The notes under the pieces: model-generated
Told to the model about the DNA's origin: nothing
What the model saw: the letters and a program-made list of their open reading frames with translations, nothing else
The model's database searches: none
Program-made: the position numbers and the translations under genes
In this document: piece by piece, positions 1 to 61,902 of the stretch
Layout: every line of letters starts with the position of its first letter
Position numbering within the stretch: position 1 is the stretch's first letter
NCBI GenBank assembly: GCA_014377535.1
Contig: JACMPK010000112.1
Coordinates: 1-61,902, forward strand
Source: Gemmatimonadaceae bacterium
GTDB lineage: Bacteria > Gemmatimonadota > Gemmatimonadetes > Gemmatimonadales > Gemmatimonadaceae
Direction: 5' to 3'
Length of the DNA stretch: 61,902 bases

Positions 1-871
1 ACCGCGTGTAATGCCGGAAGAACCATGTCATGATCGGGCGGTTGAGCGGCTTAGCCAGCGCGTTTCGCGTGTAGCTTTCCGTCGTCGTGTCGCTGCCCCC
101 GACGGGATACACGGCCACGATGCTGACCGGGGGCCGCACGCCGGTACTGCCTCGCACCTGCATGGCCGTCGCGAGTGCGAGGTTGCCGCCGGCACTTTCA
201 CCAACCAGCGCGATGCGCGTGCTGTCCCCGCCGATCTGCGATGCGTTGCGTACGGCCCAGAGGTAAGCAGCATAGGCATCGTCGTGAGCCGCAGGAAACT
301 TGTGCTCCGGCGCCTTGCGATACTCCACTGACATCACCACCGCTCCGGCCGCGTTGGCAAGTGCACGCGCCGACGCATCATACGTGTCGATGGTGGCGAT
401 CACAAAGCCACCGCCGTGGAAGTACACGATGACTGGAAACGGACCGCTGCCGGCGGGCGTGTAGATGCGCACGGGAAGCACACCACCCGGGCCCGCGATG
501 GTGCGGTTGGCAACCTTGCCCACGGCCTCGGGCGCCACGGAGGCTTCGTTCTTCTGAAGCACGCGCTTCACCGCATCGGCGGGTGTCGGCTGACGACGCG
601 CTTCTTCAGGCGACAAGGTATCAAGCGGCTTGCCACCAAGGGCTGCGAGTTCGTCCAACACTTTTGCCTGCTCATTGGAGGCTCGTACCGAGCCCGACAT
701 GCCACCGAGGCTGTCGGCACGCGTCGTGGTGTCGGTGCGCATGGCTGTCGTCGTATCGCTGGCAGTTCGCCCGCCCGTGGAACAGGCGGTGATCGTGAAC
801 AACATCATCGTGGCCGGGACCTGCGCCAGGCGTAGCCGCAGAAGGCACATGGAAGGTAATCTGGTGTGCAT
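1..871 (-). CDS. alpha/beta hydrolase (HSL-type esterase/lipase) lipoprotein, C-terminus cut off
   Basis: The reading frame enters from residue 1 at base 871 and runs off the left edge after about 290 codons. It shows the oxyanion motif HGGGF near residue 152 and the nucleophile elbow GESAGG near 224 (Ser226). These are the hallmarks of the hormone-sensitive-lipase group of alpha/beta hydrolases, which hydrolyse carboxyl esters. The N-terminus contains a hydrophobic stretch ending ITAC (Cys30), a good lipobox, so the enzyme is probably anchored in the periplasm or outer membrane. A purine-rich ribosome site (GAGGAAAG) lies just upstream of the ATG at 871. An in-frame ATG at 889 overlaps that site and is less likely. 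The catalytic Asp and His would lie beyond the window. The substrate cannot be told. Confidence 0.9.
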   Translation of the reverse strand, partial: MHTRLPSMCLLRLRLAQVPATMMLFTITACSTGGRTASDTTTAMRTDTTTRADSLGGMSGSVRASNEQAKVLDELAALGGKPLDTLSPEEARRQPTPADAVKRVLQKNEASVAPEAVGKVANRTIAGPGGVLPVRIYTPAGSGPFPVIVYFHGGGFVIATIDTYDASARALANAAGAVVMSVEYRKAPEHKFPAAHDDAYAAYLWAVRNASQIGGDSTRIALVGESAGGNLALATAMQVRGSTGVRPPVSIVAVYPVGGSDTTTESYTRNALAKPLNRPIMTWFFRHYTR

Positions 872-999
872 TTTTCTTTCCTCGAGCATTGAATGGTGAC
901 GAGAACGCGGCTGAGCGCATCCGGAGCATGAAAGCGCACCACGCCGACTGCGCGCATGCCGGTATCCCGACATGCGCGCAGCGACATCATGACTGTGAT

Positions 1000-1848
1000 T
1001 CAGGCGGCGATGAACGGCGTCACGATCGCAAGAATTTCTGCCATCGTAAGAGGTTCGTCGAACGCCTCGGAGACTTCCTTCGCGGCGATCCCCGTCACGA
1101 TGGTCGTGACGTCGATCCCGCCCTGCATGATGTTCTGCTCATTGGCATACACGGCAGCGGTGCCCGGAATGTCAGTCAGCGCGAGCGTGACCCAGCCCTG
1201 ATTCGGCTCGTTATCCGCGAAGTTGCCGCGCAGTCGACGCACTTCGGCAGCATGTCGTCCCTCGACCGAGTGAATGGTCAATGCGGCCTGCAGCACGTCC
1301 TTGTACGGCAGTAGCGTCGGCGCCTGGCCCTTGTACGCGCGAACGCCAGTGTCCTCGAATGCCTGCGCGACGGCCAGGAACGTCGCATAGTTGGTGAAGA
1401 CATCTGCAAATGGACCAGTGCCGCTTCCGCCACCTGCGGTGTAATCGAAGGTCGGCTTTGGACGCGCAGAAGCGCCGAGCGCCGTACGCAGGTACTCCAC
1501 ATGCACGTTCTCGTGCGTTTGAATCGTGGTGAAAATCGTACGATCAGCCGCTGGAATCAGCCTGGCGGCCGCAAGGCCACGATTGTAGAACTCAAACTCG
1601 AGATATTCGAGTCGGAGTGCAAAGTTCAACACGCCGGTGACTGCCGTTGGCAGACGACCGCCCTGACCGAAGGCGGACGTTGATAGCGCGGCCAGTGCCG
1701 CCGGCACGGTGCCCATGCGCAGGCCAGCCATCACGACACCTGTAGTGCTCGCGCCACGCGCAAGTGCCGCACGACGTGAGAGCAACTGCTCGGCAATCTC
1801 GGTGTCGATCGAGTCGAGGACGCGAGTTGCATCCGATGAGTTGGACAT
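1000..1848 (-). CDS. ferritin-like domain protein with twin-arginine leader
   Basis: 282 aa. A basic N-terminal segment SRRAALA (residues 24-30) followed by a hydrophobic region looks like a Tat export signal. The mature part is a four-helix ferritin-like domain (Ferritin_2/DUF4439 type). Candidate diiron ligands are E81 or E84, E113xxH116, E165 and E196xxH199, which is the spacing expected for a carboxylate-bridged site. It starts 12 bases after the upstream ferritin-like gene, with GGAG before the ATG, and is third in an operon with that gene and a PEP-CTERM gene. Tat export would fit a protein that folds or binds metal before export. Relatives are often annotated only as desiccation-related or ferritin-like; no enzymatic role is proven, so iron storage or peroxide handling is inference. 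Confidence 0.88.
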   Translation of the reverse strand: MSNSSDATRVLDSIDTEIAEQLLSRRAALARGASTTGVVMAGLRMGTVPAALAALSTSAFGQGGRLPTAVTGVLNFALRLEYLEFEFYNRGLAAARLIPAADRTIFTTIQTHENVHVEYLRTALGASARPKPTFDYTAGGGSGTGPFADVFTNYATFLAVAQAFEDTGVRAYKGQAPTLLPYKDVLQAALTIHSVEGRHAAEVRRLRGNFADNEPNQGWVTLALTDIPGTAAVYANEQNIMQGGIDVTTIVTGIAAKEVSEAFDEPLTMAEILAIVTPFIAA

Positions 1849-1860
1849 GTCTCGTATCTC

Positions 1861-2580
1861 CTAGGTGTTGATGACGGTGATTGACTCGACGATGAACGGG
1901 CCTGCTGCCGTCAGCACGGTCTGCGGCGTGTTCGCCAGATCAAACGCTGTCGGGGCGAAGTCGCCGCTGCGAGGATTCAGAATGTCACGGATGGTCGACG
2001 CGTGACGCGCCTCGACCGACACGATCTTGCCCGCCAGCGTCAGGTATTCGGCGCTCTTGAGGTAACGCGCCGCACCGTTGTAGGCACTCACGCCAAGATC
2101 CTCGAATGTCTTTGCCGTCTCCAGCACACTGGTACGATTTGCAAAGTTTATCGTGCCGAACTTGGGAGTAAGATTCGGAATCTTGTTTGAGCCGAGCGCA
2201 GCAGCGAAGAAATTACGATGCACCACTTCATGATCGCGGATGTCGCGCAGAACACGCTGCTCATTGGCTGCGAACGTCGTGCCGAATGAGGCATTGGCTA
2301 CTACCTGCACGTAGAACGCCGCTTCGAGCTGCTCGAGTGCGTACGCGTAATTGAGCACGTCGAGCTCATTCGAAAAATCGAGTGTCACTGAACCATCCAC
2401 ACCGATCACGGCACCCGAAGGGGTGCTGGCTGGTGCAAGCAATTCCGGGCTTCCGCTCGAACAACCGGCGAAGGCGACGGCGGCACCAGTCAAACCGGCA
2501 AATCGCAGAAACTCTCGGCGATTCCGCGCAGGCTCCGGATGCGTTGCAGCTCCCGAGACATCATCATGCGTGGTATTCAT
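1861..2580 (-). CDS. ferritin-like Tat lipoprotein
   Basis: 239 aa. The leader has RREFLRFAG (twin Arg at 21-22) and then a lipobox FAGC (Cys40), so this should be a Tat-exported, lipid-anchored protein. The rest is a ferritin-like four-helix bundle, with EQLEAAFY, a D-H-E-x-x-H segment and E-A-R-H as likely metal ligands. It is a paralogue of the next gene downstream, suggesting a tandem duplication or a heteromeric pair. Its ATG overlaps the stop of the PEP-CTERM gene by four bases (ATGA), so the two are translationally coupled. Function beyond a probable diiron fold is unknown. Confidence 0.88.
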   Translation of the reverse strand: MNTTHDDVSGAATHPEPARNRREFLRFAGLTGAAVAFAGCSSGSPELLAPASTPSGAVIGVDGSVTLDFSNELDVLNYAYALEQLEAAFYVQVVANASFGTTFAANEQRVLRDIRDHEVVHRNFFAAALGSNKIPNLTPKFGTINFANRTSVLETAKTFEDLGVSAYNGAARYLKSAEYLTLAGKIVSVEARHASTIRDILNPRSGDFAPTAFDLANTPQTVLTAAGPFIVESITVINT

Positions 2581-3266
2581 GAGCGCGTCCTCCGGCGAAT
2601 CGCGATTACGGCAATTCCGAACATTCCGCTCGCCATAAGAAGATACGTCTGCGGTTCCGGAATCACGCCGAGCGAGGGCGCCATGGCCTCAAAGTTGTCG
2701 AACTTGACCAGTGGCTCCCCGAACTCGTTGGTCGCGGCAATCTGGACGGCGCTGATGTTCGTGAAGAGATCAGCAAACGAAAAGGACATGAACCCCATCT
2801 GCGTGCCGCCGAGTGTGACAGTTCGGCTCACGTTGCCACCGACGCGCATGCCGGTAAATACGACTGTCGTTCGCGCGCCATCAAACGGAGCCAGCTGGAT
2901 CGAGCTGAACGTGAAGAATGCCCCGTCCACCCGGTTGACATTGATCAGGGTTGCGATGGGCGAGTTCAGCAACAGTGACGGCGTCGTACCTCCACCGAAC
3001 ACCGGACTGTTCGGGCCGCCTGCAACAAATGCATTTTCGGATGGAGTCCCCGTGCATGGCAGTCCGACAGCCGTGAAGCGGAATCCGCTTTCCGTGTAGC
3101 AGTTGCCAACATAGCGCGTGCCTGAGCCTGGTGAACTTTCGGTCAGCGAATTGAACGTCACGGTCGTGGTTTGTGCCTGCAGCGTTGGTGCAGTCGATGC
3201 AGCGGCGAGCACGCTGAACGACAACGCGGCAAACAACCGTGTTGGTACGGTGGTGAAGTTGACCAT
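2577..3266 (-). CDS. PEP-CTERM sorting-domain protein
   Basis: 229 aa. An N-terminal signal peptide ends near residue 32 (AxA-type site). The C-terminus has the PEP motif at residue 203, then a hydrophobic helix and an RRR cluster. That is the exosortase sorting signal, so the protein should be processed by exosortase (EpsH/XrtA type) and released or attached at the surface. The middle is a beta-rich region without a recognised catalytic motif. A GGAG ribosome site precedes the ATG. First gene of a coupled operon with two ferritin-like genes, and preceded by a structured leader. No exosortase gene is in this window. Confidence 0.9.
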   Translation of the reverse strand: MVNFTTVPTRLFAALSFSVLAAASTAPTLQAQTTTVTFNSLTESSPGSGTRYVGNCYTESGFRFTAVGLPCTGTPSENAFVAGGPNSPVFGGGTTPSLLLNSPIATLINVNRVDGAFFTFSSIQLAPFDGARTTVVFTGMRVGGNVSRTVTLGGTQMGFMSFSFADLFTNISAVQIAATNEFGEPLVKFDNFEAMAPSLGVIPEPQTYLLMASGMFGIAVIAIRRRTRS

Positions 3267-3281
3267 CGGCGTTCTCCGTCG

Positions 3282-3365
3282 GGAGGGTTAGGCCAAAGCC
3301 TGCGCATGTGTACGCAGGTGACCACGCCGAGAGGCAACTCTCACGCCATCGTTGCTGCACCCTCC
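3282..3365 (-). promoter_or_regulatory. structured 5' leader of the PEP-CTERM/ferritin operon
   Basis: On the minus strand, GGAGGGT (3365-3359) can pair perfectly with ACCCTCC (3288-3282). The helix encloses two hairpins: GAGAG/CTCTC with a TTGC loop (3342-3329) and CCTGCG/CGCAGG with an 8-base loop (3318-3299). A closing helix around two hairpins is a multi-branch fold. Its 3' side ends only a few bases before the ribosome site GGAG of the PEP-CTERM gene, so it could control translation. I could not match it to the c-di-GMP-I, cobalamin, TPP, SAM-I or fluoride consensus. Structure is seen; function is inferred. Confidence 0.4.
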
Positions 3366-3505
3366 ACTGCTCCGTTCGTCAGATGCAGTCAAATATTGCG
3401 ATGTCAGCAGGGAACAGTGCGCGACAATACGTGCCGCCGTTCGGCGCCGCAGCCAGGTCCAGACACGGAACAGTACTATATGCGGCCTACGACCGAACTC
3501 GCGAG

Positions 3506-3964
3506 TTATCGTCTCAGCCCGCTGTGACGACGCTCATGACGGGGTAATTTCGAGCTCGTCGGTCCATCGCACCACGCGAATACCCCCATCTGGCTTCGCC
3601 ACGTACTGCGCTGATCCGCTCGCTTTATCAAGCAGTCGCTGCCGCTGAGGTCTGAATCCGTCAGCGCCATAACGGCAACGACGGTGTAGCGAACCAACTT
3701 TTTGCCGACCTCGACGACCTGTGTCGCCACCGATGTGATCAAACTCCGCGCGACGACCTCGGCAGATGCGAATTGGTGCTCGGCAGCAACATCACGAATC
3801 TTTTTGCTGCTGAAGCGTGCGGCAAAGTCCATTGTGTGCGAGGCCGCGGCAATGTCAGCGGCGTTGTGACGCAGTACGGCGACGCGGGCATGGTGGCTGT
3901 ACGTGTCGTTAACGACCTTAAAGTGGTCGGTGTCGATTACCATCACCGTCCGTATGAATTGTTA
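3506..3964 (-). pseudogene. decayed GGDEF (diguanylate cyclase) domain remnant
   Basis: The frame reads FIRTVMVIDTDHFKVVNDTY, the classic N-terminal half of a GGDEF domain. It later has L-x-x-S-D-C-L-I-K-R-A-D-Q, matching the LLKRADQALY region near the domain's end. The signature itself is gone: after AARF, where GG(D/E)EF belongs, the sequence reads SSKKIRD. The GDxVL motif after the first part is also altered. An in-frame TAA lies directly upstream of the first conserved codon, and no sensor domain precedes it. Only about 80 bases separate it from the glycoamylase-like gene. This is most likely a dead fragment of a diguanylate cyclase; a small expressed domain without cyclase activity cannot be excluded, since 146 codons remain open from the ATG at 3946. 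Confidence 0.7.
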
Positions 3965-4051
3965 CAGCAACGAGTCCGGCAGTTTCGACGCGTGTGGTTG
4001 CGCTGTGGCGCGGCACGATGCAAGCCGCGTCGAGGCCACGTCAGTGCTCAA

Positions 4052-5536
4052 TTACGGTCGGGCGACAGGACTGTCCAGCCAGCCGCCCGTAAATCCGGCG
4101 CGACGGAGCCCGGTCACGAGATACCGGTTCGTGCGCATGGTCTTCCAGACCAGCTCGGACCGATAATTCTCGAGCATCAATATGATCGTTCCCTGATCGA
4201 TTCCAAGGTGATCGCCCGCGACCCAGCCCAGTCCGGGCTCGATGCGGCCCATGCGCACAGGCATCGGGGTCACGAGCGACGGATTGAAGCTGTCGCGAAA
4301 TCCGTACGGCCCGAAGAGCATGGCGCCGTAGCGCTCGCGCATCGCCACCATCGCAGGAAAGGAGGCTTCCGGCGCGAATGGCAGCGACCCGATCGCAGCC
4401 GTCGGCGCAATGGTGCCGTCATCACGCTCACCGCCATCGCGATCGCCATCGTTCGAGGCACCACGTGCCCAGTAGGTGTGCAGCCGCACGGGGCGCCCGT
4501 TGATCGTGACCGCCGTGTCTGCCGGTCCATCGCTGGCGGTGAGGCCCCAGATATCGCGGCCATACCCAGTGAAACCCTGCGGGTTTGCGATGGCGTACTC
4601 GCGCTGGCTCAGCGTCGCGCGACGCGAGTTCTCGAACCAGTCGATGCCATGTTTGCGGATCCACCGGTCCTGAATGCCCCGGAAGTCGATCCAGACATGC
4701 GAGTACTGGTGCCCGAAGAGCGACGAGAAGTTTGCATGCAAATAGCCGCGATAGCTGCGCCACGGATTCGTGCGCGACCACGCATGCCACGAGTCGGGAT
4801 TGAGCGCGTGCGTGGGCGAGCCGAGTCCGAGGATGTAGACGATCATGCCCTCGTTGTAGCCCGTCCAATCGGCGCGTAGGAAGCCGCTCTCCGGCTTCCA
4901 CCCCATCGACACCAGAGGCGCGCGCGCCATGGCCCAGCGCCAGTCCACGCGTCGATAAATGGAATCCGCCACGGCGCGGATCGCGACCTCGGTGCTGTCA
5001 TCGTGCGTGTAGTAGCTCTGCGCGAACAGCACGCCGCCGAGCAGCAGCGACGTGTCGATGGTGGACAGCTCGACATCCTTGTAACGCCGCCCATCCTCAT
5101 ATCGCAAGAAGTGGTAGAAGAATCCCTTGTGCCCACCCATGCCGGCCTGCTGTGGCCCCTGCGGCAGCGTCCAGAGATACCGCAGCGAGACGAGCGTGCG
5201 TCGCGCGGATTGCTTGCGCGTGATCCAACGTCGCTCGACACCGATGGGATAAGCGGTCAGCGCAAAGCCGATGCTCGCGACCGACGAGAAGTCGCGCGTC
5301 GGCCAGCGATCATGCGCGAGCCCGGTCGTGGAATCCGTCGTATCCCAGAACCACCGGAACGTGCGCTCCACCACCGTGTCGGCGAGCGCGAGTTCACGTG
5401 CGCTCGGCGTGTACGCCACGGCCCGAGCTTGCAGCGGCGACGGGGCGGACGACGGCGCTGCGCCGCGACAGGCCGTACACAGCACGAATGCGGCGGAGAA
5501 CCAGCGCGACGACGGCGCAAGGACGCGGTCAGTCAT
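4052..5536 (-). CDS. glycoamylase-like secreted protein (GH family, PF10091 type)
   Basis: 494 aa from the ATG at 5536; an in-frame ATG six codons upstream (5554) is possible. After an N-terminal hydrophobic signal with nearby Cys residues (a weak lipobox), the frame is rich in W, Y and F. It has the conserved blocks of the glycoamylase/DUF family: TGLAHDRW, a STIDT block, YNEGM and DGTIAPTAA. These (alpha/alpha)6-type enzymes act on beta- or alpha-glucans, often cyclic beta-1,2-glucan. The gene follows a TonB-dependent receptor on the same strand, which suggests a glycan capture and cleavage unit. Substrate specificity cannot be read from sequence. Confidence 0.88.
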   Translation of the reverse strand: MTDRVLAPSSRWFSAAFVLCTACRGAAPSSAPSPLQARAVAYTPSARELALADTVVERTFRWFWDTTDSTTGLAHDRWPTRDFSSVASIGFALTAYPIGVERRWITRKQSARRTLVSLRYLWTLPQGPQQAGMGGHKGFFYHFLRYEDGRRYKDVELSTIDTSLLLGGVLFAQSYYTHDDSTEVAIRAVADSIYRRVDWRWAMARAPLVSMGWKPESGFLRADWTGYNEGMIVYILGLGSPTHALNPDSWHAWSRTNPWRSYRGYLHANFSSLFGHQYSHVWIDFRGIQDRWIRKHGIDWFENSRRATLSQREYAIANPQGFTGYGRDIWGLTASDGPADTAVTINGRPVRLHTYWARGASNDGDRDGGERDDGTIAPTAAIGSLPFAPEASFPAMVAMRERYGAMLFGPYGFRDSFNPSLVTPMPVRMGRIEPGLGWVAGDHLGIDQGTIILMLENYRSELVWKTMRTNRYLVTGLRRAGFTGGWLDSPVARP

Positions 5537-5672
5537 GATGCAATCGTGCACCATTCGTGCAGCGACTCAAATTGTCCATGTTACGCCCAACGGCTACACC
5601 TCTGACGCGGAGACACGGTGCCGCGGAGGCGTCGAGCTCGAGGCGTGCGCACGATGCGTGGATGCGCCGGAA

Positions 5673-5716
5673 GGGCCTTGGGAACTGCGTGCACGCAGTC
5701 GTACTTCCCAAAGCCC
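5673..5716 (-). other. large hairpin between receptor and glycoamylase genes
   Basis: On the minus strand GGGCTTTGGGAA pairs with TTCCCAAGGCCC (12 pairs, one G-U). It encloses a second helix CTGCG/CGCAG with a TGCA loop. It lies in the 300-base gap between the TonB receptor and the glycoamylase-like gene, both on the minus strand. There is no T-run after it, so it is more likely an mRNA processing or stabilising element, or an attenuator, than a simple terminator. The rest of this gap shows nothing else I can name. Confidence 0.5.
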
Positions 5717-5842
5717 TTCACGGTCTCGTTCATCGTGACCGATACAGCAGTCACGCGATCGAACCCTTCGTGGCTCGGCTTCGCCGTGTGAGCGGAGCTG
5801 GAAAATGTCGCCGCGCTCACGGAGGCACGCCACGATCGCCTG

Positions 5843-8788
5843 CTAGAAGTCCACCGAGAGCCCAGCCTGGAAGCGGCGGGCGTCGGAGACGACACAGTTT
5901 GCGCGACCAAGGTTGGCATTCGTGGCAGGAAGTGGCGGGATGTAGCCCTCCCAGCATCCGAGGTTGTTGAAGTTGAAGGCGTTGAACAGGTCGCCGGTGA
6001 TCGCGAGGCGGTACTGCGACGACAACGTCACCAGATCCTTCCGCAGGCGCATGTCCACATTGCGGAAGCCCCAGATGTTGCCGGGGACGATGAAGCTTTT
6101 TCTCGGCGGACGGCCGGTGTTCAAAAGCGTTTTGCCCTGCCCCGGACCATTGCCACGGCTCTCGTCGCGAATGTTGTACGGGTCACCCGAGTGCAGGCGA
6201 ATCACGCCCGAGTACTGAATGCCCCAAAGCACCGGCATGTCCACGATATAGTTCGCGACCAGCAGGTTCGGCACGTCGATGCTGGTGGGGAACTTCGGGT
6301 ACTGGCTCGCCGTGGCATAATCCAGCGAGAAGAGGTCGCCACCGCGCTGGCGTCCACGGGCGTGCGTGTAGGCGAGGCCGACGCCCCAGTTCCATTTGTC
6401 GCGTGCGATGAAGGTGTACGGCCGGTCCACCTGCAGCATGAGCGCCTGGTACCAGGTCTTCGGGCTGTTGTCGCTCAGCAGCACGTTGCTGTAGTTGGCC
6501 GAGTTGTCGGCGCAGCAGGTCCCGTTCGTGTTACGATTGCCGAAGATGTACGTGAAGCCGTTCCTGCTGGCGACGTTGCTGTACGTCGCCGCAACACGCC
6601 AGTCGGCCAGCGTCTGACGAATCCCGGCGCTGTACTGCTGCGAACTTGGTGGCCGCGTGCTGTTACCGATCAGAAAGACTTCCGGCTGCGGTGCGCTGCC
6701 GCTGGCGATGATCGACTCGAGCCCGGCCGCGGTCAGGTAGCTCGGATTCCATGCGAGCGTCGGGCGACCATCGCGCGGCTGTCCGTTGGCCGAGAACTGG
6801 AACTCGCGGATCGCGTACTGCAGTCGGAAGCGCTCGTCGAGCCCGTTGTTGAAGTTGCTGCGGTCGTAGAAGAGGCCCCAGCTGCCGAACACCGTCGTGC
6901 GCCCCGCCTCGTCCAGCGCATACGAGAAGCCGACGCGCGGCTGGATGGCGCCGTAGAACGGCTTTCGCTCGCTGCCGGTGCTGAAATACTCGCTCGGGTT
7001 GAAGCCGCGGTTGCGCAGCACCGAATCAAGGTCGGCGCGCACACCGGCCGGTGTCACGTAGTTGCGGTCGAACTGGTTCGACTCGTAGTCCCAGCGCACG
7101 CCGAGGTTGAACGTCAGCTTGCGCGTGACGCTCCAGTCGTCCTGCAGGTAGGCACCAACCTGATTGTTATTCGCCTCGATGTCCGGATTGCCGCCGCCGT
7201 AACGTGCGGTTCGCGGAAACGCGAAGCTTTCGGACGCATTGAAGATGTAGACCGGCGGGCGCACGAACGTCTTGCTGGCGGAATAGTTCAGGCGATCGAC
7301 GTTGCCGCCCATCTTCAGCAGGTGATCACCACCGGCACGAAGTCCGCTGTAGGTAAAGTCGTGGCGGATGGAGTAGCGATCCTGCACCCAGCTCTGCCCA
7401 CCGTCACGTCCGCCGAGTCGCCCGATTCCTTGGTAATCCAGGCCGATCAGCGACCGGTTCTCTGGTGTGGGCTGCCAGTTCCAGCGCGAGAAGTTGAGCA
7501 GGGTCTCGTGCAGCTGCGCGCCTCTGGCCCATGTGCGCTTCGCCACGCCGCTGTTCACCTTGTTGCGCACATTCTCGGCCGACTCGATGCTCGTCGCGCC
7601 GCCGAAGCTCCGGATGTCGGTTTCAAAGCGTCCGTTGTAACTGAGTTCGTAGTTCGTGTTTTCGTTCGCCGTGTAATTCAGCTTGCCAAGGAACAGGTTC
7701 GATCTGAAGGGCGACTGAAATGACCCGACGTTGGTGTTGAACCGGTTCACCACCTCGGCCGGAATCTGTGCGCCGGTCGGGATGGGCGAGAAGCTCACGT
7801 TCTGGCCGCGATTCTGATTGTTTGTTTCGTACGAACCGAAGAAGAACAGTTTGTCCTGGATGATCGGTCCGCCGAGCGTCGCGCCGGCGAGATAGCGCCG
7901 ATAGTCCTGCCGCGAGAACGTGGTCGGGTTGGCCGACTGGTTGCGGCGCTGGAAGCTGTCGAGCGCGACGAAGTCGTTGTTGACGTAGTTGCCGAACGCA
8001 CTGCCCGACCACCGGTTGCCGCCGGAGCGCGTGGTCGCGACGATGATCGCGCTGGATGCCTTCTGATACTCCGCCTTGAAGTTCTGCGTGATCACGCGGA
8101 ACTCCTGCACGGCATTCTGCGGAAACGGGTTGCCGCGGCTGGCGTCCTGGCCGGCGATGCCGGAGCCGGTGATGTCGTTCTTCTGGCTGGCGCCGTCGAT
8201 GAAGACGTTGATGCTGCCGGCATCGAGCGCACCGGCTCTGAACGTCCGCGTGGTGCCCTCGGCGCCTTCGCCGGAGATGCGCACACCGGGCGCGAGTGAG
8301 GCGAGTCCGAGGAAGTTGCGGTCGGAGGTCGGCAACGCATTGATCTGCGCCTGCGTGACGTTCGTTGCCACTTCCGAGGTGCGTGTATCCACCCCGCGTG
8401 TCGCCGCGACTGTGACCGTGCCGAGTTGTGCGGCGACGCTGCCGAGCACCAGGTCGAGCTGGATGACCTGCCCGATGCCGACTGTCTGGCGCCGCGTCTG
8501 CGGCTGGAGTCCGACGCGTCGAATCGCCACGTCGTACTGACCCGGCACAAGGCCAGTCAGTACGAAGAAGCCGCGATCGGTTGCGATGTTGGAGCGCTGG
8601 GCGCCGTTGGCAACGTTGGTGGCGGTAACCGTCGCGCCGACGGCGGGTGCGCCGTCAGATGTGGTGATGAATCCGCGGATGCTGCCGGTGGTTGTCTGTG
8701 CCGTGGCCAGACCGGCGCCGAGCGCGAGGGCGATGGCGTTGATGGTGACTGATCGGCAGAGCCAACGGGCGAACGAAGCTGTGTACAT
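5843..8788 (-). CDS. TonB-dependent receptor with N-terminal carboxypeptidase-regulatory-like domain
   Basis: 981 aa from the ATG at 8788, which has GGAG seven bases upstream; the longer open frame to 8890 lacks a signal at its start. Signal peptide to about residue 30 (ATAQ). Next comes a CarboxypepD_reg-like beta-sandwich (TTTGSIRGF to about 115), then a TonB plug domain and a long outer-membrane beta-barrel. The final residue is Phe (SVDF), as expected for barrel assembly. The family imports large substrates such as oligosaccharides or peptides using TonB energy. The adjacent glycoamylase-like gene hints at a glucan substrate, but no SusD homologue is present, so the substrate stays open. 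Confidence 0.95.
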   Translation of the reverse strand: MYTASFARWLCRSVTINAIALALGAGLATAQTTTGSIRGFITTSDGAPAVGATVTATNVANGAQRSNIATDRGFFVLTGLVPGQYDVAIRRVGLQPQTRRQTVGIGQVIQLDLVLGSVAAQLGTVTVAATRGVDTRTSEVATNVTQAQINALPTSDRNFLGLASLAPGVRISGEGAEGTTRTFRAGALDAGSINVFIDGASQKNDITGSGIAGQDASRGNPFPQNAVQEFRVITQNFKAEYQKASSAIIVATTRSGGNRWSGSAFGNYVNNDFVALDSFQRRNQSANPTTFSRQDYRRYLAGATLGGPIIQDKLFFFGSYETNNQNRGQNVSFSPIPTGAQIPAEVVNRFNTNVGSFQSPFRSNLFLGKLNYTANENTNYELSYNGRFETDIRSFGGATSIESAENVRNKVNSGVAKRTWARGAQLHETLLNFSRWNWQPTPENRSLIGLDYQGIGRLGGRDGGQSWVQDRYSIRHDFTYSGLRAGGDHLLKMGGNVDRLNYSASKTFVRPPVYIFNASESFAFPRTARYGGGNPDIEANNNQVGAYLQDDWSVTRKLTFNLGVRWDYESNQFDRNYVTPAGVRADLDSVLRNRGFNPSEYFSTGSERKPFYGAIQPRVGFSYALDEAGRTTVFGSWGLFYDRSNFNNGLDERFRLQYAIREFQFSANGQPRDGRPTLAWNPSYLTAAGLESIIASGSAPQPEVFLIGNSTRPPSSQQYSAGIRQTLADWRVAATYSNVASRNGFTYIFGNRNTNGTCCADNSANYSNVLLSDNSPKTWYQALMLQVDRPYTFIARDKWNWGVGLAYTHARGRQRGGDLFSLDYATASQYPKFPTSIDVPNLLVANYIVDMPVLWGIQYSGVIRLHSGDPYNIRDESRGNGPGQGKTLLNTGRPPRKSFIVPGNIWGFRNVDMRLRKDLVTLSSQYRLAITGDLFNAFNFNNLGCWEGYIPPLPATNANLGRANCVVSDARRFQAGLSVDF

Positions 8789-9068
8789 GTCGCATCTCCA
8801 GGTGGAGTGGGCGCTGGCGCCGGGCTCGTGTGGAGCACGGCGCACATGTCGTGTCTGCAGCAGCTCTCGAAACGCGAAACTGCATGGCAATCACGCGGGG
8901 AGGCGATGATGACCGGACAGGATCGAGAGTGCAGCAGTCGGACGGCTACGACCTGGGTGGGACGGCGTGCCTCTGTGCTGCAAGGCAACGTCGAGCCTGA
9001 AGGTTTGCAGATACACGGAATCAGTCAAGCTGAGCGGCTGCATGCGACTCCTCACCTCACCTGGCCAC

Positions 9069-10301
9069 TCACGCCCGCGAACTCACCTCGCTTGTCGCCA
9101 TTACTGGTGACGCCAGTCTTCCGCGAAACGCACCCGCTCGCGCCGTGTTCTCCCAGTTCACCCGTGCGAGCCCGAGGTCACGATGCGTCGCCGCCAGCGA
9201 CAGGTCGAACTTCGACAGCCAGCGCCCAAGCACATCCGCCGGCAGCACGCGACCATCGGCCTCCACAACCACGCCGCTCGGTCGCTCGTCGCGCGGGCCC
9301 CACGCCAGCGTCACGCGCGCCTCGGACACGAAGCCAGTCTCCACCATTGCCACGGCGACCTGCCGAGCGCGAAGCGCACCGGCGCGATCCAATCGCCACG
9401 GGTCCTTGCCGCTCAGCGCACCACCGCCGATGCCGACGTGCGGACCGTAGAAATCCATCACCAGCTTGCGACCGGTCTGACCGTTGTCGTTGATCGGACC
9501 GCCCACGACGAAGGGGCCTGACTCGTTCACACGCACCACGAAGTCAGCCGGCGGCGGTGCGAGCAGGTCGGGCATGCGTGCCGACTCGGCGACCAGCACC
9601 TGCGTGTACAGCTCGCGCAGCGCGCGCTCCAGCTTCACCACGCTCGCCGCCACGATGTGCTGCACGCTGCTCACCACCCAGACCGGCACCCAGCGCACAA
9701 ATCTTGCACGAATGCCGGGTACCGCTCGCAACGCGATCAGCAGCTTGCCATCGGGACCCGCGCCCAGAGTGCGGTCCTCGACCGTGCGGTGCAGCAGCGC
9801 ATCGCGCAGCGTCAGCGCGAGATGCTGTTCCATCGGCAGCCAGTCCGTCTCCGGCGTGCCGATGGCATACCCCACGTGGATCGCCTGATCGTCGCAGAGC
9901 TCGCGCACGGCCTGCTCGTCAACATCCGCGACGTCGATCACGCAGGTGAGGTCCACCTCCACCTTCGACGGGTGCGGGCACTGGTAGTCCAGGCCATCAC
10001 CGACGCCGGGAAACGGCACGCCGAAGCCAGCACGCTCGTACACGCCGCGCACCGTGGCTTCCACCAGCGCGCGATCCAGCGGCGTTCCGGCCGTGCTGAT
10101 GCGACCGTTCACGTGACAGCGATGATCGTGCACTGCCACCTCCACCTGCACGATCGCGCGATCGTCCACGTGCAGCGCGAGGTCCACCAGCGCATCCGCG
10201 ACCTGGTCGGAAAGCTTGTCGGGATGACCGGGCAGCACGGCCTCGGCGAAGCGCAGGCCTGTGGATGGCAAAGCGTGCAAAACAGGAGCGATCGGCGTCA
10301 T
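9069..10301 (-). CDS. metK: divergent S-adenosylmethionine synthetase (methionine adenosyltransferase)
   Basis: 410 aa from the ATG at 10301, which overlaps the stop of the VWA gene (ATGA). Conserved MetK blocks are GHPDK (25-29), V-G-Y-A with D138-Q139 (the GAGDQG region), FVVGGPINDNGQTGRK (264-279) and GGGALSGKD (292-300). These build the ATP/methionine site and the triphosphatase site. It differs from housekeeping MetK: the GAGDQG glycines are replaced (CDDQA) and the C-terminal FGR/FPWE block is not recognisable. It is the last gene of a MoxR-unknown-VWA operon, an odd place for a housekeeping enzyme. It may make SAM for a specific partner or a related nucleotide product. Confidence 0.85.
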   Translation of the reverse strand: MTPIAPVLHALPSTGLRFAEAVLPGHPDKLSDQVADALVDLALHVDDRAIVQVEVAVHDHRCHVNGRISTAGTPLDRALVEATVRGVYERAGFGVPFPGVGDGLDYQCPHPSKVEVDLTCVIDVADVDEQAVRELCDDQAIHVGYAIGTPETDWLPMEQHLALTLRDALLHRTVEDRTLGAGPDGKLLIALRAVPGIRARFVRWVPVWVVSSVQHIVAASVVKLERALRELYTQVLVAESARMPDLLAPPPADFVVRVNESGPFVVGGPINDNGQTGRKLVMDFYGPHVGIGGGALSGKDPWRLDRAGALRARQVAVAMVETGFVSEARVTLAWGPRDERPSGVVVEADGRVLPADVLGRWLSKFDLSLAATHRDLGLARVNWENTARAGAFRGRLASPVMATSEVSSRA

Positions 10302-11776
10302 CGGGAATCCGTTGGTGAGGGAAGGCGTGTGCTGCTGTTGACCCAATCGGCAGCATCGTGCAGTGGACCATCACCGATCACGCCGAGGTGGACCTGCGTG
10401 CCACGCGCGCGAATCGGGGCGTGTGCTGAGGGGACGACATGTTCCAGGTGTCCGTCGGTCAGGACCACGACCGGCGTACCGACGGGCACCGTCGTCGCGA
10501 TGTGCCGGATCACGGCGGTGATCGAAGTACCGCCGCTGGTCGGCATGCGTCCCGTCTCCAGGTCTCCGTGTCGTGCCGGTACCACCGTGGTCGAGAACCA
10601 GTAGATGGTGGGCGTGATCTCGGCGCGCAGCGCACGCAGCGAACGACACAGGAACGGCAGCAGCGCGTTCATGCTGCCGCTCACGTCCACGTAGATCGTG
10701 ACGTCGCCGGGTCGCATCCTGCGCTCGGTGACCTGCCCTGCGAAGAGCAGTGGCGCGGGCACGCCGAGCAGACGCGCGGCATGATGACGACTCGCCGCGC
10801 GCCGGTCATGCAATCGATGCACCACGGTCACGTCGCGCGACACCCACTTCACTCGCCGCGCCGCGGTGCCGACGCCATGCACTGCGCGACGCAGCAGGAT
10901 GCGCAGTGCACGTTCCAGCGCCGGCGTGCGGTCGGCATCGCGCACGTGCAGTTGCGACAGCGCGCCACCGACACCGGGATGCTGCCCGCTCAACGCGGCG
11001 AGTTGCGACTGCAGCACGTCGGCGACCTCGGAATCGCGCGTGCCGGCCAGTGCGACCTGCTCCGCAGGCGTCACGCCGTGAGCACCGAGCAGCACGATGC
11101 CGGTCACGTCGTCTGCAGGCACGTTCGTTCGCAGCGCCTCGATGATCTCGCCGTACGTCACGCCAAGCAGTCCCGAGTCGGTGATCTCCGCGCCGTAGAG
11201 CATCCGATGGATGCGGCGGAGTTCCGCGGGCAGCGTGCGCGAGGCCGGCCAGTCCGGTGCGTCGGGCCACCCCGGTGGTGGGCGCAGGATGAACTCCGGC
11301 GCCTGATCCGAGCGGTACGTATCCATGGGCAGTGCAGCGTAGCGGTGCACCGTGGCGCCGGCCTTTTCCAGCAGCGACAGCACGGTGCGATTGACGATCG
11401 CGTCGAAGGCGATGTTGTGCAGCGCCGTGGGCCGCGGAAAGAGCCGCGTGTGGCCCAGCGTCACATGCGAGAGTTCGTGCAGCACGAGCATCGTGAGTCG
11501 CTCGGGCGTACCGCAATGCCGTGCGATGAATTGCGGATTGAGCCGCAGCCGCGGGCGCTCGCAGCAATCGATGCAGGCCGTGGCGACCTCGTCGCTCCAT
11601 TCCACGCGCGACACCGTGAGCAGCGCATCGAGCGCGCGGGTGTGCATACCGGCGGTGGACAGCACGGTGGCGAGCAGGTCGTCGATGCTCGGGAGCAGCG
11701 CGACGTTGGTGATCGTCACGGGGGCGACGTGTCTCGTGGCGAGTGTCGTGGCGTCCGTCGAGACGTGTGTCGTCAT
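10298..11776 (-). CDS. VWA-domain protein with N-terminal HExxH metallopeptidase-like domain (DUF2201 type)
   Basis: 492 aa from the ATG at 11776, which overlaps the previous gene's stop (ATGA); the longer open frame to 12031 runs through that gene. The N-terminal part has HELSHVTLGH (100-109), a zinc-peptidase HExxH with a third His. The C-terminal part is a von Willebrand A domain with a complete MIDAS: DVSGSM (364-369), T in TSGGTS (413-418) and D441 in LTDGH. This matches the DUF2201_N plus VWA-like architecture. Such proteins pair with MoxR AAA+ ATPases, as here, where VWA acts as substrate or metal adaptor. The target is unknown; it could be assembly of a metal enzyme or a stress/conflict response. 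Confidence 0.85.
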   Translation of the reverse strand: MTTHVSTDATTLATRHVAPVTITNVALLPSIDDLLATVLSTAGMHTRALDALLTVSRVEWSDEVATACIDCCERPRLRLNPQFIARHCGTPERLTMLVLHELSHVTLGHTRLFPRPTALHNIAFDAIVNRTVLSLLEKAGATVHRYAALPMDTYRSDQAPEFILRPPPGWPDAPDWPASRTLPAELRRIHRMLYGAEITDSGLLGVTYGEIIEALRTNVPADDVTGIVLLGAHGVTPAEQVALAGTRDSEVADVLQSQLAALSGQHPGVGGALSQLHVRDADRTPALERALRILLRRAVHGVGTAARRVKWVSRDVTVVHRLHDRRAASRHHAARLLGVPAPLLFAGQVTERRMRPGDVTIYVDVSGSMNALLPFLCRSLRALRAEITPTIYWFSTTVVPARHGDLETGRMPTSGGTSITAVIRHIATTVPVGTPVVVLTDGHLEHVVPSAHAPIRARGTQVHLGVIGDGPLHDAADWVNSSTRLPSPTDSR

Positions 11777-12426
11777 GCGTCGACCGGATGTCCGAAGTTG
11801 CGGACCTCGAGCCCGCCCTTGATACGGAAGAACGCGAGGGATGGCGCCCGCCGGAGCGAGAAGATCGGGGGCGACGCGTAGGCGAGCAGCGTCATGCCAT
11901 GCAACGCAATGGTCGCGGCGGTGCGCAGATCGGCTGCTGCTGACGAGCTGAGCTCCACGGCCGCCGTGTGCAAGTCCGACCAGCGCACGACGCCATTCAG
12001 TCGCGTGCCGCCGCAGATGCGTGCGGTGCACTCACGCATCTGCTCGAGGCGTTCCATGGCGAGTGCCGGATAGGCGGCACGCCAGGGGCCAAGTGCGCGG
12101 CGGCCGCCAACGATTCGCGCCAGCAGTTCGCGATCGTCCACCATGCTCGGCGCGTTCAGCGCCTTCGCTGCGAGATCGAGCGTCACGCCTGCGGCCGCGG
12201 CGACGAGGGCGGGATGCAACTGGTATTCCTGCACTGGCCCGAACATCACGGCAGGCAACTCCGGCACGCCCGCCAGGGCCAGCAGTGCGCATACCAGCGC
12301 GCGCGGCTCAATGATCGCCTGCGTTCCCACGCAGCCAGTGCGGTACACGCACGCCGACGTGGGTCCGCAGTTGTGCAGCACCGGCACATGGTCGGTGCCG
12401 GGGGTCGACATTCGGCGTGTGATCAC
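11773..12426 (-). CDS. conserved-looking protein of unknown function in MoxR/VWA operon
   Basis: About 217 aa if started at the GTG at 12426, which overlaps the MoxR stop (GTGA) as its neighbours do; ATG alternatives are at 12441 and 12411. I do not recognise the family. The N-terminal part has three Cys in the order C-x6-C-x5-C and the middle has ECTARIC, so metal or cluster binding is possible. The remainder is Ala/Leu-rich and probably helical. There is no signal peptide, so it should be cytoplasmic. Being enclosed between a MoxR ATPase and its VWA partner, it is likely an adaptor or substrate of that machine; this is inference from position. Confidence 0.75.
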   Translation of the reverse strand: MITRRMSTPGTDHVPVLHNCGPTSACVYRTGCVGTQAIIEPRALVCALLALAGVPELPAVMFGPVQEYQLHPALVAAAAGVTLDLAAKALNAPSMVDDRELLARIVGGRRALGPWRAAYPALAMERLEQMRECTARICGGTRLNGVVRWSDLHTAAVELSSSAAADLRTAATIALHGMTLLAYASPPIFSLRRAPSLAFFRIKGGLEVRNFGHPVDA

Positions 12427-13982
12427 CGGGCGTCCCGGCATTGGCCGAGCCCTGCACTGCAGACGTCACGCAGCGAGATCAGGTGCGTGATTAGATCGTG
12501 CGGCGGCAGGAGCGCAGTGCCGGTGAGTTGTCCGCGGGGTGTCGCGTGCGTCGCGATCACTCCATGCAGGAACTCCGCATCACGATCACCGAGCGTCGTC
12601 TTCGAAAGCGCCGAACGCACCGCCAGCGCCCAGGTGCGCTGCGGATGGTAGCCATTCACGCTCACGCCCATGAAGGCGATGTTGCTCACCATGCCGGCCA
12701 CCGTCTCCGTCGCTGCGAGCGATACCATCGGCTGTGCCAGCAGGTGCGGCAGCACGAACCACGCGACCGTCAGCGCATCCATCGGCGGCAGCGCCGCCAG
12801 TCCGGTGCAGAGCGCATCACCACGCGCCAGCATCGGCAGTCCCGGCAGCGTGAGCGAGAGCAGCACACGCTGCAGGGGCTCTCGCACGCCCAGCAGTGTG
12901 CGCAGCGGATCATCGTCGGCCAGCGACACCTGCTGCCACGCCCCTTCATGCGCGGCCTGCAGCATGGCGCGCGAAATGACGCGACGCACGGTGTCCGGCA
13001 CCGACGCCAGCACGGCGGCGAGACAGGCCTGTGCGTCGCCGGGCATGCCCAGTGCCAGGTGCGCTGCGCGCATCGCGACGACGTTGCGGAAGAGCGTCGC
13101 CGCGCGACGGCCTCCGATGGCGATACCCGCGGCACCAAGCTTCGACACCAGAACGTCCACGTACGTCGCGATCTCGGCCGACGCGCTGGCGCGGACGCCC
13201 GGGATGAGCGCGCGCGCGGCACTCACCAGCTCGCGCACGGTGGCGTGTGCGCCGTCGGCCGGCTGCTCGCCCACGCCGCTGATGATCGCGCGCCGATCGG
13301 CGTCACCGAAGTCGCCGAAATGCGGCAGCGTCACGATCCACGAGAAGCGGTCGGCAAGCGCGGGATCGAGCGTCTCCACCGCGTCGTAGGCGAACCGCGA
13401 GGTGGCGTCATGCGCATCGACCGGCGGGTTGGTCGCCGCCCAGCGATGCCGCAGCTTTGCGATCGACACGCCCTGGATGCGACGCTCGTGGATGATCGGG
13501 AACAGCTTGTTCGCGACGTCGGGGCGGCAGCGACCGATCTCGTCGAAGAAGGCGACTTCGGCGTCCCAGATCGCCCCGGGCGGCGCCGCGTAGCGGATGA
13601 TGCCCTGCTCGTCGGGGATCGGGAAGCCGGCGAGGTCGTCGAACTGCAGGAGGCTCGCGTTGTAGTGACGCAGCTCGAGGCCGAGTGCCTCCGCGAGGCG
13701 CAGCAGGAGCAGCGTCTTCGCCGCGCCATGCTCGCTGACCAGCAGCAGCGGCTCCTCCGTCGCGAGCGCGGCGAGGATGGCCGGCTCGATGGCGTCATAG
13801 CCGACGATGCCAAGTGGCCGGAGGAGCGAGCGCCGGGTGGTGCTGGCGTGCGACGCGGGAGTGGTGTGCGCCTGTACAGGCACGGGTGGCTGTGGCGGCG
13901 CCGCCTTGGCCGCGGGTGCGGCAGATGCGGCGGTGCGAGCGTGGCGTGCGGTGGCGCGCGTACGCGCCAAGGTCGTTCCCAT
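12423..13982 (-). CDS. MoxR-family AAA+ ATPase
   Basis: 519 aa from the ATG at 13982, chosen because GGAGG lies seven bases upstream; the open frame extends to 14039. After an Ala/Pro-rich N-terminal tail (1-50) comes the AAA+ core: Walker A SEHGAAKT (83-90), Walker B VAFFDEI (143-149) and sensor-1 AATNP (182-186). The C-terminal half is long (about 250 residues) and lacks a known domain. MoxR ATPases act as chaperones that remodel or activate partner proteins together with a VWA protein. It is first in a four-gene operon with overlapping ends, which predicts equal expression and a shared complex. Confidence 0.88.
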   Translation of the reverse strand: MGTTLARTRATARHARTAASAAPAAKAAPPQPPVPVQAHTTPASHASTTRRSLLRPLGIVGYDAIEPAILAALATEEPLLLVSEHGAAKTLLLLRLAEALGLELRHYNASLLQFDDLAGFPIPDEQGIIRYAAPPGAIWDAEVAFFDEIGRCRPDVANKLFPIIHERRIQGVSIAKLRHRWAATNPPVDAHDATSRFAYDAVETLDPALADRFSWIVTLPHFGDFGDADRRAIISGVGEQPADGAHATVRELVSAARALIPGVRASASAEIATYVDVLVSKLGAAGIAIGGRRAATLFRNVVAMRAAHLALGMPGDAQACLAAVLASVPDTVRRVISRAMLQAAHEGAWQQVSLADDDPLRTLLGVREPLQRVLLSLTLPGLPMLARGDALCTGLAALPPMDALTVAWFVLPHLLAQPMVSLAATETVAGMVSNIAFMGVSVNGYHPQRTWALAVRSALSKTTLGDRDAEFLHGVIATHATPRGQLTGTALLPPHDLITHLISLRDVCSAGLGQCRDAR

Positions 13983-14423
13983 CTGCCTGCCTCCGCGCCA
14001 CTTGGCGCAGAAGGTGATGCACCGATGGCCTCGGCGCATTCGTGGTCCGCTTTAGTGGTCGTGTTTAGCGTCGCGCCACAAGCTGGCCGGTCAAATCGCG
14101 ACGGAGTGCGACTGCAGGACTGCGACTACGGGTGCAGGATACGAAAACGCCCGGCGAGCGATGACCGCTCCCGGGCGTGATGCAGGCTGGGCGGCGGTTT
14201 AGCTGTATTTGTTGCGCGGCCAGCAATCGCGAGAAATCGCCGCGTCGTACACCGCAGAGAGTAGCAGCGTGTCGATCGGTCACGCAAGGGCGGCAACGCC
14301 GTGTCGTGCATCATGTCGCGCATGGACGCTCCGGACGCGATCACAGGCGTCGGGGGTATCACAGCGGCGCTCGCCCCGTCGACGTATCTCGGGTACGCTG
14401 CAGTCGGCCCTCACTCCTGCGTC
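13983..14423. other. intergenic region between divergent MoxR operon and DUF305 gene
   Basis: This 441-base gap should hold promoters for both directions. It contains one strong hairpin (listed separately). On the minus strand, TTGCGT and TACTCT lie about 18 bases apart upstream of that hairpin, so a small minus-strand RNA of roughly 100-120 bases is possible. No convincing coding frame was found. Confidence 0.4.
14144..14178 (-). terminator. putative rho-independent terminator upstream of the MoxR operon
   Basis: CGCCCGG/CCGGGCG with an inner GAGCG/CGCTC helix (one bulged C) and an ATGAC-type loop. On the minus strand it is followed by TTTT. No minus-strand gene ends just before it, so it would end a short transcript, perhaps a small RNA or a leader in front of the MoxR operon. 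Confidence 0.5.
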
Positions 14424-15020
14424 ATGTCCATTCGTCGTCTCGTCATGGTCCTCGCCGCATCGCTCGTCGCCACCGCCGCTGCGCGCGCTCAGGCCGGCCA
14501 CCAGCATGATCACGCCGCCGGCATGCCGCCGGTGACGCTCCCCGCCGGCTCGATCGTGACCGAGGCCGACGTGCGCTTCATGCAGGGCATGATCGCGCAC
14601 CATGCGCAGGCCGTGGTGATGTCGCGCATGGCCGCCGCGCGCCGTGCGAGTCCGCGCGTGCTCAAGCTGGCGCAGAAGATCGACCTTGCGCAGGCCGGCG
14701 AGATCGCGCTGATGCAGGATTGGCTGCGCGCCTACCAGCAGTTCACGCCCGACACGTCGTCGTGGCGCGGGATGACGATGCCCGGCATGCTCACGACGCC
14801 CGAGCTGGCGCAGCTGGAGGCGTCGCGCGGTGCTGACTTCGACCGGCTGTTCCTGCAGCTGATGATCCGGCACCATCAGGGCGCGCTGAGCATGGTGGCC
14901 GACCTGCTCAAGTCGCCACGCGCCGCGCAGGAAGTGGATATCAACGTGTTCGCGAATGACGTGGAGACCACGCAGATGGCCGAGATCGGCCTGATGCGCC
15001 AGATGCTGCTCGACCGCTGA
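14424..15020 (+). CDS. DUF305 family exported protein (copper-binding-like)
   Basis: 198 aa from the ATG at 14424. A signal peptide ends near residue 24 (ARAQA), followed by a His-rich start (GHQHDH). Two DUF305 repeats are visible, each with a Met-His-His motif (MIAHHAQA and MIRHHQGA) and many Met residues. DUF305 is a ferritin-like four-helix fold; some members bind copper or silver in the periplasm. The next gene starts 24 bases later on the same strand and encodes an LVIVD-repeat protein. The two probably form one transcript, ended by a terminator after the second gene. Confidence 0.9.
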   Translation: MSIRRLVMVLAASLVATAAARAQAGHQHDHAAGMPPVTLPAGSIVTEADVRFMQGMIAHHAQAVVMSRMAAARRASPRVLKLAQKIDLAQAGEIALMQDWLRAYQQFTPDTSSWRGMTMPGMLTTPELAQLEASRGADFDRLFLQLMIRHHQGALSMVADLLKSPRAAQEVDINVFANDVETTQMAEIGLMRQMLLDR

Positions 15021-15043
15021 CCCTCACCCTGGAGTTCATCCAC

Positions 15044-16858
15044 ATGTCCATGCTTCGTGGCCTGCGCACCACCGCGCCTGCCCTCCTGCTGGCCCTCGCC
15101 GCCGCGACACCATCGCTCGGCGCGCAGACCTATCCCAGCGCCACCGATCCGCGCAACGGCCTCACGCCCGGTCTGCGCGATGCGGGCGTCGCGATCTCGG
15201 GCATGACGCTTCTCTCGAACACGGGCAAGCCGACCGTGTTCGACTCGGTGCGCGGGCTGACCTTCGTGAACAGCGACCTCGCGTTCCGGGGCAACACGGT
15301 CTATGTCGGCAACTTCGCGGGCTTCTCCATCTACGACGTGAGCAACCCGGCGAAGCCTGCACTGCTCTCGGCCGTGGAGTGCATCACATCACAGGGTGAT
15401 CCGTCGATCGTGGGCAACCTGCTGTTCGTGTCGGCCGAGGGTGGCGGCAACCGGAAGGATTGCGCGAAGGGTGGGGTGAAGGACCCGTCGGAGCACATGA
15501 GCGGCGTGCGCATCTACGACGTCGCCAATCCGCGCGCGCCGCGCCTGGTGAAGAACGTCGAGACATGCAAGGGATCACACACGCACACGGTGGTGCCTTC
15601 GCCGACGGACAGGAACGTCGTGTACCTGTATGTCTCAGGCCAGCAGGGCGCGCGTGACGCGACGGAGCTGGCGGGATGCAGGAACGGCTCGAATCCCGCC
15701 GACGAGTCGAACTCGTTGTTCCGACTGGACATCATCAAGGTGCCGCTCAACCGTCCGCAGGACGCGGAAGTCATCAGCGGTGCGCGGATCTTCACCGGTC
15801 TCGGTCCTGCGCCGGCACGCGGTGGGCGTGCGCGGCCTGCCCGCGCCATTGCAGGTGCCGACAGCGCGATGATGGCCGAAATGGCGTCGGCCGGCCCGCG
15901 CAACTGTCATGACGTATCGGCATATCCCGCGATGAACCTGCTGGCCGGTGCGTGCGGCAGTTATGGCCTGCTGGTGGACATCAGCAATCCAGAGAAGCCG
16001 GTACGACTCGATGCCGTGGCGGACACCAACTTTTCGCTCTGGCACACGGCCGTGTTCTCGAACGACGGCCGGAAGGTGGTCTTCACCGACGAGTGGGGCG
16101 GCGGCACGTCGCCGAACTGCCAGGCCATTCATCCGCTCGAGATGGGCGGCAATACCACGCTGGTGATCGGCACCGATCGCAAGTTCACGCAGCACGCCTA
16201 CTTCAAGATCCCGACCGCGCAGGGCGCGAACGAGAACTGCGTGTCGCACAACGGCTCGCTGATACCCGTGCCGGGCCGCGACATCATGGTGCAGGGGTGG
16301 TATCAGGGCGGCGTGGACATCATCGACTTCACCGATGCCGACAAGCCGGTGGAGCTCGGGTATTTCGATCGTGGTCCCATCGATGCGCCGGCGGCTGATG
16401 GTGCGGCGAACAGTCGCACGCGCGGCACGATCGGCGGCAGCTGGGGGGCGTACTGGTACAATGGGCGGATCTACAGCTCGGAGATGGCGCGCGGGTTGGA
16501 CGTGCTGGAGCTGGTGCCGGGGCCGATGTTGAGCGCGAACGAGATCGCGGCGGCCAAGTTGGTGACGTGGAGCGAGTTCAACCCGCAAAGCCAGCCGAAG
16601 ATCACGTGGCCGGCGGCGTTCGTGGTGGTGCGGAGCTATCTGGATCAGCTGGTGCGGGACGGCGGGCTGGCGGTGGAGCGGACCACGGCGATTGCGACTG
16701 CGCTGGATGCGGCGGAGAAGCGGCGTGGGACGGCGCGGAAGGTGGCGTTGACGGCGTTGGCTGGGGTGGTGGAGCGGGATGCGGCCGGGGCGAAGGATGC
16801 GGCGAAGGTGACGGCGATGGCGGGGGCGGTGCGGGAGTTGGCGGGGGTGACTCGGTAA
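15044..16858 (+). CDS. LVIVD-repeat beta-propeller exported protein
   Basis: 604 aa. Signal peptide to about residue 27 (SLGAQ). The body contains repeated blades such as FSIYDVSNPAKP, VRIYDVANPRAP and LVDISNPEKP, the LVIVD repeat type that folds into a beta-propeller. Conserved His and Cys residues (GSHTHT, NCHDVS, SLWHTA) lie at the blade tops. The C-terminal 110 residues are Ala-rich and helical. GGAG lies upstream of the ATG. Its pairing with DUF305 suggests a shared periplasmic role, possibly in metal handling, but no activity is established for this family. Confidence 0.88.
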   Translation: MSMLRGLRTTAPALLLALAAATPSLGAQTYPSATDPRNGLTPGLRDAGVAISGMTLLSNTGKPTVFDSVRGLTFVNSDLAFRGNTVYVGNFAGFSIYDVSNPAKPALLSAVECITSQGDPSIVGNLLFVSAEGGGNRKDCAKGGVKDPSEHMSGVRIYDVANPRAPRLVKNVETCKGSHTHTVVPSPTDRNVVYLYVSGQQGARDATELAGCRNGSNPADESNSLFRLDIIKVPLNRPQDAEVISGARIFTGLGPAPARGGRARPARAIAGADSAMMAEMASAGPRNCHDVSAYPAMNLLAGACGSYGLLVDISNPEKPVRLDAVADTNFSLWHTAVFSNDGRKVVFTDEWGGGTSPNCQAIHPLEMGGNTTLVIGTDRKFTQHAYFKIPTAQGANENCVSHNGSLIPVPGRDIMVQGWYQGGVDIIDFTDADKPVELGYFDRGPIDAPAADGAANSRTRGTIGGSWGAYWYNGRIYSSEMARGLDVLELVPGPMLSANEIAAAKLVTWSEFNPQSQPKITWPAAFVVVRSYLDQLVRDGGLAVERTTAIATALDAAEKRRGTARKVALTALAGVVERDAAGAKDAAKVTAMAGAVRELAGVTR

Positions 16859-16880
16859 GCGGTTCCAAGAAGGAATGAAG

Positions 16881-16915
16881 AGCGGCACCTGCGCTGAGCG
16901 TAGGTGCCGCTTTTT
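16881..16915 (+). terminator. rho-independent terminator after the LVIVD gene
   Basis: GCGGCACCT pairs perfectly with AGGTGCCGC (9 pairs, plus a flanking A-T) and is followed by TTTTT on the plus strand. It lies 23 bases after the stop codon and separates this operon from the convergent helicase gene. Confidence 0.9.
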
Positions 16916-16968
16916 GTTTCCCTAAGCAGTCCTGCTGCAAGCAGACGCCCTGCAGTTCGGAGCAAATG

Positions 16969-19900
16969 CTATATCTCGCGAATCACACTAAACGCGCGGA
17001 AAGCACGGGCTGGCAGTTTTGTGTCCAGCGTCCACGTAATACTTATCGGCTTCCCGCCTGACACATCATCAGCCGACGTCAGTGAAACACTGCCACATGA
17101 GAAAAACGCACGTTCAATTGTTTCACGGACGAAAAGCAGAAATCGCCATCCGTTGTCAGCGCTTTCGAGATAGCGTCGCCCCGCCGCGGTCTTTGGGCCC
17201 GCACCATTTTGCGTCTGCCAATGGAATCTCGACGGGCTGACGGCATAGTCGTGATAGGCGATGCGATCGTGGAAACCGTCTGACTTGTCAAGTGTCACGA
17301 GAAGCAGCTGAAGCTTCTGTTCTTTGGACGTCACAACGCCTTCACGTGACGCAGGACGAGACGTTGCACTGTGAAATCCAGTCGCCGTTAGAAGCTCCCG
17401 ACGGCTGTATCGCGCGTGCAAGAGCAGTGGCAGATGCGTGAACCCCGGAAGTTCGCGCGCCGAAACGCGACTCCGCGCCTCAAGTACGCTGGACAATTCG
17501 CACAGTTCACCCGCGACATCTGCGTGATGCACGAGTTGCGCGAGCAATACCTCGTAGGACGCCACCGTTTTCGCCTCGAGCTGGTGGGCGAGCATCTGCA
17601 CTCGCGTCGCGTCGCGAACATCCCGGGGCGTGTAGTGCCCGCCGCTCTCCGCGACACGCTGCATCAATCCGATCTGCTGCGGATCGTCTGTATGCAGCAG
17701 TAGTCGAAGCCCCCGTGAAAGCGCCGCCTCGCCCTCACGCTCACCCGCGGCAGGCAATACGCCGGCATCGCGGCGCAGGGGCGTCCAGCCTGCCCGCCCG
17801 GCATCTCGATAAATGTCCGCGAGCTCAACTTCGTATTCTTCGAGGAAACGTCCGAGTGCGACGCCTCCTACTGGCCGAAGGCCACCGTACGAGGCGAGCT
17901 CGGCTCGCAACGTCTTCCAAGTTTGAGCGGCAACGCTGCGAAGGTTGGCGAGAATCTGTGAGCGTGCCTGAGGCTCAAGGTGGATATGGCAGCCGCTCGG
18001 CAGTGTACTGAAGCCGTCCGCGACGCCACGCTCGACCTCCTTGCGCGTCAGACCAGTGATCGATGAGAGCAAACGGTCAAAGCGAAAGTCGGCACGGTGC
18101 CTCCCGACGAAGTCGAGCACCAGACAGCTCGTCTTCCCCTCGTGTAAGCGAAGACCACGGCCAAGCTGTTGCTGGAAGACGAGCGGGCTCTGCGTAGGGC
18201 GGAGGAACAGCAGCGTGTCCGCTGCGGGGATATCAATGCCTTCGTTGTAGAGATCCACGGTCACGATGCCACAAATTTTCCCGCTCGCAAGATCGGCAGG
18301 TGCCCGCCGGCGCTCTTCCAAGGAAGACTCGCCGCAAACCATCGCGACCGGAATTCCGGCTTTCGTGAACTGCTCTGTCATGAAGCGCGCGTGCTTTACC
18401 GAGACACAGAAGATCAAAGCTTTCGAGTTGCTGATGCCACCCGACAGCCGCTCCCATTCGTTTCGAACCATTCGAGCACGGACCTGATTTCCGGACACGA
18501 GACGGTCAATGGCCTCACGTTCGCCCGGCAGATTCCAAGGCACATCGCTGAAGTCCGTTTCATCGTTACAACCGAAGTACTCGAACGGCGCCAACAGCTG
18601 CAGATCGAGAGCCTGCCAGAGGCGCAGCTCAGCCGCTGGCGAGCCGTCGGGGCGCATGTCGAAGTACGGCGCCAACGGCTTGCCATCGAAGCGTTCTGGA
18701 GTTGCTGTCAGTCCGAGCAGGTGGCGCGGTGCGATAGTGCGCGCGAACTCGTCGAGCTGCGAGGCTGCGAGGTGGTGGCACTCATCGATAACGACCGTGT
18801 GCCAATAATCAGCCCCACACCGTTCCACGATTCCCTGCGATGTCAGGCTTTGGATGCTGGCAAAAAGATGGTCGTGTCTTGCGGGCTTGCTGTCACCGGC
18901 CAGAACCTCACCGAAGCTCGCGTCGCGCAACACTGCACGATACGTCGCAAGCGCCTGCCTAAGTATCTCCATACGGTGCGCAACGAAGAGCAGACGCGGT
19001 GGCGACCCGAAACTGGCTGCTGTCCGCCGGTAGTCGAGCGCCGCCATGACCGTTTTCCCGGTACCGGTCGCGGCCACCAGCAGGTTTCGCATACGACCAT
19101 GATCACGTTCGAACTGAAGCTGCTCCAGGATGTCAGACTGATACTGCTTTGCCGTAATGTCGAAGTAGACCGTCGGCTCGACTGCGCCACTCGAACTCTC
19201 CTTGCGCAGCGCTGCCCTGAGGGCCAGCACCGCCATCTCATCGTCCGGGTGATACGGAACGAACTCACCATCTTGCCAGAGTGACTCGAAGTGAGCCTGT
19301 GCGCGATTGAACAGCACCGCTTGGCCCCGCTCCGTCAGTTTAACGGTCCATTCAAGACCGCCCAGCAATGCGGCACCTGACAAGTTTGCGCTGCCGATGT
19401 ACGCAGAGCCGAATCCGGTCATACGGCGGAACATCCATGCCTTGGCGTGCAGTCGGGTGCGCCTTCCGTCCAGCGAGACCTTGACGATGCAACCATTTAA
19501 ACGAGCCAGCATGTCAAGGGCGTTCTGTTCTGTGGCACCGGTGTACGTCGTGGTGAGAACACGAATGCGTGTCTGCCCCTTACCGCTGGCGTCTGCCGCT
19601 GTCACGTGGCGCAGCACATCCATCAGCTTTCGCACACCGGAGACCGTGATGAAGCTCACCAGAATGTCAATCTGATCGCACGCTGTTGACTCTCGCCGGA
19701 TCTCTTCCAGCAGAGTCGGCGAACCTTTGGCTGCGGTGAAAAGCCAAGGCGCAGCCAAGCCAGTCTCCGGCAGTTGTGCTGCCTCGGTGCCGCTATACCC
19801 GATCGCACGCAAGCGACGAAGCGGTAGCTGCGGCATCTCCTGTATCGGAGTCGACAGCACAAGGTTCGACGCATGCCGTATCTCACGCAACAGGTGCGCG

Positions 19901-20112
19901 ATGAGCTTCGCCTGCCGGACGAGTGATTCCTTGTCGTCACTCCCAATCGACTCGAGCACGTCCCCAAGAAGTCGAGCGACCAGATCGAGGAGGTGCAGTG
20001 ACGACTGAGAACCTTGCAGTTCATCAACTTTCGCCTGCACGCCCTCAGCTGTGATGCGCTCCTGTAGTCCAACGGTCAGCAGCTGATCGTAAAGCCCACG
20101 AGGCAGTGTCAT
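16969..20112 (-). CDS. PLD-like nuclease / DEAD-box helicase / DUF3427 protein
   Basis: 1047 aa. An N-terminal helical part is followed by a phospholipase-D-like module (about 120-285) with HAK (222-224) and GSANLSGAAL. Then comes a superfamily-II helicase core: Walker A ATGTGKT (348-354), DECH (443-446), LTATP and the C-terminal QQLGRGLR. The last 350 residues match DUF3427. This arrangement is known from defence islands and acts on DNA or RNA in the cytoplasm. It lies 35 bases after a DUF3883 gene on the same strand. Base use is visibly less GC-rich than the flanks, suggesting acquisition. An HKD phosphodiesterase motif is partial (HAK without a clear D), so nuclease activity is uncertain. 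Confidence 0.9.
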   Translation of the reverse strand: MTLPRGLYDQLLTVGLQERITAEGVQAKVDELQGSQSSLHLLDLVARLLGDVLESIGSDDKESLVRQAKLIAHLLREIRHASNLVLSTPIQEMPQLPLRRLRAIGYSGTEAAQLPETGLAAPWLFTAAKGSPTLLEEIRRESTACDQIDILVSFITVSGVRKLMDVLRHVTAADASGKGQTRIRVLTTTYTGATEQNALDMLARLNGCIVKVSLDGRRTRLHAKAWMFRRMTGFGSAYIGSANLSGAALLGGLEWTVKLTERGQAVLFNRAQAHFESLWQDGEFVPYHPDDEMAVLALRAALRKESSSGAVEPTVYFDITAKQYQSDILEQLQFERDHGRMRNLLVAATGTGKTVMAALDYRRTAASFGSPPRLLFVAHRMEILRQALATYRAVLRDASFGEVLAGDSKPARHDHLFASIQSLTSQGIVERCGADYWHTVVIDECHHLAASQLDEFARTIAPRHLLGLTATPERFDGKPLAPYFDMRPDGSPAAELRLWQALDLQLLAPFEYFGCNDETDFSDVPWNLPGEREAIDRLVSGNQVRARMVRNEWERLSGGISNSKALIFCVSVKHARFMTEQFTKAGIPVAMVCGESSLEERRRAPADLASGKICGIVTVDLYNEGIDIPAADTLLFLRPTQSPLVFQQQLGRGLRLHEGKTSCLVLDFVGRHRADFRFDRLLSSITGLTRKEVERGVADGFSTLPSGCHIHLEPQARSQILANLRSVAAQTWKTLRAELASYGGLRPVGGVALGRFLEEYEVELADIYRDAGRAGWTPLRRDAGVLPAAGEREGEAALSRGLRLLLHTDDPQQIGLMQRVAESGGHYTPRDVRDATRVQMLAHQLEAKTVASYEVLLAQLVHHADVAGELCELSSVLEARSRVSARELPGFTHLPLLLHARYSRRELLTATGFHSATSRPASREGVVTSKEQKLQLLLVTLDKSDGFHDRIAYHDYAVSPSRFHWQTQNGAGPKTAAGRRYLESADNGWRFLLFVRETIERAFFSCGSVSLTSADDVSGGKPISITWTLDTKLPARAFRAFSVIREI

Positions 20113-20147
20113 GCAGACGTGCTAGTGAATTTTAAGGTGGCGTTGCT

Positions 20148-21032
20148 TTACGCGAGTCGTGCCGAGTACTGGACCGCATCGAGGATGCAAGTCCGTTCCA
20201 ACGCGCCGTCGAGTACAAAGACCTTCGGCGCCGCCCTGAACATGAACAGCCGATAGAGCTTGTACTGCTCCGCCCTCTCCGCCGACACCGCAACCTCTCG
20301 CCAGCTTGCGTAGAACGGGGTCATCGCTCCAAAACTCGTCGTTTTCACCTCGATGAGCCGCTCCCTTCCATCGGTCTCGAACGACACGATATCATATCCA
20401 AGGCCATCGCCTCGCGTTTTCGCCACGTGCTCCACACGATCGGCAAGTCGAGCAGCCCCTGATGCCCAGAGCCGATGGTGTTCAAGCCGAAGCACATATT
20501 CCTCGCCAGCAAGTCCGAGCGCCGCATTCTGCGCATCGCGCTGCAGATAATTCACACCGGGTCGAGGCGTGACCGGCTGAGCCGCGCGCTCACGAACGAC
20601 GCCAAGCTCCACATTTCGTCGTGGGACTGGCACAAAGACTTCGTCAAGATCGATATCGTCCGCACGTGTATCAACGGGCGCAGACACCATCCACGCCGCC
20701 GCGGCCTGCAGCACCGGTCTTGCGGCCCACTGCGCCAGAATCTCGTCACGAAGGGACGCCTGGTAGTTGCCACGTGGCTTATAGCCATCGATGTACGGTA
20801 ATCCCATCTCGATCATCAGCGCCGAGACATTCGCGTGCTTAAACTCGACCGCACCTTTCGAGCGATCATTGAGCAGCTGGCGCAGCACTCGATTGTGTTC
20901 GGCCTTGTTGACTGATTTGCCGCGCAACTCGATCTCTAGCATCGTCATGTAGTCTGCGACAGTCGCTGCGACTTCAATAGAGGACCAGCTGTCTGACACG
21001 GAAAAGGACCAAGAGGCGATCGGCTGTCTCAC
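20148..21032 (-). CDS. DUF3883 protein, putative PD-(D/E)XK nuclease
   Basis: 294 aa from a GTG at 21032. The N-terminal 100 residues have the conserved block VNKAEHNRVL, then FKHANVSA and GYKPRGNYQ, a domain common in uncharacterised restriction-like proteins. The C-terminal DUF3883 domain carries E177/E178, D214 in GYDI and E228-V-K230 in LIEVKTT, the layout of a PD-(D/E)XK nuclease. It is upstream of the PLD-helicase gene and probably cotranscribed. Together they look like a small defence or DNA-processing unit. Nuclease activity and specificity are predictions. Confidence 0.85.
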   Translation of the reverse strand: MRQPIASWSFSVSDSWSSIEVAATVADYMTMLEIELRGKSVNKAEHNRVLRQLLNDRSKGAVEFKHANVSALMIEMGLPYIDGYKPRGNYQASLRDEILAQWAARPVLQAAAAWMVSAPVDTRADDIDLDEVFVPVPRRNVELGVVRERAAQPVTPRPGVNYLQRDAQNAALGLAGEEYVLRLEHHRLWASGAARLADRVEHVAKTRGDGLGYDIVSFETDGRERLIEVKTTSFGAMTPFYASWREVAVSAERAEQYKLYRLFMFRAAPKVFVLDGALERTCILDAVQYSARLA

Positions 21033-21422
21033 GAAGCTGCTGATGCAACCTTACCTCCAACACTGACACACGACCAGGGCAGCCGCGGGATTCACCGTTG
21101 CCAACCGTTCGTCAATGAAGAATTGTTCGCTCACTGCCAGGGAGATTGACCGACTCGTAACAGCGCGGGGCAATATCGCAGACGACACAACTCCAATCCT
21201 GCCATGCCCGTCATCAGCCGATTTCTCGGCATATCGGTAGCCATACTGTACCGTCATCACAAACCGCCGTATTTCCACGCCAGCTACGCGAAATTCGAGA
21301 CAACCGTCGACTCGCACTTCTGCTCGCTGTGTGACGCTGGACTGACCGTGCCGCTGATGTTCCGCTCGAGCAGAAGCGTGGTTCCACGGCACTGCGGGAT
21401 CGAACCAGGATGCAGCTGAACG
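21033..21422. other. intergenic region, no gene seen
   Basis: 390 bases between the helicase/DUF3883 unit (minus) and the DUF4258-like remnant (plus). It should contain both promoters. Short frames exist but none has a recognisable motif or a good ribosome site. Base composition is like the lower-GC island rather than the core genes. Confidence 0.5.
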
Positions 21423-21665
21423 ATGCCTGCGCTGAAAACGACCGAATATTTCCGATTCATGCGTCATCGACGAGATCGCGAGAGAATCCGTGACGAGTGG
21501 ATCGCGCAGGCAATCGAGACGCCCATTGCCGAGGACAGTCAGGCGGATGGTCGCATCAGGCGGTAATTATACATTCCGGAGCAGAAGCGATACCTGCGCG
21601 TCATCCTGCTCCCCGACGGAGCCACCGTCCACAATGCCTTTTTCGATCGCAGGTTTATGCCATGA
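21423..21665 (+). pseudogene. DUF4258-like small protein gene interrupted by an in-frame TAA
   Basis: From the ATG at 21423 the frame reads MPALKTTEYFRFMRHRRDRE, then WIAQAIETP and DGRIRR. It meets TAA at 21564-21566 and continues in the same frame with LYIPEQKRYLRVILLPDG and VHNAFFDRRF. The whole resembles the DUF4258-type proteins usually found directly before DUF2283. In relatives a Trp-like residue stands about where the stop is. The end (TGA 21663-21665) overlaps the ATG of the DUF2283 gene by four bases, as in intact pairs. So the gene is a full-length copy broken by one stop codon, or a sequencing error. The family assignment is from memory of typical sequences. Confidence 0.65.
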
Positions 21666-21868
21666 ACGTCAAGTACTTCAAGGACACCGACACCGCACTG
21701 CTGGAGTTTACGACCGCGGAGGTGGATGAAACGCGTGAGATCACCGCCAACGTCTACGTCGATCTCGACAAGGACGGCAACCTCGTCAGCATGACCATCG
21801 AGCATGCCGCCACTGCCGCCCAACTGCCATATGTCCACATCGAGGAGATCGACGCGAGCGCCGCATAG
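21662..21868 (+). CDS. DUF2283 domain small protein
   Basis: 68 aa. It starts MNVKYFKDTDTALLEFT and has NVYVDLDKDGNLVSMTIEHA, the DUF2283 pattern with D-x-D-x-x-G. These small cytoplasmic proteins usually follow a DUF4258 gene and the pair has a toxin-antitoxin-like arrangement; function is not established. The ATG overlaps the stop of the interrupted upstream gene. If that gene is really broken, this may be an orphan survivor. Confidence 0.85.
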   Translation: MNVKYFKDTDTALLEFTTAEVDETREITANVYVDLDKDGNLVSMTIEHAATAAQLPYVHIEEIDASAA

Positions 21869-21930
21869 CATTCGCGCTCAGGCGCTCGGCACCACACGCA
21901 CATTGCACCGGCAGCGCGCGGACGGATCCC

Positions 21931-23763
21931 TCACACCCGCGCCCCCGCCTCCAGCTGCGCCGTCGGATCTTCCCCCGGATTAATGAACCGGTCCGTCTCG
22001 ATATGATGCTGCCGCTCGTACAACTCCCGATACCGACCGCCCTGCCCCAGCAGCTCGGAATGCGTCCCGCGCTCCACGATCTCCCCCTGTTCCAGCACCA
22101 ATATCTGGTCCGCCGAGGTGATGGTGCTGAGTCGATGCGCGATCACGAACGTCGTTCGCCCCGCACGAAGCCGCCGCAACCCTTCCTGAATCAGCTGCTC
22201 GCTCTCGCTGTCCAGTGACGACGTCGCCTCGTCCAGGATCAGGATCCGCGGGTCGGCCAGAATCGCGCGCGCAATGGCCACGCGCTGGCGCTGACCGCCG
22301 CTGAGCTTCACGCCGCGCTCGCCCACGATCGTGTCGAAACCGTCGGGGAAGCGGTTCACGAACTCGTCGACGTAGGCGATCTTCGCGACCTCCTCCACGC
22401 TCTCCGTGCTCGCATCCGGACGCGTGAAGGCGATGTTCTCGCGCACGCTGCCGTCGAACAGGAAGTTGTCCTGCAGCACTACGCCCAGGTGGCGGCGATA
22501 CTCGTGCAGCTTCAACTCGCTCAACGGCTTGCCGTCGATCAATATCTGGCCGCGGTTGGGCGACGCGAAGGCCATCACCAGCGAGATCAGCGTGCTCTTG
22601 CCGCCGCCGCTGCTGCCGACGAGCGCCGTCGTGGTGCCTTCCGCAGCATCGAAGGTCACGCCCTTCAGCACCGGCACGCCGGGCTCATACTCGAACCAGA
22701 CATCCTGAAACTGCACGCGGCCCTTCAGCACGGGAACGGCCTGTTTGGTCGCGTCCTCCTGGTCCTCGGTTTTCAATTCGCGCAATTCACGAATGCGATC
22801 CAGGCCGGCAAGCGCCTCGGTGAGCTGCGTGCCGATGCTCGCGATGCTCACCAGTGGCGCGGCAACGAGGCCGATGAAGAACACATACTGCACCAGCGCG
22901 CCCACGGTCATGCGCCCGGCCAGCACGTCGCGACCGCCGATCATCATCAGCAGCACACCCAGTGCACCGATCACGGCAACCGACAATGCCGCCGTCGCGC
23001 TGGTGCCGGTGATGGTCGCGGCGATGTTCCGGAACAGCTTGTCCACCCCGCCCGCAAACACCGCCTTTTCGCGCTCCTCGGCGGTGTAGACCTTCACGAT
23101 GCGGATGCCGCCGATGGTCTCGGTGAGGCGACCCGTCACGTCGCCCTGGATCACGCTGCGCTCGCGAAAGATGGGACGCAGCTTCTTGAACGCGATCGAC
23201 ATGCCGATGCCGAAGCCGCCAAGGAACACCATCGTGGCCAGCGTCAGCTTCCAGTTCAGGATGAACAGCCAGACCAGCGCGCCCGTCGCCGTGAGCAGGC
23301 CGCCGATCAGCTGAATAAGCCCCGTGCCGACGAGGTTGCGGATGCCTTCGGGGTCGTTCATCACGCGGTTCACCAGCACGCCGCTCTTCGTGCTGTCGAA
23401 GAAGCGCACCGGCAGGCGGATGAGGTGCGCCTGCACATCCTCGCGCAACTTCGCGATGGCCCGCTGCGCGGCGACGCTCACGACCTGCGACAGCGCGTAC
23501 GACGTGATGGCCTGGATCACGGTCGCGACGAACGCCGCTGCCGCGAGCTTCGGCAGCAGGTCGGCGTTGCCTTTGCCCAGCACGTCGTCAATCAGGTATT
23601 TGGAGCTGGCCGGCAGCACGAAGCCGGCGATGCGGCTGATCAGCATCAGCCCAAGCCCGATACCCACCGACCTGCGATAGGTCCAGATCAAAGCGCGGGC
23701 CTCGGCCCACGCGCGCTTGGAGTCGAACTTGGGCTTCTTCGTGTCAGTCGCAGGTTTGCTCAT
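21931..23763 (-). CDS. ABC exporter, fused permease and ATPase (MsbA/lipid-multidrug type)
   Basis: 610 aa. The N-terminal 330 residues hold six membrane helices of the type-IV ABC exporter fold. The C-terminal nucleotide-binding domain has Walker A GSSGGGKST, signature LSGGQRQRVAIARA, Walker B ILILDEATSSLD and the H-loop AHRLST. This is a half transporter that should work as a homodimer in the inner membrane, exporting lipids or hydrophobic compounds. It starts with ATG at 23763 and has no close same-strand partner. MsbA-like lipid A flippase and multidrug exporter are both possible. Confidence 0.93.
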   Translation of the reverse strand: MSKPATDTKKPKFDSKRAWAEARALIWTYRRSVGIGLGLMLISRIAGFVLPASSKYLIDDVLGKGNADLLPKLAAAAFVATVIQAITSYALSQVVSVAAQRAIAKLREDVQAHLIRLPVRFFDSTKSGVLVNRVMNDPEGIRNLVGTGLIQLIGGLLTATGALVWLFILNWKLTLATMVFLGGFGIGMSIAFKKLRPIFRERSVIQGDVTGRLTETIGGIRIVKVYTAEEREKAVFAGGVDKLFRNIAATITGTSATAALSVAVIGALGVLLMMIGGRDVLAGRMTVGALVQYVFFIGLVAAPLVSIASIGTQLTEALAGLDRIRELRELKTEDQEDATKQAVPVLKGRVQFQDVWFEYEPGVPVLKGVTFDAAEGTTTALVGSSGGGKSTLISLVMAFASPNRGQILIDGKPLSELKLHEYRRHLGVVLQDNFLFDGSVRENIAFTRPDASTESVEEVAKIAYVDEFVNRFPDGFDTIVGERGVKLSGGQRQRVAIARAILADPRILILDEATSSLDSESEQLIQEGLRRLRAGRTTFVIAHRLSTITSADQILVLEQGEIVERGTHSELLGQGGRYRELYERQHHIETDRFINPGEDPTAQLEAGARV

Positions 23764-24082
23764 GAACGAAAACTACCCTCGCCGAAAAACACCCGCGCCC
23801 TCGCCGACCGGCAGGCACACGACGATGCAATGTCAGGCGGACGCGCCTGCACATCGAGGACGATGCGCCGGGTGACGAAACTCCGCGCTCACCCTGTCCA
23901 CTCCCCGCCTGACGTGCGCGGAATTCAGTGACTCATCGAGAATCGGAGCGCCGTGTGCCGGCATGCTACCCGTCACGCCGGGAACGCGATTCTGCGGCAG
24001 AGGTTGTACCTTGGTCCCCGAGGAGCTGAACCGGAAAGTCTGCGCGGTCAGATCCGATCACCGAATCCTTTCGTAAGCATTC
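23764..24082. other. divergent promoter region, no gene seen
   Basis: 319 bases between the ABC exporter (minus) and the ECF sigma gene (plus). It should contain both promoters. I could not assign -35/-10 sites with confidence and saw no coding frame with support. Confidence 0.5.
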
Positions 24083-24724
24083 ATGCCAGAGCTTGATTCG
24101 CAACCCGAACCGCTGGGCGCCCTCGACGGTGCTGCAGGCGGGCAGTACAGGTCGGCCGACGAGGCTGCGATTGACGCAGTGCTCATCGAGCAGATGACCG
24201 ATGGTGACGAGTCGGCGCTGGGTGCCCTGTACGACCGGTGGGCGGATGCGGTGCATGCGCTTGTCGCGCGAATCGTGCGTGACGAGCCTGAGGCGGAGGA
24301 AGTGGTGGAAGCAGTGTTCTGGCAGGCGTGGCAGCAGGCGGGACGGTACGCGCCGGAGCGCGGCGCACCCGGTGCGTGGCTGCTGGCGATAGCGCGCAGC
24401 CGGTCACTGGATCGACTGCGGTCACTGCGCCGTCGTCGCGATGAGCAGCCGGCCGACGAGTCCATTTTCGACAACCAGCCGGCGGTGGGTGATCCGCTCT
24501 CGGACCTGGATGCGACTGATCGTGCTGCGCGTGTGCTTGCCGCCCTGGAGCAGTTGCCCGCCGAGCAGCGCGAGGTGCTGGAGCTGGCATACTTCGAAGG
24601 TCTCAGCCAGACCGAGATCGCCGAGCGTCTGGAGCTGCCCCTGGGCACCGTGAAGACGCGCGCGCGACTTGCACTGAGGAAGCTGCGCGACCGGCTGGAT
24701 GCGTTGCGCGAGGTGGAAGCATGA
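24083..24724 (+). CDS. ECF RNA polymerase sigma factor (SigK-like)
   Basis: 213 aa. Region 2 spans about residues 48-115 (ALGALYDRWADAVHALV, then EVVEAVFWQAW). Region 4 spans about 155-205 (LPAEQREVLELAYFEGLSQ, TEIAERL and a GTVKTRARLALRKL helix). The stop overlaps the start of the anti-sigma gene by four bases (ATGA). This sigma/anti-sigma pairing is typical of SigK-RskA, where the sigma factor is held at the membrane until a signal triggers proteolysis of the anti-sigma factor. The target regulon is unknown. Confidence 0.93.
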   Translation: MPELDSQPEPLGALDGAAGGQYRSADEAAIDAVLIEQMTDGDESALGALYDRWADAVHALVARIVRDEPEAEEVVEAVFWQAWQQAGRYAPERGAPGAWLLAIARSRSLDRLRSLRRRRDEQPADESIFDNQPAVGDPLSDLDATDRAARVLAALEQLPAEQREVLELAYFEGLSQTEIAERLELPLGTVKTRARLALRKLRDRLDALREVEA

Positions 24725-25626
24725 GCACGCCGAACGAGCTGGATGAGGCCTTCGTGGCGCTGCCGGATCTGGCGCTGGGCATCGTGCCTGCGCCTGACGC
24801 GGTGCGCCTGATGACCATTGTACGCACATCGGACAAGCTGCAGGCAGAGCTGGCATCGCTGCGTGCAGCGACAGATGCACTCGCATCGGCCGTGCCGGCG
24901 GCGGCGATGGCTGCCGATCGCAGGAGCGCAATGCGTGCGCGACTATTGGAGCGCGCCAGCGACGACAGGAGCCCAACGCGCACCGAGGAGGTGTATGTGG
25001 GATCGCCGGCGGGATCGGCATCGGCACCCGTGCTGACGCTCGTGACGCCGGAGTCGCGCCCCATCGTGGGCGAGGTGTTCGTGCCCGCGCGTCTTACGCT
25101 GGTGCAGCGCATCGCGCCGCTGTTCGCGGCGGCGGCAAGCGTGATGTTCGTGCTCTCGGTGCTGCGCCTGCAGGATGCATTGCAGGCGCGGAACGACGCG
25201 CAGGCTGCGCTGCAAACTATGACGCAGTCCACGACGCAGCTTGAGCAGCAGCTGGCCGCACGCGACAGCCTGGTGGCGGCAATGAGCGGTGCGAAGGTGA
25301 CGGTGGTGGAGCTGGCCTCGACGTCGAACCTGCCGCCTGGCGCGAAGATGTTCTGGGACCGTGTGGCGAATCGCTGGACGCTGGTGACACACGACCTGAA
25401 GCCGGTGCAGCCGGGCCGCACCTATCAGCTCTGGCTGGTGACGGCGAAGGCGGAGAAGATCAGCGCGGGCACGTTCAATACCGATGCAAACGGTCGGGCC
25501 GTGGTGCAGGCGACCTACGCACTCGCCGAGCGTGAACTGGCCGCGATCGCGATCACCGAAGAGCCGACGGGTGGTTCGCCGCAGCCGACAGGCGCGATTC
25601 TGGTGGCCGGCGCACCGACGCGGTGA
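24721..25626 (+). CDS. RskA-family anti-sigma factor, membrane protein
   Basis: 301 aa. The N-terminal cytoplasmic part (1-120) would bind the sigma factor. A membrane helix lies near 125-150 (LFAAAASVMFVLSVL), followed by a coiled-coil-like Gln/Ala-rich stretch and the RskA C-terminal domain (YQLWLVTAKAEKISAGTF region). It has no HxxxCxxC zinc motif. Coupled to the sigma gene by an ATGA overlap. It keeps the sigma factor inactive until periplasmic stress. Confidence 0.9.
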   Translation: MSTPNELDEAFVALPDLALGIVPAPDAVRLMTIVRTSDKLQAELASLRAATDALASAVPAAAMAADRRSAMRARLLERASDDRSPTRTEEVYVGSPAGSASAPVLTLVTPESRPIVGEVFVPARLTLVQRIAPLFAAAASVMFVLSVLRLQDALQARNDAQAALQTMTQSTTQLEQQLAARDSLVAAMSGAKVTVVELASTSNLPPGAKMFWDRVANRWTLVTHDLKPVQPGRTYQLWLVTAKAEKISAGTFNTDANGRAVVQATYALAERELAAIAITEEPTGGSPQPTGAILVAGAPTR

Positions 25627-25633
25627 GTCCGTG

Positions 25634-25693
25634 ACGATGCACGCGACGATGCGCGGGATGATGCGCGGGATGATGCACGAAAGCATGCACATC
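25634..25693 (+). repeat. five degenerate 12-base tandem repeats
   Basis: Consecutive 12-base units read acgatgcacgcg, acgatgcgcggg, atgatgcgcggg, atgatgcacgaa and agcatgcacatc. All keep ATGC at positions 4-7. They lie between the anti-sigma gene and the MaoC gene and make up most of a 22-codon frame. Confidence 0.8.
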
Positions 25694-25705
25694 CTGACTG
25701 CGTGA
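25637..25705 (+). CDS. possible 22-aa Met/His-rich peptide
   Basis: A 22-codon frame encodes MHATMRGMMRGMMHESMHIL followed by TA: eight Met and three His in 22 residues. It begins 11 bases after the anti-sigma stop. Its TGA overlaps the GTG start of the MaoC gene (GTGA), the same coupling seen between many genes here. It has no strong ribosome site, and the repeats alone could create the frame. Possible roles are a leader peptide coupling translation of the MaoC gene or a metal-binding micropeptide; neither is shown. Confidence 0.35.
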   Translation: MHATMRGMMRGMMHESMHILTA

Positions 25706-26130
25706 CGATCGATTCGTTCACCATCGGACAGGTCGCTACGCTGGTGCGCACGATCAGCGAGGCCGACGTGATGACGTTCGCGACGCTCACGGGTGACCAC
25801 AACCCGGTGCATGTGGACACGGACGCTGCGGCCGCGTCTTCGTTCGGCGAGCGCATCGTGCATGGCATGCTCACGGCCAGTCTGCTATCGACCGTCCTCG
25901 CGATGCAGCTGCCCGGTCCTGGCGCGATCTACCTGGGCCAGACGCTGCGCTTCCTACGCCCGGTGAAGCTGGGCGACACCGTGACCGCGCAGGTCGAGAT
26001 CACGGCGATCGATTTGGCGAAGCGACGGATGACGCTGGCGACGACGATCAGGAACGAGCGCGGGAAGACGGTGGTGGATGGCGAGGCGAGCGTGCAGCTG
26101 ACGGGGAGCGGCACCGAAGACTGTTCTTGA
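25702..26130 (+). CDS. MaoC-family (R)-enoyl-CoA hydratase
   Basis: 142 aa from a GTG at 25702. It shows the hot-dog hydratase signature: DVMTFATLTGDHNPVHVD with catalytic Asp and His, then ERIVHGML. This is the motif of (R)-specific enoyl-CoA hydratases (PhaJ/MaoC), which hydrate trans-2-enoyl-CoA in fatty acid or polyhydroxyalkanoate metabolism. It lies after the sigma/anti-sigma pair and could be on the same transcript. No other fatty-acid gene is adjacent, so its pathway is open. Confidence 0.92.
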   Translation: MTIDSFTIGQVATLVRTISEADVMTFATLTGDHNPVHVDTDAAAASSFGERIVHGMLTASLLSTVLAMQLPGPGAIYLGQTLRFLRPVKLGDTVTAQVEITAIDLAKRRMTLATTIRNERGKTVVDGEASVQLTGSGTEDCS

Positions 26131-26274
26131 GATGTGCGCAACGCGCCTCCGCTGTACGACTAACACGCGGGCGGAGGGAAGTGACCATGCGAATGGACGG
26201 AGCGACGCCGCCTGATCACCAGCAGCACGCTGTCAGACTCCGATGCACAAGGCGCGCACCAGCACAACACGTTG

Positions 26275-26307
26275 ACGCCCGCCGCCACATTGCTGGCTTG
26301 CGGGCGT
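26275..26307 (-). terminator. hairpin after small membrane protein gene
   Basis: ACGCCCGC pairs with GCGGGCGT (8 perfect pairs, 17-base loop). On the minus strand it lies about 30 bases after the stop of the 58-aa membrane protein gene. It is not followed by a T-run, so termination is uncertain. Confidence 0.4.
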
Positions 26308-26338
26308 TCTCATGTCGCATCGTGCGATACTGACAGAC

Positions 26339-26515
26339 TCAGTTGCTCGGCGGATCCTTCATGCGCGTCTTGCTGACGCCGCTCAGGACGCCGATGCCGA
26401 CCAGGATCACACAGGCAATCGCGATATAGAGCGTCGGTACGCCAGCAACCGACAGTCCCCACGCGATGCCACCCGTGACGAGTGCAAAACCCAGCAGGTA
26501 TATCAAAAAAGACAT
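26339..26515 (-). CDS. small membrane protein, 58 aa
   Basis: The frame begins MSFLIYLLGFALVTGGIAWG and continues with a second hydrophobic stretch ending in IGVLSGV, then a polar KTRMKDPPSN tail. Two membrane helices are separated by a short VAGVPT turn. It resembles a small two-helix protein seen in many proteobacterial and Gemmatimonadota genomes. Function is unknown. The frame is clean, starts with ATG and has a plausible downstream hairpin, so it is very likely real. Confidence 0.75.
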   Translation of the reverse strand: MSFLIYLLGFALVTGGIAWGLSVAGVPTLYIAIACVILVGIGVLSGVSKTRMKDPPSN

Positions 26516-26648
26516 GGGACAGTGCTCCGAGTCCGGGAACGCAGGGCACGCGGCAACGTGTCACCGTGCACGACCCTGCCATCCGGCACCTCGCGCCGGA
26601 CATCGAGCGCTAGTGCAAGCACCATGCTTGACGGCGCACGCCTCAGGT

Positions 26649-27086
26649 TCAGGCGGGGGCGATGACCTGCTCGACAGCCGTCTGGATCGCGGCCAGTGCG
26701 GCAGCGTTTTTCAAAGCAGAAAAGCCGATACGCAGCTTCTCGTCGGGCAGCAGCGGCTCGCGCATGTGCGCGTTCAGGGTATTCACAAGCTTCTCGCGAT
26801 TCTCGGCCGAGATCGACTTTGCGGACTTGGGAACCAGTTCAAGGCGCGGAACGTCCTGTCGGCGCGGGGATGCGGCCCAGACGATCATTTTGGAGCCGAC
26901 GCGCTCGAAGGCAATGGTGCCCGGCGTGTCCTCTTCCTCGCGGAACTTGAGCAGCGTGGGATGCTTGTTGCTCCAGGCGATCAGGGCGTCCAGCACGGCC
27001 ACGAGCCGCGGCTGCTCCACGGCGTGCGTGTCACGGGCAATTGCGGCCACGAACTGGTCGCGGGCGATTGGTAACGTACGGGCCAT
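26649..27086 (-). CDS. hypothetical cytoplasmic protein, 145 aa
   Basis: Started at the ATG at 27086, with GGAG eight bases upstream. I do not recognise the family. It has FREEEDTPGTIAFERVGSKM, then WAASPRRQDVPRLELVPKS and a final helix with FSALKNAAALAAIQ. The alternating charged strands followed by helices suggest a small alpha/beta fold, perhaps a nucleic-acid- or ligand-binding domain. There is no signal peptide. It is divergent from the M20 peptidase gene and has no close partner on its strand. Confidence 0.75.
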   Translation of the reverse strand: MARTLPIARDQFVAAIARDTHAVEQPRLVAVLDALIAWSNKHPTLLKFREEEDTPGTIAFERVGSKMIVWAASPRRQDVPRLELVPKSAKSISAENREKLVNTLNAHMREPLLPDEKLRIGFSALKNAAALAAIQTAVEQVIAPA

Positions 27087-27202
27087 CCGGCATCTCCTCG
27101 TCGGTGCATAGCAACTCGACGGGCGCACAGTGGCGGCAGCTCGGAGTGACTCAGCAATCGGAAGGTACTCGATCGTGACCGCGCGGGTGCAACAACTGAT
27201 AG

Positions 27203-27214
27203 CGTGATATCACG
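27203..27214. promoter_or_regulatory. 12-base perfect palindrome in divergent promoter region
   Basis: CGTGATATCACG lies between the 145-aa hypothetical gene (minus) and the M20 peptidase gene (plus). A dimeric regulator could bind it. Only the palindrome is seen; no regulator is identified. Confidence 0.3.
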
Positions 27215-27315
27215 AACGGCGTGCGTGCTGGCGCGTAGCAGGTGATGTTGGCCCTGCATGGCTGAATACCTGTCAGGCTCGGTCCGCCTGACACCGCCCC
27301 CACCCGAGTGCGCTG

Positions 27316-28977
27316 ATGCTGCGATTCCGTCCTTCCCTGCTGTGTGCGGCTGCGGCCGTGTTTCTCTTGAGCGCCGGCCAAACCGAAGCCCAGGATACCC
27401 AGGACTCCATCACACCCGCGCCGTCGGCACCGCGGCCACAGCAGGATCCCCGCATCGTGCGCCTCAAGGCCGAGGCCGCAAGCAAGGTCGAGGCCCGCGC
27501 CAAGCTGGTGCAGGAGATCATCGACCAGATCTACTCGTACGGCGAACTTGGCATGCAGGAGTTCGAGACGTCGAAGTACCTGACGGGCCTGCTCGAGAAG
27601 AACGGCTTCACGATTCAGCGCAACGTGGCGGGCATGCCGACGGGCTGGGTGGCTCGTTGGGGCAGCGGCAAGCCGGTGATCTCGCTCGGCTCGGACATCG
27701 ACGGCATTCCGCAGTCCAACCAGACGCCGGCCACAGCGTATCGCAGCTGGCAGGTGCAGGGTGCCCCCGGGCATGGCGAAGGCCATAACTCGGGTCAGGC
27801 CGTGAACATCGCGGCAGCGCTGGCAGTGAAGGAAATCATGATGCGCGACAAGATGCCGGGCACTTTGGTCATTTGGCCCGGTGTGGCCGAGGAGGCCGTG
27901 GCAGGCAAGGCGCACTTCGTTCGCGCCGGCGTGTTCAAGGACGTGGACGTGACGCTGTTCACGCATGTCGGCAACGACATGGGCGTGACCTGGGGCCAGT
28001 CGTCATCACTGGCGATCGTGTCCGCTGAATTCCGCTTCAAGGGCAGCTCGGCGCATGCGGCGGGCGCACCGTGGCGCGGCAAGTCGGCGCTGGATGCGGT
28101 AATGCTGATGGGCCAGGGCTGGGAGTTTCATCGCGAGCACATGGAGCCGGGCCAGCGCTCGCATTACGTGATCAAGGATGGTGGTGACCAGCCGAACGTG
28201 GTGCCGAGCACCGCGTCGATCTGGTTCTACTTTCGCGAGCGCGACTATCAGCATGTGCAGGACATGTTCAACGCGGGCAAGCGCATTGCGGCCGGTGCCG
28301 CGATGATGACCGAAACCACGCTGGACACGGTGGTGATCCTGGGCTCAGCATGGCCCGGACACTTCAGCAAGCCGGTGGCCGAGGCGATGCAGGCGAACAT
28401 CGAGACGGTGGGACTGCCGAAGTGGAGCGATGCCGACCAGGCGCTCGCGAAAGGACTGCAGCGTGAACTCGGCGTGGCGCAGAACGGGCTGGTGACGCAG
28501 GTGCGTCCGCTGCAAGGTCCGGCGCGCAGCCTGGTGGCGTTCGGTGGCGGCAGCGACGACATCGGCGACGTGAGCTGGAACGTGCCGACGATCACGCTGC
28601 GCTTTCCGTCGAACATTCCGGGCACGCCGGGCCACAACTGGGCCAATGGCATCGCGATGGCGACGCCGATCGCGCATCAGGGCGCGGTGGCCGGTGCGAA
28701 GGTACAGGCCATGACGCTGATCGACCTGCTCACCGAGCCGAAGATCGTGGCTGATGCATGGGAGTACTTCAACAACGTCCAGACGAAGACGATCAAGTAC
28801 GTCTCCTTCCTGGGCCCGAACGACGGTCCGCCGACCTGGCTGAACGCCGAAATCATGGCGCGCTATCGCCCCGAGATGCGGAAGCTCTACTACGACTCGA
28901 CGAAGTTCAAATCGTATCTCGAGCAGTTGGGTGTAGCCTATCCGACGGTGAAGCCGGCCATGACGCCGGTGCCGTAA
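27316..28977 (+). CDS. secreted M20 amidohydrolase/peptidase (AbgB-like)
   Basis: 553 aa. Signal peptide to about residue 26 (QTEAQ). Metal-site motifs of the M20 family are visible: SLGSDIDG, GHGEGHNSG and a VAEEA segment (catalytic Glu), with SSAHAAGAPWRGKSALDAV in the dimerisation domain. The layout is that of aminobenzoyl-glutamate-utilisation protein B and its relatives, which cleave amide bonds. The signal peptide places it in the periplasm or outside, unlike cytoplasmic AbgB. A second gene of the same family is at 51.8 kb. A strong hairpin follows the stop codon. Confidence 0.92.
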   Translation: MLRFRPSLLCAAAAVFLLSAGQTEAQDTQDSITPAPSAPRPQQDPRIVRLKAEAASKVEARAKLVQEIIDQIYSYGELGMQEFETSKYLTGLLEKNGFTIQRNVAGMPTGWVARWGSGKPVISLGSDIDGIPQSNQTPATAYRSWQVQGAPGHGEGHNSGQAVNIAAALAVKEIMMRDKMPGTLVIWPGVAEEAVAGKAHFVRAGVFKDVDVTLFTHVGNDMGVTWGQSSSLAIVSAEFRFKGSSAHAAGAPWRGKSALDAVMLMGQGWEFHREHMEPGQRSHYVIKDGGDQPNVVPSTASIWFYFRERDYQHVQDMFNAGKRIAAGAAMMTETTLDTVVILGSAWPGHFSKPVAEAMQANIETVGLPKWSDADQALAKGLQRELGVAQNGLVTQVRPLQGPARSLVAFGGGSDDIGDVSWNVPTITLRFPSNIPGTPGHNWANGIAMATPIAHQGAVAGAKVQAMTLIDLLTEPKIVADAWEYFNNVQTKTIKYVSFLGPNDGPPTWLNAEIMARYRPEMRKLYYDSTKFKSYLEQLGVAYPTVKPAMTPVP

Positions 28978-29003
28978 CGCGCTGACGCAGCAAGCAGAAA
29001 CAT

Positions 29004-29042
29004 GACGAGGGGCCGGCTGCAGCACGCAGCCGGCCCCTCGTC
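29004..29042 (+). terminator. terminator-like hairpin after the M20 gene
   Basis: GACGAGGGGCCGGCTGC pairs with its perfect complement GCAGCCGGCCCCTCGTC (17 pairs) around a short AGCAC loop. It lies 26 bases after the stop. No long T-run follows, but the stem is very stable. Confidence 0.75.
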
Positions 29043-29081
29043 TTCATCAACCGTCGACAGGCACCCATGCATTCAAGATGC

Positions 29082-29124
29082 GAAAAAACAAACGGGGCCG
29101 GCTGCCTTGCGGCAACCGACCCCA
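29082..29124 (-). terminator. rho-independent terminator of the M28 gene
   Basis: On the minus strand GGGGTCGGTTGCCG pairs with GGCAGCCGGCCCC (imperfect, loop CAA) and is followed by TTTGTTTTTT. It lies about 46 bases after the M28 peptidase stop and faces the M20 terminator, so the two convergent genes are separated by back-to-back terminators. Confidence 0.85.
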
Positions 29125-29170
29125 CTCCCACCCAGGAGGTTTGCGCGGACTCCCCTCCGCGCATCAGGTA

Positions 29171-30808
29171 CTACCGGCGATAACCGCTGGTGTTCCGGAT
29201 GCCGTCGACACAGGTCGGCCAGGTGCCCGGCGTGCCGCTCGGACCAGCGGGCAACGTCGCGAGTTGGGTGCGCGGCATGAAGGTCGGATCCTCGCTCGCG
29301 AGATAGATCATCATCGCGGTCAGGGTCGCATTATGCTTCAGGTCGTCTGCGATGATCTTGTCGAAAGTGTCACGGTTCGTGTGCCAGGTCGTGGAGCCGT
29401 AATCCCACGACAGCGCATTGAAGCTGAAACCCGGTGCGCCGGCGCAGACGAAGCTCACATGATCGGTGCCCCCGGTGCCCGGCGTTCCCACGCCGCCGTA
29501 GCGCATCCACTGCGTGAAGTCGCTGGGCAGCTGGCTGAGGTAAGTTCGCAGCACCGTGTCGGCGCCAACGAGGCCGCTGGCCGAGAGACCAACGATGCGC
29601 CCGGTGCCGTTGTCCTGGTTGAAGAGCGCGTGCAGCTTCGCGACCGCCTCGGGATGATCCTTCACGAACGAGCGCGAGCCGTTCAGCCCCTGCTCCTCGC
29701 CAGCCCAGTGACCGGCGATGATGGTGCGCTTCGGCGCGAAGCCTGCACGCTTCAGGATTCGCATGGCCTCGAGCATCGTGATGGTGCCCGTGGCGTTGTC
29801 CGTTGCGCCGCTGCCGGCTTCCCATGAATCCATGTGCGCCGACAGCATCACGATCTCGCTCGCCTTCTTTCCCGTGCCCTTGATCTCCGCGAGGACGTTG
29901 CCGACCGGCACCTCGCCGAGGAACTCGCTCTGCAAGTCGACGCGCAGCCTGGGGCCCTGATTCTTCGTTGCGAGGCGATAGACGAGGCCGTAGTCCTCGC
30001 AACTCAAGTCGAAAGTGGGCACACGCTGACGCGGCGAGCCGAACACCTTGTTGATGCCGGGATAGTTTGACCAGCCGAACGTGACCACGCCGGCGGCGCC
30101 ATACAGCTTGAGGCTGTCCTGCAATCCTGCCGCCGCGACGTTGCGGGTATTGAAGCCAACGCGCAACGAATCCTGCTGCGCACGCATCGATGTCATCGTT
30201 TCCGGTGTCGCGAATTCCGCCATCTGTGCGTTGCTGCGACAGGTGATGTTGGGCGCGTTGATCATCACGAACTTGCCGCGGGTGGCCATCAGCCAGGCAT
30301 GCGCTGCGTCGGGCGTCGCGAAGTCGGGCAGCACCACCACGTCACCAGTGACAGCGCCGTTGGTGGACGGACTCCACGACAGCATCGTGGCCTCGAGGGT
30401 GCGCATGCGAGGCGCCACGAGGTCCACGTGCAGCGCGCCTCGCTTGAAGCCGCTCCAGGTGCCCCAATTCTCCTTGCGTGCCGCGATGCCCCACCCTGCG
30501 TACTGCTTCACCAGCCAGTCGCCGGCGGCCATGAAGCCGGGAGAGCCGGTGAGCCGCGAGCCGATGGAGTCGGTGAGCACCTGCGCGAGGTCGGCGGCCT
30601 TGGACTGCTGCATGCCTTCGTTCATGATGCGTAGCAGCACCGGATCGATCACGGGCGTGCGTCGCACCCAGGCGGGCCACTGGTCCTGCGGAATGGGCCG
30701 CGCCAGGGCGCTCGGCGCGGTCGGCGCCTCGACCGGGCGCTGGGCGGTGAGCAGCGCCGGCGCCATGGCGACGGCAGCGAGCGAGAATCGGCGAACGAAC
30801 AACGTCAT
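29171..30808 (-). CDS. secreted M28 family metallopeptidase
   Basis: 545 aa from the ATG at 30808, with GAGG upstream; the open frame extends to 30901. Signal peptide to about residue 23 (LLTAQ). Zinc ligands and catalytic residues of the M28 aminopeptidase fold are visible: SAHMDSWEAG with the GATDN aspartate, GEEQGLNGS (catalytic Glu pair), QDNGTG and a late TWHTNRDT His. A PA-like insert precedes the catalytic half. The protein should remove amino acids from peptides outside the inner membrane. It has its own terminator and no operon partner. Confidence 0.93.
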   Translation of the reverse strand: MTLFVRRFSLAAVAMAPALLTAQRPVEAPTAPSALARPIPQDQWPAWVRRTPVIDPVLLRIMNEGMQQSKAADLAQVLTDSIGSRLTGSPGFMAAGDWLVKQYAGWGIAARKENWGTWSGFKRGALHVDLVAPRMRTLEATMLSWSPSTNGAVTGDVVVLPDFATPDAAHAWLMATRGKFVMINAPNITCRSNAQMAEFATPETMTSMRAQQDSLRVGFNTRNVAAAGLQDSLKLYGAAGVVTFGWSNYPGINKVFGSPRQRVPTFDLSCEDYGLVYRLATKNQGPRLRVDLQSEFLGEVPVGNVLAEIKGTGKKASEIVMLSAHMDSWEAGSGATDNATGTITMLEAMRILKRAGFAPKRTIIAGHWAGEEQGLNGSRSFVKDHPEAVAKLHALFNQDNGTGRIVGLSASGLVGADTVLRTYLSQLPSDFTQWMRYGGVGTPGTGGTDHVSFVCAGAPGFSFNALSWDYGSTTWHTNRDTFDKIIADDLKHNATLTAMMIYLASEDPTFMPRTQLATLPAGPSGTPGTWPTCVDGIRNTSGYRR

Positions 30809-31167
30809 GCAGAAGCCTCGGTAGTCGGTGTCGGTGTCAGACCCGAACGTACGATGCTGCGACGTCATGCGTTGCTGATACCATGCTCTCACGAGGCACA
30901 AAAAACACAGCCGGACCGCCTCCCCGATGGGCAGACGACCCGGCCTACCGCGGTGAAATGCTCGGGATCACTTCAACACGCGGCGTCGTCACGGACAGTG
31001 GTGGTCGACGATCGTCAACCGGCTGCACAGACACCCGCAGGACGAGGGACTGCCACTGCGGTCACGCGCGCTGGTGCAGGCGTGGTTCGGTTGTCCCCTC
31101 GTCGTCGTGTGATTGCCCAGCAGGAGACCTGATCCGCGGCGGCAACGCCAGCCAAGCGCATGTTGGG
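30809..31167. other. intergenic region, no gene seen
   Basis: 359 bases between the end of the ABC permease gene and the start of the M28 gene, both minus strand. It should hold the M28 promoter and the end of the ABC transcript. I saw no hairpin with a T-run, no repeat and no coding frame with support. Confidence 0.5.
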
Positions 31168-32553
31168 CTACAGCCGCGGACTCAACCCATCGGCCAGCGA
31201 GCTTCGATACGCCCGCCATGCAGGCACCAGCCCGACCAGCACGCCGGCAGCGAGCACGATGCCGATGTAGGTCCACTCGAGCGCGCCGGGCACCTGCACC
31301 GCGATGTGAACCCCTGTGCGAGCCTCGATCGTGCCTTGTGCCAGCGCGAAGCCGCCCATGGTGAGTGCGACACCCAGTGCACAGCCCAGCAGCGTCAGCA
31401 TTCCACTCTCGAGGACGAGCAGGCTGACGATCATCGAGGGACGAGCGCCGACGGCACGCAACACGGCCATCTCGCGACGGCGCGCCTCGAGCGAGGAGTA
31501 GAGCGCCACCAGCATGCCGATCAGCCCCACGATGATCGTCAGCGCGCCGACCAGGCGCAGCCCACCTTCCACGGTGCCCAGCGTACGCCAGAGCTCGCCG
31601 AGTGTGACGCCGGGAATGACCGCCGTCAGCGGCTCGGCCTTGTACTGATTGATTTCGCGTTGCAGGCGCAGCGTTTCGTAGCGCGTGCGCGTGCCCACGA
31701 GGAAGGCGCTGAGTGCGCGCGGCTGATCCTGGAAGATGTTCGTCGGCGGGATGTATTCTGGCGGTGCAGCGCCGGGCGTCGCTGCTGGAGCCGCAGCAAC
31801 GGGCATCGACGGCGGTGCGGGTCCCGGCATCACGGTTGGTGCAGCGCCGGGCATGGCAGCCGGTGCAGCGCCGGGCATTGCACCGGGCATGCCTCCATCG
31901 GCGGCGGCCCCCGCTTCGTGCATCGCCTCGATGCCGTCGAGCGTGACGAAGAGCGCGCGGTCCAGCGGCGTGGACGTCTGTTGCAGAATGCCCACGACCG
32001 TGAACGGGTGCGCCTCGTGATCGCCGAGGCCCGCGACGGCATTGAGTCCGTGGCCCACGGTGACGGTGTCGCCCATGCGAAGCCCGAGCGTCGCGGCAAC
32101 CTCGCTGCCCAGCACCACGTCACGCGGCGTCGCGATCACGTGCCCCGCGGCGAACGACAGCGTGCCCGCACTGCGATAGCGCCAATGCCGAAACAGCGCC
32201 GGCGTGGTGCCGAGCACGCGGAAACCGCGATACGAATCGCCGATCGCCAACGGTACGGTCCACTTGATGGCAGGATGCTTCGTCCACGTTTCGTACACTT
32301 CGTATGGCACGCTGCCCGTGGGCGCGCCGATGCCGAACACGGCGCCAAGCAGCAGCTGCAGCGTGCCGCCGCGCGCGCCGACGACCAGGTCCGTGCCCTT
32401 GATCGTACCCGTGAAGCTCTCGCGCATGCCGCGGCGAGCCTGCTCCACGCCAAGCAGCAGCGTGATGCTCAGCGCCACGGCAGCGACCGTGAGCAGCGAC
32501 GTGACGGGCCGGTTGCGGAGCGAACGCCAGGCGAGCGCCAACAGCACGTTCAT
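31168..32553 (-). CDS. MacB/FtsX-type ABC transporter permease
   Basis: 461 aa from the ATG at 32553, which overlaps the ATPase stop (ATGA). One N-terminal membrane helix (SLLTVAAVALSITLLLGV) is followed by a large periplasmic MacB-like domain and three C-terminal helices. This matches the FtsX/MacB/LolCE permease type, which usually does not import solutes across the membrane but drives periplasmic work such as lipoprotein release or export. The periplasmic domain holds a Met/Pro/Ala-rich repeat insert. It forms an operon with the ATPase and DUF3299 genes. The same combination occurs in zinc-linked (Zrg-type) clusters, which is only a hint. Confidence 0.9.
   Translation of the reverse strand: MNVLLALAWRSLRNRPVTSLLTVAAVALSITLLLGVEQARRGMRESFTGTIKGTDLVVGARGGTLQLLLGAVFGIGAPTGSVPYEVYETWTKHPAIKWTVPLAIGDSYRGFRVLGTTPALFRHWRYRSAGTLSFAAGHVIATPRDVVLGSEVAATLGLRMGDTVTVGHGLNAVAGLGDHEAHPFTVVGILQQTSTPLDRALFVTLDGIEAMHEAGAAADGGMPGAMPGAAPAAMPGAAPTVMPGPAPPSMPVAAAPAATPGAAPPEYIPPTNIFQDQPRALSAFLVGTRTRYETLRLQREINQYKAEPLTAVIPGVTLGELWRTLGTVEGGLRLVGALTIIVGLIGMLVALYSSLEARRREMAVLRAVGARPSMIVSLLVLESGMLTLLGCALGVALTMGGFALAQGTIEARTGVHIAVQVPGALEWTYIGIVLAAGVLVGLVPAWRAYRSSLADGLSPRL
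31763..31900 (-). repeat. MPGA-type repeats inside the permease gene
   Basis: Read on the plus strand, GGTGCAGCGCCGGGC occurs three times, starting at 31763, 31838 and 31862. The encoded protein reads as repeated MPGA(A)P-like units with many Met, Pro and Ala residues. The insert lies in the predicted periplasmic domain and is probably flexible. Relatives normally lack such a stretch there, so it looks like a lineage-specific expansion. Confidence 0.75.
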
Positions 32554-33263
32554 GCAGCGTCCAGTCGTGTTGCGCGATTCAGTGATGGCAGCGAGAGCTG
32601 CACATCGAACCGCGCACCCAGCGACTTGTCGTGACTCACGAACAGCAGCGTCGCGTTGGCCTGTGCGACGCTTCGGGCGAGCAATGCGAGGAAGGCATCG
32701 CGCCGATCGGTGTCGAGCGACGACGTGGGCTCGTCGCAGATCACGAGTTCCGGCGAAGCAAGCAGTGCGCGGGCGGCGGCCACACGCTGCTGCTGGCCCA
32801 CGCTCAATGCCGTCGCCGAGTGATGCAGCAGCGCAGTGATGTCCAGTTGCGCCGCGACATCGCGAATGGCCGCATCGATGCTGACGGCGCCGAGCCGCGC
32901 ACGCCGGCCTGCATCGAGCCGGCATGGCAGCGCGATGTTGTCATAGGCGCTGAGGTACGGAATAAGGTTGAACTGCTGGAACACGTAGCCGATGTGTTCC
33001 GCCCGGAAGGCGTCGCGCTGACCACCCGACATGGCATTCATGTCGCGATCCAGCACCCGCACCGAGCCATTCGTGGCGTGAAGCACGCCGGCGAGTAATC
33101 CGAGCAGCGTGGTCTTGCCGCAGCCCGACGGGCCATGCAGAAACACGCGGCTGCCACGGTCGATGACCAGCGACGGGATGTCCAGCACACGCGGCCCGCT
33201 GCCATACGAGAACTGCAGCCCGTCAATCGCGATCGCGGCGCCGGGACGGCCCGCTGCGGTCAC
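32550..33263 (-). CDS. ABC transporter ATP-binding protein (LolD/MacB type)
   Basis: 237 aa from a GTG at 33263 that overlaps the DUF3299 stop (GTGA). Walker A is GPSGCGKTT, Q-loop VFQQFNL, signature LSVGQQQRVAAARALL (LSVGQ rather than LSGGQ), Walker B LVICDEPTSSLD, H-loop VSHD. It powers the downstream permease; the ends overlap. The variant signature is common in this subfamily and need not reduce activity. Confidence 0.93.
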   Translation of the reverse strand: MTAAGRPGAAIAIDGLQFSYGSGPRVLDIPSLVIDRGSRVFLHGPSGCGKTTLLGLLAGVLHATNGSVRVLDRDMNAMSGGQRDAFRAEHIGYVFQQFNLIPYLSAYDNIALPCRLDAGRRARLGAVSIDAAIRDVAAQLDITALLHHSATALSVGQQQRVAAARALLASPELVICDEPTSSLDTDRRDAFLALLARSVAQANATLLFVSHDKSLGARFDVQLSLPSLNRATRLDAA

Positions 33264-33757
33264 TTCTTCACGTACGGCGACACCTTCAAGCCCTTGATGG
33301 TGAATCCGGCGGTGCCGTAGAGGCTCTCCACCAGATCGATACCCAGCGTGCCCTCGAGCCAGATGGCCTCGAACAGATCCAGGCGCACCTTCCGGCGACC
33401 GTCCATCTCGACCAGCACCATCTGGTTCGGCGGCGGCGGCGGGGTGTGCACGCAGGCGCCGTAGTACGGCACCAGCAAAAATTCCGCATCCTCCTGGCTG
33501 GCGTCGTCCAGCGGCACCACGTAGCCGGCAATGCGGACGACCTGCCCGCTCAGTGCGCGCAATGCGGGCGCCACAGCACCGGTCTGCGGATTCATGCCGC
33601 CGAGCGTGCGCCAGTCAATCACGACCGGATCAGCCGCGGTGCCGCTGCCGGTAGCCGTGATGCTGCCGAGCAGCGCGGGCGTCATGACAGCCCACGGATC
33701 ACCCACGGGCGCGGAGAGCGCGAGGGTCGCGGCGAGGGCGATGTGCGTCAGGGGCAT
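33260..33757 (-). CDS. DUF3299 exported protein
   Basis: 165 aa. Signal peptide to about residue 20. The DUF3299 core is visible: VRIAGYVVPLDD, FLLVPYYGACVHTPPPPPNQ and a late W-EGTL block. This conserved CxH-PPP segment is the family hallmark. The protein is periplasmic and is the first gene of an operon with the ABC ATPase and permease. DUF3299 genes of this context are known next to zinc-regulated transport genes. Direct function is unknown; a metal-linked accessory role is inference. Confidence 0.88.
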   Translation of the reverse strand: MPLTHIALAATLALSAPVGDPWAVMTPALLGSITATGSGTAADPVVIDWRTLGGMNPQTGAVAPALRALSGQVVRIAGYVVPLDDASQEDAEFLLVPYYGACVHTPPPPPNQMVLVEMDGRRKVRLDLFEAIWLEGTLGIDLVESLYGTAGFTIKGLKVSPYVKK

Positions 33758-34028
33758 GGCGGCAGTCCGGGTCGGGACGAAACGGGAAGCACCAATATCA
33801 CTCGGCCACCTTCTACACCGCGAGTACGGAATGCTTCACGCCTTTGCTGCCGCCCGCGTGGTACAAACCGGGCGAGGCGATGCGGCAGGGCAGCCATTTG
33901 GACGCCGCCGCGACGCCGGTCGCGCCGGCGGGACTGTTACAAATGCCTTCCGGACGTGTCCTGCTGGGAGAAATGGTACCCGCGCCCACCCCGCCGCGAG
34001 TTCCACCTGGTCTGGTCTCCGCACCGCC

Positions 34029-36944
34029 ATGCATACGACACAACTGCTCAACCCGATCGTCCGCACGACGCAGCGATTGCAGACGCTCGAACCACGCGCG
34101 CAGCGATGCGTGCGCGCCGCAATCGGGTTCGCGCTCCTCTACGCGGCGCTGTTGCTGTTCGACGCGCCGCGGGCGCTGCTGCACGTGATGCTGGTGCCGC
34201 CAAGCCTCGGCGCAGCGTGGTTCGCGGGCGCGGCGGCACGCCGCACGAGCGAGTCGCGGACACGACTCGCGTGGCATCTCGTCTCGCTGGCGCTGCTGGT
34301 GCAGGCGCTGGGCGATGGCGGCTGGACGTACTTCGACGTCGCGAACCACACCACGATGCACGATCGCTGGAGCCAAGTGCCGCAGCTGGTCATCACGCCA
34401 CTGTGGCTCGCGGCGGTGCTGACGTTCCCGCGCGGCGCCCGATCACGTGCCGACGCGATCAAGTTCACGCTCGACGCGCTGACGGTGCTCGCCGCCGCGA
34501 GCATGGTACTGTGGCACTTCGTGCTCACCCCGGTGCTCACGGGCGCGCGCGGACGCGAGGATATCGCCCTTTACACGATCTACGCCGGCCTGGACCTGAT
34601 CACGCTCGTCGTGGTTTCATCGATGCTGCTGCAGGATGCCGGCACGACGCTCCGACGCAGTACGTGGTGGCTCGCCACGGGCCTGCTGGTCTCATTCCTC
34701 GCCAACGTTGGCTGGAGCGCATTGAGCCTCGCCGATCCACCCCAGGTGACACCGGTCATCGACGTGCTGCGCGTTGGTGGCTACCTGCTCATGGCGCTTG
34801 GCGCCAGCGTGGGCTGGGCAGATGCGCAGGGCACCGTGCCTGCGCGGCGCGGAATCGTGCTGCGTGCGCGGTTCAGCATCGTGCCGTACATGGCCGTCGC
34901 GCTGGGGTATGGCCTGCTCTTCACCATGGCGCTGCGCGGATCGACACACATCACCGACCTCGTCATCGGCGCGATCGTGCTGACCATGCTGGTCATGAGC
35001 CGGCAGGTCACCGTGGTGCGCGAGAACATGCGGCTCTACATGGAGCGGACGGTGAAGGAGACGGAGGCGCGATACCGTTCGCTGGTGCAGCACTCGTCGG
35101 ACGTGTTCGCGATCCTGGATCCGCTGGGCATCATCCGTTACGTCAGTCCAGCGGCGGAGCGTGTGTTCGGCACGCCCGGTGAACGGATGGTGAATCACAC
35201 ACTGGCCGAGCTGGTGCACGAGACGGACCGCCCCGCGTACGAGGCACACTTCGCCGCGTCCCTGATGGGCAGTTCGTCGCTGAGCCATATCGGGTGCCGC
35301 ATGATCCGCGTCGACGGTGAATGGATGCGCACCGAAACCGTTGCGACGAACCTGCTCGCCGACGCGAACGTCAACGGCATCGTGCTCACGATCCGTGACG
35401 TGACGGAGCGTGTCACGCTGGAGGAACATCTGCGACACCAGGCGCTGCATGATCCGCTGACGGGGCTTGGGAATCGCGCGCTGTTTCAGGATCGCGTGGC
35501 GCACGGGCTTGGCCGTGCCGAGCGCTCGAACGACGAAATGGCCGTGGTCTTCCTCGACCTGGACAACTTCAAGGAGATCAACGATTCGCTGGGCCATGCC
35601 GCGGGTGATGCCGTGCTGGTGCAAACGGCGAACCGGTTGCGCACCTGCCTTCGCGACGGTGACACCGCGGCGCGCTTCGGTGGCGACGAGTTCGCGATCC
35701 TGCTGGAACAGGTGCGTGGCGAAGGTGAGGTGATGGACGTGGCGGCGCGCATCACGGCGGCGCTGGGCCGTCCGCTGCAGGTGGAAGGCAAGGACGTGAA
35801 CCTGTGCGCGAGCATCGGCATCGCGCGAGCGCAGCCGCAGCAGTCGGCTGACGAGGTGCTGCGCAACGCCGACGTGGCGATGTATCACGCCAAGGCGCGC
35901 GGCAAGTCGTGCGCGGTGCTGTATGAAAGCGGCATGCATGCGGCAGTGCTGGATCGCATCGAGCTGCAAGCCGACCTGCGCAAGGCGCTCGAGCGGCAGG
36001 AACTGTCGCTGGTCTTCCAGCCGATCGTGGAGCTGGGCACGCAGCAGATCATCGGCGCCGAGGCACTGGTGCGCTGGCAGCACCCGTACCGCGGCCTCGT
36101 GCCGCCAAGCGATTTCATTCCACTGGCCGAGGAGACGGGCACCATCGTCGAGATCGGGGCCTGGGTGCTGAAGACGGCGGCGCTGGCGGCAACGAAGTGG
36201 CCGGTGCCGCCAGGCCAGCAGCCGGTGACGGTCACCGTGAACCTCTCGGCGCGGCAGATGGTGGACGGCAACTTCGTGGACGTGCTGCGCGAAACGCTGG
36301 AGACGACGCAGCTCGACCCGCAGCGACTGGTGCTGGAGCTGACGGAGAGCATGCTCGCCGGCCGCAATTCCGATACGCTGGCACTGCTGCATCGCATCCG
36401 CGCGCTGGGCGTTCGCCTCGCGATCGACGATTTCGGCACGGGCTACTCGTCGCTCGGCTACCTGTCGCAGTATCCACTGGACGTGCTGAAGATCGACCGC
36501 AGCTTCGTGACCGGCATGGACACGGGAGCGAACGGACGCGCGCTCGCGTCGGCCGTGGTCGCGCTGGGTCGCTCACTGAAGTTGAAGGTGGTGGCCGAGG
36601 GCGTCGAGCGCGCGGAACAGGAATGGGACCTGTTGAACCTCGGTTGCGACTACGGGCAGGGGTACCTGTACTCGAAACCCGTCACGTCGTATGAGCTGGC
36701 GGACCTGCTGGAAGTGGGCGACATAAGTGCGCCGCGACCAGCAGCGCCCACGCATGCATTGCGGGCAGCGACGACGATGTCGCTTTGTGCCACGCCGATG
36801 TCGGCGGTACTACAGGCCATGCCGCTGGCAGCCAGTGCGAGCATCATGCAGATCAATTTGCCTTCCATTCACGCCGTGCTGCCGGACATTCCCGGCACGA
36901 TCACCGTAGACGTGAAGCGACCGGTGCCGACGGCGGGTCGATGA
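34029..36944 (+). CDS. membrane GGDEF-EAL protein with PAS domain
   Basis: 971 aa from the ATG at 34029; the open frame reaches back to 33531 without a start signal. The N-terminal 340 residues hold about eight membrane helices. A PAS domain follows (YRSLVQHSSDVFAIL), then a GGDEF domain with intact RFGGDEF and an I-site RDGD five residues before it, then an EAL domain with EAL in GAEALVRW, ELTES, DDFGTGYSSLGYL and AEGVE. Both c-di-GMP synthesis and hydrolysis are therefore possible. It is divergent from the DUF3299 operon and shares its plan with the gene at 42.1 kb. Confidence 0.93.
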   Translation: MHTTQLLNPIVRTTQRLQTLEPRAQRCVRAAIGFALLYAALLLFDAPRALLHVMLVPPSLGAAWFAGAAARRTSESRTRLAWHLVSLALLVQALGDGGWTYFDVANHTTMHDRWSQVPQLVITPLWLAAVLTFPRGARSRADAIKFTLDALTVLAAASMVLWHFVLTPVLTGARGREDIALYTIYAGLDLITLVVVSSMLLQDAGTTLRRSTWWLATGLLVSFLANVGWSALSLADPPQVTPVIDVLRVGGYLLMALGASVGWADAQGTVPARRGIVLRARFSIVPYMAVALGYGLLFTMALRGSTHITDLVIGAIVLTMLVMSRQVTVVRENMRLYMERTVKETEARYRSLVQHSSDVFAILDPLGIIRYVSPAAERVFGTPGERMVNHTLAELVHETDRPAYEAHFAASLMGSSSLSHIGCRMIRVDGEWMRTETVATNLLADANVNGIVLTIRDVTERVTLEEHLRHQALHDPLTGLGNRALFQDRVAHGLGRAERSNDEMAVVFLDLDNFKEINDSLGHAAGDAVLVQTANRLRTCLRDGDTAARFGGDEFAILLEQVRGEGEVMDVAARITAALGRPLQVEGKDVNLCASIGIARAQPQQSADEVLRNADVAMYHAKARGKSCAVLYESGMHAAVLDRIELQADLRKALERQELSLVFQPIVELGTQQIIGAEALVRWQHPYRGLVPPSDFIPLAEETGTIVEIGAWVLKTAALAATKWPVPPGQQPVTVTVNLSARQMVDGNFVDVLRETLETTQLDPQRLVLELTESMLAGRNSDTLALLHRIRALGVRLAIDDFGTGYSSLGYLSQYPLDVLKIDRSFVTGMDTGANGRALASAVVALGRSLKLKVVAEGVERAEQEWDLLNLGCDYGQGYLYSKPVTSYELADLLEVGDISAPRPAAPTHALRAATTMSLCATPMSAVLQAMPLAASASIMQINLPSIHAVLPDIPGTITVDVKRPVPTAGR

Positions 36945-36973
36945 CGCGGGCGTTCAGCCGGTGACGGCGCGCC

Positions 36974-38410
36974 TCACGGCGCTTTCGACGTGAACACGGG
37001 AATGAGCTGCGCCGCCAGCGTCGTCACGACCTCGCGGCCGGCGCGGCGCGCAATGGCGACGAGCGAGCCGAGCGTCGCACCGATGGCAGTCGCGACATCG
37101 CGCTCGCCACCGAGCGGCTCGCCGAGCGACGACAGGATCTCGCGACGCAGTCGCAGCACGATCGGCGTGGCGAACCTGATCGCGTTGAAGCGCGCATCGT
37201 AACGAACGCCAAGTCCCTCGATCAATGCGGCGGTGCGTGCGAAATAGACCATGTCGCCCGGCAGCAGCACCGGGAAGTCGTACAGCGTGGCCATCACATC
37301 CTCGGCGAGTCGCGTGACACGCTCGATGCGCTCGACCGCCGTCGTGCGTTCGTTGGCCAGTTCGATGAGCTGCGTGGCGAGCGTGACGATCATGGCGCGA
37401 TCGGCGCCCGGTTCGATCAGGCCCAGTGCGTAGAAGCCATCGACCACCTGCTCGACGTCGCCGCGGATGGAGGCAAACACCGTCTGCACCAGCGTGCGGC
37501 GTGTGGCGACCGGCACCTCGACCACCATGCCGAAGTCCAGCAGCGTGAGGCGTCCCTGCGTGTCCACGAACACGTTGCCGGGATGCGGATCGGCGTGGAA
37601 GAGCCCATCCACCATCATCATCTGCACGTAGAGTTCCATCACGGAGCGCAGCACGTCGTCTGCCTGCACGCGGCCTGTGGTGATCCAGTCGCCCAGCTGG
37701 TCCACGCGACGTCCGTCAATGAACTCCAGCACCAGCGCACGCTGGCGCGTGTAGGCGTCGATCACCTCGGGAATGCGGATGCTGGGACTGTTCGCGAAGT
37801 TGCGCCGCACCTGCTGCGCGTAGCGCGCCTCCTGCCGGAAGTCCATCTCGTCGGCGACGCGCTTCTCGAACTCATCGAGCACCGTGCGCAGGCCGGCCAC
37901 ATGCGGCGGGTTGAGGCGCGAGGCCACGAGGTCCAGGATGCGCCGCGCGGCGTGAATGTCGCCCGCGACCAGCTTTTCGACACCGGGGCGCAGCACCTTC
38001 ACCACCACCTCGCGGCCTTCCACGCGTGCGCGGTGCACCTGGCCCAGCGACGCGGCAGCGAGTGGCACCACGTCGAACCACTCGAAGACCGTCTCCGGTG
38101 GTGCGCCGTAGCTGTCGATGAGGCTCGCGCGAATCTTTTCCGGAGTCACGCCGGGCACGCGATCGGTGAGCGTGCCGATGGCGCTGACGTACGGTTCGGG
38201 AATGATGTCGGCACGGCCGGCGAAGAGCTGCGCCAACTTCACGAACGTGGGGCCGAGCGAAGCCAATGCATGCACCATGCGTTCCGCACGCGCGGCGTGG
38301 AACGCCTGGGTGCGCGGCAGCCCTTTGCCTGAAAGCAGCCATCGTCGCTGGTCTCGACGAAAGCTGAGCAGGAGTGGCAGGACTCGCAGCAGAATCTGGA
38401 ACGCACGCAT
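36974..38410 (-). CDS. UbiB/ABC1 (AarF) family atypical kinase
   Basis: 478 aa from the ATG at 38410 (MRAFQILLRVLPLLL, like relatives); an upstream ATG at 38467 would add 19 residues. Signature motifs are the K-x-G-Q-like A-S-L-G-Q-V-H region, LAQLFAGRAD near the N-terminus, LEFIDGRRV, FHADPHPGN and LLDFGM. The family binds ATP and supports ubiquinone or other quinone lipid biosynthesis at the membrane. A C-terminal hydrophobic segment fits membrane association. It lies alone between the first GGDEF-EAL gene (convergent) and an aminotransferase (divergent). Confidence 0.9.
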   Translation of the reverse strand: MRAFQILLRVLPLLLSFRRDQRRWLLSGKGLPRTQAFHAARAERMVHALASLGPTFVKLAQLFAGRADIIPEPYVSAIGTLTDRVPGVTPEKIRASLIDSYGAPPETVFEWFDVVPLAAASLGQVHRARVEGREVVVKVLRPGVEKLVAGDIHAARRILDLVASRLNPPHVAGLRTVLDEFEKRVADEMDFRQEARYAQQVRRNFANSPSIRIPEVIDAYTRQRALVLEFIDGRRVDQLGDWITTGRVQADDVLRSVMELYVQMMMVDGLFHADPHPGNVFVDTQGRLTLLDFGMVVEVPVATRRTLVQTVFASIRGDVEQVVDGFYALGLIEPGADRAMIVTLATQLIELANERTTAVERIERVTRLAEDVMATLYDFPVLLPGDMVYFARTAALIEGLGVRYDARFNAIRFATPIVLRLRREILSSLGEPLGGERDVATAIGATLGSLVAIARRAGREVVTTLAAQLIPVFTSKAP

Positions 38411-38701
38411 CAGCGAAGTTACCCCGCGCCGGCGGGACCGAGCCGTGCCACTTGCAAGTGCGATCATGCGCGGCGCGATCGCGAGGCGCTGACATGTCGT
38501 CGAGCGCAGGGCGACAGGCGATATCCACGTGCGGCCACAGCATGGTGCACCGGCTTTCCTTGCGGCATGTGACTCGTCATTCTTCGCTCACCGGAACGCA
38601 GCGCTGCACATGCACGCCGCAGATGGTCGCACTCAATCGTTCATCATGTCCGCGACGCACGGCACCCGGCGCGCGCTTCCTTCACCGTCAAATCCGTTTC
38701 C

Positions 38702-39883
38702 GTGCACATCCTGCCCACCCTCGCAGTCATTCCACCGTACGTCTTCTCGGAACTGGAACGTCGCAAGGTCGCGGCTCGTGCCGCAGGGCATTCGTTCCTG
38801 GACCTTGGCATCGGCAGCCCGGACCAGCCGACGCCGGCGCCCATTCTCGAGGCGCTTCGCCAAGCAGCGCTGGACAGCCCGACCAACGCCTATCCGCCGT
38901 TCCGGGGCAGCGCACGACTGCTGAAGGCGGCGACGGACTTCATGTCGATGCGCTTCGGCGTCGAGCTCTCGCCGGCGACGGAGACCGTCGTGCTGGCCGG
39001 CTCGAAGGAAGGCATTGCCGAAATGCTGTCGGCGCTCTGCGGCCCGGGTGACGTGGTGCTGGCCCCGTCGCTCAGTTATCCGGTGTACGTGCGCGCGCCG
39101 CTGATGCATGGCGCCGAGGTGCACATGGTGCCCATGGATCCGGCGCGCCGCTGGCAGCTGGACCTGGCCAGCATCCCGGCCGATGTGCTGAAGCGCGCAC
39201 GCGTGCTGATCGCCAACTATCCCAACAATCCCACCGGCGCCGTGACGACGCTGGCGGACATGGCGGCGCTCGTGGAGTTCGCGCGTGCGCACAACCTGGT
39301 GCTGATGCACGACCTCGCGTACTCCGAACTCACATTCGACGGGCATGTCGCGCCGAGTGTGTTCCAGGTGCCGGGTGGCCGGGATGTGGCGGTCGAGTTC
39401 CACTCCTGCTCCAAGACGTTCAACATGGCCGGCATGCGCGTGGGCTTCGTGGTGGGTCGCAGCGATGCATTGGACGCGCTGCTCGCCTACCGCTCCAACG
39501 TGGGCTACGGTGTGTCGATGCCGATCCAGCATGCGGCGGCGTACGCGCTGGACAACGTGCGCGCACTGACGGTGCCGATCATCGCCGAGTACCAGACGCG
39601 GCGCGATGCGCTGTACGAGGCACTGCAGCAGGGCGGCTGGCACGCGACTGCGCCGCATGCCGCGATGTACGCGTGGCTGCCGCTGCCCGATGGCGTGGAG
39701 CCGTGGGACGCGGTGGAGCGGTTGCTCGTGGACGCGCAGGTCATGATGACGCCGGGCCTCGCCTTCGGTGCGGCAGGCGCGCGGTACTTCAGGTTGTCGC
39801 TGGTCGCACCGGCGGCAGATCTCCGCGCGGCGGCCTTACGCCTGGTGCAGGTACTCGGCGCGGTACCTGCCGGCGCGCGCTGA
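38702..39883 (+). CDS. PLP-dependent class I/II aminotransferase
   Basis: 393 aa from a GTG at 38702. The fold-type I signature is clear: NAYPPFRGS near the N-terminus, NYPNNPTGAV (Asn binding PLP O3'), DLAYSEL and the lysine motif SCSKTFNMAGMR holding the Schiff-base Lys. It resembles alanine or LL-diaminopimelate-type aminotransferases. The amino acid substrate cannot be fixed from sequence. It ends 74 bases before a convergent YgiC-like gene; a perfect hairpin lies between them. Confidence 0.92.
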   Translation: MHILPTLAVIPPYVFSELERRKVAARAAGHSFLDLGIGSPDQPTPAPILEALRQAALDSPTNAYPPFRGSARLLKAATDFMSMRFGVELSPATETVVLAGSKEGIAEMLSALCGPGDVVLAPSLSYPVYVRAPLMHGAEVHMVPMDPARRWQLDLASIPADVLKRARVLIANYPNNPTGAVTTLADMAALVEFARAHNLVLMHDLAYSELTFDGHVAPSVFQVPGGRDVAVEFHSCSKTFNMAGMRVGFVVGRSDALDALLAYRSNVGYGVSMPIQHAAAYALDNVRALTVPIIAEYQTRRDALYEALQQGGWHATAPHAAMYAWLPLPDGVEPWDAVERLLVDAQVMMTPGLAFGAAGARYFRLSLVAPAADLRAAALRLVQVLGAVPAGAR

Positions 39884-39906
39884 CATGCACCGCAGTCCGG
39901 GCGACT

Positions 39907-39939
39907 CGCGGTCGTCAGGGCCCGTCGCTGACGACCGCG
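39907..39939. terminator. perfect hairpin between convergent genes
   Basis: CGCGGTCGTCAG pairs perfectly with CTGACGACCGCG (12 pairs, 9-base loop) between the aminotransferase and the YgiC-like gene. It has no T-run on either strand and could serve both as a bidirectional terminator. Confidence 0.6.
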
Positions 39940-39957
39940 GCGCAGGACTGATGTACA

Positions 39958-41103
39958 TCACCCCTCGATGGTGTGCGGCACGAACTGCGACAGGTTGTCC
40001 GTGATGATCCGCTTCGACTCGCGGATGCCGATGCCTGCCGCCTCCTGTCCGATGACCCACGATCCGATCACCGGATGGCGTCCATCAAAATTCGGAATCG
40101 ATGCCATCGACTGGTAGACGTAGCCCTCCTCGCCGTAGTCGCCCTGTGACTCCACGAGCGTCTGGTCGAACATCGTGACCGTCACGTTCGCCCCTTCGCG
40201 CGAGAACAGCGGCTTACGCACATAGGCATCCCACGTGAGCGTCTCGGCGATGTCGAGCGAGGCGGGCAGCAGGTAAGGACTTTCGGGGAACAGGTCCCAG
40301 AGCACGGCAAGCAGTCCCTTGTTGGAGAGCAGCATCTTCCACACCGGCTCGATCCACTGCATGCGCGTGCCGGTCCGCAGCAGCGCCTGCACGAATCGCT
40401 CGTCCTCGGCGACGATCCATTCCCACGGATAGAGCTTGAAGATGGACTCGATCACGCGGTCATCGGCATCGGTGAAGTAGCCGTCGGTCGTGACGCCGAT
40501 CTGGTCCATCGTGAGCGTCTCGCACGCAATACCGGCCTGCTGCGCGGTGTCGCGCAGGTATGCCAGCGTCATGCCGTCCTCGATGTCGTCCATGCCCGCG
40601 AAGTGCAGCCGGTCGCCCTGCAGGAAGAGCTGCAGCGCCTTCCACTGCTCGATCAGCCGCTCATGGATGGAGTTGAACTGGTCCTTGTCAGGAAAGCATT
40701 CCTGCAACCAGAACCACTGCACTACGCTCGCCTCGACGAGCGACGTGGGCGTGTCGGCGTTGTATTCCAGCAGCTTCGGCGGCCCGAGTCCGTCGTATGC
40801 GAAATCGAAGCGACCGTAGATGGAGGGCGGCTCCTGTTCCCAGGCCGCCTCGATGAGCGGGATGACGTGCGCCGGGATGCCAAGCTTCAGGAACAGCCGC
40901 TGATCAATGATATGCTGCGCGGCCTCGAGACACATGGCATGCACTGTGTTGGTCGCGTGCTCCAGCTTCAGCACTTCGTCCATCGTGAACGAGTAGTACG
41001 CCGACTCGTTCCAGTACGCGCCCTTGGCCGAATGCCAGGCCAGTCCCAGCGCTTCCACCTTCTGCTGCCAGTCTGCGCGAACCGGGTGCGTGACACGCTT
41101 CAC
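39958..41103 (-). CDS. glutathionylspermidine-synthase-like ATP-grasp protein (YgiC-like)
   Basis: 381 aa from a GTG at 41103 that overlaps the lipoprotein stop (GTGA). It carries the preATP-grasp/ATP-grasp blocks of the GSP synthase C-terminal family: IYGRFDFAYDG, LLEYNADTPTSL and KPLFSREGANV, with Arg and Lys of the ATP site. It lacks the amidase domain of true glutathionylspermidine synthetase, as does E. coli YgiC. Family members ligate amines to peptides, but the real substrate is unknown. It is third after a YgiB-like lipoprotein and a second lipoprotein. Confidence 0.9.
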   Translation of the reverse strand: MKRVTHPVRADWQQKVEALGLAWHSAKGAYWNESAYYSFTMDEVLKLEHATNTVHAMCLEAAQHIIDQRLFLKLGIPAHVIPLIEAAWEQEPPSIYGRFDFAYDGLGPPKLLEYNADTPTSLVEASVVQWFWLQECFPDKDQFNSIHERLIEQWKALQLFLQGDRLHFAGMDDIEDGMTLAYLRDTAQQAGIACETLTMDQIGVTTDGYFTDADDRVIESIFKLYPWEWIVAEDERFVQALLRTGTRMQWIEPVWKMLLSNKGLLAVLWDLFPESPYLLPASLDIAETLTWDAYVRKPLFSREGANVTVTMFDQTLVESQGDYGEEGYVYQSMASIPNFDGRHPVIGSWVIGQEAAGIGIRESKRIITDNLSQFVPHTIEG

Positions 41104-41447
41104 TCGCGTGGGCCCCACTGGCACGACAGCGTGTCGCCCACGACGAGCGTCGTGAAGCGCGCCGGCGTGACGAGGCACACCTGTCCGTTGGCTGCGACGG
41201 CCTCGAAGCGCGGACCGCTGGTGTCGTCGTTCTCGTCGCTCGTGCTGTAGCGGTCGCGCCGTTCCACCTTGCGGACCGTGTCGACGGTGATGGAGGCGGC
41301 GAGCTTCAGCGAGTCCTCCATGAACACCAGTTCAGCCGCCGCATCGGCCGTCGCCTGCTCGATCATGGCCGCCTCGCGCTCGCGCGCCTTGTCTGCGTCG
41401 CTGGTGCACGCGGCCAGCGCAAGCGCCATCCAGATCAGTCGTCTCAT
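41100..41447 (-). CDS. small lipoprotein in ygiB/ygiC-like operon
   Basis: 115 aa from the ATG at 41447. The signal ends with the lipobox LAAC, followed by an acidic and Ala-rich helix (residues 20-45) and a C-terminal beta-rich domain with CLVTPARF and CQWGP. I do not recognise the family. It lies four bases after the YgiB-like gene and overlaps the YgiC-like gene. It is likely a periplasmic partner in the same pathway. Confidence 0.8.
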   Translation of the reverse strand: MRRLIWMALALAACTSDADKAREREAAMIEQATADAAAELVFMEDSLKLAASITVDTVRKVERRDRYSTSDENDDTSGPRFEAVAANGQVCLVTPARFTTLVVGDTLSCQWGPRE

Positions 41448-41451
41448 GCGC

Positions 41452-41925
41452 TCAGCCACCGAACGACGAGCGTCCGCGGCCGATGGAGCCGAAGCCGCCG
41501 CGACGCACCGTGGAGCCCGATCGACCGCGTGCGATGGACGCCGGCCGGCGGAGGATGGACGACATGCGACGCGGCGAGAGAGCCGTACCGGCTGGCGCGA
41601 CACGCGCGGCGTAGGTCGAGGCGCGCGCGTCGAGCGACCGGTAATTACCCGCGTACACCGAGGCCGGTGCCGCGTACACCGGCCGACCGGCGCCGAGGGC
41701 TCGTGTGAAGCCGGCGTAGTAGAACAGGTACGGGCTGGGATACACCATGGGCACCCAGGCGCCGTGGTAGTTGTAGCCCTTGTTCTGCACCGCCACTTCG
41801 CACGCCTGCGCGTTGAAGGTGGTGGTGTTGCACGGGTCCACCGGCGGCGGCTCGGAGTCGCAACCCGAGACACCGAGCACGATGGAATTCACGAACAGCA
41901 GCTTGATGTTGGTGGACTTCTTCAT
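41452..41925 (-). CDS. YgiB-like (DUF1190) lipoprotein
   Basis: 157 aa from the ATG at 41925 (MKKSTNIKLLFVNSIVLGVS then Cys); an upstream ATG at 41979 would add 18 residues. Lipobox VSGC. The mature part has FNAQACEVAVQNKGYN and WVPMVYP, then a Ser/Arg/Gly-rich tail. This matches the YgiB (DUF1190) pattern, and the partner YgiC-like gene is two genes downstream, as in enterobacteria where ygiB and ygiC follow tolC. No tolC is present here. The Arg/Ser/Gly-rich C-terminus suggests a flexible or nucleic-acid/peptidoglycan-facing tail. Function is not known. Confidence 0.8.
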   Translation of the reverse strand: MKKSTNIKLLFVNSIVLGVSGCDSEPPPVDPCNTTTFNAQACEVAVQNKGYNYHGAWVPMVYPSPYLFYYAGFTRALGAGRPVYAAPASVYAGNYRSLDARASTYAARVAPAGTALSPRRMSSILRRPASIARGRSGSTVRRGGFGSIGRGRSSFGG

Positions 41926-42100
41926 TGCAGGGCGGGAGGAGGCTGGGAACCTGTGCCGGCACATGGATACCAGGCGCAAAGGTCCGGACCGACGGGCGGC
42001 CCTCCTGATAGTACTGGAATTGCAGCTGTCGCGTTTCCGATGCCATCAGGATGGGCGCGGCGGCTACAGGCATGGCGCGTACGCGCCGACCCTAGGGCAG

Positions 42101-44863
42101 ATGGAACGACCTCTTGAATCGGTGCCTCGCTGGTCACTGTACGGCGCCGGCTGGCCGCCGTGGACCCGCTGGCTCGCGGCGCTTGCCGTCGGCGCATCAC
42201 TGCTGGCGTGCATCGCACTTCTCGCACGCCGCGATGGCGGCATCCGCATCGGTGACGTGTGGGTCGTTTCACTCACTGTGACGAACGCAATCGTCTGCTG
42301 TCTGCACGCCGCGGCCGACGCGCGCGCCGGGACGCGGCGTTTCTGGCGACTGCTGGCGATCGGCTTCACCGCGCTCGCGCTCGGGCAGGCCGCATGGGCG
42401 TTCCGACCGTTCGCCGCGTCCCCCGAGCTTTTCACCACCGGGGCACTCGCCTTCCACATGCTCGGTGCGTGCGCGCTGGTGCCCGCCCTGCTGCTGTTCC
42501 GGACCGACCTTCGCCGCGCTGCCGAACGCACCACCCTCGTGCTCGACCTGACGGCATCGCTGCTCATGGGGGCGATGCTCATCTGGTTCCTGATGCGGCG
42601 CGCACATCCGGAGGGCAGTGTCGCTTCGTGGACGCACGCCGCACCGTTCATGGTGGTGCTGCCCGGGCTGCAGGTGATGACGGTGGTCGCCTTCGGCTCA
42701 CTGTTCATGCGTCTCGCCGACCGCGCCGACCGGCGTAACATCGGTATGTTCGGCGCTGGGCTCGCGGTGCAGCTGCTGAGCCACGTCAGCGCCGCATGGC
42801 AGCCGTTTGCCGCGACACCCGCTTCGATCCTGCTCAATGGCACGGGCACGCTGCTGGTGCTCCTGGGCCTCCTGCTGCAGTTCGACCGCAGTCCGTTACA
42901 CCGGATTCACCAGCCGCGCGCACAACGGCTGTTTCGCCACTCGGTGCTGCCCTATGCATCGATCCTGGCGGGATACGCGATGCTGCTGGAGCTTGGCTCG
43001 CGGACCAATGACGTGGAGGTGATGGCGCTGATCTGCGGAATGGGCGTCCTGACGCTGCTCGTCATCGTCCGACAGGCGGTCGCGGTACGCGAGGACTCAG
43101 TGCTGTGCAGCGACGAGGCACGCGAGGCCAGCGAGACGCGATTCCGCTCGCTCGTGCAGCACTCCACGGATCTGATCACGATCATCGACGGTGCCGACAT
43201 CGTCCGGTATGCGAGCCCTGCGATCACGCGCGTGTTCGGCTACGAGAGTGACGCGCTCGAGGGCACGACGCTGCGGGAGCTGGTGCATCCCGAAGATGTG
43301 GTCTCGATGCTGGGCTTTCTGTCGGACGCGGCCAAGCCGGACAGCCGGGCCACCACGGCGCACTGGCGCATGAAGCATGCGACGGGTAGCTGGTGTCGCG
43401 TGGAGAACGTGGCCGTCAACCTGCTCGCCGACCCGAACGTGACGGGCCTGGTGCTCACCACGCGAGACGTCACGCATCGCGTCACGCTGGAAGAGCAGCT
43501 GGTGCATCGCGCGTTCCACGACGAGCTCACTGGATTGGCCAATCGCGCGCTGTTCACGAACCGCGTGGAACTGGCGCTGCTGCGCGCGTCACGCACTGCG
43601 CTGCGCACCGCCATTCTTTTCCTGGATCTGGATGACTTTAAGGAAGTGAACGACTCGATGGGGCATGCCGCGGGCGACGCGCTGCTCACGCAGGGCGCGG
43701 ACCGGCTGCGCGCCTGCCTCCGGGCCGGCGACACGGCAGCGCGCTTGGGCGGCGACGAATTTGCCGTGCTGCTGGAGGAGCTTTCGGACGACGGCCTGGA
43801 GATGGCGAACGTCTCCGATCGCATCGCCGCGGCATTCGCCCGGTCGTTCACGCTCGACGAGGGCGAGGCGTTCGTCACGGCGAGCATCGGCGTGGCGCTG
43901 AGCACCGGCGCGGAGAACGGCGAGGCACTGCTGCGGAATGCAGACCTTGCGATGTACCTCGCGAAGAAGCGCGGCAAGGCACGCATCGAGCATTTCGAGT
44001 CGCACATGCATGAGGAAGTCGTGGAGCGGCTGGACCTGCTCGCCGACCTCCGGTACGCCATCGAGCGGAACGAACTGCAGCTGGAGTATCAACCCATCGT
44101 GGACCTGGTGACGCGACAGGTGAGCGGCCTGGAGACGCTGGTGCGCTGGGATCATCCGCGGCGTGGCCGCATTGCACCAGCCGACTTCATTCCGATTGCG
44201 GAGCAGTCAGGCCTGATCATCTCGATCGGGCGCTGGGTGCTGCTGCACGCCTGCGCGCATGCGCGACACTGGAGCCGCACGCTGCCGGAGCTGCACCCGG
44301 TCACCGTCACGGTGAACCTCTCCGCGCGCCAGCTTGGCGACGAGCACCTGCTGGACGATGTCGCGAACGCGCTGCGTGTCGCGGGACTGCGACGCGACCA
44401 GCTCGTGCTGGAGTTGACCGAGACCACGCTGCTTGCCAACAGCGAGGAGACCGTGGACATCCTGACGTCGCTCAAGTCGCTGGGCGTGCGTCTTGCCATC
44501 GATGATTTCGGCACCGGCTACTCGTCACTCAGCTACCTGCATCGCTTCCCGGTGGACGTGCTCAAGATCGACAAGAGCTTCGTGCACGGCGTGGCTGGTG
44601 GCCCCGGTGCCAGCGCGCTCGCGAGTGCCGTGATCGCACTCGGCAACTCGCTCGGACTGCGCACGGTGGCCGAGGGCATCGAAAATGAAGCGCAGTACGA
44701 CGCGCTGCTGAAGCTTGGATGCAAGTTCGGGCAGGGCTTCCTGTTTTCACGACCTCTGCCGACGGCGGATGTAATGCCGTACCTGATCGAGCATGGACAA
44801 CGGCCATCGAGCACCGCGCCAACGCATCGGCTCACGCCACTGGCCACCCCGAAAACCTATTAG
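42101..44863 (+). CDS. membrane GGDEF-EAL protein with PAS domain, paralogue
   Basis: 920 aa from the ATG at 42101, with AGGG upstream. Like the gene at 34.0 kb it has an N-terminal multi-helix membrane region, a PAS domain (FRSLVQHSTDLITII), a GGDEF domain (RLGGDEF with I-site RAGD) and an EAL domain. The EAL motif reads ETL in GLETLVRW, but ELTET, DDFGTGYSSLSYL and AEGIEN are intact, so phosphodiesterase activity is plausible. The two genes differ in membrane region and are paralogues. It is divergent from the YgiB operon. Confidence 0.93.
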   Translation: MERPLESVPRWSLYGAGWPPWTRWLAALAVGASLLACIALLARRDGGIRIGDVWVVSLTVTNAIVCCLHAAADARAGTRRFWRLLAIGFTALALGQAAWAFRPFAASPELFTTGALAFHMLGACALVPALLLFRTDLRRAAERTTLVLDLTASLLMGAMLIWFLMRRAHPEGSVASWTHAAPFMVVLPGLQVMTVVAFGSLFMRLADRADRRNIGMFGAGLAVQLLSHVSAAWQPFAATPASILLNGTGTLLVLLGLLLQFDRSPLHRIHQPRAQRLFRHSVLPYASILAGYAMLLELGSRTNDVEVMALICGMGVLTLLVIVRQAVAVREDSVLCSDEAREASETRFRSLVQHSTDLITIIDGADIVRYASPAITRVFGYESDALEGTTLRELVHPEDVVSMLGFLSDAAKPDSRATTAHWRMKHATGSWCRVENVAVNLLADPNVTGLVLTTRDVTHRVTLEEQLVHRAFHDELTGLANRALFTNRVELALLRASRTALRTAILFLDLDDFKEVNDSMGHAAGDALLTQGADRLRACLRAGDTAARLGGDEFAVLLEELSDDGLEMANVSDRIAAAFARSFTLDEGEAFVTASIGVALSTGAENGEALLRNADLAMYLAKKRGKARIEHFESHMHEEVVERLDLLADLRYAIERNELQLEYQPIVDLVTRQVSGLETLVRWDHPRRGRIAPADFIPIAEQSGLIISIGRWVLLHACAHARHWSRTLPELHPVTVTVNLSARQLGDEHLLDDVANALRVAGLRRDQLVLELTETTLLANSEETVDILTSLKSLGVRLAIDDFGTGYSSLSYLHRFPVDVLKIDKSFVHGVAGGPGASALASAVIALGNSLGLRTVAEGIENEAQYDALLKLGCKFGQGFLFSRPLPTADVMPYLIEHGQRPSSTAPTHRLTPLATPKTY

Positions 44864-44902
44864 CCGATGCTGCGACATTGTCGCGGCAATTAACTTCTCA
44901 AC

Positions 44903-45835
44903 ATGCCCGACGCCCGCACTGCACCGCCTTCCCGTATGTTGCTCGTGGCGGCGTTCGCGGCGCTTTACATCATTTGGGGCAGCACCTATCTGAGCGTGAA
45001 AATCGGCGTCGAGACGATACCGCCGTGGCCCATGATCGCCGCACGCCATTCGTTGGCCGGTCTCATTCTGTATACGGTTTTGCGCCTCGGTGGTACGCCC
45101 GCACCGAAGCGCGAACACTGGAAGGGCGGCATCATCGGCGGTGTGATGCTGCTGGTGATCGGCAACGGCCTGATCGCCTTCAGCGCGCATCGCATCGCGA
45201 GTGGCGTCGCGAGCCTCGTCGTGGCCACGACACCGATCTGGATCGTCGGGGCGGCGAGCTCGCGTCCGGGTGGCCGCATGCCGCTGCCGAAGGAATGGCT
45301 CGGGTTTTTACTGGGCCTCGCGGGCCTCGCACTGCTTGGCGGACCGAGTCTCGCAGCGGCATTCCGCGGTGAGGCAGGCAGCCTGGATGTCGGCGCGATG
45401 GGGTTGATCCTCATCGGCGCGATCTCGTGGTCCATCGGGTCCGTGATTGGCCGCGAAGTGCCGCGTCCCGACAACGCCTTCATGGGCAGCGCGCTGCAGA
45501 TGCTGTCGGCCGGCGCGGTGCTGGTCGTGGGCTGCGCACTCACGGGCCAGTGGTCATTGGTGAACATCGCTGCCATCTCCACGCGCTCGTGGATTGCGCT
45601 CGTGTACCTGATCCTGTTCGGCAGCCTGCTCGGCTTTACAGCATACGTCTGGTTGCTGCGCGTGGCGAAGACATCGCACGTGGCCACGTACGCGTACGTA
45701 AATCCGATCGTCGCGCTGCTGCTTGGCGCCTCGATCGGACATGAGGTGATCACGCCGATGATGCTGGTCGCCGGCGTGGTGACGCTGCTGGGCGTGGTGC
45801 TGGTCGTGATGCCGTTGCCCAGGGTGAACCGCTGA
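44903..45835 (+). CDS. EamA/DMT-superfamily inner-membrane transporter
   Basis: 310 aa. Ten predicted membrane helices in two EamA repeats; the first begins LYIIWGSTYLSVKIGVE, a motif of the YedA/RhaT-like group, and the second contains ISWSIGSVIGR. These carriers export amino acids or other metabolites. The gene lies 39 bases after the GGDEF-EAL gene on the same strand and ends 21 bases before the convergent alkA. Substrate unknown. Confidence 0.92.
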   Translation: MPDARTAPPSRMLLVAAFAALYIIWGSTYLSVKIGVETIPPWPMIAARHSLAGLILYTVLRLGGTPAPKREHWKGGIIGGVMLLVIGNGLIAFSAHRIASGVASLVVATTPIWIVGAASSRPGGRMPLPKEWLGFLLGLAGLALLGGPSLAAAFRGEAGSLDVGAMGLILIGAISWSIGSVIGREVPRPDNAFMGSALQMLSAGAVLVVGCALTGQWSLVNIAAISTRSWIALVYLILFGSLLGFTAYVWLLRVAKTSHVATYAYVNPIVALLLGASIGHEVITPMMLVAGVVTLLGVVLVVMPLPRVNR

Positions 45836-45856
45836 TCGGTTGCAGCGCCGGCGCGA

Positions 45857-46762
45857 TCATTCGCGCGTGCCGAGCGATTCCCAGAGATGCAGTGTGGCAT
45901 AGGCGCGCCAGGGGCGCCACGACTCGGCCCGCGCCATGATGTCCCGCTTATGGACACCTGCAATGGTCATTGCCTTCAGCACGCCAAGGTCGGCCGCCGG
46001 AAAGGCATCGCGATCACCGAGGGCACGCATGCGCACGTAGTGCGCCGTCCAGGGCCCGATGCCAGGCAAGGCAACCAGTGTGGCTTCGGCCTGCTCGGTT
46101 GGTGCGCCGCGCAACGCATCGAGGTCGATGGCACCGGTGGCAATGGCGTGCGAAACCCCGTGCAGCGTTGCCGCCTTCGCATTCGTGAGCCCGATGGTAC
46201 GCAACGTGTCGGCTCCGGCGGCAGCAAGTACCGCAGGTGATGGAAACCCGAACAATTGCGCCTCGTCATGCACGGCCGGCAGCGGCGCACCGAACGCGCG
46301 AACGAGGCGATCGGTCATCGTGCTCGCGCCGACCACACTGACCTGCTGCCCAAGCACGGCGCGGATCACGCCCTCGAACGGATCGAGCAGCTGCGGCAGG
46401 CGCAGGAAGGGGCGCGCCTGCAGCAGGGGTTTCAGCAACGCGTCACGCAAGGCCACGACACGGAACGCCGCGAGATCGGTGGAAAGGTCGAAGCTGCGGC
46501 GAACCATCGCGATGATTGCGGCGGCAGGCAGTGCGGGCCGCGTGCGCGCGATGAGTGCGTGGCCCGCGGCGTCGTGCTGCAGCTGCAGCAGCAGGTGCGC
46601 GCCGGATGCGTGATCGCGCACACTGCGGAGGTAGGTGTCACCATCAATGCGTTCAAGCGCATCGACCGTGCGCACCACCAGGTAGCGCAACGTCCAGCGC
46701 ACATCCACATCCACCGGCAGCTCGATGCGGACGCGCCGCGACCATGCGCCTGCGTCAGTCAC
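45857..46762 (-). CDS. alkA: DNA-3-methyladenine glycosylase II (AlkA)
   Basis: 301 aa from a GTG at 46762 that overlaps the ada stop (GTGA). An AlkA N-terminal domain (1-115) is followed by the HhH-GPD domain: VLGQQVSV, then LPGIGPWTAHYVRMRALGD with catalytic Asp in the FPAADLGV segment. It excises alkylated bases such as 3-methyladenine from DNA. Translation is coupled to the upstream Ada-type regulator, giving an adaptive-response operon. Confidence 0.93.
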   Translation of the reverse strand: MTDAGAWSRRVRIELPVDVDVRWTLRYLVVRTVDALERIDGDTYLRSVRDHASGAHLLLQLQHDAAGHALIARTRPALPAAAIIAMVRRSFDLSTDLAAFRVVALRDALLKPLLQARPFLRLPQLLDPFEGVIRAVLGQQVSVVGASTMTDRLVRAFGAPLPAVHDEAQLFGFPSPAVLAAAGADTLRTIGLTNAKAATLHGVSHAIATGAIDLDALRGAPTEQAEATLVALPGIGPWTAHYVRMRALGDRDAFPAADLGVLKAMTIAGVHKRDIMARAESWRPWRAYATLHLWESLGTRE

Positions 46763-47706
46763 GACGCGCGCCGCCTGCGCACTGCGGCCGGCGCTGCGCC
46801 GTCACCATGCGGCACCGAGGCGCCCTCGACCTGCAGCAGCGCCCTCTTGATCTGGTTGCCCCAGCGGTACCCGCTCATGCTGCCGTCCGCGTGAATGACA
46901 CGGTGACATGGAATCACCACGGCCACGCGATTGGTGGCGCAGACGTTCGCGACGGCACGTGCCGCCCCGGGCTTCCCGATGGCTGCGGCAACCTGTGCAT
47001 AACTGCGCGTCTCGCCGAACGGAATTGCAATCAGCGCATCGAGCACGCGCTGCTGGAATGCGGTGACCTGCATGTCCACGGCGACATCCGGCGCGACGCG
47101 ATCACCGCGCAGCCGCGCAATCACGGCATCGAGCATCATCGCGAGCGCCTCATCGGTGTCGTGCGTGATCGTGGCGCGCGGAAACTCTGTCGCGAGCTCG
47201 CCGAGGAGCGTCGCGTCACTGGCGGCGAGCGACACCCAGCAGAGCCCCGTCGCCGTCGCGCCGATCACCAGCCGGCCCAGCGGCGTGTCGGTGGCCGCCC
47301 AGCGTATCGTGACGCCGGCGCCGCCGCGGCGATACACCGACGGCGTCATGCCGAGGTGCCTGGTGGCATCGGCGTAGGCGCGACTCGACGCTGCGTAGCC
47401 GGCGTCGAACGTTGCGGTGCTCACCGTCTGCGACTGTCGCAGCGCCCGCCGAAATGCATCGGCGCGACGGCTTCGCAGGTACACCGATGGTGAGGCACCG
47501 ACGATGGACGTGAAGCGTCGCTGCAGGTGCGCAGCGCTCATGTCCACCGCCGTGGCCAGTTCCTGCAGCGGAATGCGGCCCTCGCGGCCTGCGTCCACCG
47601 CGGCATCGAGCAGTGCGCGGACACGCAGCACCGCCGCTTCGGCGCGGGTCTGGTCGATCGCGATCGTCTCGAACAGGGGCATGCAGGGCAAGCTGGCAGC
47701 ATTCAT
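46759..47706 (-). CDS. ada: Ada-type fusion: AraC HTH plus O6-alkylguanine methyltransferase, lacking the zinc sensor domain
   Basis: 315 aa from the ATG at 47706, which has GGAG upstream; a TTG at 47718 is less likely. The AraC helix-turn-helix domain comes first (about 30-130: SAAHLQRRF, SPSVYLRSRR), followed by the methyltransferase domain with the acceptor Cys in VVIPCHRVIHADG. The usual Ada N-terminal domain with four Cys that senses methyl-phosphotriesters is absent. So the repair half is intact but the classic inducing switch is missing. Coupled to alkA. How it senses damage is open. Confidence 0.9.
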   Translation of the reverse strand: MNAASLPCMPLFETIAIDQTRAEAAVLRVRALLDAAVDAGREGRIPLQELATAVDMSAAHLQRRFTSIVGASPSVYLRSRRADAFRRALRQSQTVSTATFDAGYAASSRAYADATRHLGMTPSVYRRGGAGVTIRWAATDTPLGRLVIGATATGLCWVSLAASDATLLGELATEFPRATITHDTDEALAMMLDAVIARLRGDRVAPDVAVDMQVTAFQQRVLDALIAIPFGETRSYAQVAAAIGKPGAARAVANVCATNRVAVVIPCHRVIHADGSMSGYRWGNQIKRALLQVEGASVPHGDGAAPAAVRRRRAS

Positions 47707-47784
47707 GATGATCTCCAAGTCGGTGATCCTTCATGATTGCCCTGCACACGGTGCGGCGCTTCCCGAATCGTGCGACTGTGCAGT

Positions 47785-49911
47785 TCAGGGCAAACGGACC
47801 AGCCCCAGCGAGACGATCAGCACGCGCGGCAGGCCCGGCTCATACGCCACGGGACGTCCGGCAACGACATCGGGATTCAGAAACCCCGACGTCATGAAGC
47901 GCCGGTCGAGCAGGTTCTCGATACGCACGAATCCCGTGATGCCGACTCCGGGAAAGAGCGGCGCGGCGCGGCGCATGGAGAGCGTGGCGTTGAACACCGT
48001 GGCCGATGGCAGCTCGACCGTGTTCGCATCGTTCAGCATGTAGTTGCCGGTGTACTGCATCTCCGCATCAAAACGGAATGGCGAGGCACCGGCGTCCCAG
48101 CGCGCGCCGATCAGGCCGATACTGCGCGGCACGCCGACGACTGCGTTGCCCGAGTAGTCGGCAAGGCGCCCCGGCCGGCCGTAGTGCACGGAGTCCACCA
48201 TGTAGTCCAGGTAGGTATTCCGGCTCAGCGTCGCCGTGCTGCGGACGGCGAAGCCCTGCTCGAACTCGATCTCGCCACCCAGCTCGACGCCCTGGCGACG
48301 CGCACGTCCCGCGTTGAAGTAAAAGCGACCGCCGCGGTATGGCACTAATTCGTCGCGCACGTCAGTGTTGTAGGCGGCAGCTTCGTAGCGGATCGCGACG
48401 ATGCCCGGGTGCACCGTCGTCATGACGTTGCGCGTGCCGATCTCGTACGTCACCGAACGGATCGGCTTCAGCAGCGGGCTGATGCCAGTGACCGTATCCT
48501 GCCCGAACGTCCCCGCAGGGTCGGTCTCGTTGCCAGCCGGCGCCTCGACACCGGCGCCGACGTTGGCATAAAACATGTTGTTCCGGCTCACACGATAGGC
48601 CGCGCCAAGCTTCGGCGAGACCTGCGAGTAGCTGCGCGTGGCGTCGAGCTTCGGCGTGATCCGGTCGGCGAGACCGTAGCGCAGCGCGTCGAGCCGCGCA
48701 CCGATGTGCAGCGTGAGCTTGTCCGACGCGCTCCACTCGTCCTGCACGAACACCCCTCCATTCAGTGCGCGCTCGCTCTTGTCCTGCTGCAGTGTGGTGC
48801 CCTTGCCGCCGGTGGCCGAGAGCGACCAGAATCGCGCCGGACCATCCTGATGCTGCAGGTCGGCGCCGACCAGCAGCGCATGATCACCCAGCGGCTGGCG
48901 ATAGTTGATGCCGCCGCCGCCATGCACGCGATCGAACGTGCGGTACGTGCCACGCTCGGATCGAATCAGCGACTTCGGCGTCACGTACGACATGATGGAG
49001 AGTGCGCCGTTGCTGCCGATGGCACGGTCGATGGTGGTGCCGAACCGGATCACCTGGTTCTCGCGCCGCTCGCGTCGGGCGAGGTAAGTGGCGTTCGCGT
49101 CGCGCGGATTCGCACGTGCATCCGCGGCCGTCAGCGGACCCGGGATGCCGAAGCTGTTTCGGCTCGCCGTGAGCCGCATGGCAATGCGCGTGCGATCACC
49201 GAGCGGCGAGAGAAAGCCGGCATTCAACAGCGTGCGTTCGCCGGCGGAGTTCTGTCGCCAGCCATCCAGCTCGGTGTGCGAGGCGCTGGCGTACAGGCGC
49301 GACTCGCCGGTGCCCGTGCTGGTCTGCGCAACGATGCGGCGCAACCCGAAGGTGCCGACCATCGTGCGCACGTCGAACAGGTTGCCCTCCGCGGGCGTGG
49401 TGTTGATCGCGATGATGCCACCCGCCGCGTTGCCCCAGATCGCCGAGGCGTTGGATCGCACGACGTCGATGCCCGTCACGGTCGCGAGGTCGATGATGTC
49501 GAGACTCGTGCGACCATCCGGCTCGGTCTCCGGCATTCCGTCCACCATCACGCGGATGCCGCGCATGGTGCCGGCGTTGCTGCGGTCACCGGCACCACGC
49601 GCGCCGAACCCTCGGATCGTGATGCGCGTGTCGACTCCTCCCGAGCGTGACGTCGCCAGCACGCCCGGAATGCCTTGCAGCGCATCGGCCAGGCCGATGC
49701 CGGCGGTAGTGCGCAACCGACCGAGGCCGACCTGCGACACGCCCAGCGGCGCCCGCAGCAGCGGCGTGGTGGTGCGGGTGGCGGAGACCGTCACCTTGGG
49801 CAGGGTCGCAGCGGAGCTGTCAGCGCGATGCTGGGCGGCCAGTGGCGCGGCGGAAAGCAGTGCAATGCTGAGAAGCGGGATGCGGCGCATGACCCACGGT
49901 ACGCGGTGCAT
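47785..49911 (-). CDS. TonB-dependent outer-membrane receptor (siderophore/cobalamin type)
   Basis: 708 aa from the ATG at 49911; ATGs at 49890 and 49926 are alternatives, and the open frame further upstream overlaps plus-strand genes and is not coding. A signal peptide ends at LAAQ. The plug domain begins LPKVTVSATRTTTP, with DALQGIPGV, ITIRGFGARG, VMVDGMPE and WGNAAGGIIAINT, and a 22-strand barrel follows. This plan, without an N-terminal extension, resembles FecA/BtuB-like receptors for iron chelates or vitamin B12. No TonB, ExbB or siderophore gene is adjacent. Confidence 0.93.
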   Translation of the reverse strand: MHRVPWVMRRIPLLSIALLSAAPLAAQHRADSSAATLPKVTVSATRTTTPLLRAPLGVSQVGLGRLRTTAGIGLADALQGIPGVLATSRSGGVDTRITIRGFGARGAGDRSNAGTMRGIRVMVDGMPETEPDGRTSLDIIDLATVTGIDVVRSNASAIWGNAAGGIIAINTTPAEGNLFDVRTMVGTFGLRRIVAQTSTGTGESRLYASASHTELDGWRQNSAGERTLLNAGFLSPLGDRTRIAMRLTASRNSFGIPGPLTAADARANPRDANATYLARRERRENQVIRFGTTIDRAIGSNGALSIMSYVTPKSLIRSERGTYRTFDRVHGGGGINYRQPLGDHALLVGADLQHQDGPARFWSLSATGGKGTTLQQDKSERALNGGVFVQDEWSASDKLTLHIGARLDALRYGLADRITPKLDATRSYSQVSPKLGAAYRVSRNNMFYANVGAGVEAPAGNETDPAGTFGQDTVTGISPLLKPIRSVTYEIGTRNVMTTVHPGIVAIRYEAAAYNTDVRDELVPYRGGRFYFNAGRARRQGVELGGEIEFEQGFAVRSTATLSRNTYLDYMVDSVHYGRPGRLADYSGNAVVGVPRSIGLIGARWDAGASPFRFDAEMQYTGNYMLNDANTVELPSATVFNATLSMRRAAPLFPGVGITGFVRIENLLDRRFMTSGFLNPDVVAGRPVAYEPGLPRVLIVSLGLVRLP

Positions 49912-50103
49912 TCGTGAAATGTTCATCCTCGCCACCGACGCACGCCACACATCCGCTGCCCCGACGTCATCCGTCCCCGCCGATTGGCCGATGTTCTCGC
50001 CACGGCCGCAAGGTGAGCCTTGTTCCAGCGGGTGGCCATGCCCGGCCGCGGACATCGCACCAGACCGCCGCTCCAGACGTCCGCACCACACCACATTCTT
50101 CCA

Positions 50104-51024
50104 ATGAGTTTCATGCCGACCCTTTCGGAAATCTCCGACCAGCTCGCCGACGCGGTTGCCATGGCCGCCGCGAGCGTCGTCGCCGTGCACGCGCGCCCTC
50201 GCCTCGCAAGCACCGGCGTGCATTGGCGCGACGGCGTGATCGTGACCACCGACGCCACGGTCAAGCGCCCCGACGACATCACCGTCACCCTGCACGATGG
50301 CCAGCGCATCCCGGCAACGCTGCTGGGACGTGATCCGGGCACCGACCTTGCCGCGCTCCGCATCCCGACCGGGCTGATTCCCGTCGCCACACGCGCCGCC
50401 GCCGCCGACCTGCGCCCGGGCAACCTCGTGCTCGCGCTGGCCCGCACCGGCAGTGACGGGCCGATGGTGACCTTCGGCGTGGTCAGCAGCATGGGCGAGG
50501 CGTGGCGCACCTGGCGGGGCGGCACGTTGGACCGCCGTGTCCAGAGTGATGTGCAACTCTACCCGGGCTTCGGCGGTGGACCCCTGGTCACCGCCCACGG
50601 CACCATCGCAGGCATCAACTCTGGCGGCATGAGCAAGCCGCTCTGCGTCACCATCCCGGACACCACCATCGATCGCATCCTCGACGCCGTCATCGACCGC
50701 GGCTACGTGGCGCGGGGCTGGCTTGGCGCGAGCATGCAGACGGTGCGCTTCTCGGATGCCGCGACATCGAAGCTCGGTTTCGACGGCGGCGGCGGACTCG
50801 TGGTGCTGGACGTGGAGCATGACAGCCCGGCGGCACAGGGCGGCGTGATGGTCGGCGACGTGCTGGTGCGCATCGACGCGACGCGAATCACGAAGCATGA
50901 CGACGTGATGGTGTTTCTTGGCAGTGATCGCGTGGGCACCACGGTGCAGCTGCAGGTCGTGCGTGGTGGCCAGGTGGTGATCGTGCCGGTGACCATCGGT
51001 GAACGTCCGCGCACGTCCCGATAG
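50104..51024 (+). CDS. HtrA/DegP-like S1-PDZ protein with lost catalytic His and Ser
   Basis: 306 aa from the ATG at 50104. The S1C trypsin fold and a C-terminal PDZ domain ([20 protein letters not shown]) are clear. The catalytic triad is not: the T-N-x-H-V motif reads TTDATV (Ala51 in place of His) and the GNSGGPL motif reads GFGGGPL (Gly157 in place of Ser). Asp81 of DLAAL remains. It has no signal peptide, so it is probably cytoplasmic. This looks like a pseudo-protease that binds peptides. The next gene, a LuxR-type regulator, starts five bases later. Confidence 0.9.
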
Positions 51025-51029
51025 CCGGC

Positions 51030-51662
51030 GTGCCGCCTGACCTGATGCACCTCTCGCTTGGTGTGATGCCCGCCGTGGTGCGGGCTCGCCTGAGCGCGGG
51101 ACTCGATGTCCAGCACGACGTGCGGCTGGTGGATGGGCGGACGCAGCGCGCGTCGCGACTGCACGATGCACATGCGGTATTCGTGACGGAATGGCCGCAC
51201 GGCAGCGACGGCGCAGACCAGCACGCCGCCACGATCTACCTGCTGGATCCGGGGGTGCATGCGCCGGCGGCGCAGCTCGCGCGCGGCAGCGTGGCCTGGC
51301 TGCCGCTCGAGGCCGATGCCGATGACGTGGTGGCTGCTGTGCACGCGGTGATTCGCGGACTGACGGTGGTCTCACCGCATGTGCTGCCGGTTGCCGGCGT
51401 GGCTGGCGAGCGCCGTGCGCGCCGTGAACCGCGCATGACCGCCGCCGTGACGGGCGAAGTGGAGCCGCACCTCACCGATCGCGAACTCGACGTACTGCGC
51501 GCGCTGGCCGAGGGATTGGGCAACAAGCAGATCGGCGCGCGACTCGGCATCAGCCCCAGTACGGTGAAGTACCACCTGCAATCCATCTTCGCCAAGCTCG
51601 ACGTGCGCACGCGCAGCGAGGCGGTGAGCTACGGGCTCAGGCGCGGCGTCGTACCGCTCTGA
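51030..51662 (+). CDS. LuxR-family transcription factor with degenerate receiver domain
   Basis: 210 aa from a GTG at 51030. The C-terminal domain (about 145-205) is a clear LuxR helix-turn-helix: [18 protein letters not shown], then [18 protein letters not shown]. The N-terminal 120 residues have receiver-like proportions, but the phosphoacceptor Asp/Lys pattern is not visible (VFVTEW where a D is expected). So it is likely controlled by protein binding rather than phosphorylation. It lies five bases after the pseudo-HtrA gene, which may be its partner or sensor. Confidence 0.88.
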
Positions 51663-51809
51663 GGCAGAGGCCCGGCGAGCACGCGCCACCCGGCTTGAGG
51701 AAGTGCACATGACGTGATTGCCGGTCGCGAGATGCTGTACCGGGCCACAGCTTGGTGCAATGCGACGTGCAGCACCTGCGCGCCCGGCCGGCCTCCCATG
51801 GTTCTTCCG

Positions 51810-53273
51810 ATGACACGATTCCACACTGCCGCATTCGTCGCCGCATTCGCGTGCGGCGTCGCGCCGCTGCATGCGCAGCTGCCGAAACCCGCGCTCAACA
51901 CCGCGCCCATGCTGTCCACTCTCGAATCCGGCGCGTCGCACTACGCCGAGGTGGCGCAACAGATCTGGAACTTCGCCGAAGTCGGCTACATGGAAGCGAA
52001 GAGTTCCGCGCTGCTGCAGGGTGAGCTGAAAGCCGCAGGCTTCACCGTCACCACGGGCATCGCTGGTGAACCGACGGCCTTCGTGGCGGAGTTCGGAAGT
52101 GGCAAGCCGGTCATCGCGATCCTTGGTGAGTACGATGCCTTGCCGGGACTGTCACAGGCGGCGACGCCCGAACGCCGCTCGGTCATTGCCGGCGGACCCG
52201 GACATGGGTGCGGACATCACCTCTTCGGCACCGCCAGCACCGCCGCCGCCATTGCGCTCAAGCAGTGGATGCAGGCCAACAACGTGAAGGGCACGCTGCG
52301 CATGATCGGCACGCCGGCCGAGGAAGGTGGCGCGGGCAAGGTTTACATGGTACGTGACGGCGTGTTCAACGATGTCGATGCGGTGATTGCGTGGCACCCG
52401 GGCGACGAGAATTCCGTCAACGGCGAACGCTCGATGGCGAACATCTCCGGCAAGTTCCGCTTCCATGGCCTGAGCTCGCACGCCGCCACCGCGCCCGAAC
52501 GCGGTCGCTCGGCGCTGGATGGGGTGGAAGTGATGAGCGTGATGACGAACTACCTCCGCGAACACATCCCCGATGGCAGCCGCATTCACTACGTCATCAC
52601 GAAGGGCGGTACCGCACCGAACGTCGTGCCTGACGAGGCCGAGGTGTACTACGTCGCGCGCCATGTGGACATGAAGATCGTGCAGGACATCTGGGAGCGC
52701 ATCACGAACGCCGCGCGCGGTGCAGCGCTTGGCACCGGCACGACGTTCGACCTGCAGCTCGTGGGTTCGGTGTACGCACTGCAGCCGAACGAGGTGCTGG
52801 CGCGCATCCAGCAGCGCGCACTGGAGCGTGTGGGCGGCTTCACGTACACACCCGAGGAACGCGTCTTCGCCGAGAAGCTGCAGCAGTCCACGGCCTTCAC
52901 GGCGGTGCCGCTGGAAACCACGGCGCGCGTGAAGCCGCTGGTGCTCGACCTGCCCGGCGCCGGCTCCACCGACGTGGGCGACGTGAGCTGGGTGGTGCCG
53001 ACGGTGCAGCTGAGCGCAGCCACGTGGGTACCGGGCACGGCGGCGCATTCGTGGCAGGCTGTTGCCGCCGGCGGCATGAGCATTGGTGCAAAAGGCATGA
53101 TGGTCGCGGCCAAGACCATGGCGCTCACGGGCGCCGATCTCTTCGTATCGCCCGCATCGCTGGATGCAGCGAAAGCAGAACTCGTGCGCCGTCGTGGTGC
53201 AGGCTTTACATACACCACGGCACTCGGCGCGCAGAAGCCGCAGCTGGAGTACCGGAAGGGCAGCGTACCCTGA
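51810..53273 (+). CDS. secreted M20 amidohydrolase/peptidase (AbgB-like), paralogue
   Basis: 487 aa from the ATG at 51810; an ATG at 51798 adds four residues. Signal peptide ends at LHAQ. M20 motifs are LGEYDALPG, GHGCGHHLFG (metal ligands) and TPAEEGGAGK (catalytic Glu), with SSHAATAPERGRSALDGV. It resembles the gene at 27.3 kb and other AbgB-like or indole-acetyl-amino-acid hydrolases. Periplasmic location is inferred. The two copies probably serve different amide substrates. It follows the LuxR gene after a 147-base gap with no clear motif. Confidence 0.92.
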   Translation: MTRFHTAAFVAAFACGVAPLHAQLPKPALNTAPMLSTLESGASHYAEVAQQIWNFAEVGYMEAKSSALLQGELKAAGFTVTTGIAGEPTAFVAEFGSGKPVIAILGEYDALPGLSQAATPERRSVIAGGPGHGCGHHLFGTASTAAAIALKQWMQANNVKGTLRMIGTPAEEGGAGKVYMVRDGVFNDVDAVIAWHPGDENSVNGERSMANISGKFRFHGLSSHAATAPERGRSALDGVEVMSVMTNYLREHIPDGSRIHYVITKGGTAPNVVPDEAEVYYVARHVDMKIVQDIWERITNAARGAALGTGTTFDLQLVGSVYALQPNEVLARIQQRALERVGGFTYTPEERVFAEKLQQSTAFTAVPLETTARVKPLVLDLPGAGSTDVGDVSWVVPTVQLSAATWVPGTAAHSWQAVAAGGMSIGAKGMMVAAKTMALTGADLFVSPASLDAAKAELVRRRGAGFTYTTALGAQKPQLEYRKGSVP

Positions 53274-53301
53274 ACGGCGCCACAGGCGCAGAGGCTGACC
53301 G

Positions 53302-53784
53302 ATGCTGACTGAACTTCGACACCTCCGTGATCATCTGGCGTGGGCCGACGACGCGGTGCTGCGCGAGCTGGCCGGCGCGACGACGCTGCCGGCTGACGCG
53401 GCACGCGAGTTTGCGCACGTGCTGGGGTCGGAGGAGGCGTGGCTCGCGCGGCTCGAGCAGCGCTCAGCGCGGATGTCGATCTGGCCTGACCTGTGCCTGC
53501 CGGAGCTGCAGCAATTCGCGTTGGTTGTGCAGCGCGGTTATGCGGACCACCTCGAGTCCCTGACCGAGGCCGACCTGCATCGCGTCGTCACCTACCAGAA
53601 CAGCGCCGGCATTTCGTTCGAGACCACCGTGCGCGACATCCTGCACCATGTCTTCCTGCATGCGCAATATCACCGCGGCAAGGTCAACCTCCTGCTTCGG
53701 CAGGCGGGTCTCACGCCGGCACCCGTCGACTACATCGGCTTCATTCGTGGCTTTCCCGCCGCAGTGACGCGCGCCGGACAGTAG
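53302..53784 (+). CDS. DinB-family four-helix protein
   Basis: 160 aa. The DinB/DUF664 bundle is recognised by LAWADDAVL with an early His, LGSEEAWLARL and HHVFLHAQYHRGKV near residue 118. The conserved His residues bind a metal in family members, some of which are thiol transferases. It begins 28 bases after the M20 gene and is followed by a GNAT gene. No specific substrate is known. Confidence 0.9.
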   Translation: MLTELRHLRDHLAWADDAVLRELAGATTLPADAAREFAHVLGSEEAWLARLEQRSARMSIWPDLCLPELQQFALVVQRGYADHLESLTEADLHRVVTYQNSAGISFETTVRDILHHVFLHAQYHRGKVNLLLRQAGLTPAPVDYIGFIRGFPAAVTRAGQ

Positions 53785-53789
53785 CTCGG

Positions 53790-54257
53790 ATGCGCAGCAT
53801 CGCCAGCATCCCCAGCAGCGGCGTGGTCGCATCGGAGGTCGTCGTGCGGCTGCTCGGCGCGCACGAGGCGACCGTGCTCGCCTACGTCGCCCCTCAAGTG
53901 TTCGACGAGCCGGTGAACGGCGCGTGGTGCACGGAGTTCCTCGCGGATTCACGCCATCACCTCGCGGTCGCGTTGCACGGACCGCTGGTGGTGGGCATGG
54001 CGTCGGCCGTGCACTACCTGCACCCGGACAAGCCGAACGAGATGCTGATCAACGAGGCCGGCGTGTCGGAATCGTATCGCGACCTGGGCATCGGGCGACG
54101 ATTGCTGGCGGCGTTGCTGGCGCACGCCACCTTGCTGGGCTGCGAAGGCGCGTGGGTGCTGACGGAGGCCTCGAATGCTGCGGCACGACGCATGTACGCT
54201 GCAGCTGGCGGCATCGAGAAGCAGGATGCGCCGGTGATGATCGAGTTTCGCACCTGA
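53790..54257 (+). CDS. GNAT-family N-acetyltransferase
   Basis: 155 aa from the ATG at 53790, five bases after the DinB stop. The acetyl-CoA motif A reads VSESYRDLGIGRRLLAALLA and motif B contains ALLAHATLLGCEGAWVLTE, followed by AARRMYAAAGG. The overall shape is like aminoglycoside 3-N-acetyltransferase I or small-molecule GNAT enzymes, but the substrate is unknown. Confidence 0.9.
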   Translation: MRSIASIPSSGVVASEVVVRLLGAHEATVLAYVAPQVFDEPVNGAWCTEFLADSRHHLAVALHGPLVVGMASAVHYLHPDKPNEMLINEAGVSESYRDLGIGRRLLAALLAHATLLGCEGAWVLTEASNAAARRMYAAAGGIEKQDAPVMIEFRT

Positions 54258-54379
54258 CACACACCGTGCACACACCGGACACGCACCGCATCGACGCCTG
54301 ATCGTGAGGCGCGCCAGGACATGTCAATCGATCGTGCGTGGCTGACGGCTTCCGGGCAAGGCGCGATCACGCCGTTTCG

Positions 54380-55420
54380 TCAGGGCGCGACGATCTCCGT
54401 TCGTGTCTCCGAACTGGCGATCCCCATCGCCAGCCAGTGCATCACGCGACGGGCCTCCGTGGCAGGCACCGGGTTCGGCGCCGTTCCGTGGATCGCGTCG
54501 CGCACGCCCGCGTAGATGCGGCGATAGTCACCCCGTTCGCCGTCCACGACACGCGTCGTCAGCTGTTCACCTGTGACTGATGTGAGCGTGCCAACGCGCG
54601 GATCATCGCCCCACGCCGCATCGCCGGGCGTACGACCCTCCTTCAACGCATCCTCCTGCGTGTCCAGCCCCTGCTTCACGTAGCTGCCGCGCGTGCCATG
54701 CACCGAGAAGCGCAGGTCGTGGGCCGCCATCATCGTGGACGCGTGCAGGATCACGCGCAGTCGTGGATAGCGCAGCAGGGCGTGGAAATAGTCGTCGGTC
54801 TCGCCACCATCGCGCTGCACCGCGATGTCGGCGGTAATGCCCAGCGGCGCGCCGAACAGCTGCAGCGCCTGATCCAGCAGATGCGGCGCGAGATCATACC
54901 AGAGACCGGCGCCGGGCCCGCTGCGCTCGCGCCAGCGGTCGCGTACCTCCAGGCGGAAGCGGTCGAAATGACTCTCGAACTGCGTCACCTCGCCCAGTGC
55001 CCCGGATGCGATGAGCTGTTGCAGCGTCAGGAAGTCGCTGTCGTACCGACGATTGTGGAACACCGACAGCACCCGTCCAGCGCGCGCCGCATGCTCGATC
55101 ACTGCGTCCGCCTCGGCGACGGTCACGGTGAAGGGTTTGTCCACGATCACATGCTTGCCGGCGTCCAGCGCGGCGTGGGCCTGCGAGGCATGCAGCATGT
55201 TCGGCGTCGCGATCACGATCAGCTGTACCGCAGGGTCGGCGAGCACCACACCCAGGTCCGGCGACACGCGCGTTTCGGGATGGTCTGCATGCACCGCCAC
55301 GGCATTGCTGGACACCACGCTGTGCAACGTGAGACCATGCACGGCGCTGATCAGCGGCGCGTGAAACACCTTGCCCACGAATCCATACCCAACCAGTGCG
55401 ACCTGCAGTGTCTCGGGCAT
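54380..55420 (-). CDS. Gfo/Idh/MocA-family NAD(P)-dependent oxidoreductase
   Basis: 346 aa. Rossmann motif VALVGYGFVGK near the N-terminus, then VIATPNMLH and the EKP-type motif DKPFTVT (V-D-K-P) that holds the catalytic Lys. A C-terminal beta-sheet domain contains YDLAPHLLDQALQLFG with the catalytic Asp/His pair. The family oxidises sugars or sugar alcohols. It lies 21 bases downstream of a TPR protein gene on the same strand. Substrate unknown. Confidence 0.93.
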   Translation of the reverse strand: MPETLQVALVGYGFVGKVFHAPLISAVHGLTLHSVVSSNAVAVHADHPETRVSPDLGVVLADPAVQLIVIATPNMLHASQAHAALDAGKHVIVDKPFTVTVAEADAVIEHAARAGRVLSVFHNRRYDSDFLTLQQLIASGALGEVTQFESHFDRFRLEVRDRWRERSGPGAGLWYDLAPHLLDQALQLFGAPLGITADIAVQRDGGETDDYFHALLRYPRLRVILHASTMMAAHDLRFSVHGTRGSYVKQGLDTQEDALKEGRTPGDAAWGDDPRVGTLTSVTGEQLTTRVVDGERGDYRRIYAGVRDAIHGTAPNPVPATEARRVMHWLAMGIASSETRTEIVAP

Positions 55421-55441
55421 GTGATCCGTGCGTTCCGGTGA

Positions 55442-56326
55442 TCAGCGCGTCACGACCCCGCGACGCCAGGCATCCAGCATGGGGAGTCCGGCGCCGACCG
55501 TCATGACGACGAACGGCAGAACGATACCAGCGCGACGCAGTCCCAGCAGCGACAGGGCAACGGACGCGAGCAATGAGCCGGTGATGACCATCGTCTCCTC
55601 GCGGCGCTGCATCACGCGACCCCAGACCGCGCCCGACCATCGTCGATGCACCGGCAGCAGTTTCGTCTTCGTGATCACCAGCCCTTCCTGCGCCCACGAA
55701 TTGGTGGGATCCAGTTCGCGCGCCTGCTGAAATTCCTCATGTGCGCCCTGCACGTCTCCGGCTTCGAGCAGTGTCCAGGCGTGTCCCGTGCGCGCCAGCG
55801 CATTGGCCGGAAATTTCATCGCGAAGACGCGCCAGGTGTCGCGCGCGCGCTCCTCCAGGCCGCGGCCAGCAGCGATTGCTGCACGCAGCGGCAGCAGCTC
55901 CTCTTCCTCGGCGCCATGCGAGTCGGCATCGGCGATCGCCATCCGCGCCAGCTCCCAGTGCGAGGTTTGCAGGTACACGCGGGCCAGCAGCAGGTGCGTG
56001 TCCGACTCCTCCGGGTCCAGCGTCACCGCCCGCTCGGCGGCCCGCTGGGCGCCCGGCAGGATGTTCGCGCGCAGCAGCACCACGCCGCGGGTCCAGTGAG
56101 CGAAGGCCGCCACCGGCGCCTGCTGGACGGCCGTCGCGCTGGCGGTCAAGGCACCGGTGAGGTCGCCGGTTTCCAGCAGCAGCAGCGCCCGCATGCCGGA
56201 GAGCCAGGGATCACCGGGACCCTCCAGCAGGCCGTCGTCCAGCAGCTGCAGCGCGTCCGCGAATCGGGCATCGGCGATCAATTCGCCCAACCTGGCGCCG
56301 ATCAGGGACTGGTCAAGCTGGGACAT
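55442..56326 (-). CDS. tetratricopeptide-repeat protein with C-terminal membrane helices
   Basis: 294 aa from the ATG at 56326; the open frame extends far upstream without a start signal. Several TPR-like helical pairs run from about 15 to 225 (ALTASATAVQQAPVAAFAHW, TGHAWTLLEAGDVQGAHEEF). Two membrane helices follow near 250-285, and the protein ends RRGVVTR. It probably serves as a membrane-tethered protein-interaction scaffold. First gene of a two-gene unit with the oxidoreductase. Confidence 0.85.
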   Translation of the reverse strand: MSQLDQSLIGARLGELIADARFADALQLLDDGLLEGPGDPWLSGMRALLLLETGDLTGALTASATAVQQAPVAAFAHWTRGVVLLRANILPGAQRAAERAVTLDPEESDTHLLLARVYLQTSHWELARMAIADADSHGAEEEELLPLRAAIAAGRGLEERARDTWRVFAMKFPANALARTGHAWTLLEAGDVQGAHEEFQQARELDPTNSWAQEGLVITKTKLLPVHRRWSGAVWGRVMQRREETMVITGSLLASVALSLLGLRRAGIVLPFVVMTVGAGLPMLDAWRRGVVTR

Positions 56327-56436
56327 TGGGAATCGTCGTGAGAAATGCGATGGCGTCTGCCGGTACCAGCGCAATGGTTGGGCCAGCGGCCCCGACCGTG
56401 CGAATCCGACGCCGCGAGTACTTTCCCGCTGTGCCC

Positions 56437-57263
56437 ATGAACCTCGATGCCTTCCTGACACAGCTGGGCGCCGCCCGCGCGGCCTACACTCTTCCGCCAC
56501 GGCTGCACCACGCTGTGCCGGACTGGATGCGCCAGGTGCTTTCCCTGCTCTTTCCCCACGCAGCGCCCCCTGGCGCGGGCTGCGACCTGGATACCCTGCG
56601 CCGCGACCACGAAAATGTGGCGTCGGTGCTGCAGGGCCTTTTGCGCCAGCTGATGCGGCCGGGAAGCGACACGACCGCCGTCGCCGACGCGCTGATGGCG
56701 GCATTACCCGATATCCGCATCCGTTTGTACGCTGATGCCGAGGCGATTTACCGCATGGACCCGGCCGCGAAGGACATTGACGAGGTATTTCTGGCATATC
56801 CGGGATTCCTCGCAACCATCTGCCATCGGGTGGCGCAGCCGCTCTGGCAGGCGCATGTGCCCATCATGCCGCGCATGATCACCGAGTGGGCGCATGAGCG
56901 GACGGGGGTGGACCTCCATCCCGGCGCGATGATCGGTGAGCGGTTCGCCATCGATCATGGCACTGGCATCGTCGTCGGCGAGACAGCGCGGATCGGTAAC
57001 GACGTGCGCCTGTATCAGGGCGTGACGCTCGGTGCGCTGCGCGTCGCCAAGGCGCTCGCCGCCGTGCAGCGGCACCCGACGATCGAGGACGATGTCACCA
57101 TTTATGCAAACGCGACGATTCTGGGTGGCAGCACCGTCATCGGACGGGGCAGCGTGATCGGCGGAAATGTCTGGCTCACGCGCAGCGTACCACCCGGGTC
57201 CATCGTGACACATGCGGTGCCCGACGAGCGGCTCCGCGACGACTATCCACTGGAGTTCGAGAT

Positions 57264-57267
<4 letters not shown>
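56437..57267 (+). CDS. cysE: serine O-acetyltransferase
   Basis: 276 aa from the ATG at 56437. The C-terminal half is a left-handed beta-helix with hexapeptide repeats and the CysE signature: [39 protein letters not shown] and the catalytic His residues (DHG, H-P-T-I). The helical N-terminal domain is longer than in E. coli CysE and fits the SAT-N/SrpH-like group. It makes O-acetylserine for cysteine synthesis. The stop overlaps the cysK start (ATGA), so the two enzymes are made together. Confidence 0.93.
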
Positions 57268-58190
<923 letters not shown>

Positions 58191-58191
58191 C

Positions 58192-58653
58192 GTGCGGCAG
58201 GCCGCGCTGTCTGCACTGCTCGGCCTCTGTGCCGCGTGCCAGTCGCCAGTGACGGCGACACCGGCCAGCGCCGCGGTGGCCGCGACGAGTGGCCCGGCAG
58301 CGCAGCCGGTACGCGGCACCGTGCACACCGTGCGCATGCTGCTGGACAACGATGGCTATCGCTTCGAGCCCAGCTACCTCACCGTGATGCAGGGCGACGG
58401 CGTGCGCTTCGCGATGATCAGTGGCGTGCCGCACAACGTGGTGTTCGACGAGCAGTTCATCCCGTCTGGTTCACGCACGCAGCTGGTCGCGAACCTGTCG
58501 CTGCTCGGTGCGCGCGACCTCGCATCACCGGTGGTCGTCACGCTGGATTCGACGTTCACGGTGAGCACAACGGGGCTCGTGCGGGGCGAGTACCTGTTCT
58601 ACTGCGCGCCGCACCGCAGCCTGAACATGCATGGCGTGATCACCGTTCGCTGA
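58192..58653 (+). CDS. cupredoxin (plastocyanin-like) lipoprotein
   Basis: 153 aa from a GTG at 58192, one base after the cysK stop. The signal ends with the lipobox CAAC (Cys16). The cupredoxin fold has copper ligands His in GVPHNVVFDE and C-x2-H-x4-M in YCAPHRSLNM near the C-terminus, a complete type-1 site. It should be a periplasmic electron carrier, for example to a terminal oxidase. Its place in a cysteine operon is unexpected and may reflect only transcript sharing. Confidence 0.9.
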   Translation: MRQAALSALLGLCAACQSPVTATPASAAVAATSGPAAQPVRGTVHTVRMLLDNDGYRFEPSYLTVMQGDGVRFAMISGVPHNVVFDEQFIPSGSRTQLVANLSLLGARDLASPVVVTLDSTFTVSTTGLVRGEYLFYCAPHRSLNMHGVITVR

Positions 58654-58656
58654 AGC

Positions 58657-60075
58657 TCAACGTGCGGGCTGTCGCTCGCCCGTGATGGTGAGCGCGAGGT
58701 CGCAGAGCACCAGCCCGTCGCGACGTACGGCACTCATGCGCGCGACACCGTGCAGCACACCGCCGCGGCTCACGCGCCCCGAGATGCGCGTGGACACGAA
58801 CGACGAGTCTGGTCCGCGCAGCGCGCCCAGGCTGGCGCCGGTCTCGAACAGGCCATCCGCGCGGACGGCGGCGTTGAAGCGCTGGCCGTTGTTGAACGCC
58901 AGCTGCAGCATGGGGGCGCCGCGCAGGTGCTGAATCAGCACATCGGCACCAGGCGCGAACCGGCGCGCCACATCACCACATGCGGCGCGTTCGGTGCCCC
59001 ACCGCTCGGCGTACCGCACACGATAGTGGCCCGCGTGCGACATCGGCGTGAGGTCGTCGTCATCACCGAGCAGCGGAATGTTGTCGTCACCGAATCGCAG
59101 CACACGACCGTCACGCGTCACGATGCGATCGATCTCGGCCTTTGCGATCTCGAAGTCGAGTCCCGTCTCCTCGTCCTTCACGATCACGCCCTGCTGGCGC
59201 ACGCTCAGCACGCGGCCCTCGAACACGCGGCCGGCATTCAGCACGATGTCGTCGGTACTACGCACCGGCGCGGCGGCGACCGTGACGGGTGCGCGAGTCA
59301 CGGCGCCTGTGCTGTCAGCCGGGATCGTTGGCGCGGCGCTATCGGGTGCAGGCGGCATGCCGGACTGTGCGCGCTGCGGTGATGCAGCGCCCGTCGCGAC
59401 GGAGGACTGCTCAGCGCGCGGTCCGGTCGGCGGATCAGCGGCTGCAGGAACGGGCACCGGCATCGTCGTCGCCGCACGCGGCGCCGCTGCCTGGGCCGGC
59501 ACGCGACCCGTCTGGCGAAAGGCCAGGATCGTCAGCACCGTGAACAACACCGCGACGACCAGGAACGTCATGTTCGAGCGTCGGTACGCGCGCATCGACG
59601 CGGCGGAGCTGACCGCCGCCGCGGCCGTGGATGCAGCGCGCTGCCCACCGCTGGACGCCGCACTGGCGCCGACGCTCGGGCGCGGAGCCTGCCGCGGCGC
59701 CACGACCGGGCGTGGCGCCGCCACTCGTGCAGACGGCGCGATGTCGGGGCCCAGCGCGGCGGCCCACGATTCCGCAACGAACCGCGCAATGCCGGGCTCC
59801 ACGAACCGCTGCGCCTGCAGGTCGCCGACCACACGTGCGGTCGCCGCATCCCAGGCCGCGCGTGGTGCACTGCGATCGGGGAATGCGCGCAGCAGGCCGT
59901 CGTCGTGCGCGCGCAGCAGCAATTCGGCCATCGGCATCGCATCGCTGCTCACGGCATCGAGCAGCAGGTTGCGGAAGCGCCGCCGGTCGCGCATCGGCCA
60001 CTCGCGCGCATCACGCACCAGCCGCTTCAACTCGGCCGCGAGTCTCGCACGCACATTGATGGAGGCAGCCATCAC
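58657..60075 (-). CDS. membrane-anchored partner protein of kinase/phosphatase operon
   Basis: 472 aa from a GTG at 60075 that overlaps the kinase stop (GTGA); ATG at 60072 is the alternative. The N-terminal 110 residues are helical and end with FVAESWAAALG, a motif I associate with a small domain found beside bacterial kinases and stress proteins. A Pro/Ala-rich linker leads to one membrane helix near 170-186 (MTFLVVAVLFTVLTILAF). Another Pro/Ala linker is followed by a small beta-barrel-like segment (VFEGRVLSVRQQGVIV) and a C-terminal beta-rich domain. So it links a cytoplasmic domain to a periplasmic one. Ends four bases from the convergent cupredoxin gene. Confidence 0.8.
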   Translation of the reverse strand: MMAASINVRARLAAELKRLVRDAREWPMRDRRRFRNLLLDAVSSDAMPMAELLLRAHDDGLLRAFPDRSAPRAAWDAATARVVGDLQAQRFVEPGIARFVAESWAAALGPDIAPSARVAAPRPVVAPRQAPRPSVGASAASSGGQRAASTAAAAVSSAASMRAYRRSNMTFLVVAVLFTVLTILAFRQTGRVPAQAAAPRAATTMPVPVPAAADPPTGPRAEQSSVATGAASPQRAQSGMPPAPDSAAPTIPADSTGAVTRAPVTVAAAPVRSTDDIVLNAGRVFEGRVLSVRQQGVIVKDEETGLDFEIAKAEIDRIVTRDGRVLRFGDDNIPLLGDDDDLTPMSHAGHYRVRYAERWGTERAACGDVARRFAPGADVLIQHLRGAPMLQLAFNNGQRFNAAVRADGLFETGASLGALRGPDSSFVSTRISGRVSRGGVLHGVARMSAVRRDGLVLCDLALTITGERQPAR

Positions 60076-61541
60076 GACGTGCGCATTGCAATGCGCCAGG
60101 TTCGGCCCGCACCTGCGTCAGTTGCACGAGCTGCCACCATCACTTCCAGCCCATTTACCAGCTGCATCGGCGCGTTGCGCCCGATGTCGCGGCCATCAGC
60201 AGTGCGCCAGACACGATCGGTGAGGTTGACCAGCCACCAGGTGCCTTCGTGAAACGACGCATACGCCATTGCGTCGCGCGACACCTCCTCGCGGGGGCGC
60301 ACGTCGGCATCGAAGTGCCACTGGTGCAGCGTACGATGATGGAACAGCGCCGTGCTGATACCGTCATCACGCCATGCATCGCCGGCGCCGCGCCCGGAAC
60401 GCAGCATCGGCACCACCCGATGCACCACCTCGCCACTCCACGGATCGTGCACCGTGCCCTGCTCGGGCACGATCAGCCAGCTGCGGCCCGACGGCGTGGG
60501 CAGAATGCGCTCCAGCGTACGATAGAACGCCTCCTCCCACTCCACCGCATCGGGGCGCCGCGATGGCGCATGCAGACCGTCTTCGAACGCGCGACGCATC
60601 AGCGGCACGAGGTGCGGACCGAGCGCCGCGAGCGGCACCGTAATCGGTGCATCGGGAGCATTGCGACGGTCGGTGCAATGTTCGATGAACAGCGCCCGGC
60701 TGCCCATCGACAGCTGCTCGTCCTCCTCGGCGCTGCGTGTGCTGTGCACCAGCTTTCCTCGCAGCGGATGCCGCTGCAGCAGCAGTTCGTGAAACAGCAC
60801 CGCCAGCGCGTGCCTGTCCGTCTCGATGGTGGGCAGGCTGCGCCCCGATACCACTTCCGGCGCCATGTATCCCGGCGTGCCCAGCACCGTCGGGGGCGCA
60901 AGACCCGGCACCACCAGCGCATCGATGTCGATCACGCAGGCATTGCCGTTGCGCAGGTCCACCAGCACGTTGCGATTGGAGAGGTCGCTGTGTGCGAGCC
61001 CCGCGAAGTGCAGTCGGCGCACCGCACGCGCAAGACGCATGCATACTTGCAATCGCGTGAGCAGCGAGCCCTTTTCCACGTCGGGCACCAATGCACCGGC
61101 CTTCCGGCCCGTGAACCAGCGCACCTCCTTCTCGACGCGATTCCCGAAGCGGTCCTGCATGAAAAACACGGGTCGGTACACCGGCATCACCACACCAAGC
61201 GTCGGCTGCGCGAGCGAATGTGCGCGCGCAAAGTCGGCCGGCACGGCGCGCGCGCCATCCACGATGCCCGTTGGCCAGCAGAACGCCTCGCGCCAGTACG
61301 CGGCACCGGCACCGCGCGTGGGATCGTAGCTCGACACGATGCGCCGCAGCCGTTCCACCCGCTCGGCGCGATCACGCAACGTGCCGAAGTAGAACGCCAC
61401 CACATCGCGACCGTCGACACTGAGGAATGCGATCTTCTCCGCTCCACTCGCCAGCGGCGCGGGCCGCAGCTGCAGCATGCGACCGTCGGTGGTCTGCACC
61501 GTGATCATCACCGCGCCCGCGCGCGCCCCGCTTGCCGTCAT
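60072..61541 (-). CDS. Ser/Thr protein kinase-like protein (TerY-P type) with C-terminal FHA-like region
   Basis: 489 aa from the ATG at 61541, which overlaps the PP2C stop (ATGA). The kinase lobe has catalytic loop HSDLSNRN (Asp186, Asn191), the metal Asp in VIDIDAL (205-207) and GTPGYMAPEV. The beta-3 Lys of VAVK is absent: the strand reads VVAFYF; a Lys at 36 in GAEKIAF could replace it. FCWPTGIV and the DrFaLavl-like ETDRHALAVLFHELL region fit the kinase of TerY-P triads (VWA, PP2C, kinase). The last 90 residues resemble an FHA fold (NLTDRVWR and QLVNGLEVMV). Substrates unknown. Confidence 0.85.
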   Translation of the reverse strand: MTASGARAGAVMITVQTTDGRMLQLRPAPLASGAEKIAFLSVDGRDVVAFYFGTLRDRAERVERLRRIVSSYDPTRGAGAAYWREAFCWPTGIVDGARAVPADFARAHSLAQPTLGVVMPVYRPVFFMQDRFGNRVEKEVRWFTGRKAGALVPDVEKGSLLTRLQVCMRLARAVRRLHFAGLAHSDLSNRNVLVDLRNGNACVIDIDALVVPGLAPPTVLGTPGYMAPEVVSGRSLPTIETDRHALAVLFHELLLQRHPLRGKLVHSTRSAEEDEQLSMGSRALFIEHCTDRRNAPDAPITVPLAALGPHLVPLMRRAFEDGLHAPSRRPDAVEWEEAFYRTLERILPTPSGRSWLIVPEQGTVHDPWSGEVVHRVVPMLRSGRGAGDAWRDDGISTALFHHRTLHQWHFDADVRPREEVSRDAMAYASFHEGTWWLVNLTDRVWRTADGRDIGRNAPMQLVNGLEVMVAARATDAGAGRTWRIAMRTS

Positions 61542-61902
61542 GCGTCGGCTGCCGGCGTGTTCCAGGCCAGCAGCAGCGTGCGATCGTCCACCTCGCCGCG
61601 CTGCTCGAACGTCATCCACTGCAGCAGCGCGTCGGTGCTGCCCAGCACGGGCCCGCCGATGGCCTGCGTCGCGGTGCCGATCGGCTCCATCGTGCCGTGG
61701 CGCCACTGCTGCACGAGGGCGGCACCACTTTGTTCCAGTGGATGAAACGGGTCGCGAATGCCACCGGTCATCAGCGCAATCAGCGACATGTCGCTGGCAC
61801 TCACCTGCCGCAATCCGGCCGCCTGTGTCATCGCACACGCGTCTGGCACGAAGCAGGTCACCTCGCCGGCCCACGCCGTCTCACGCATCGCGCCCACCCG
61901 CA
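61538..61902 (-). CDS. PP2C-family protein phosphatase, N-terminus beyond the window
   Basis: Only the last 121 codons are inside the window. They contain MSLIALMTGGIRDPF and DDRTLLLAW, which match the end of PP2C phosphatases (the metal Asp pair and final strand). The stop overlaps the kinase start (ATGA). A VWA gene would be expected upstream if this is a TerY-P-type triad. Activity cannot be judged because the first metal-binding motifs are not visible. Confidence 0.75.
   Translation of the reverse strand, partial: RVGAMRETAWAGEVTCFVPDACAMTQAAGLRQVSASDMSLIALMTGGIRDPFHPLEQSGAALVQQWRHGTMEPIGTATQAIGGPVLGSTDALLQWMTFEQRGEVDDRTLLLAWNTPAADA

Follow-up and report, generated by a model that had tools for sequence, protein, structure and literature searches.

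A MoxR–VWA operon with a divergent S-adenosylmethionine synthetase behind a predicted tandem SAM riboswitch leader in Gemmatimonadaceae

Introduction

NorQD, CbbQO and CoxDE, pairs of a MoxR-family AAA+ ATPase and a von Willebrand (VWA) partner, serve as activators or quality-control factors for the enzymes encoded alongside them. Methylation depends centrally on S-adenosylmethionine (SAM) as donor, and the methionine adenosyltransferases (MATs) that make it are regarded as a single conserved enzyme that uses a single acceptor.

Twelve catalytic MAT residues are conserved across 2963 sequences (PMC7271947). In E. coli numbering, Gln98 and Lys269 hold the carboxyl group of methionine, Asp238 and Glu55 hold the amino group, and archaeal MATs devoid of E55/Q98/K269-type residues make SAM through other contacts (PMC3853416). 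At the RNA level, bi-mechanism tandem SAM riboswitches have been published in SAM-II/SAM-V, SAM-II/SAM-II and SAM-I/IV–SAM-II arrangements (PMC9481103). Here we analyze, by computation alone, an operon that joins these elements in a Gemmatimonadaceae bacterium (GCA_014377535.1). The window, that is, the whole stretch of DNA analyzed, comprises 61,902 nt of contig JACMPK010000112.1 (contig C20 of the draft genome).

Results

Four open reading frames, encoding a MoxR ATPase, a protein termed X, an HExxH-VWA protein and a MetK-like protein, were all confirmed on the minus strand at 9069–13982. A GTGA joins the MoxR stop to the X start, and ATGA overlaps join X to the HExxH-VWA gene and the latter to the MetK-like gene. 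A preliminary description, made from the sequence alone, had taken these four overlapping genes for one functional unit, which is borne out by the overlaps and by a gene order kept in every related locus long enough. The interval it gave is right for the four genes, but the unit reaches beyond the MoxR start, upstream through a predicted tandem riboswitch leader to about 14253. The features, with the basis of each assignment, are as follows.

9069..10301, minus strand: divergent S-adenosylmethionine synthetase (MAT-like), 410 aa; Pfam N and C domains
10298..11776, minus strand: HExxH (DUF2201_N zincin-like) and VWA protein, 492 aa; PF13203 and VWA_CoxE
11773..12426, minus strand: protein X, about 217 aa; GTG start overlapping the MoxR stop, same place in all loci
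12423..13982, minus strand: MoxR-family AAA+ ATPase, 519 aa; AAA_5 and kept motifs
13990..14010, minus strand: hairpin overlapping the MoxR GGAGG ribosome-binding site; sequence and MFE fold
14031..14112, minus strand: second SAM-II aptamer (RF00521); Rfam, above gathering score
14144..14177, minus strand: terminator-like hairpin and T run between the aptamers; sequence and terminator scan
14178..14253, minus strand: first SAM-II aptamer of the tandem leader; custom covariance model

The mechanical call of the MetK-like frame to 10346 is too long, and the ATGA start at 10301 was taken; for X, an alternative ATG start at 12441 is possible. A scan for sigma-70-like promoters gave no match.

Domain searches bear out the preliminary names of the MoxR, HExxH-VWA and MetK-like proteins. 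The MoxR protein matches Pfam AAA_5 (4e-7) and has in common with its relatives Walker A GAAKT, Walker B FFDEI, sensor N185 and the arginine of LADRF, the subfamily being marked by the motif HYNASLxxFDDLxGFP. It reaches 17.3 bits against the bpMoxR model (cut-off 27) and only 12.8 bits against the RavA equivalog NF010054 (681). The HExxH-VWA protein passes the DUF2201_N cut-off (PF13203, 4.5e-6, 26.9 bits versus 23.2) and falls just under that of VWA_CoxE (1e-5). Among 10 relatives, both its H100, E101, H104 and H109 (HExxH...H) and its MIDAS residues D364/S366/S368/D441 are invariant. The operon thus places intact Walker A and B motifs beside a VWA protein with an intact MIDAS, as defines a MoxR–VWA chaperone pair, and both proteins look active, given the invariance of the ATPase, MIDAS and HExxH...H motifs among relatives.

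Protein X gave no match in Pfam, NCBIfam or PADLOC and none among PDB profiles, and its AlphaFold model is unusably poor (pLDDT 43). Conserved in it are the motif L(H/N)NSG at the N-terminal end and, for the majority of relatives, SPPIxLxxRxPSL at the C-terminal end. The preliminary label “Cys protein” was dropped, because the cysteines vary among relatives. No other protein of the operon is nearly as variable as X, which has 26–35% identity where MetK shows 74–76%; it is a rapidly evolving, adaptor-like protein. It was recognized neither as an iSTAND nor as a VMAP sensor.

The MetK-like protein exceeds the Pfam cut-offs for S-AdoMet_synt_C (4e-25, 88.7 bits, cut-off 25) and S-AdoMet_synt_N (9e-13, 49 bits, cut-off 33.1), whereas its central domain M stays below (13.2 bits versus 29) and its score against the MetK equivalog TIGR01034, 150.5 bits, is about half of the cut-off of 309.4. 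It is a second copy: a separate canonical metK lies on contig C163, so the operon gene is not the only metK of the genome, and its reading as the housekeeping metK was rejected. Genomes with an operon MetK generally yield a second, canonical-type match as well. In the tree, the 10 operon MetKs group together as a single clade (100/100), apart from all 22 canonical-type copies, E. coli included, a phylogeny unlike that of a housekeeping gene; the depth of this clade is uncertain because the branches are very long. The divergence asserted in the preliminary description is thus supported by score and clade. No MetK of this clade was found outside the operon, and the phage and viral MetKs recovered were of the ordinary type, on which grounds a viral origin was rejected.

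Alignment of the active sites revealed that the operon MetKs keep 9 of the 12 catalytic residues and have changed exactly E55, Q98 and K269. Position 55 is R in 9/10 copies and G in one; position 98 is D in 9/10 and L in one; position 269 is R or S, changed in all nine readable copies. The same three residues are kept in 22/22 canonical-type copies. Meanwhile, H14, D16, K17, E42, D163, K165, D238, K245 and K265 are retained in every operon MetK that reaches them. The ATP/triphosphate set (H14, D16, E42, K165, D238, R244, K245, K265 and D271) is present, with R244K in two copies, as are the ribose-binding D163 and the adenine-stacking F230, the latter being L in one copy (G301). The canonical gating-loop motif QSPDIxxG is gone, and since the Q98 column lies beside this shortened loop, it is less surely aligned than the E55 and K269 columns. 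An alternative alignment from phmmer, pairing YQCP with EQSP, was rejected because that Q is missing in the G057, G315 and G301 copies. The AlphaFold model has a mean pLDDT of 56, and its best Foldseek matches are all MATs, but with low TM-scores; the residue assignments given here come from the alignment. Overall, the MetK-like protein is the most conserved of the four.

With all three residues that bind the amino and carboxyl groups of methionine replaced, the protein is unlikely to synthesize ordinary SAM in the standard way, and its product may be something other than ordinary SAM. The charge exchange from E to R and from Q to D could mean that the acceptor is bound the other way round or that another acceptor is used. 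By analogy with the archaeal MATs, SAM may still be the product.

Upstream of MoxR, the second aptamer is the sole Rfam match in the 62-kb window: RF00521 (SAM-II, also SAM_alpha) scores 44.9 bits against a gathering score of 36 (E 7e-7 for the whole window) and ends 48 nt upstream of the start codon of MoxR. The first aptamer, which alone gives no Rfam report at the gathering score, scores 33.4 bits (E 4.5e-8) with a custom covariance model built from the downstream aptamers of the operons together with further SAM-II RNAs from the phylum. It has a P1 of CGCGGC/GCCGCG and a candidate pseudoknot GCUG/CAGC. Complementary candidate pseudoknot segments with differing letters are seen in the first aptamers and in the G301 aptamer (GCUG/CAGC, GCGG/CCGC). 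Homologous first aptamers are present in the four orthologues whose leader is long enough (L003, L006, L051 and L145).

Between the two aptamers lies a hairpin, CGCCCGGGAGCG..CGCTCGCCGGGCGTTTT, followed by a T run, and an equivalent GC hairpin with T run occurs in the L049, L050 and L051 leaders; it is a predicted transcriptional expression platform. The hairpin over the ribosome-binding site, with counterparts in L003, L006, L051 and L124, is in turn a predicted translational one.

A SAM-riboswitch signal was found in 12/12 available operon leaders, 8 above the Rfam cut-off and 4 weaker; these are not 12 independent events, because G057 and G315, and some of the SAM-II loci, are closely related. 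SAM-II exceeds the cut-off in the window, G269, G289, G351 and G408, and SAM-I/IV in G057 and G315, which carry two aptamers each, and in an IMG/VR contig (L125), which has one of 74 bits plus a weak SAM-V-like element (E 0.54) directly 5' of MoxR. The weaker signals comprise a SAM-II of 35.1 bits against 36 at a contig edge (G219) and three sub-cut-off matches at the correct place and strand, namely S-box-like SAM-I matches in G286 and G302 (29.0 and 28.5 bits, E 0.006–0.008) and a SAM-II in G301 (25.5 bits, E 0.03), the 3' side of which lies over a GGAG ribosome-binding site. As a control, 68 kb around MoxR–DUF2201 genes without MetK gave no Rfam match.

The other SAM-II sites of the genome, upstream of metZ and of an ATP-grasp/SfnG-like/MFS operon, form a predicted methionine and organosulfur regulon, the SfnG-like monooxygenase pointing to dimethylsulfone. 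No SAM riboswitch was detected in the canonical metK region of this genome. G357, G362 and G200 each have a second MetK copy whose residues are intact, and this copy too lies behind a SAM-II riboswitch.

Expression of the operon would accordingly be expected to rise as SAM falls. The preliminary description had linked the operon to SAM by supposing that an AAA+ machine depends on its own supply of SAM or of a similar nucleotide, be it a cofactor, a substrate or a signal. The link to SAM stands through the riboswitches. That the machine itself uses such a nucleotide would be a conjecture beyond them; the riboswitches point rather to production of all four proteins under SAM scarcity.

The MoxR subfamily occurs in 10/395 Gemmatimonadota genomes (10/179 genomes of the family), most of the compared genomes being fragmented drafts. 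Among these 395 it was met only with the four-gene operon, in the same order wherever the contig is long enough. The order MoxR–X–VWA–MetK is intact in G269, G351, G289, G302, G057, G315 and G301, and five contig-end loci (L005, G071, G219, G408 and G286) each show the expected part of it. Since it recurs in loci whose MetK identity ranges from 76% down to about 33%, this order is not due to chance. In the DNA examined around ordinary DUF2201/MoxR genes at other places in the phylum, no MetK was seen, several of these contigs being short.

The flanking genes vary between loci. In a genome of the same genus (G135), the genes that flank the cassette are neighbors about 0.67 kb apart, compared with 5.4 kb in the window. 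This empty site indicates that insertion or loss involved the cassette as a whole, riboswitch and genes moving together. No terminal repeats of 9 bases or more flank the cassette. Plasmid carriage was rejected, as neither MoxR (1e-10) nor the VWA protein (1e-4) matched in a plasmid collection. The single viral-contig relative (L056/L125, from IMG/VR) is probably host DNA adjoining a prophage. The MoxR–VWA pairs of jumbo phages (L057 and L058) have no MetK match within 13 kb, and no defense island was seen around the relatives examined.

Discussion

With a probability of about 0.5, we propose that the operon is a laterally moving, low-SAM-induced auxiliary adenosyltransferase module with its own AAA+ remodeler. 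When SAM is plentiful, the first aptamer would terminate transcription and the second would hide the ribosome-binding site; as SAM falls, both locks would open and the operon would be expressed. The MAT-like enzyme would then attack ATP with a thioether, yielding a sulfonium nucleoside that is, at about even odds, SAM itself made through a non-standard methionine pocket, or else a closely similar compound. MoxR, X and the VWA-zincin protein would form a dedicated AAA+ activator or quality-control machine for this enzyme; the analogy with the described pairs suggests the MAT-like protein as a candidate target of MoxR/VWA. The module would be a reserve rather than a replacement, because the housekeeping metK has no detected SAM riboswitch. 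The fast-evolving X and the patchy distribution fit a conflict system equally well. A bolder form of the proposal, which we hold only tentatively and as somewhat less probable than the general one, is a new MAT-fold subfamily with a non-L-methionine acceptor, run by the AAA+/VWA/zincin proteins and switched on at SAM exhaustion, either for salvage that yields a SAM-like sulfonium or for a defense triggered by SAM depletion. There is a fair chance that the enzyme is categorically new.

The main rival is a defense triggered by SAM depletion, in which phage SAM lyases or heavy methylation lower SAM, the riboswitches open at this alarm, and the MoxR–VWA system acts with a metallopeptidase effector, the MAT-like enzyme either using up ATP or producing an adenosyl compound that is toxic or serves as a signal. 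A MoxR with a peptidase-fused vWA and a fast-evolving third part is indeed a described conflict layout (PMC7159879, PMC12839542); the low conservation of X relative to its partners, the patchy presence with an empty site, and a double riboswitch lock suited to a costly or harmful product agree with it, and the known SAM-degrading enzymes of phages (PMC7877911) offer a possible trigger. We nevertheless regard this scenario as rather unlikely, since none of the four proteins matches PADLOC, the bpMoxR score falls short of its cut-off, no defense island was seen in the surroundings of the relatives examined, X was not recognized as an iSTAND or VMAP sensor, and SAM riboswitches otherwise govern methionine and SAM supply. 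Of similarly low probability is an adenosyltransferase that salvages unusual organosulfur at low SAM by using as acceptor not L-methionine but another thioether, such as 3-methylthiopropionate, 4-methylthio-2-oxobutyrate, dimethyl sulfide or D-methionine. The confinement of the changes to the methionine-binding residues among the 12 catalytic ones (PMC3853416, PMC7271947) and their uniformity in the clade (R and D, each in 9/10) argue for a new specificity rather than decay, and the SfnG-like monooxygenase lies in another SAM-II operon of the same genome; yet no gene for a substrate or a downstream pathway is linked to the cassette, whose flanks differ at every locus, and the archaeal MATs still make SAM without these residues (PMC3853416).

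The weak central-domain match and the missing gating-loop motif would also suit a MetK-like protein that is no longer an enzyme but a structural or SAM/ATP-sensing subunit of the MoxR–VWA machine. This is improbable, given that the nine residues listed above from H14 to K265 are kept in all copies reaching them, that position 244 is always R or K, and that no other protein of the operon is as well conserved. Least credible by far is a simple extra metK for ordinary SAM with unrelated passengers as neighbors: SAM riboswitch control is what other second metK copies of the phylum show, but the order conserved over deep divergence already largely refutes it, and the confinement of the clade to the operon and the loss of the methionine-binding triad point the same way.

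A widely diverged, self-contained MAT clade with replaced methionine contacts and its own AAA+ machine, locked by two SAM sensors, the riboswitch class of which varies by lineage, would amount to either a backup system for SAM or a novel adenosyl chemistry. The riboswitches provide an independent functional handle that most MoxR–VWA operons of unknown function do not have, and the question of function is thus directly testable.

The preliminary description considered the combination undescribed, and we found no account of a MoxR–VWA pair joined with a SAM synthetase or a SAM riboswitch in the literature searched, in which subscription papers are thinly covered. NorQ/NorD, CbbQ/CbbO, RavA/ViaA and CoxD/CoxE likewise combine a MoxR with an intact-MIDAS VWA protein and are encoded with or near a client enzyme; compared with them, the present operon adds a zincin-like domain, X, a MAT-fold partner and SAM-riboswitch control, and its MoxR does not match the RavA equivalog model. 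The MoxR–vWA conflict systems (Kaur et al. 2020, PMC7159879; iSTAND type, PMC12839542) have the same three-part layout, but the third protein here was not recognized as any of theirs, and a MAT-like fourth part and SAM riboswitches are added, neither of which was found by term searches of those two papers. A vWA protein with an N-terminal metallopeptidase likewise stands beside MoxR in the group 2.2 jumbo phage pair (PMC7824862) and in cellular DUF2201/MoxR pairs, the examples examined being without MetK, X or SAM riboswitch. With bacterial MetK (TIGR01034) the operon protein shares the three-domain MAT homology, 9/12 catalytic residues and the ATP/triphosphate site, whereas it belongs to a separate clade in which E55, Q98 and K269 are replaced. 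The leader repeats the published tandem design of two aptamers, the first with a terminator and the second near the ribosome-binding site (PMC9481103), but here precedes a MoxR–VWA–MetK operon in Gemmatimonadota, and that paper mentions neither MoxR nor von Willebrand proteins. The parts are thus of known kinds, while their combination, their regulation and the MAT clade appear to be new.

In the MetK-like protein of the operon (window 9069-10301), R67 and D123 occupy the positions of E55 and Q98 (E. coli numbering), the methionine-binding residues of canonical MAT, and this R/D pair is nearly invariant. Judged from the sequence, the replacement is an apparent charge exchange. One speculative reading is that the acceptor, D-methionine for example, might be held the other way round, its amino side lying where the carboxyl side normally does and vice versa. 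Second MetK copies are present at the following loci:

L042, in genome G357
L043, in genome G362
L044, in genome G200

Each of these copies is preceded by its own SAM-II riboswitch, retains all catalytic residues and has a longer gating-loop region.

MoxR-VWA genes also occur on IMG/VR contigs. IMGVR_UViG_3300033064_006711 (L056/L125) carries a MoxR-X-VWA operon under SAM-I/IV control, with two small ORFs without known identity between the riboswitch and MoxR. Past about residue 325 of its VWA gene (about 4240 in L056), phage-like DNA begins, as if a prophage lay inside the gene or the assembly were joined at that point. On two IMG/VR viral contigs of 332,730 and 111,968 bases (L057 and L058, respectively), a MoxR and HExxH-VWA pair occurs, in which MoxR shares 31-39% identity with the operon MoxRs; no MetK match was found within the 13 kb examined.

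Some relatives appear damaged. The MoxR gene of genome G351 (L004/L051) lacks residues 139-293 and changes frame, reflecting either an assembly error or real decay. In genome G315, the MoxR match has a flagged TGA, and the following gene is affected:

L041, 871-1824, MetK-like gene

Its product is 99% identical to that of genome G057 up to about residue 288, beyond which it is frameshifted and shorter.

Elsewhere in the window lies a possibly acquired and defence-related gene, with a GC3 of 0.66 against 0.81-0.88 for its neighbours:

16969-20112, gene for a large helicase (ResIII/DEAD) that also carries PLD-like and DUF3427 domains

The genome of the window contains another operon preceded by a SAM-II riboswitch:

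L144, contig C18, 16431-19954, SAM-II riboswitch and downstream operon

The genes 3' of the riboswitch code for a protein of the ATP-grasp type, a luciferase-type monooxygenase resembling SfnG and a transporter of the MFS family. Together they look like an uncharacterised organosulfur operon repressed by SAM.
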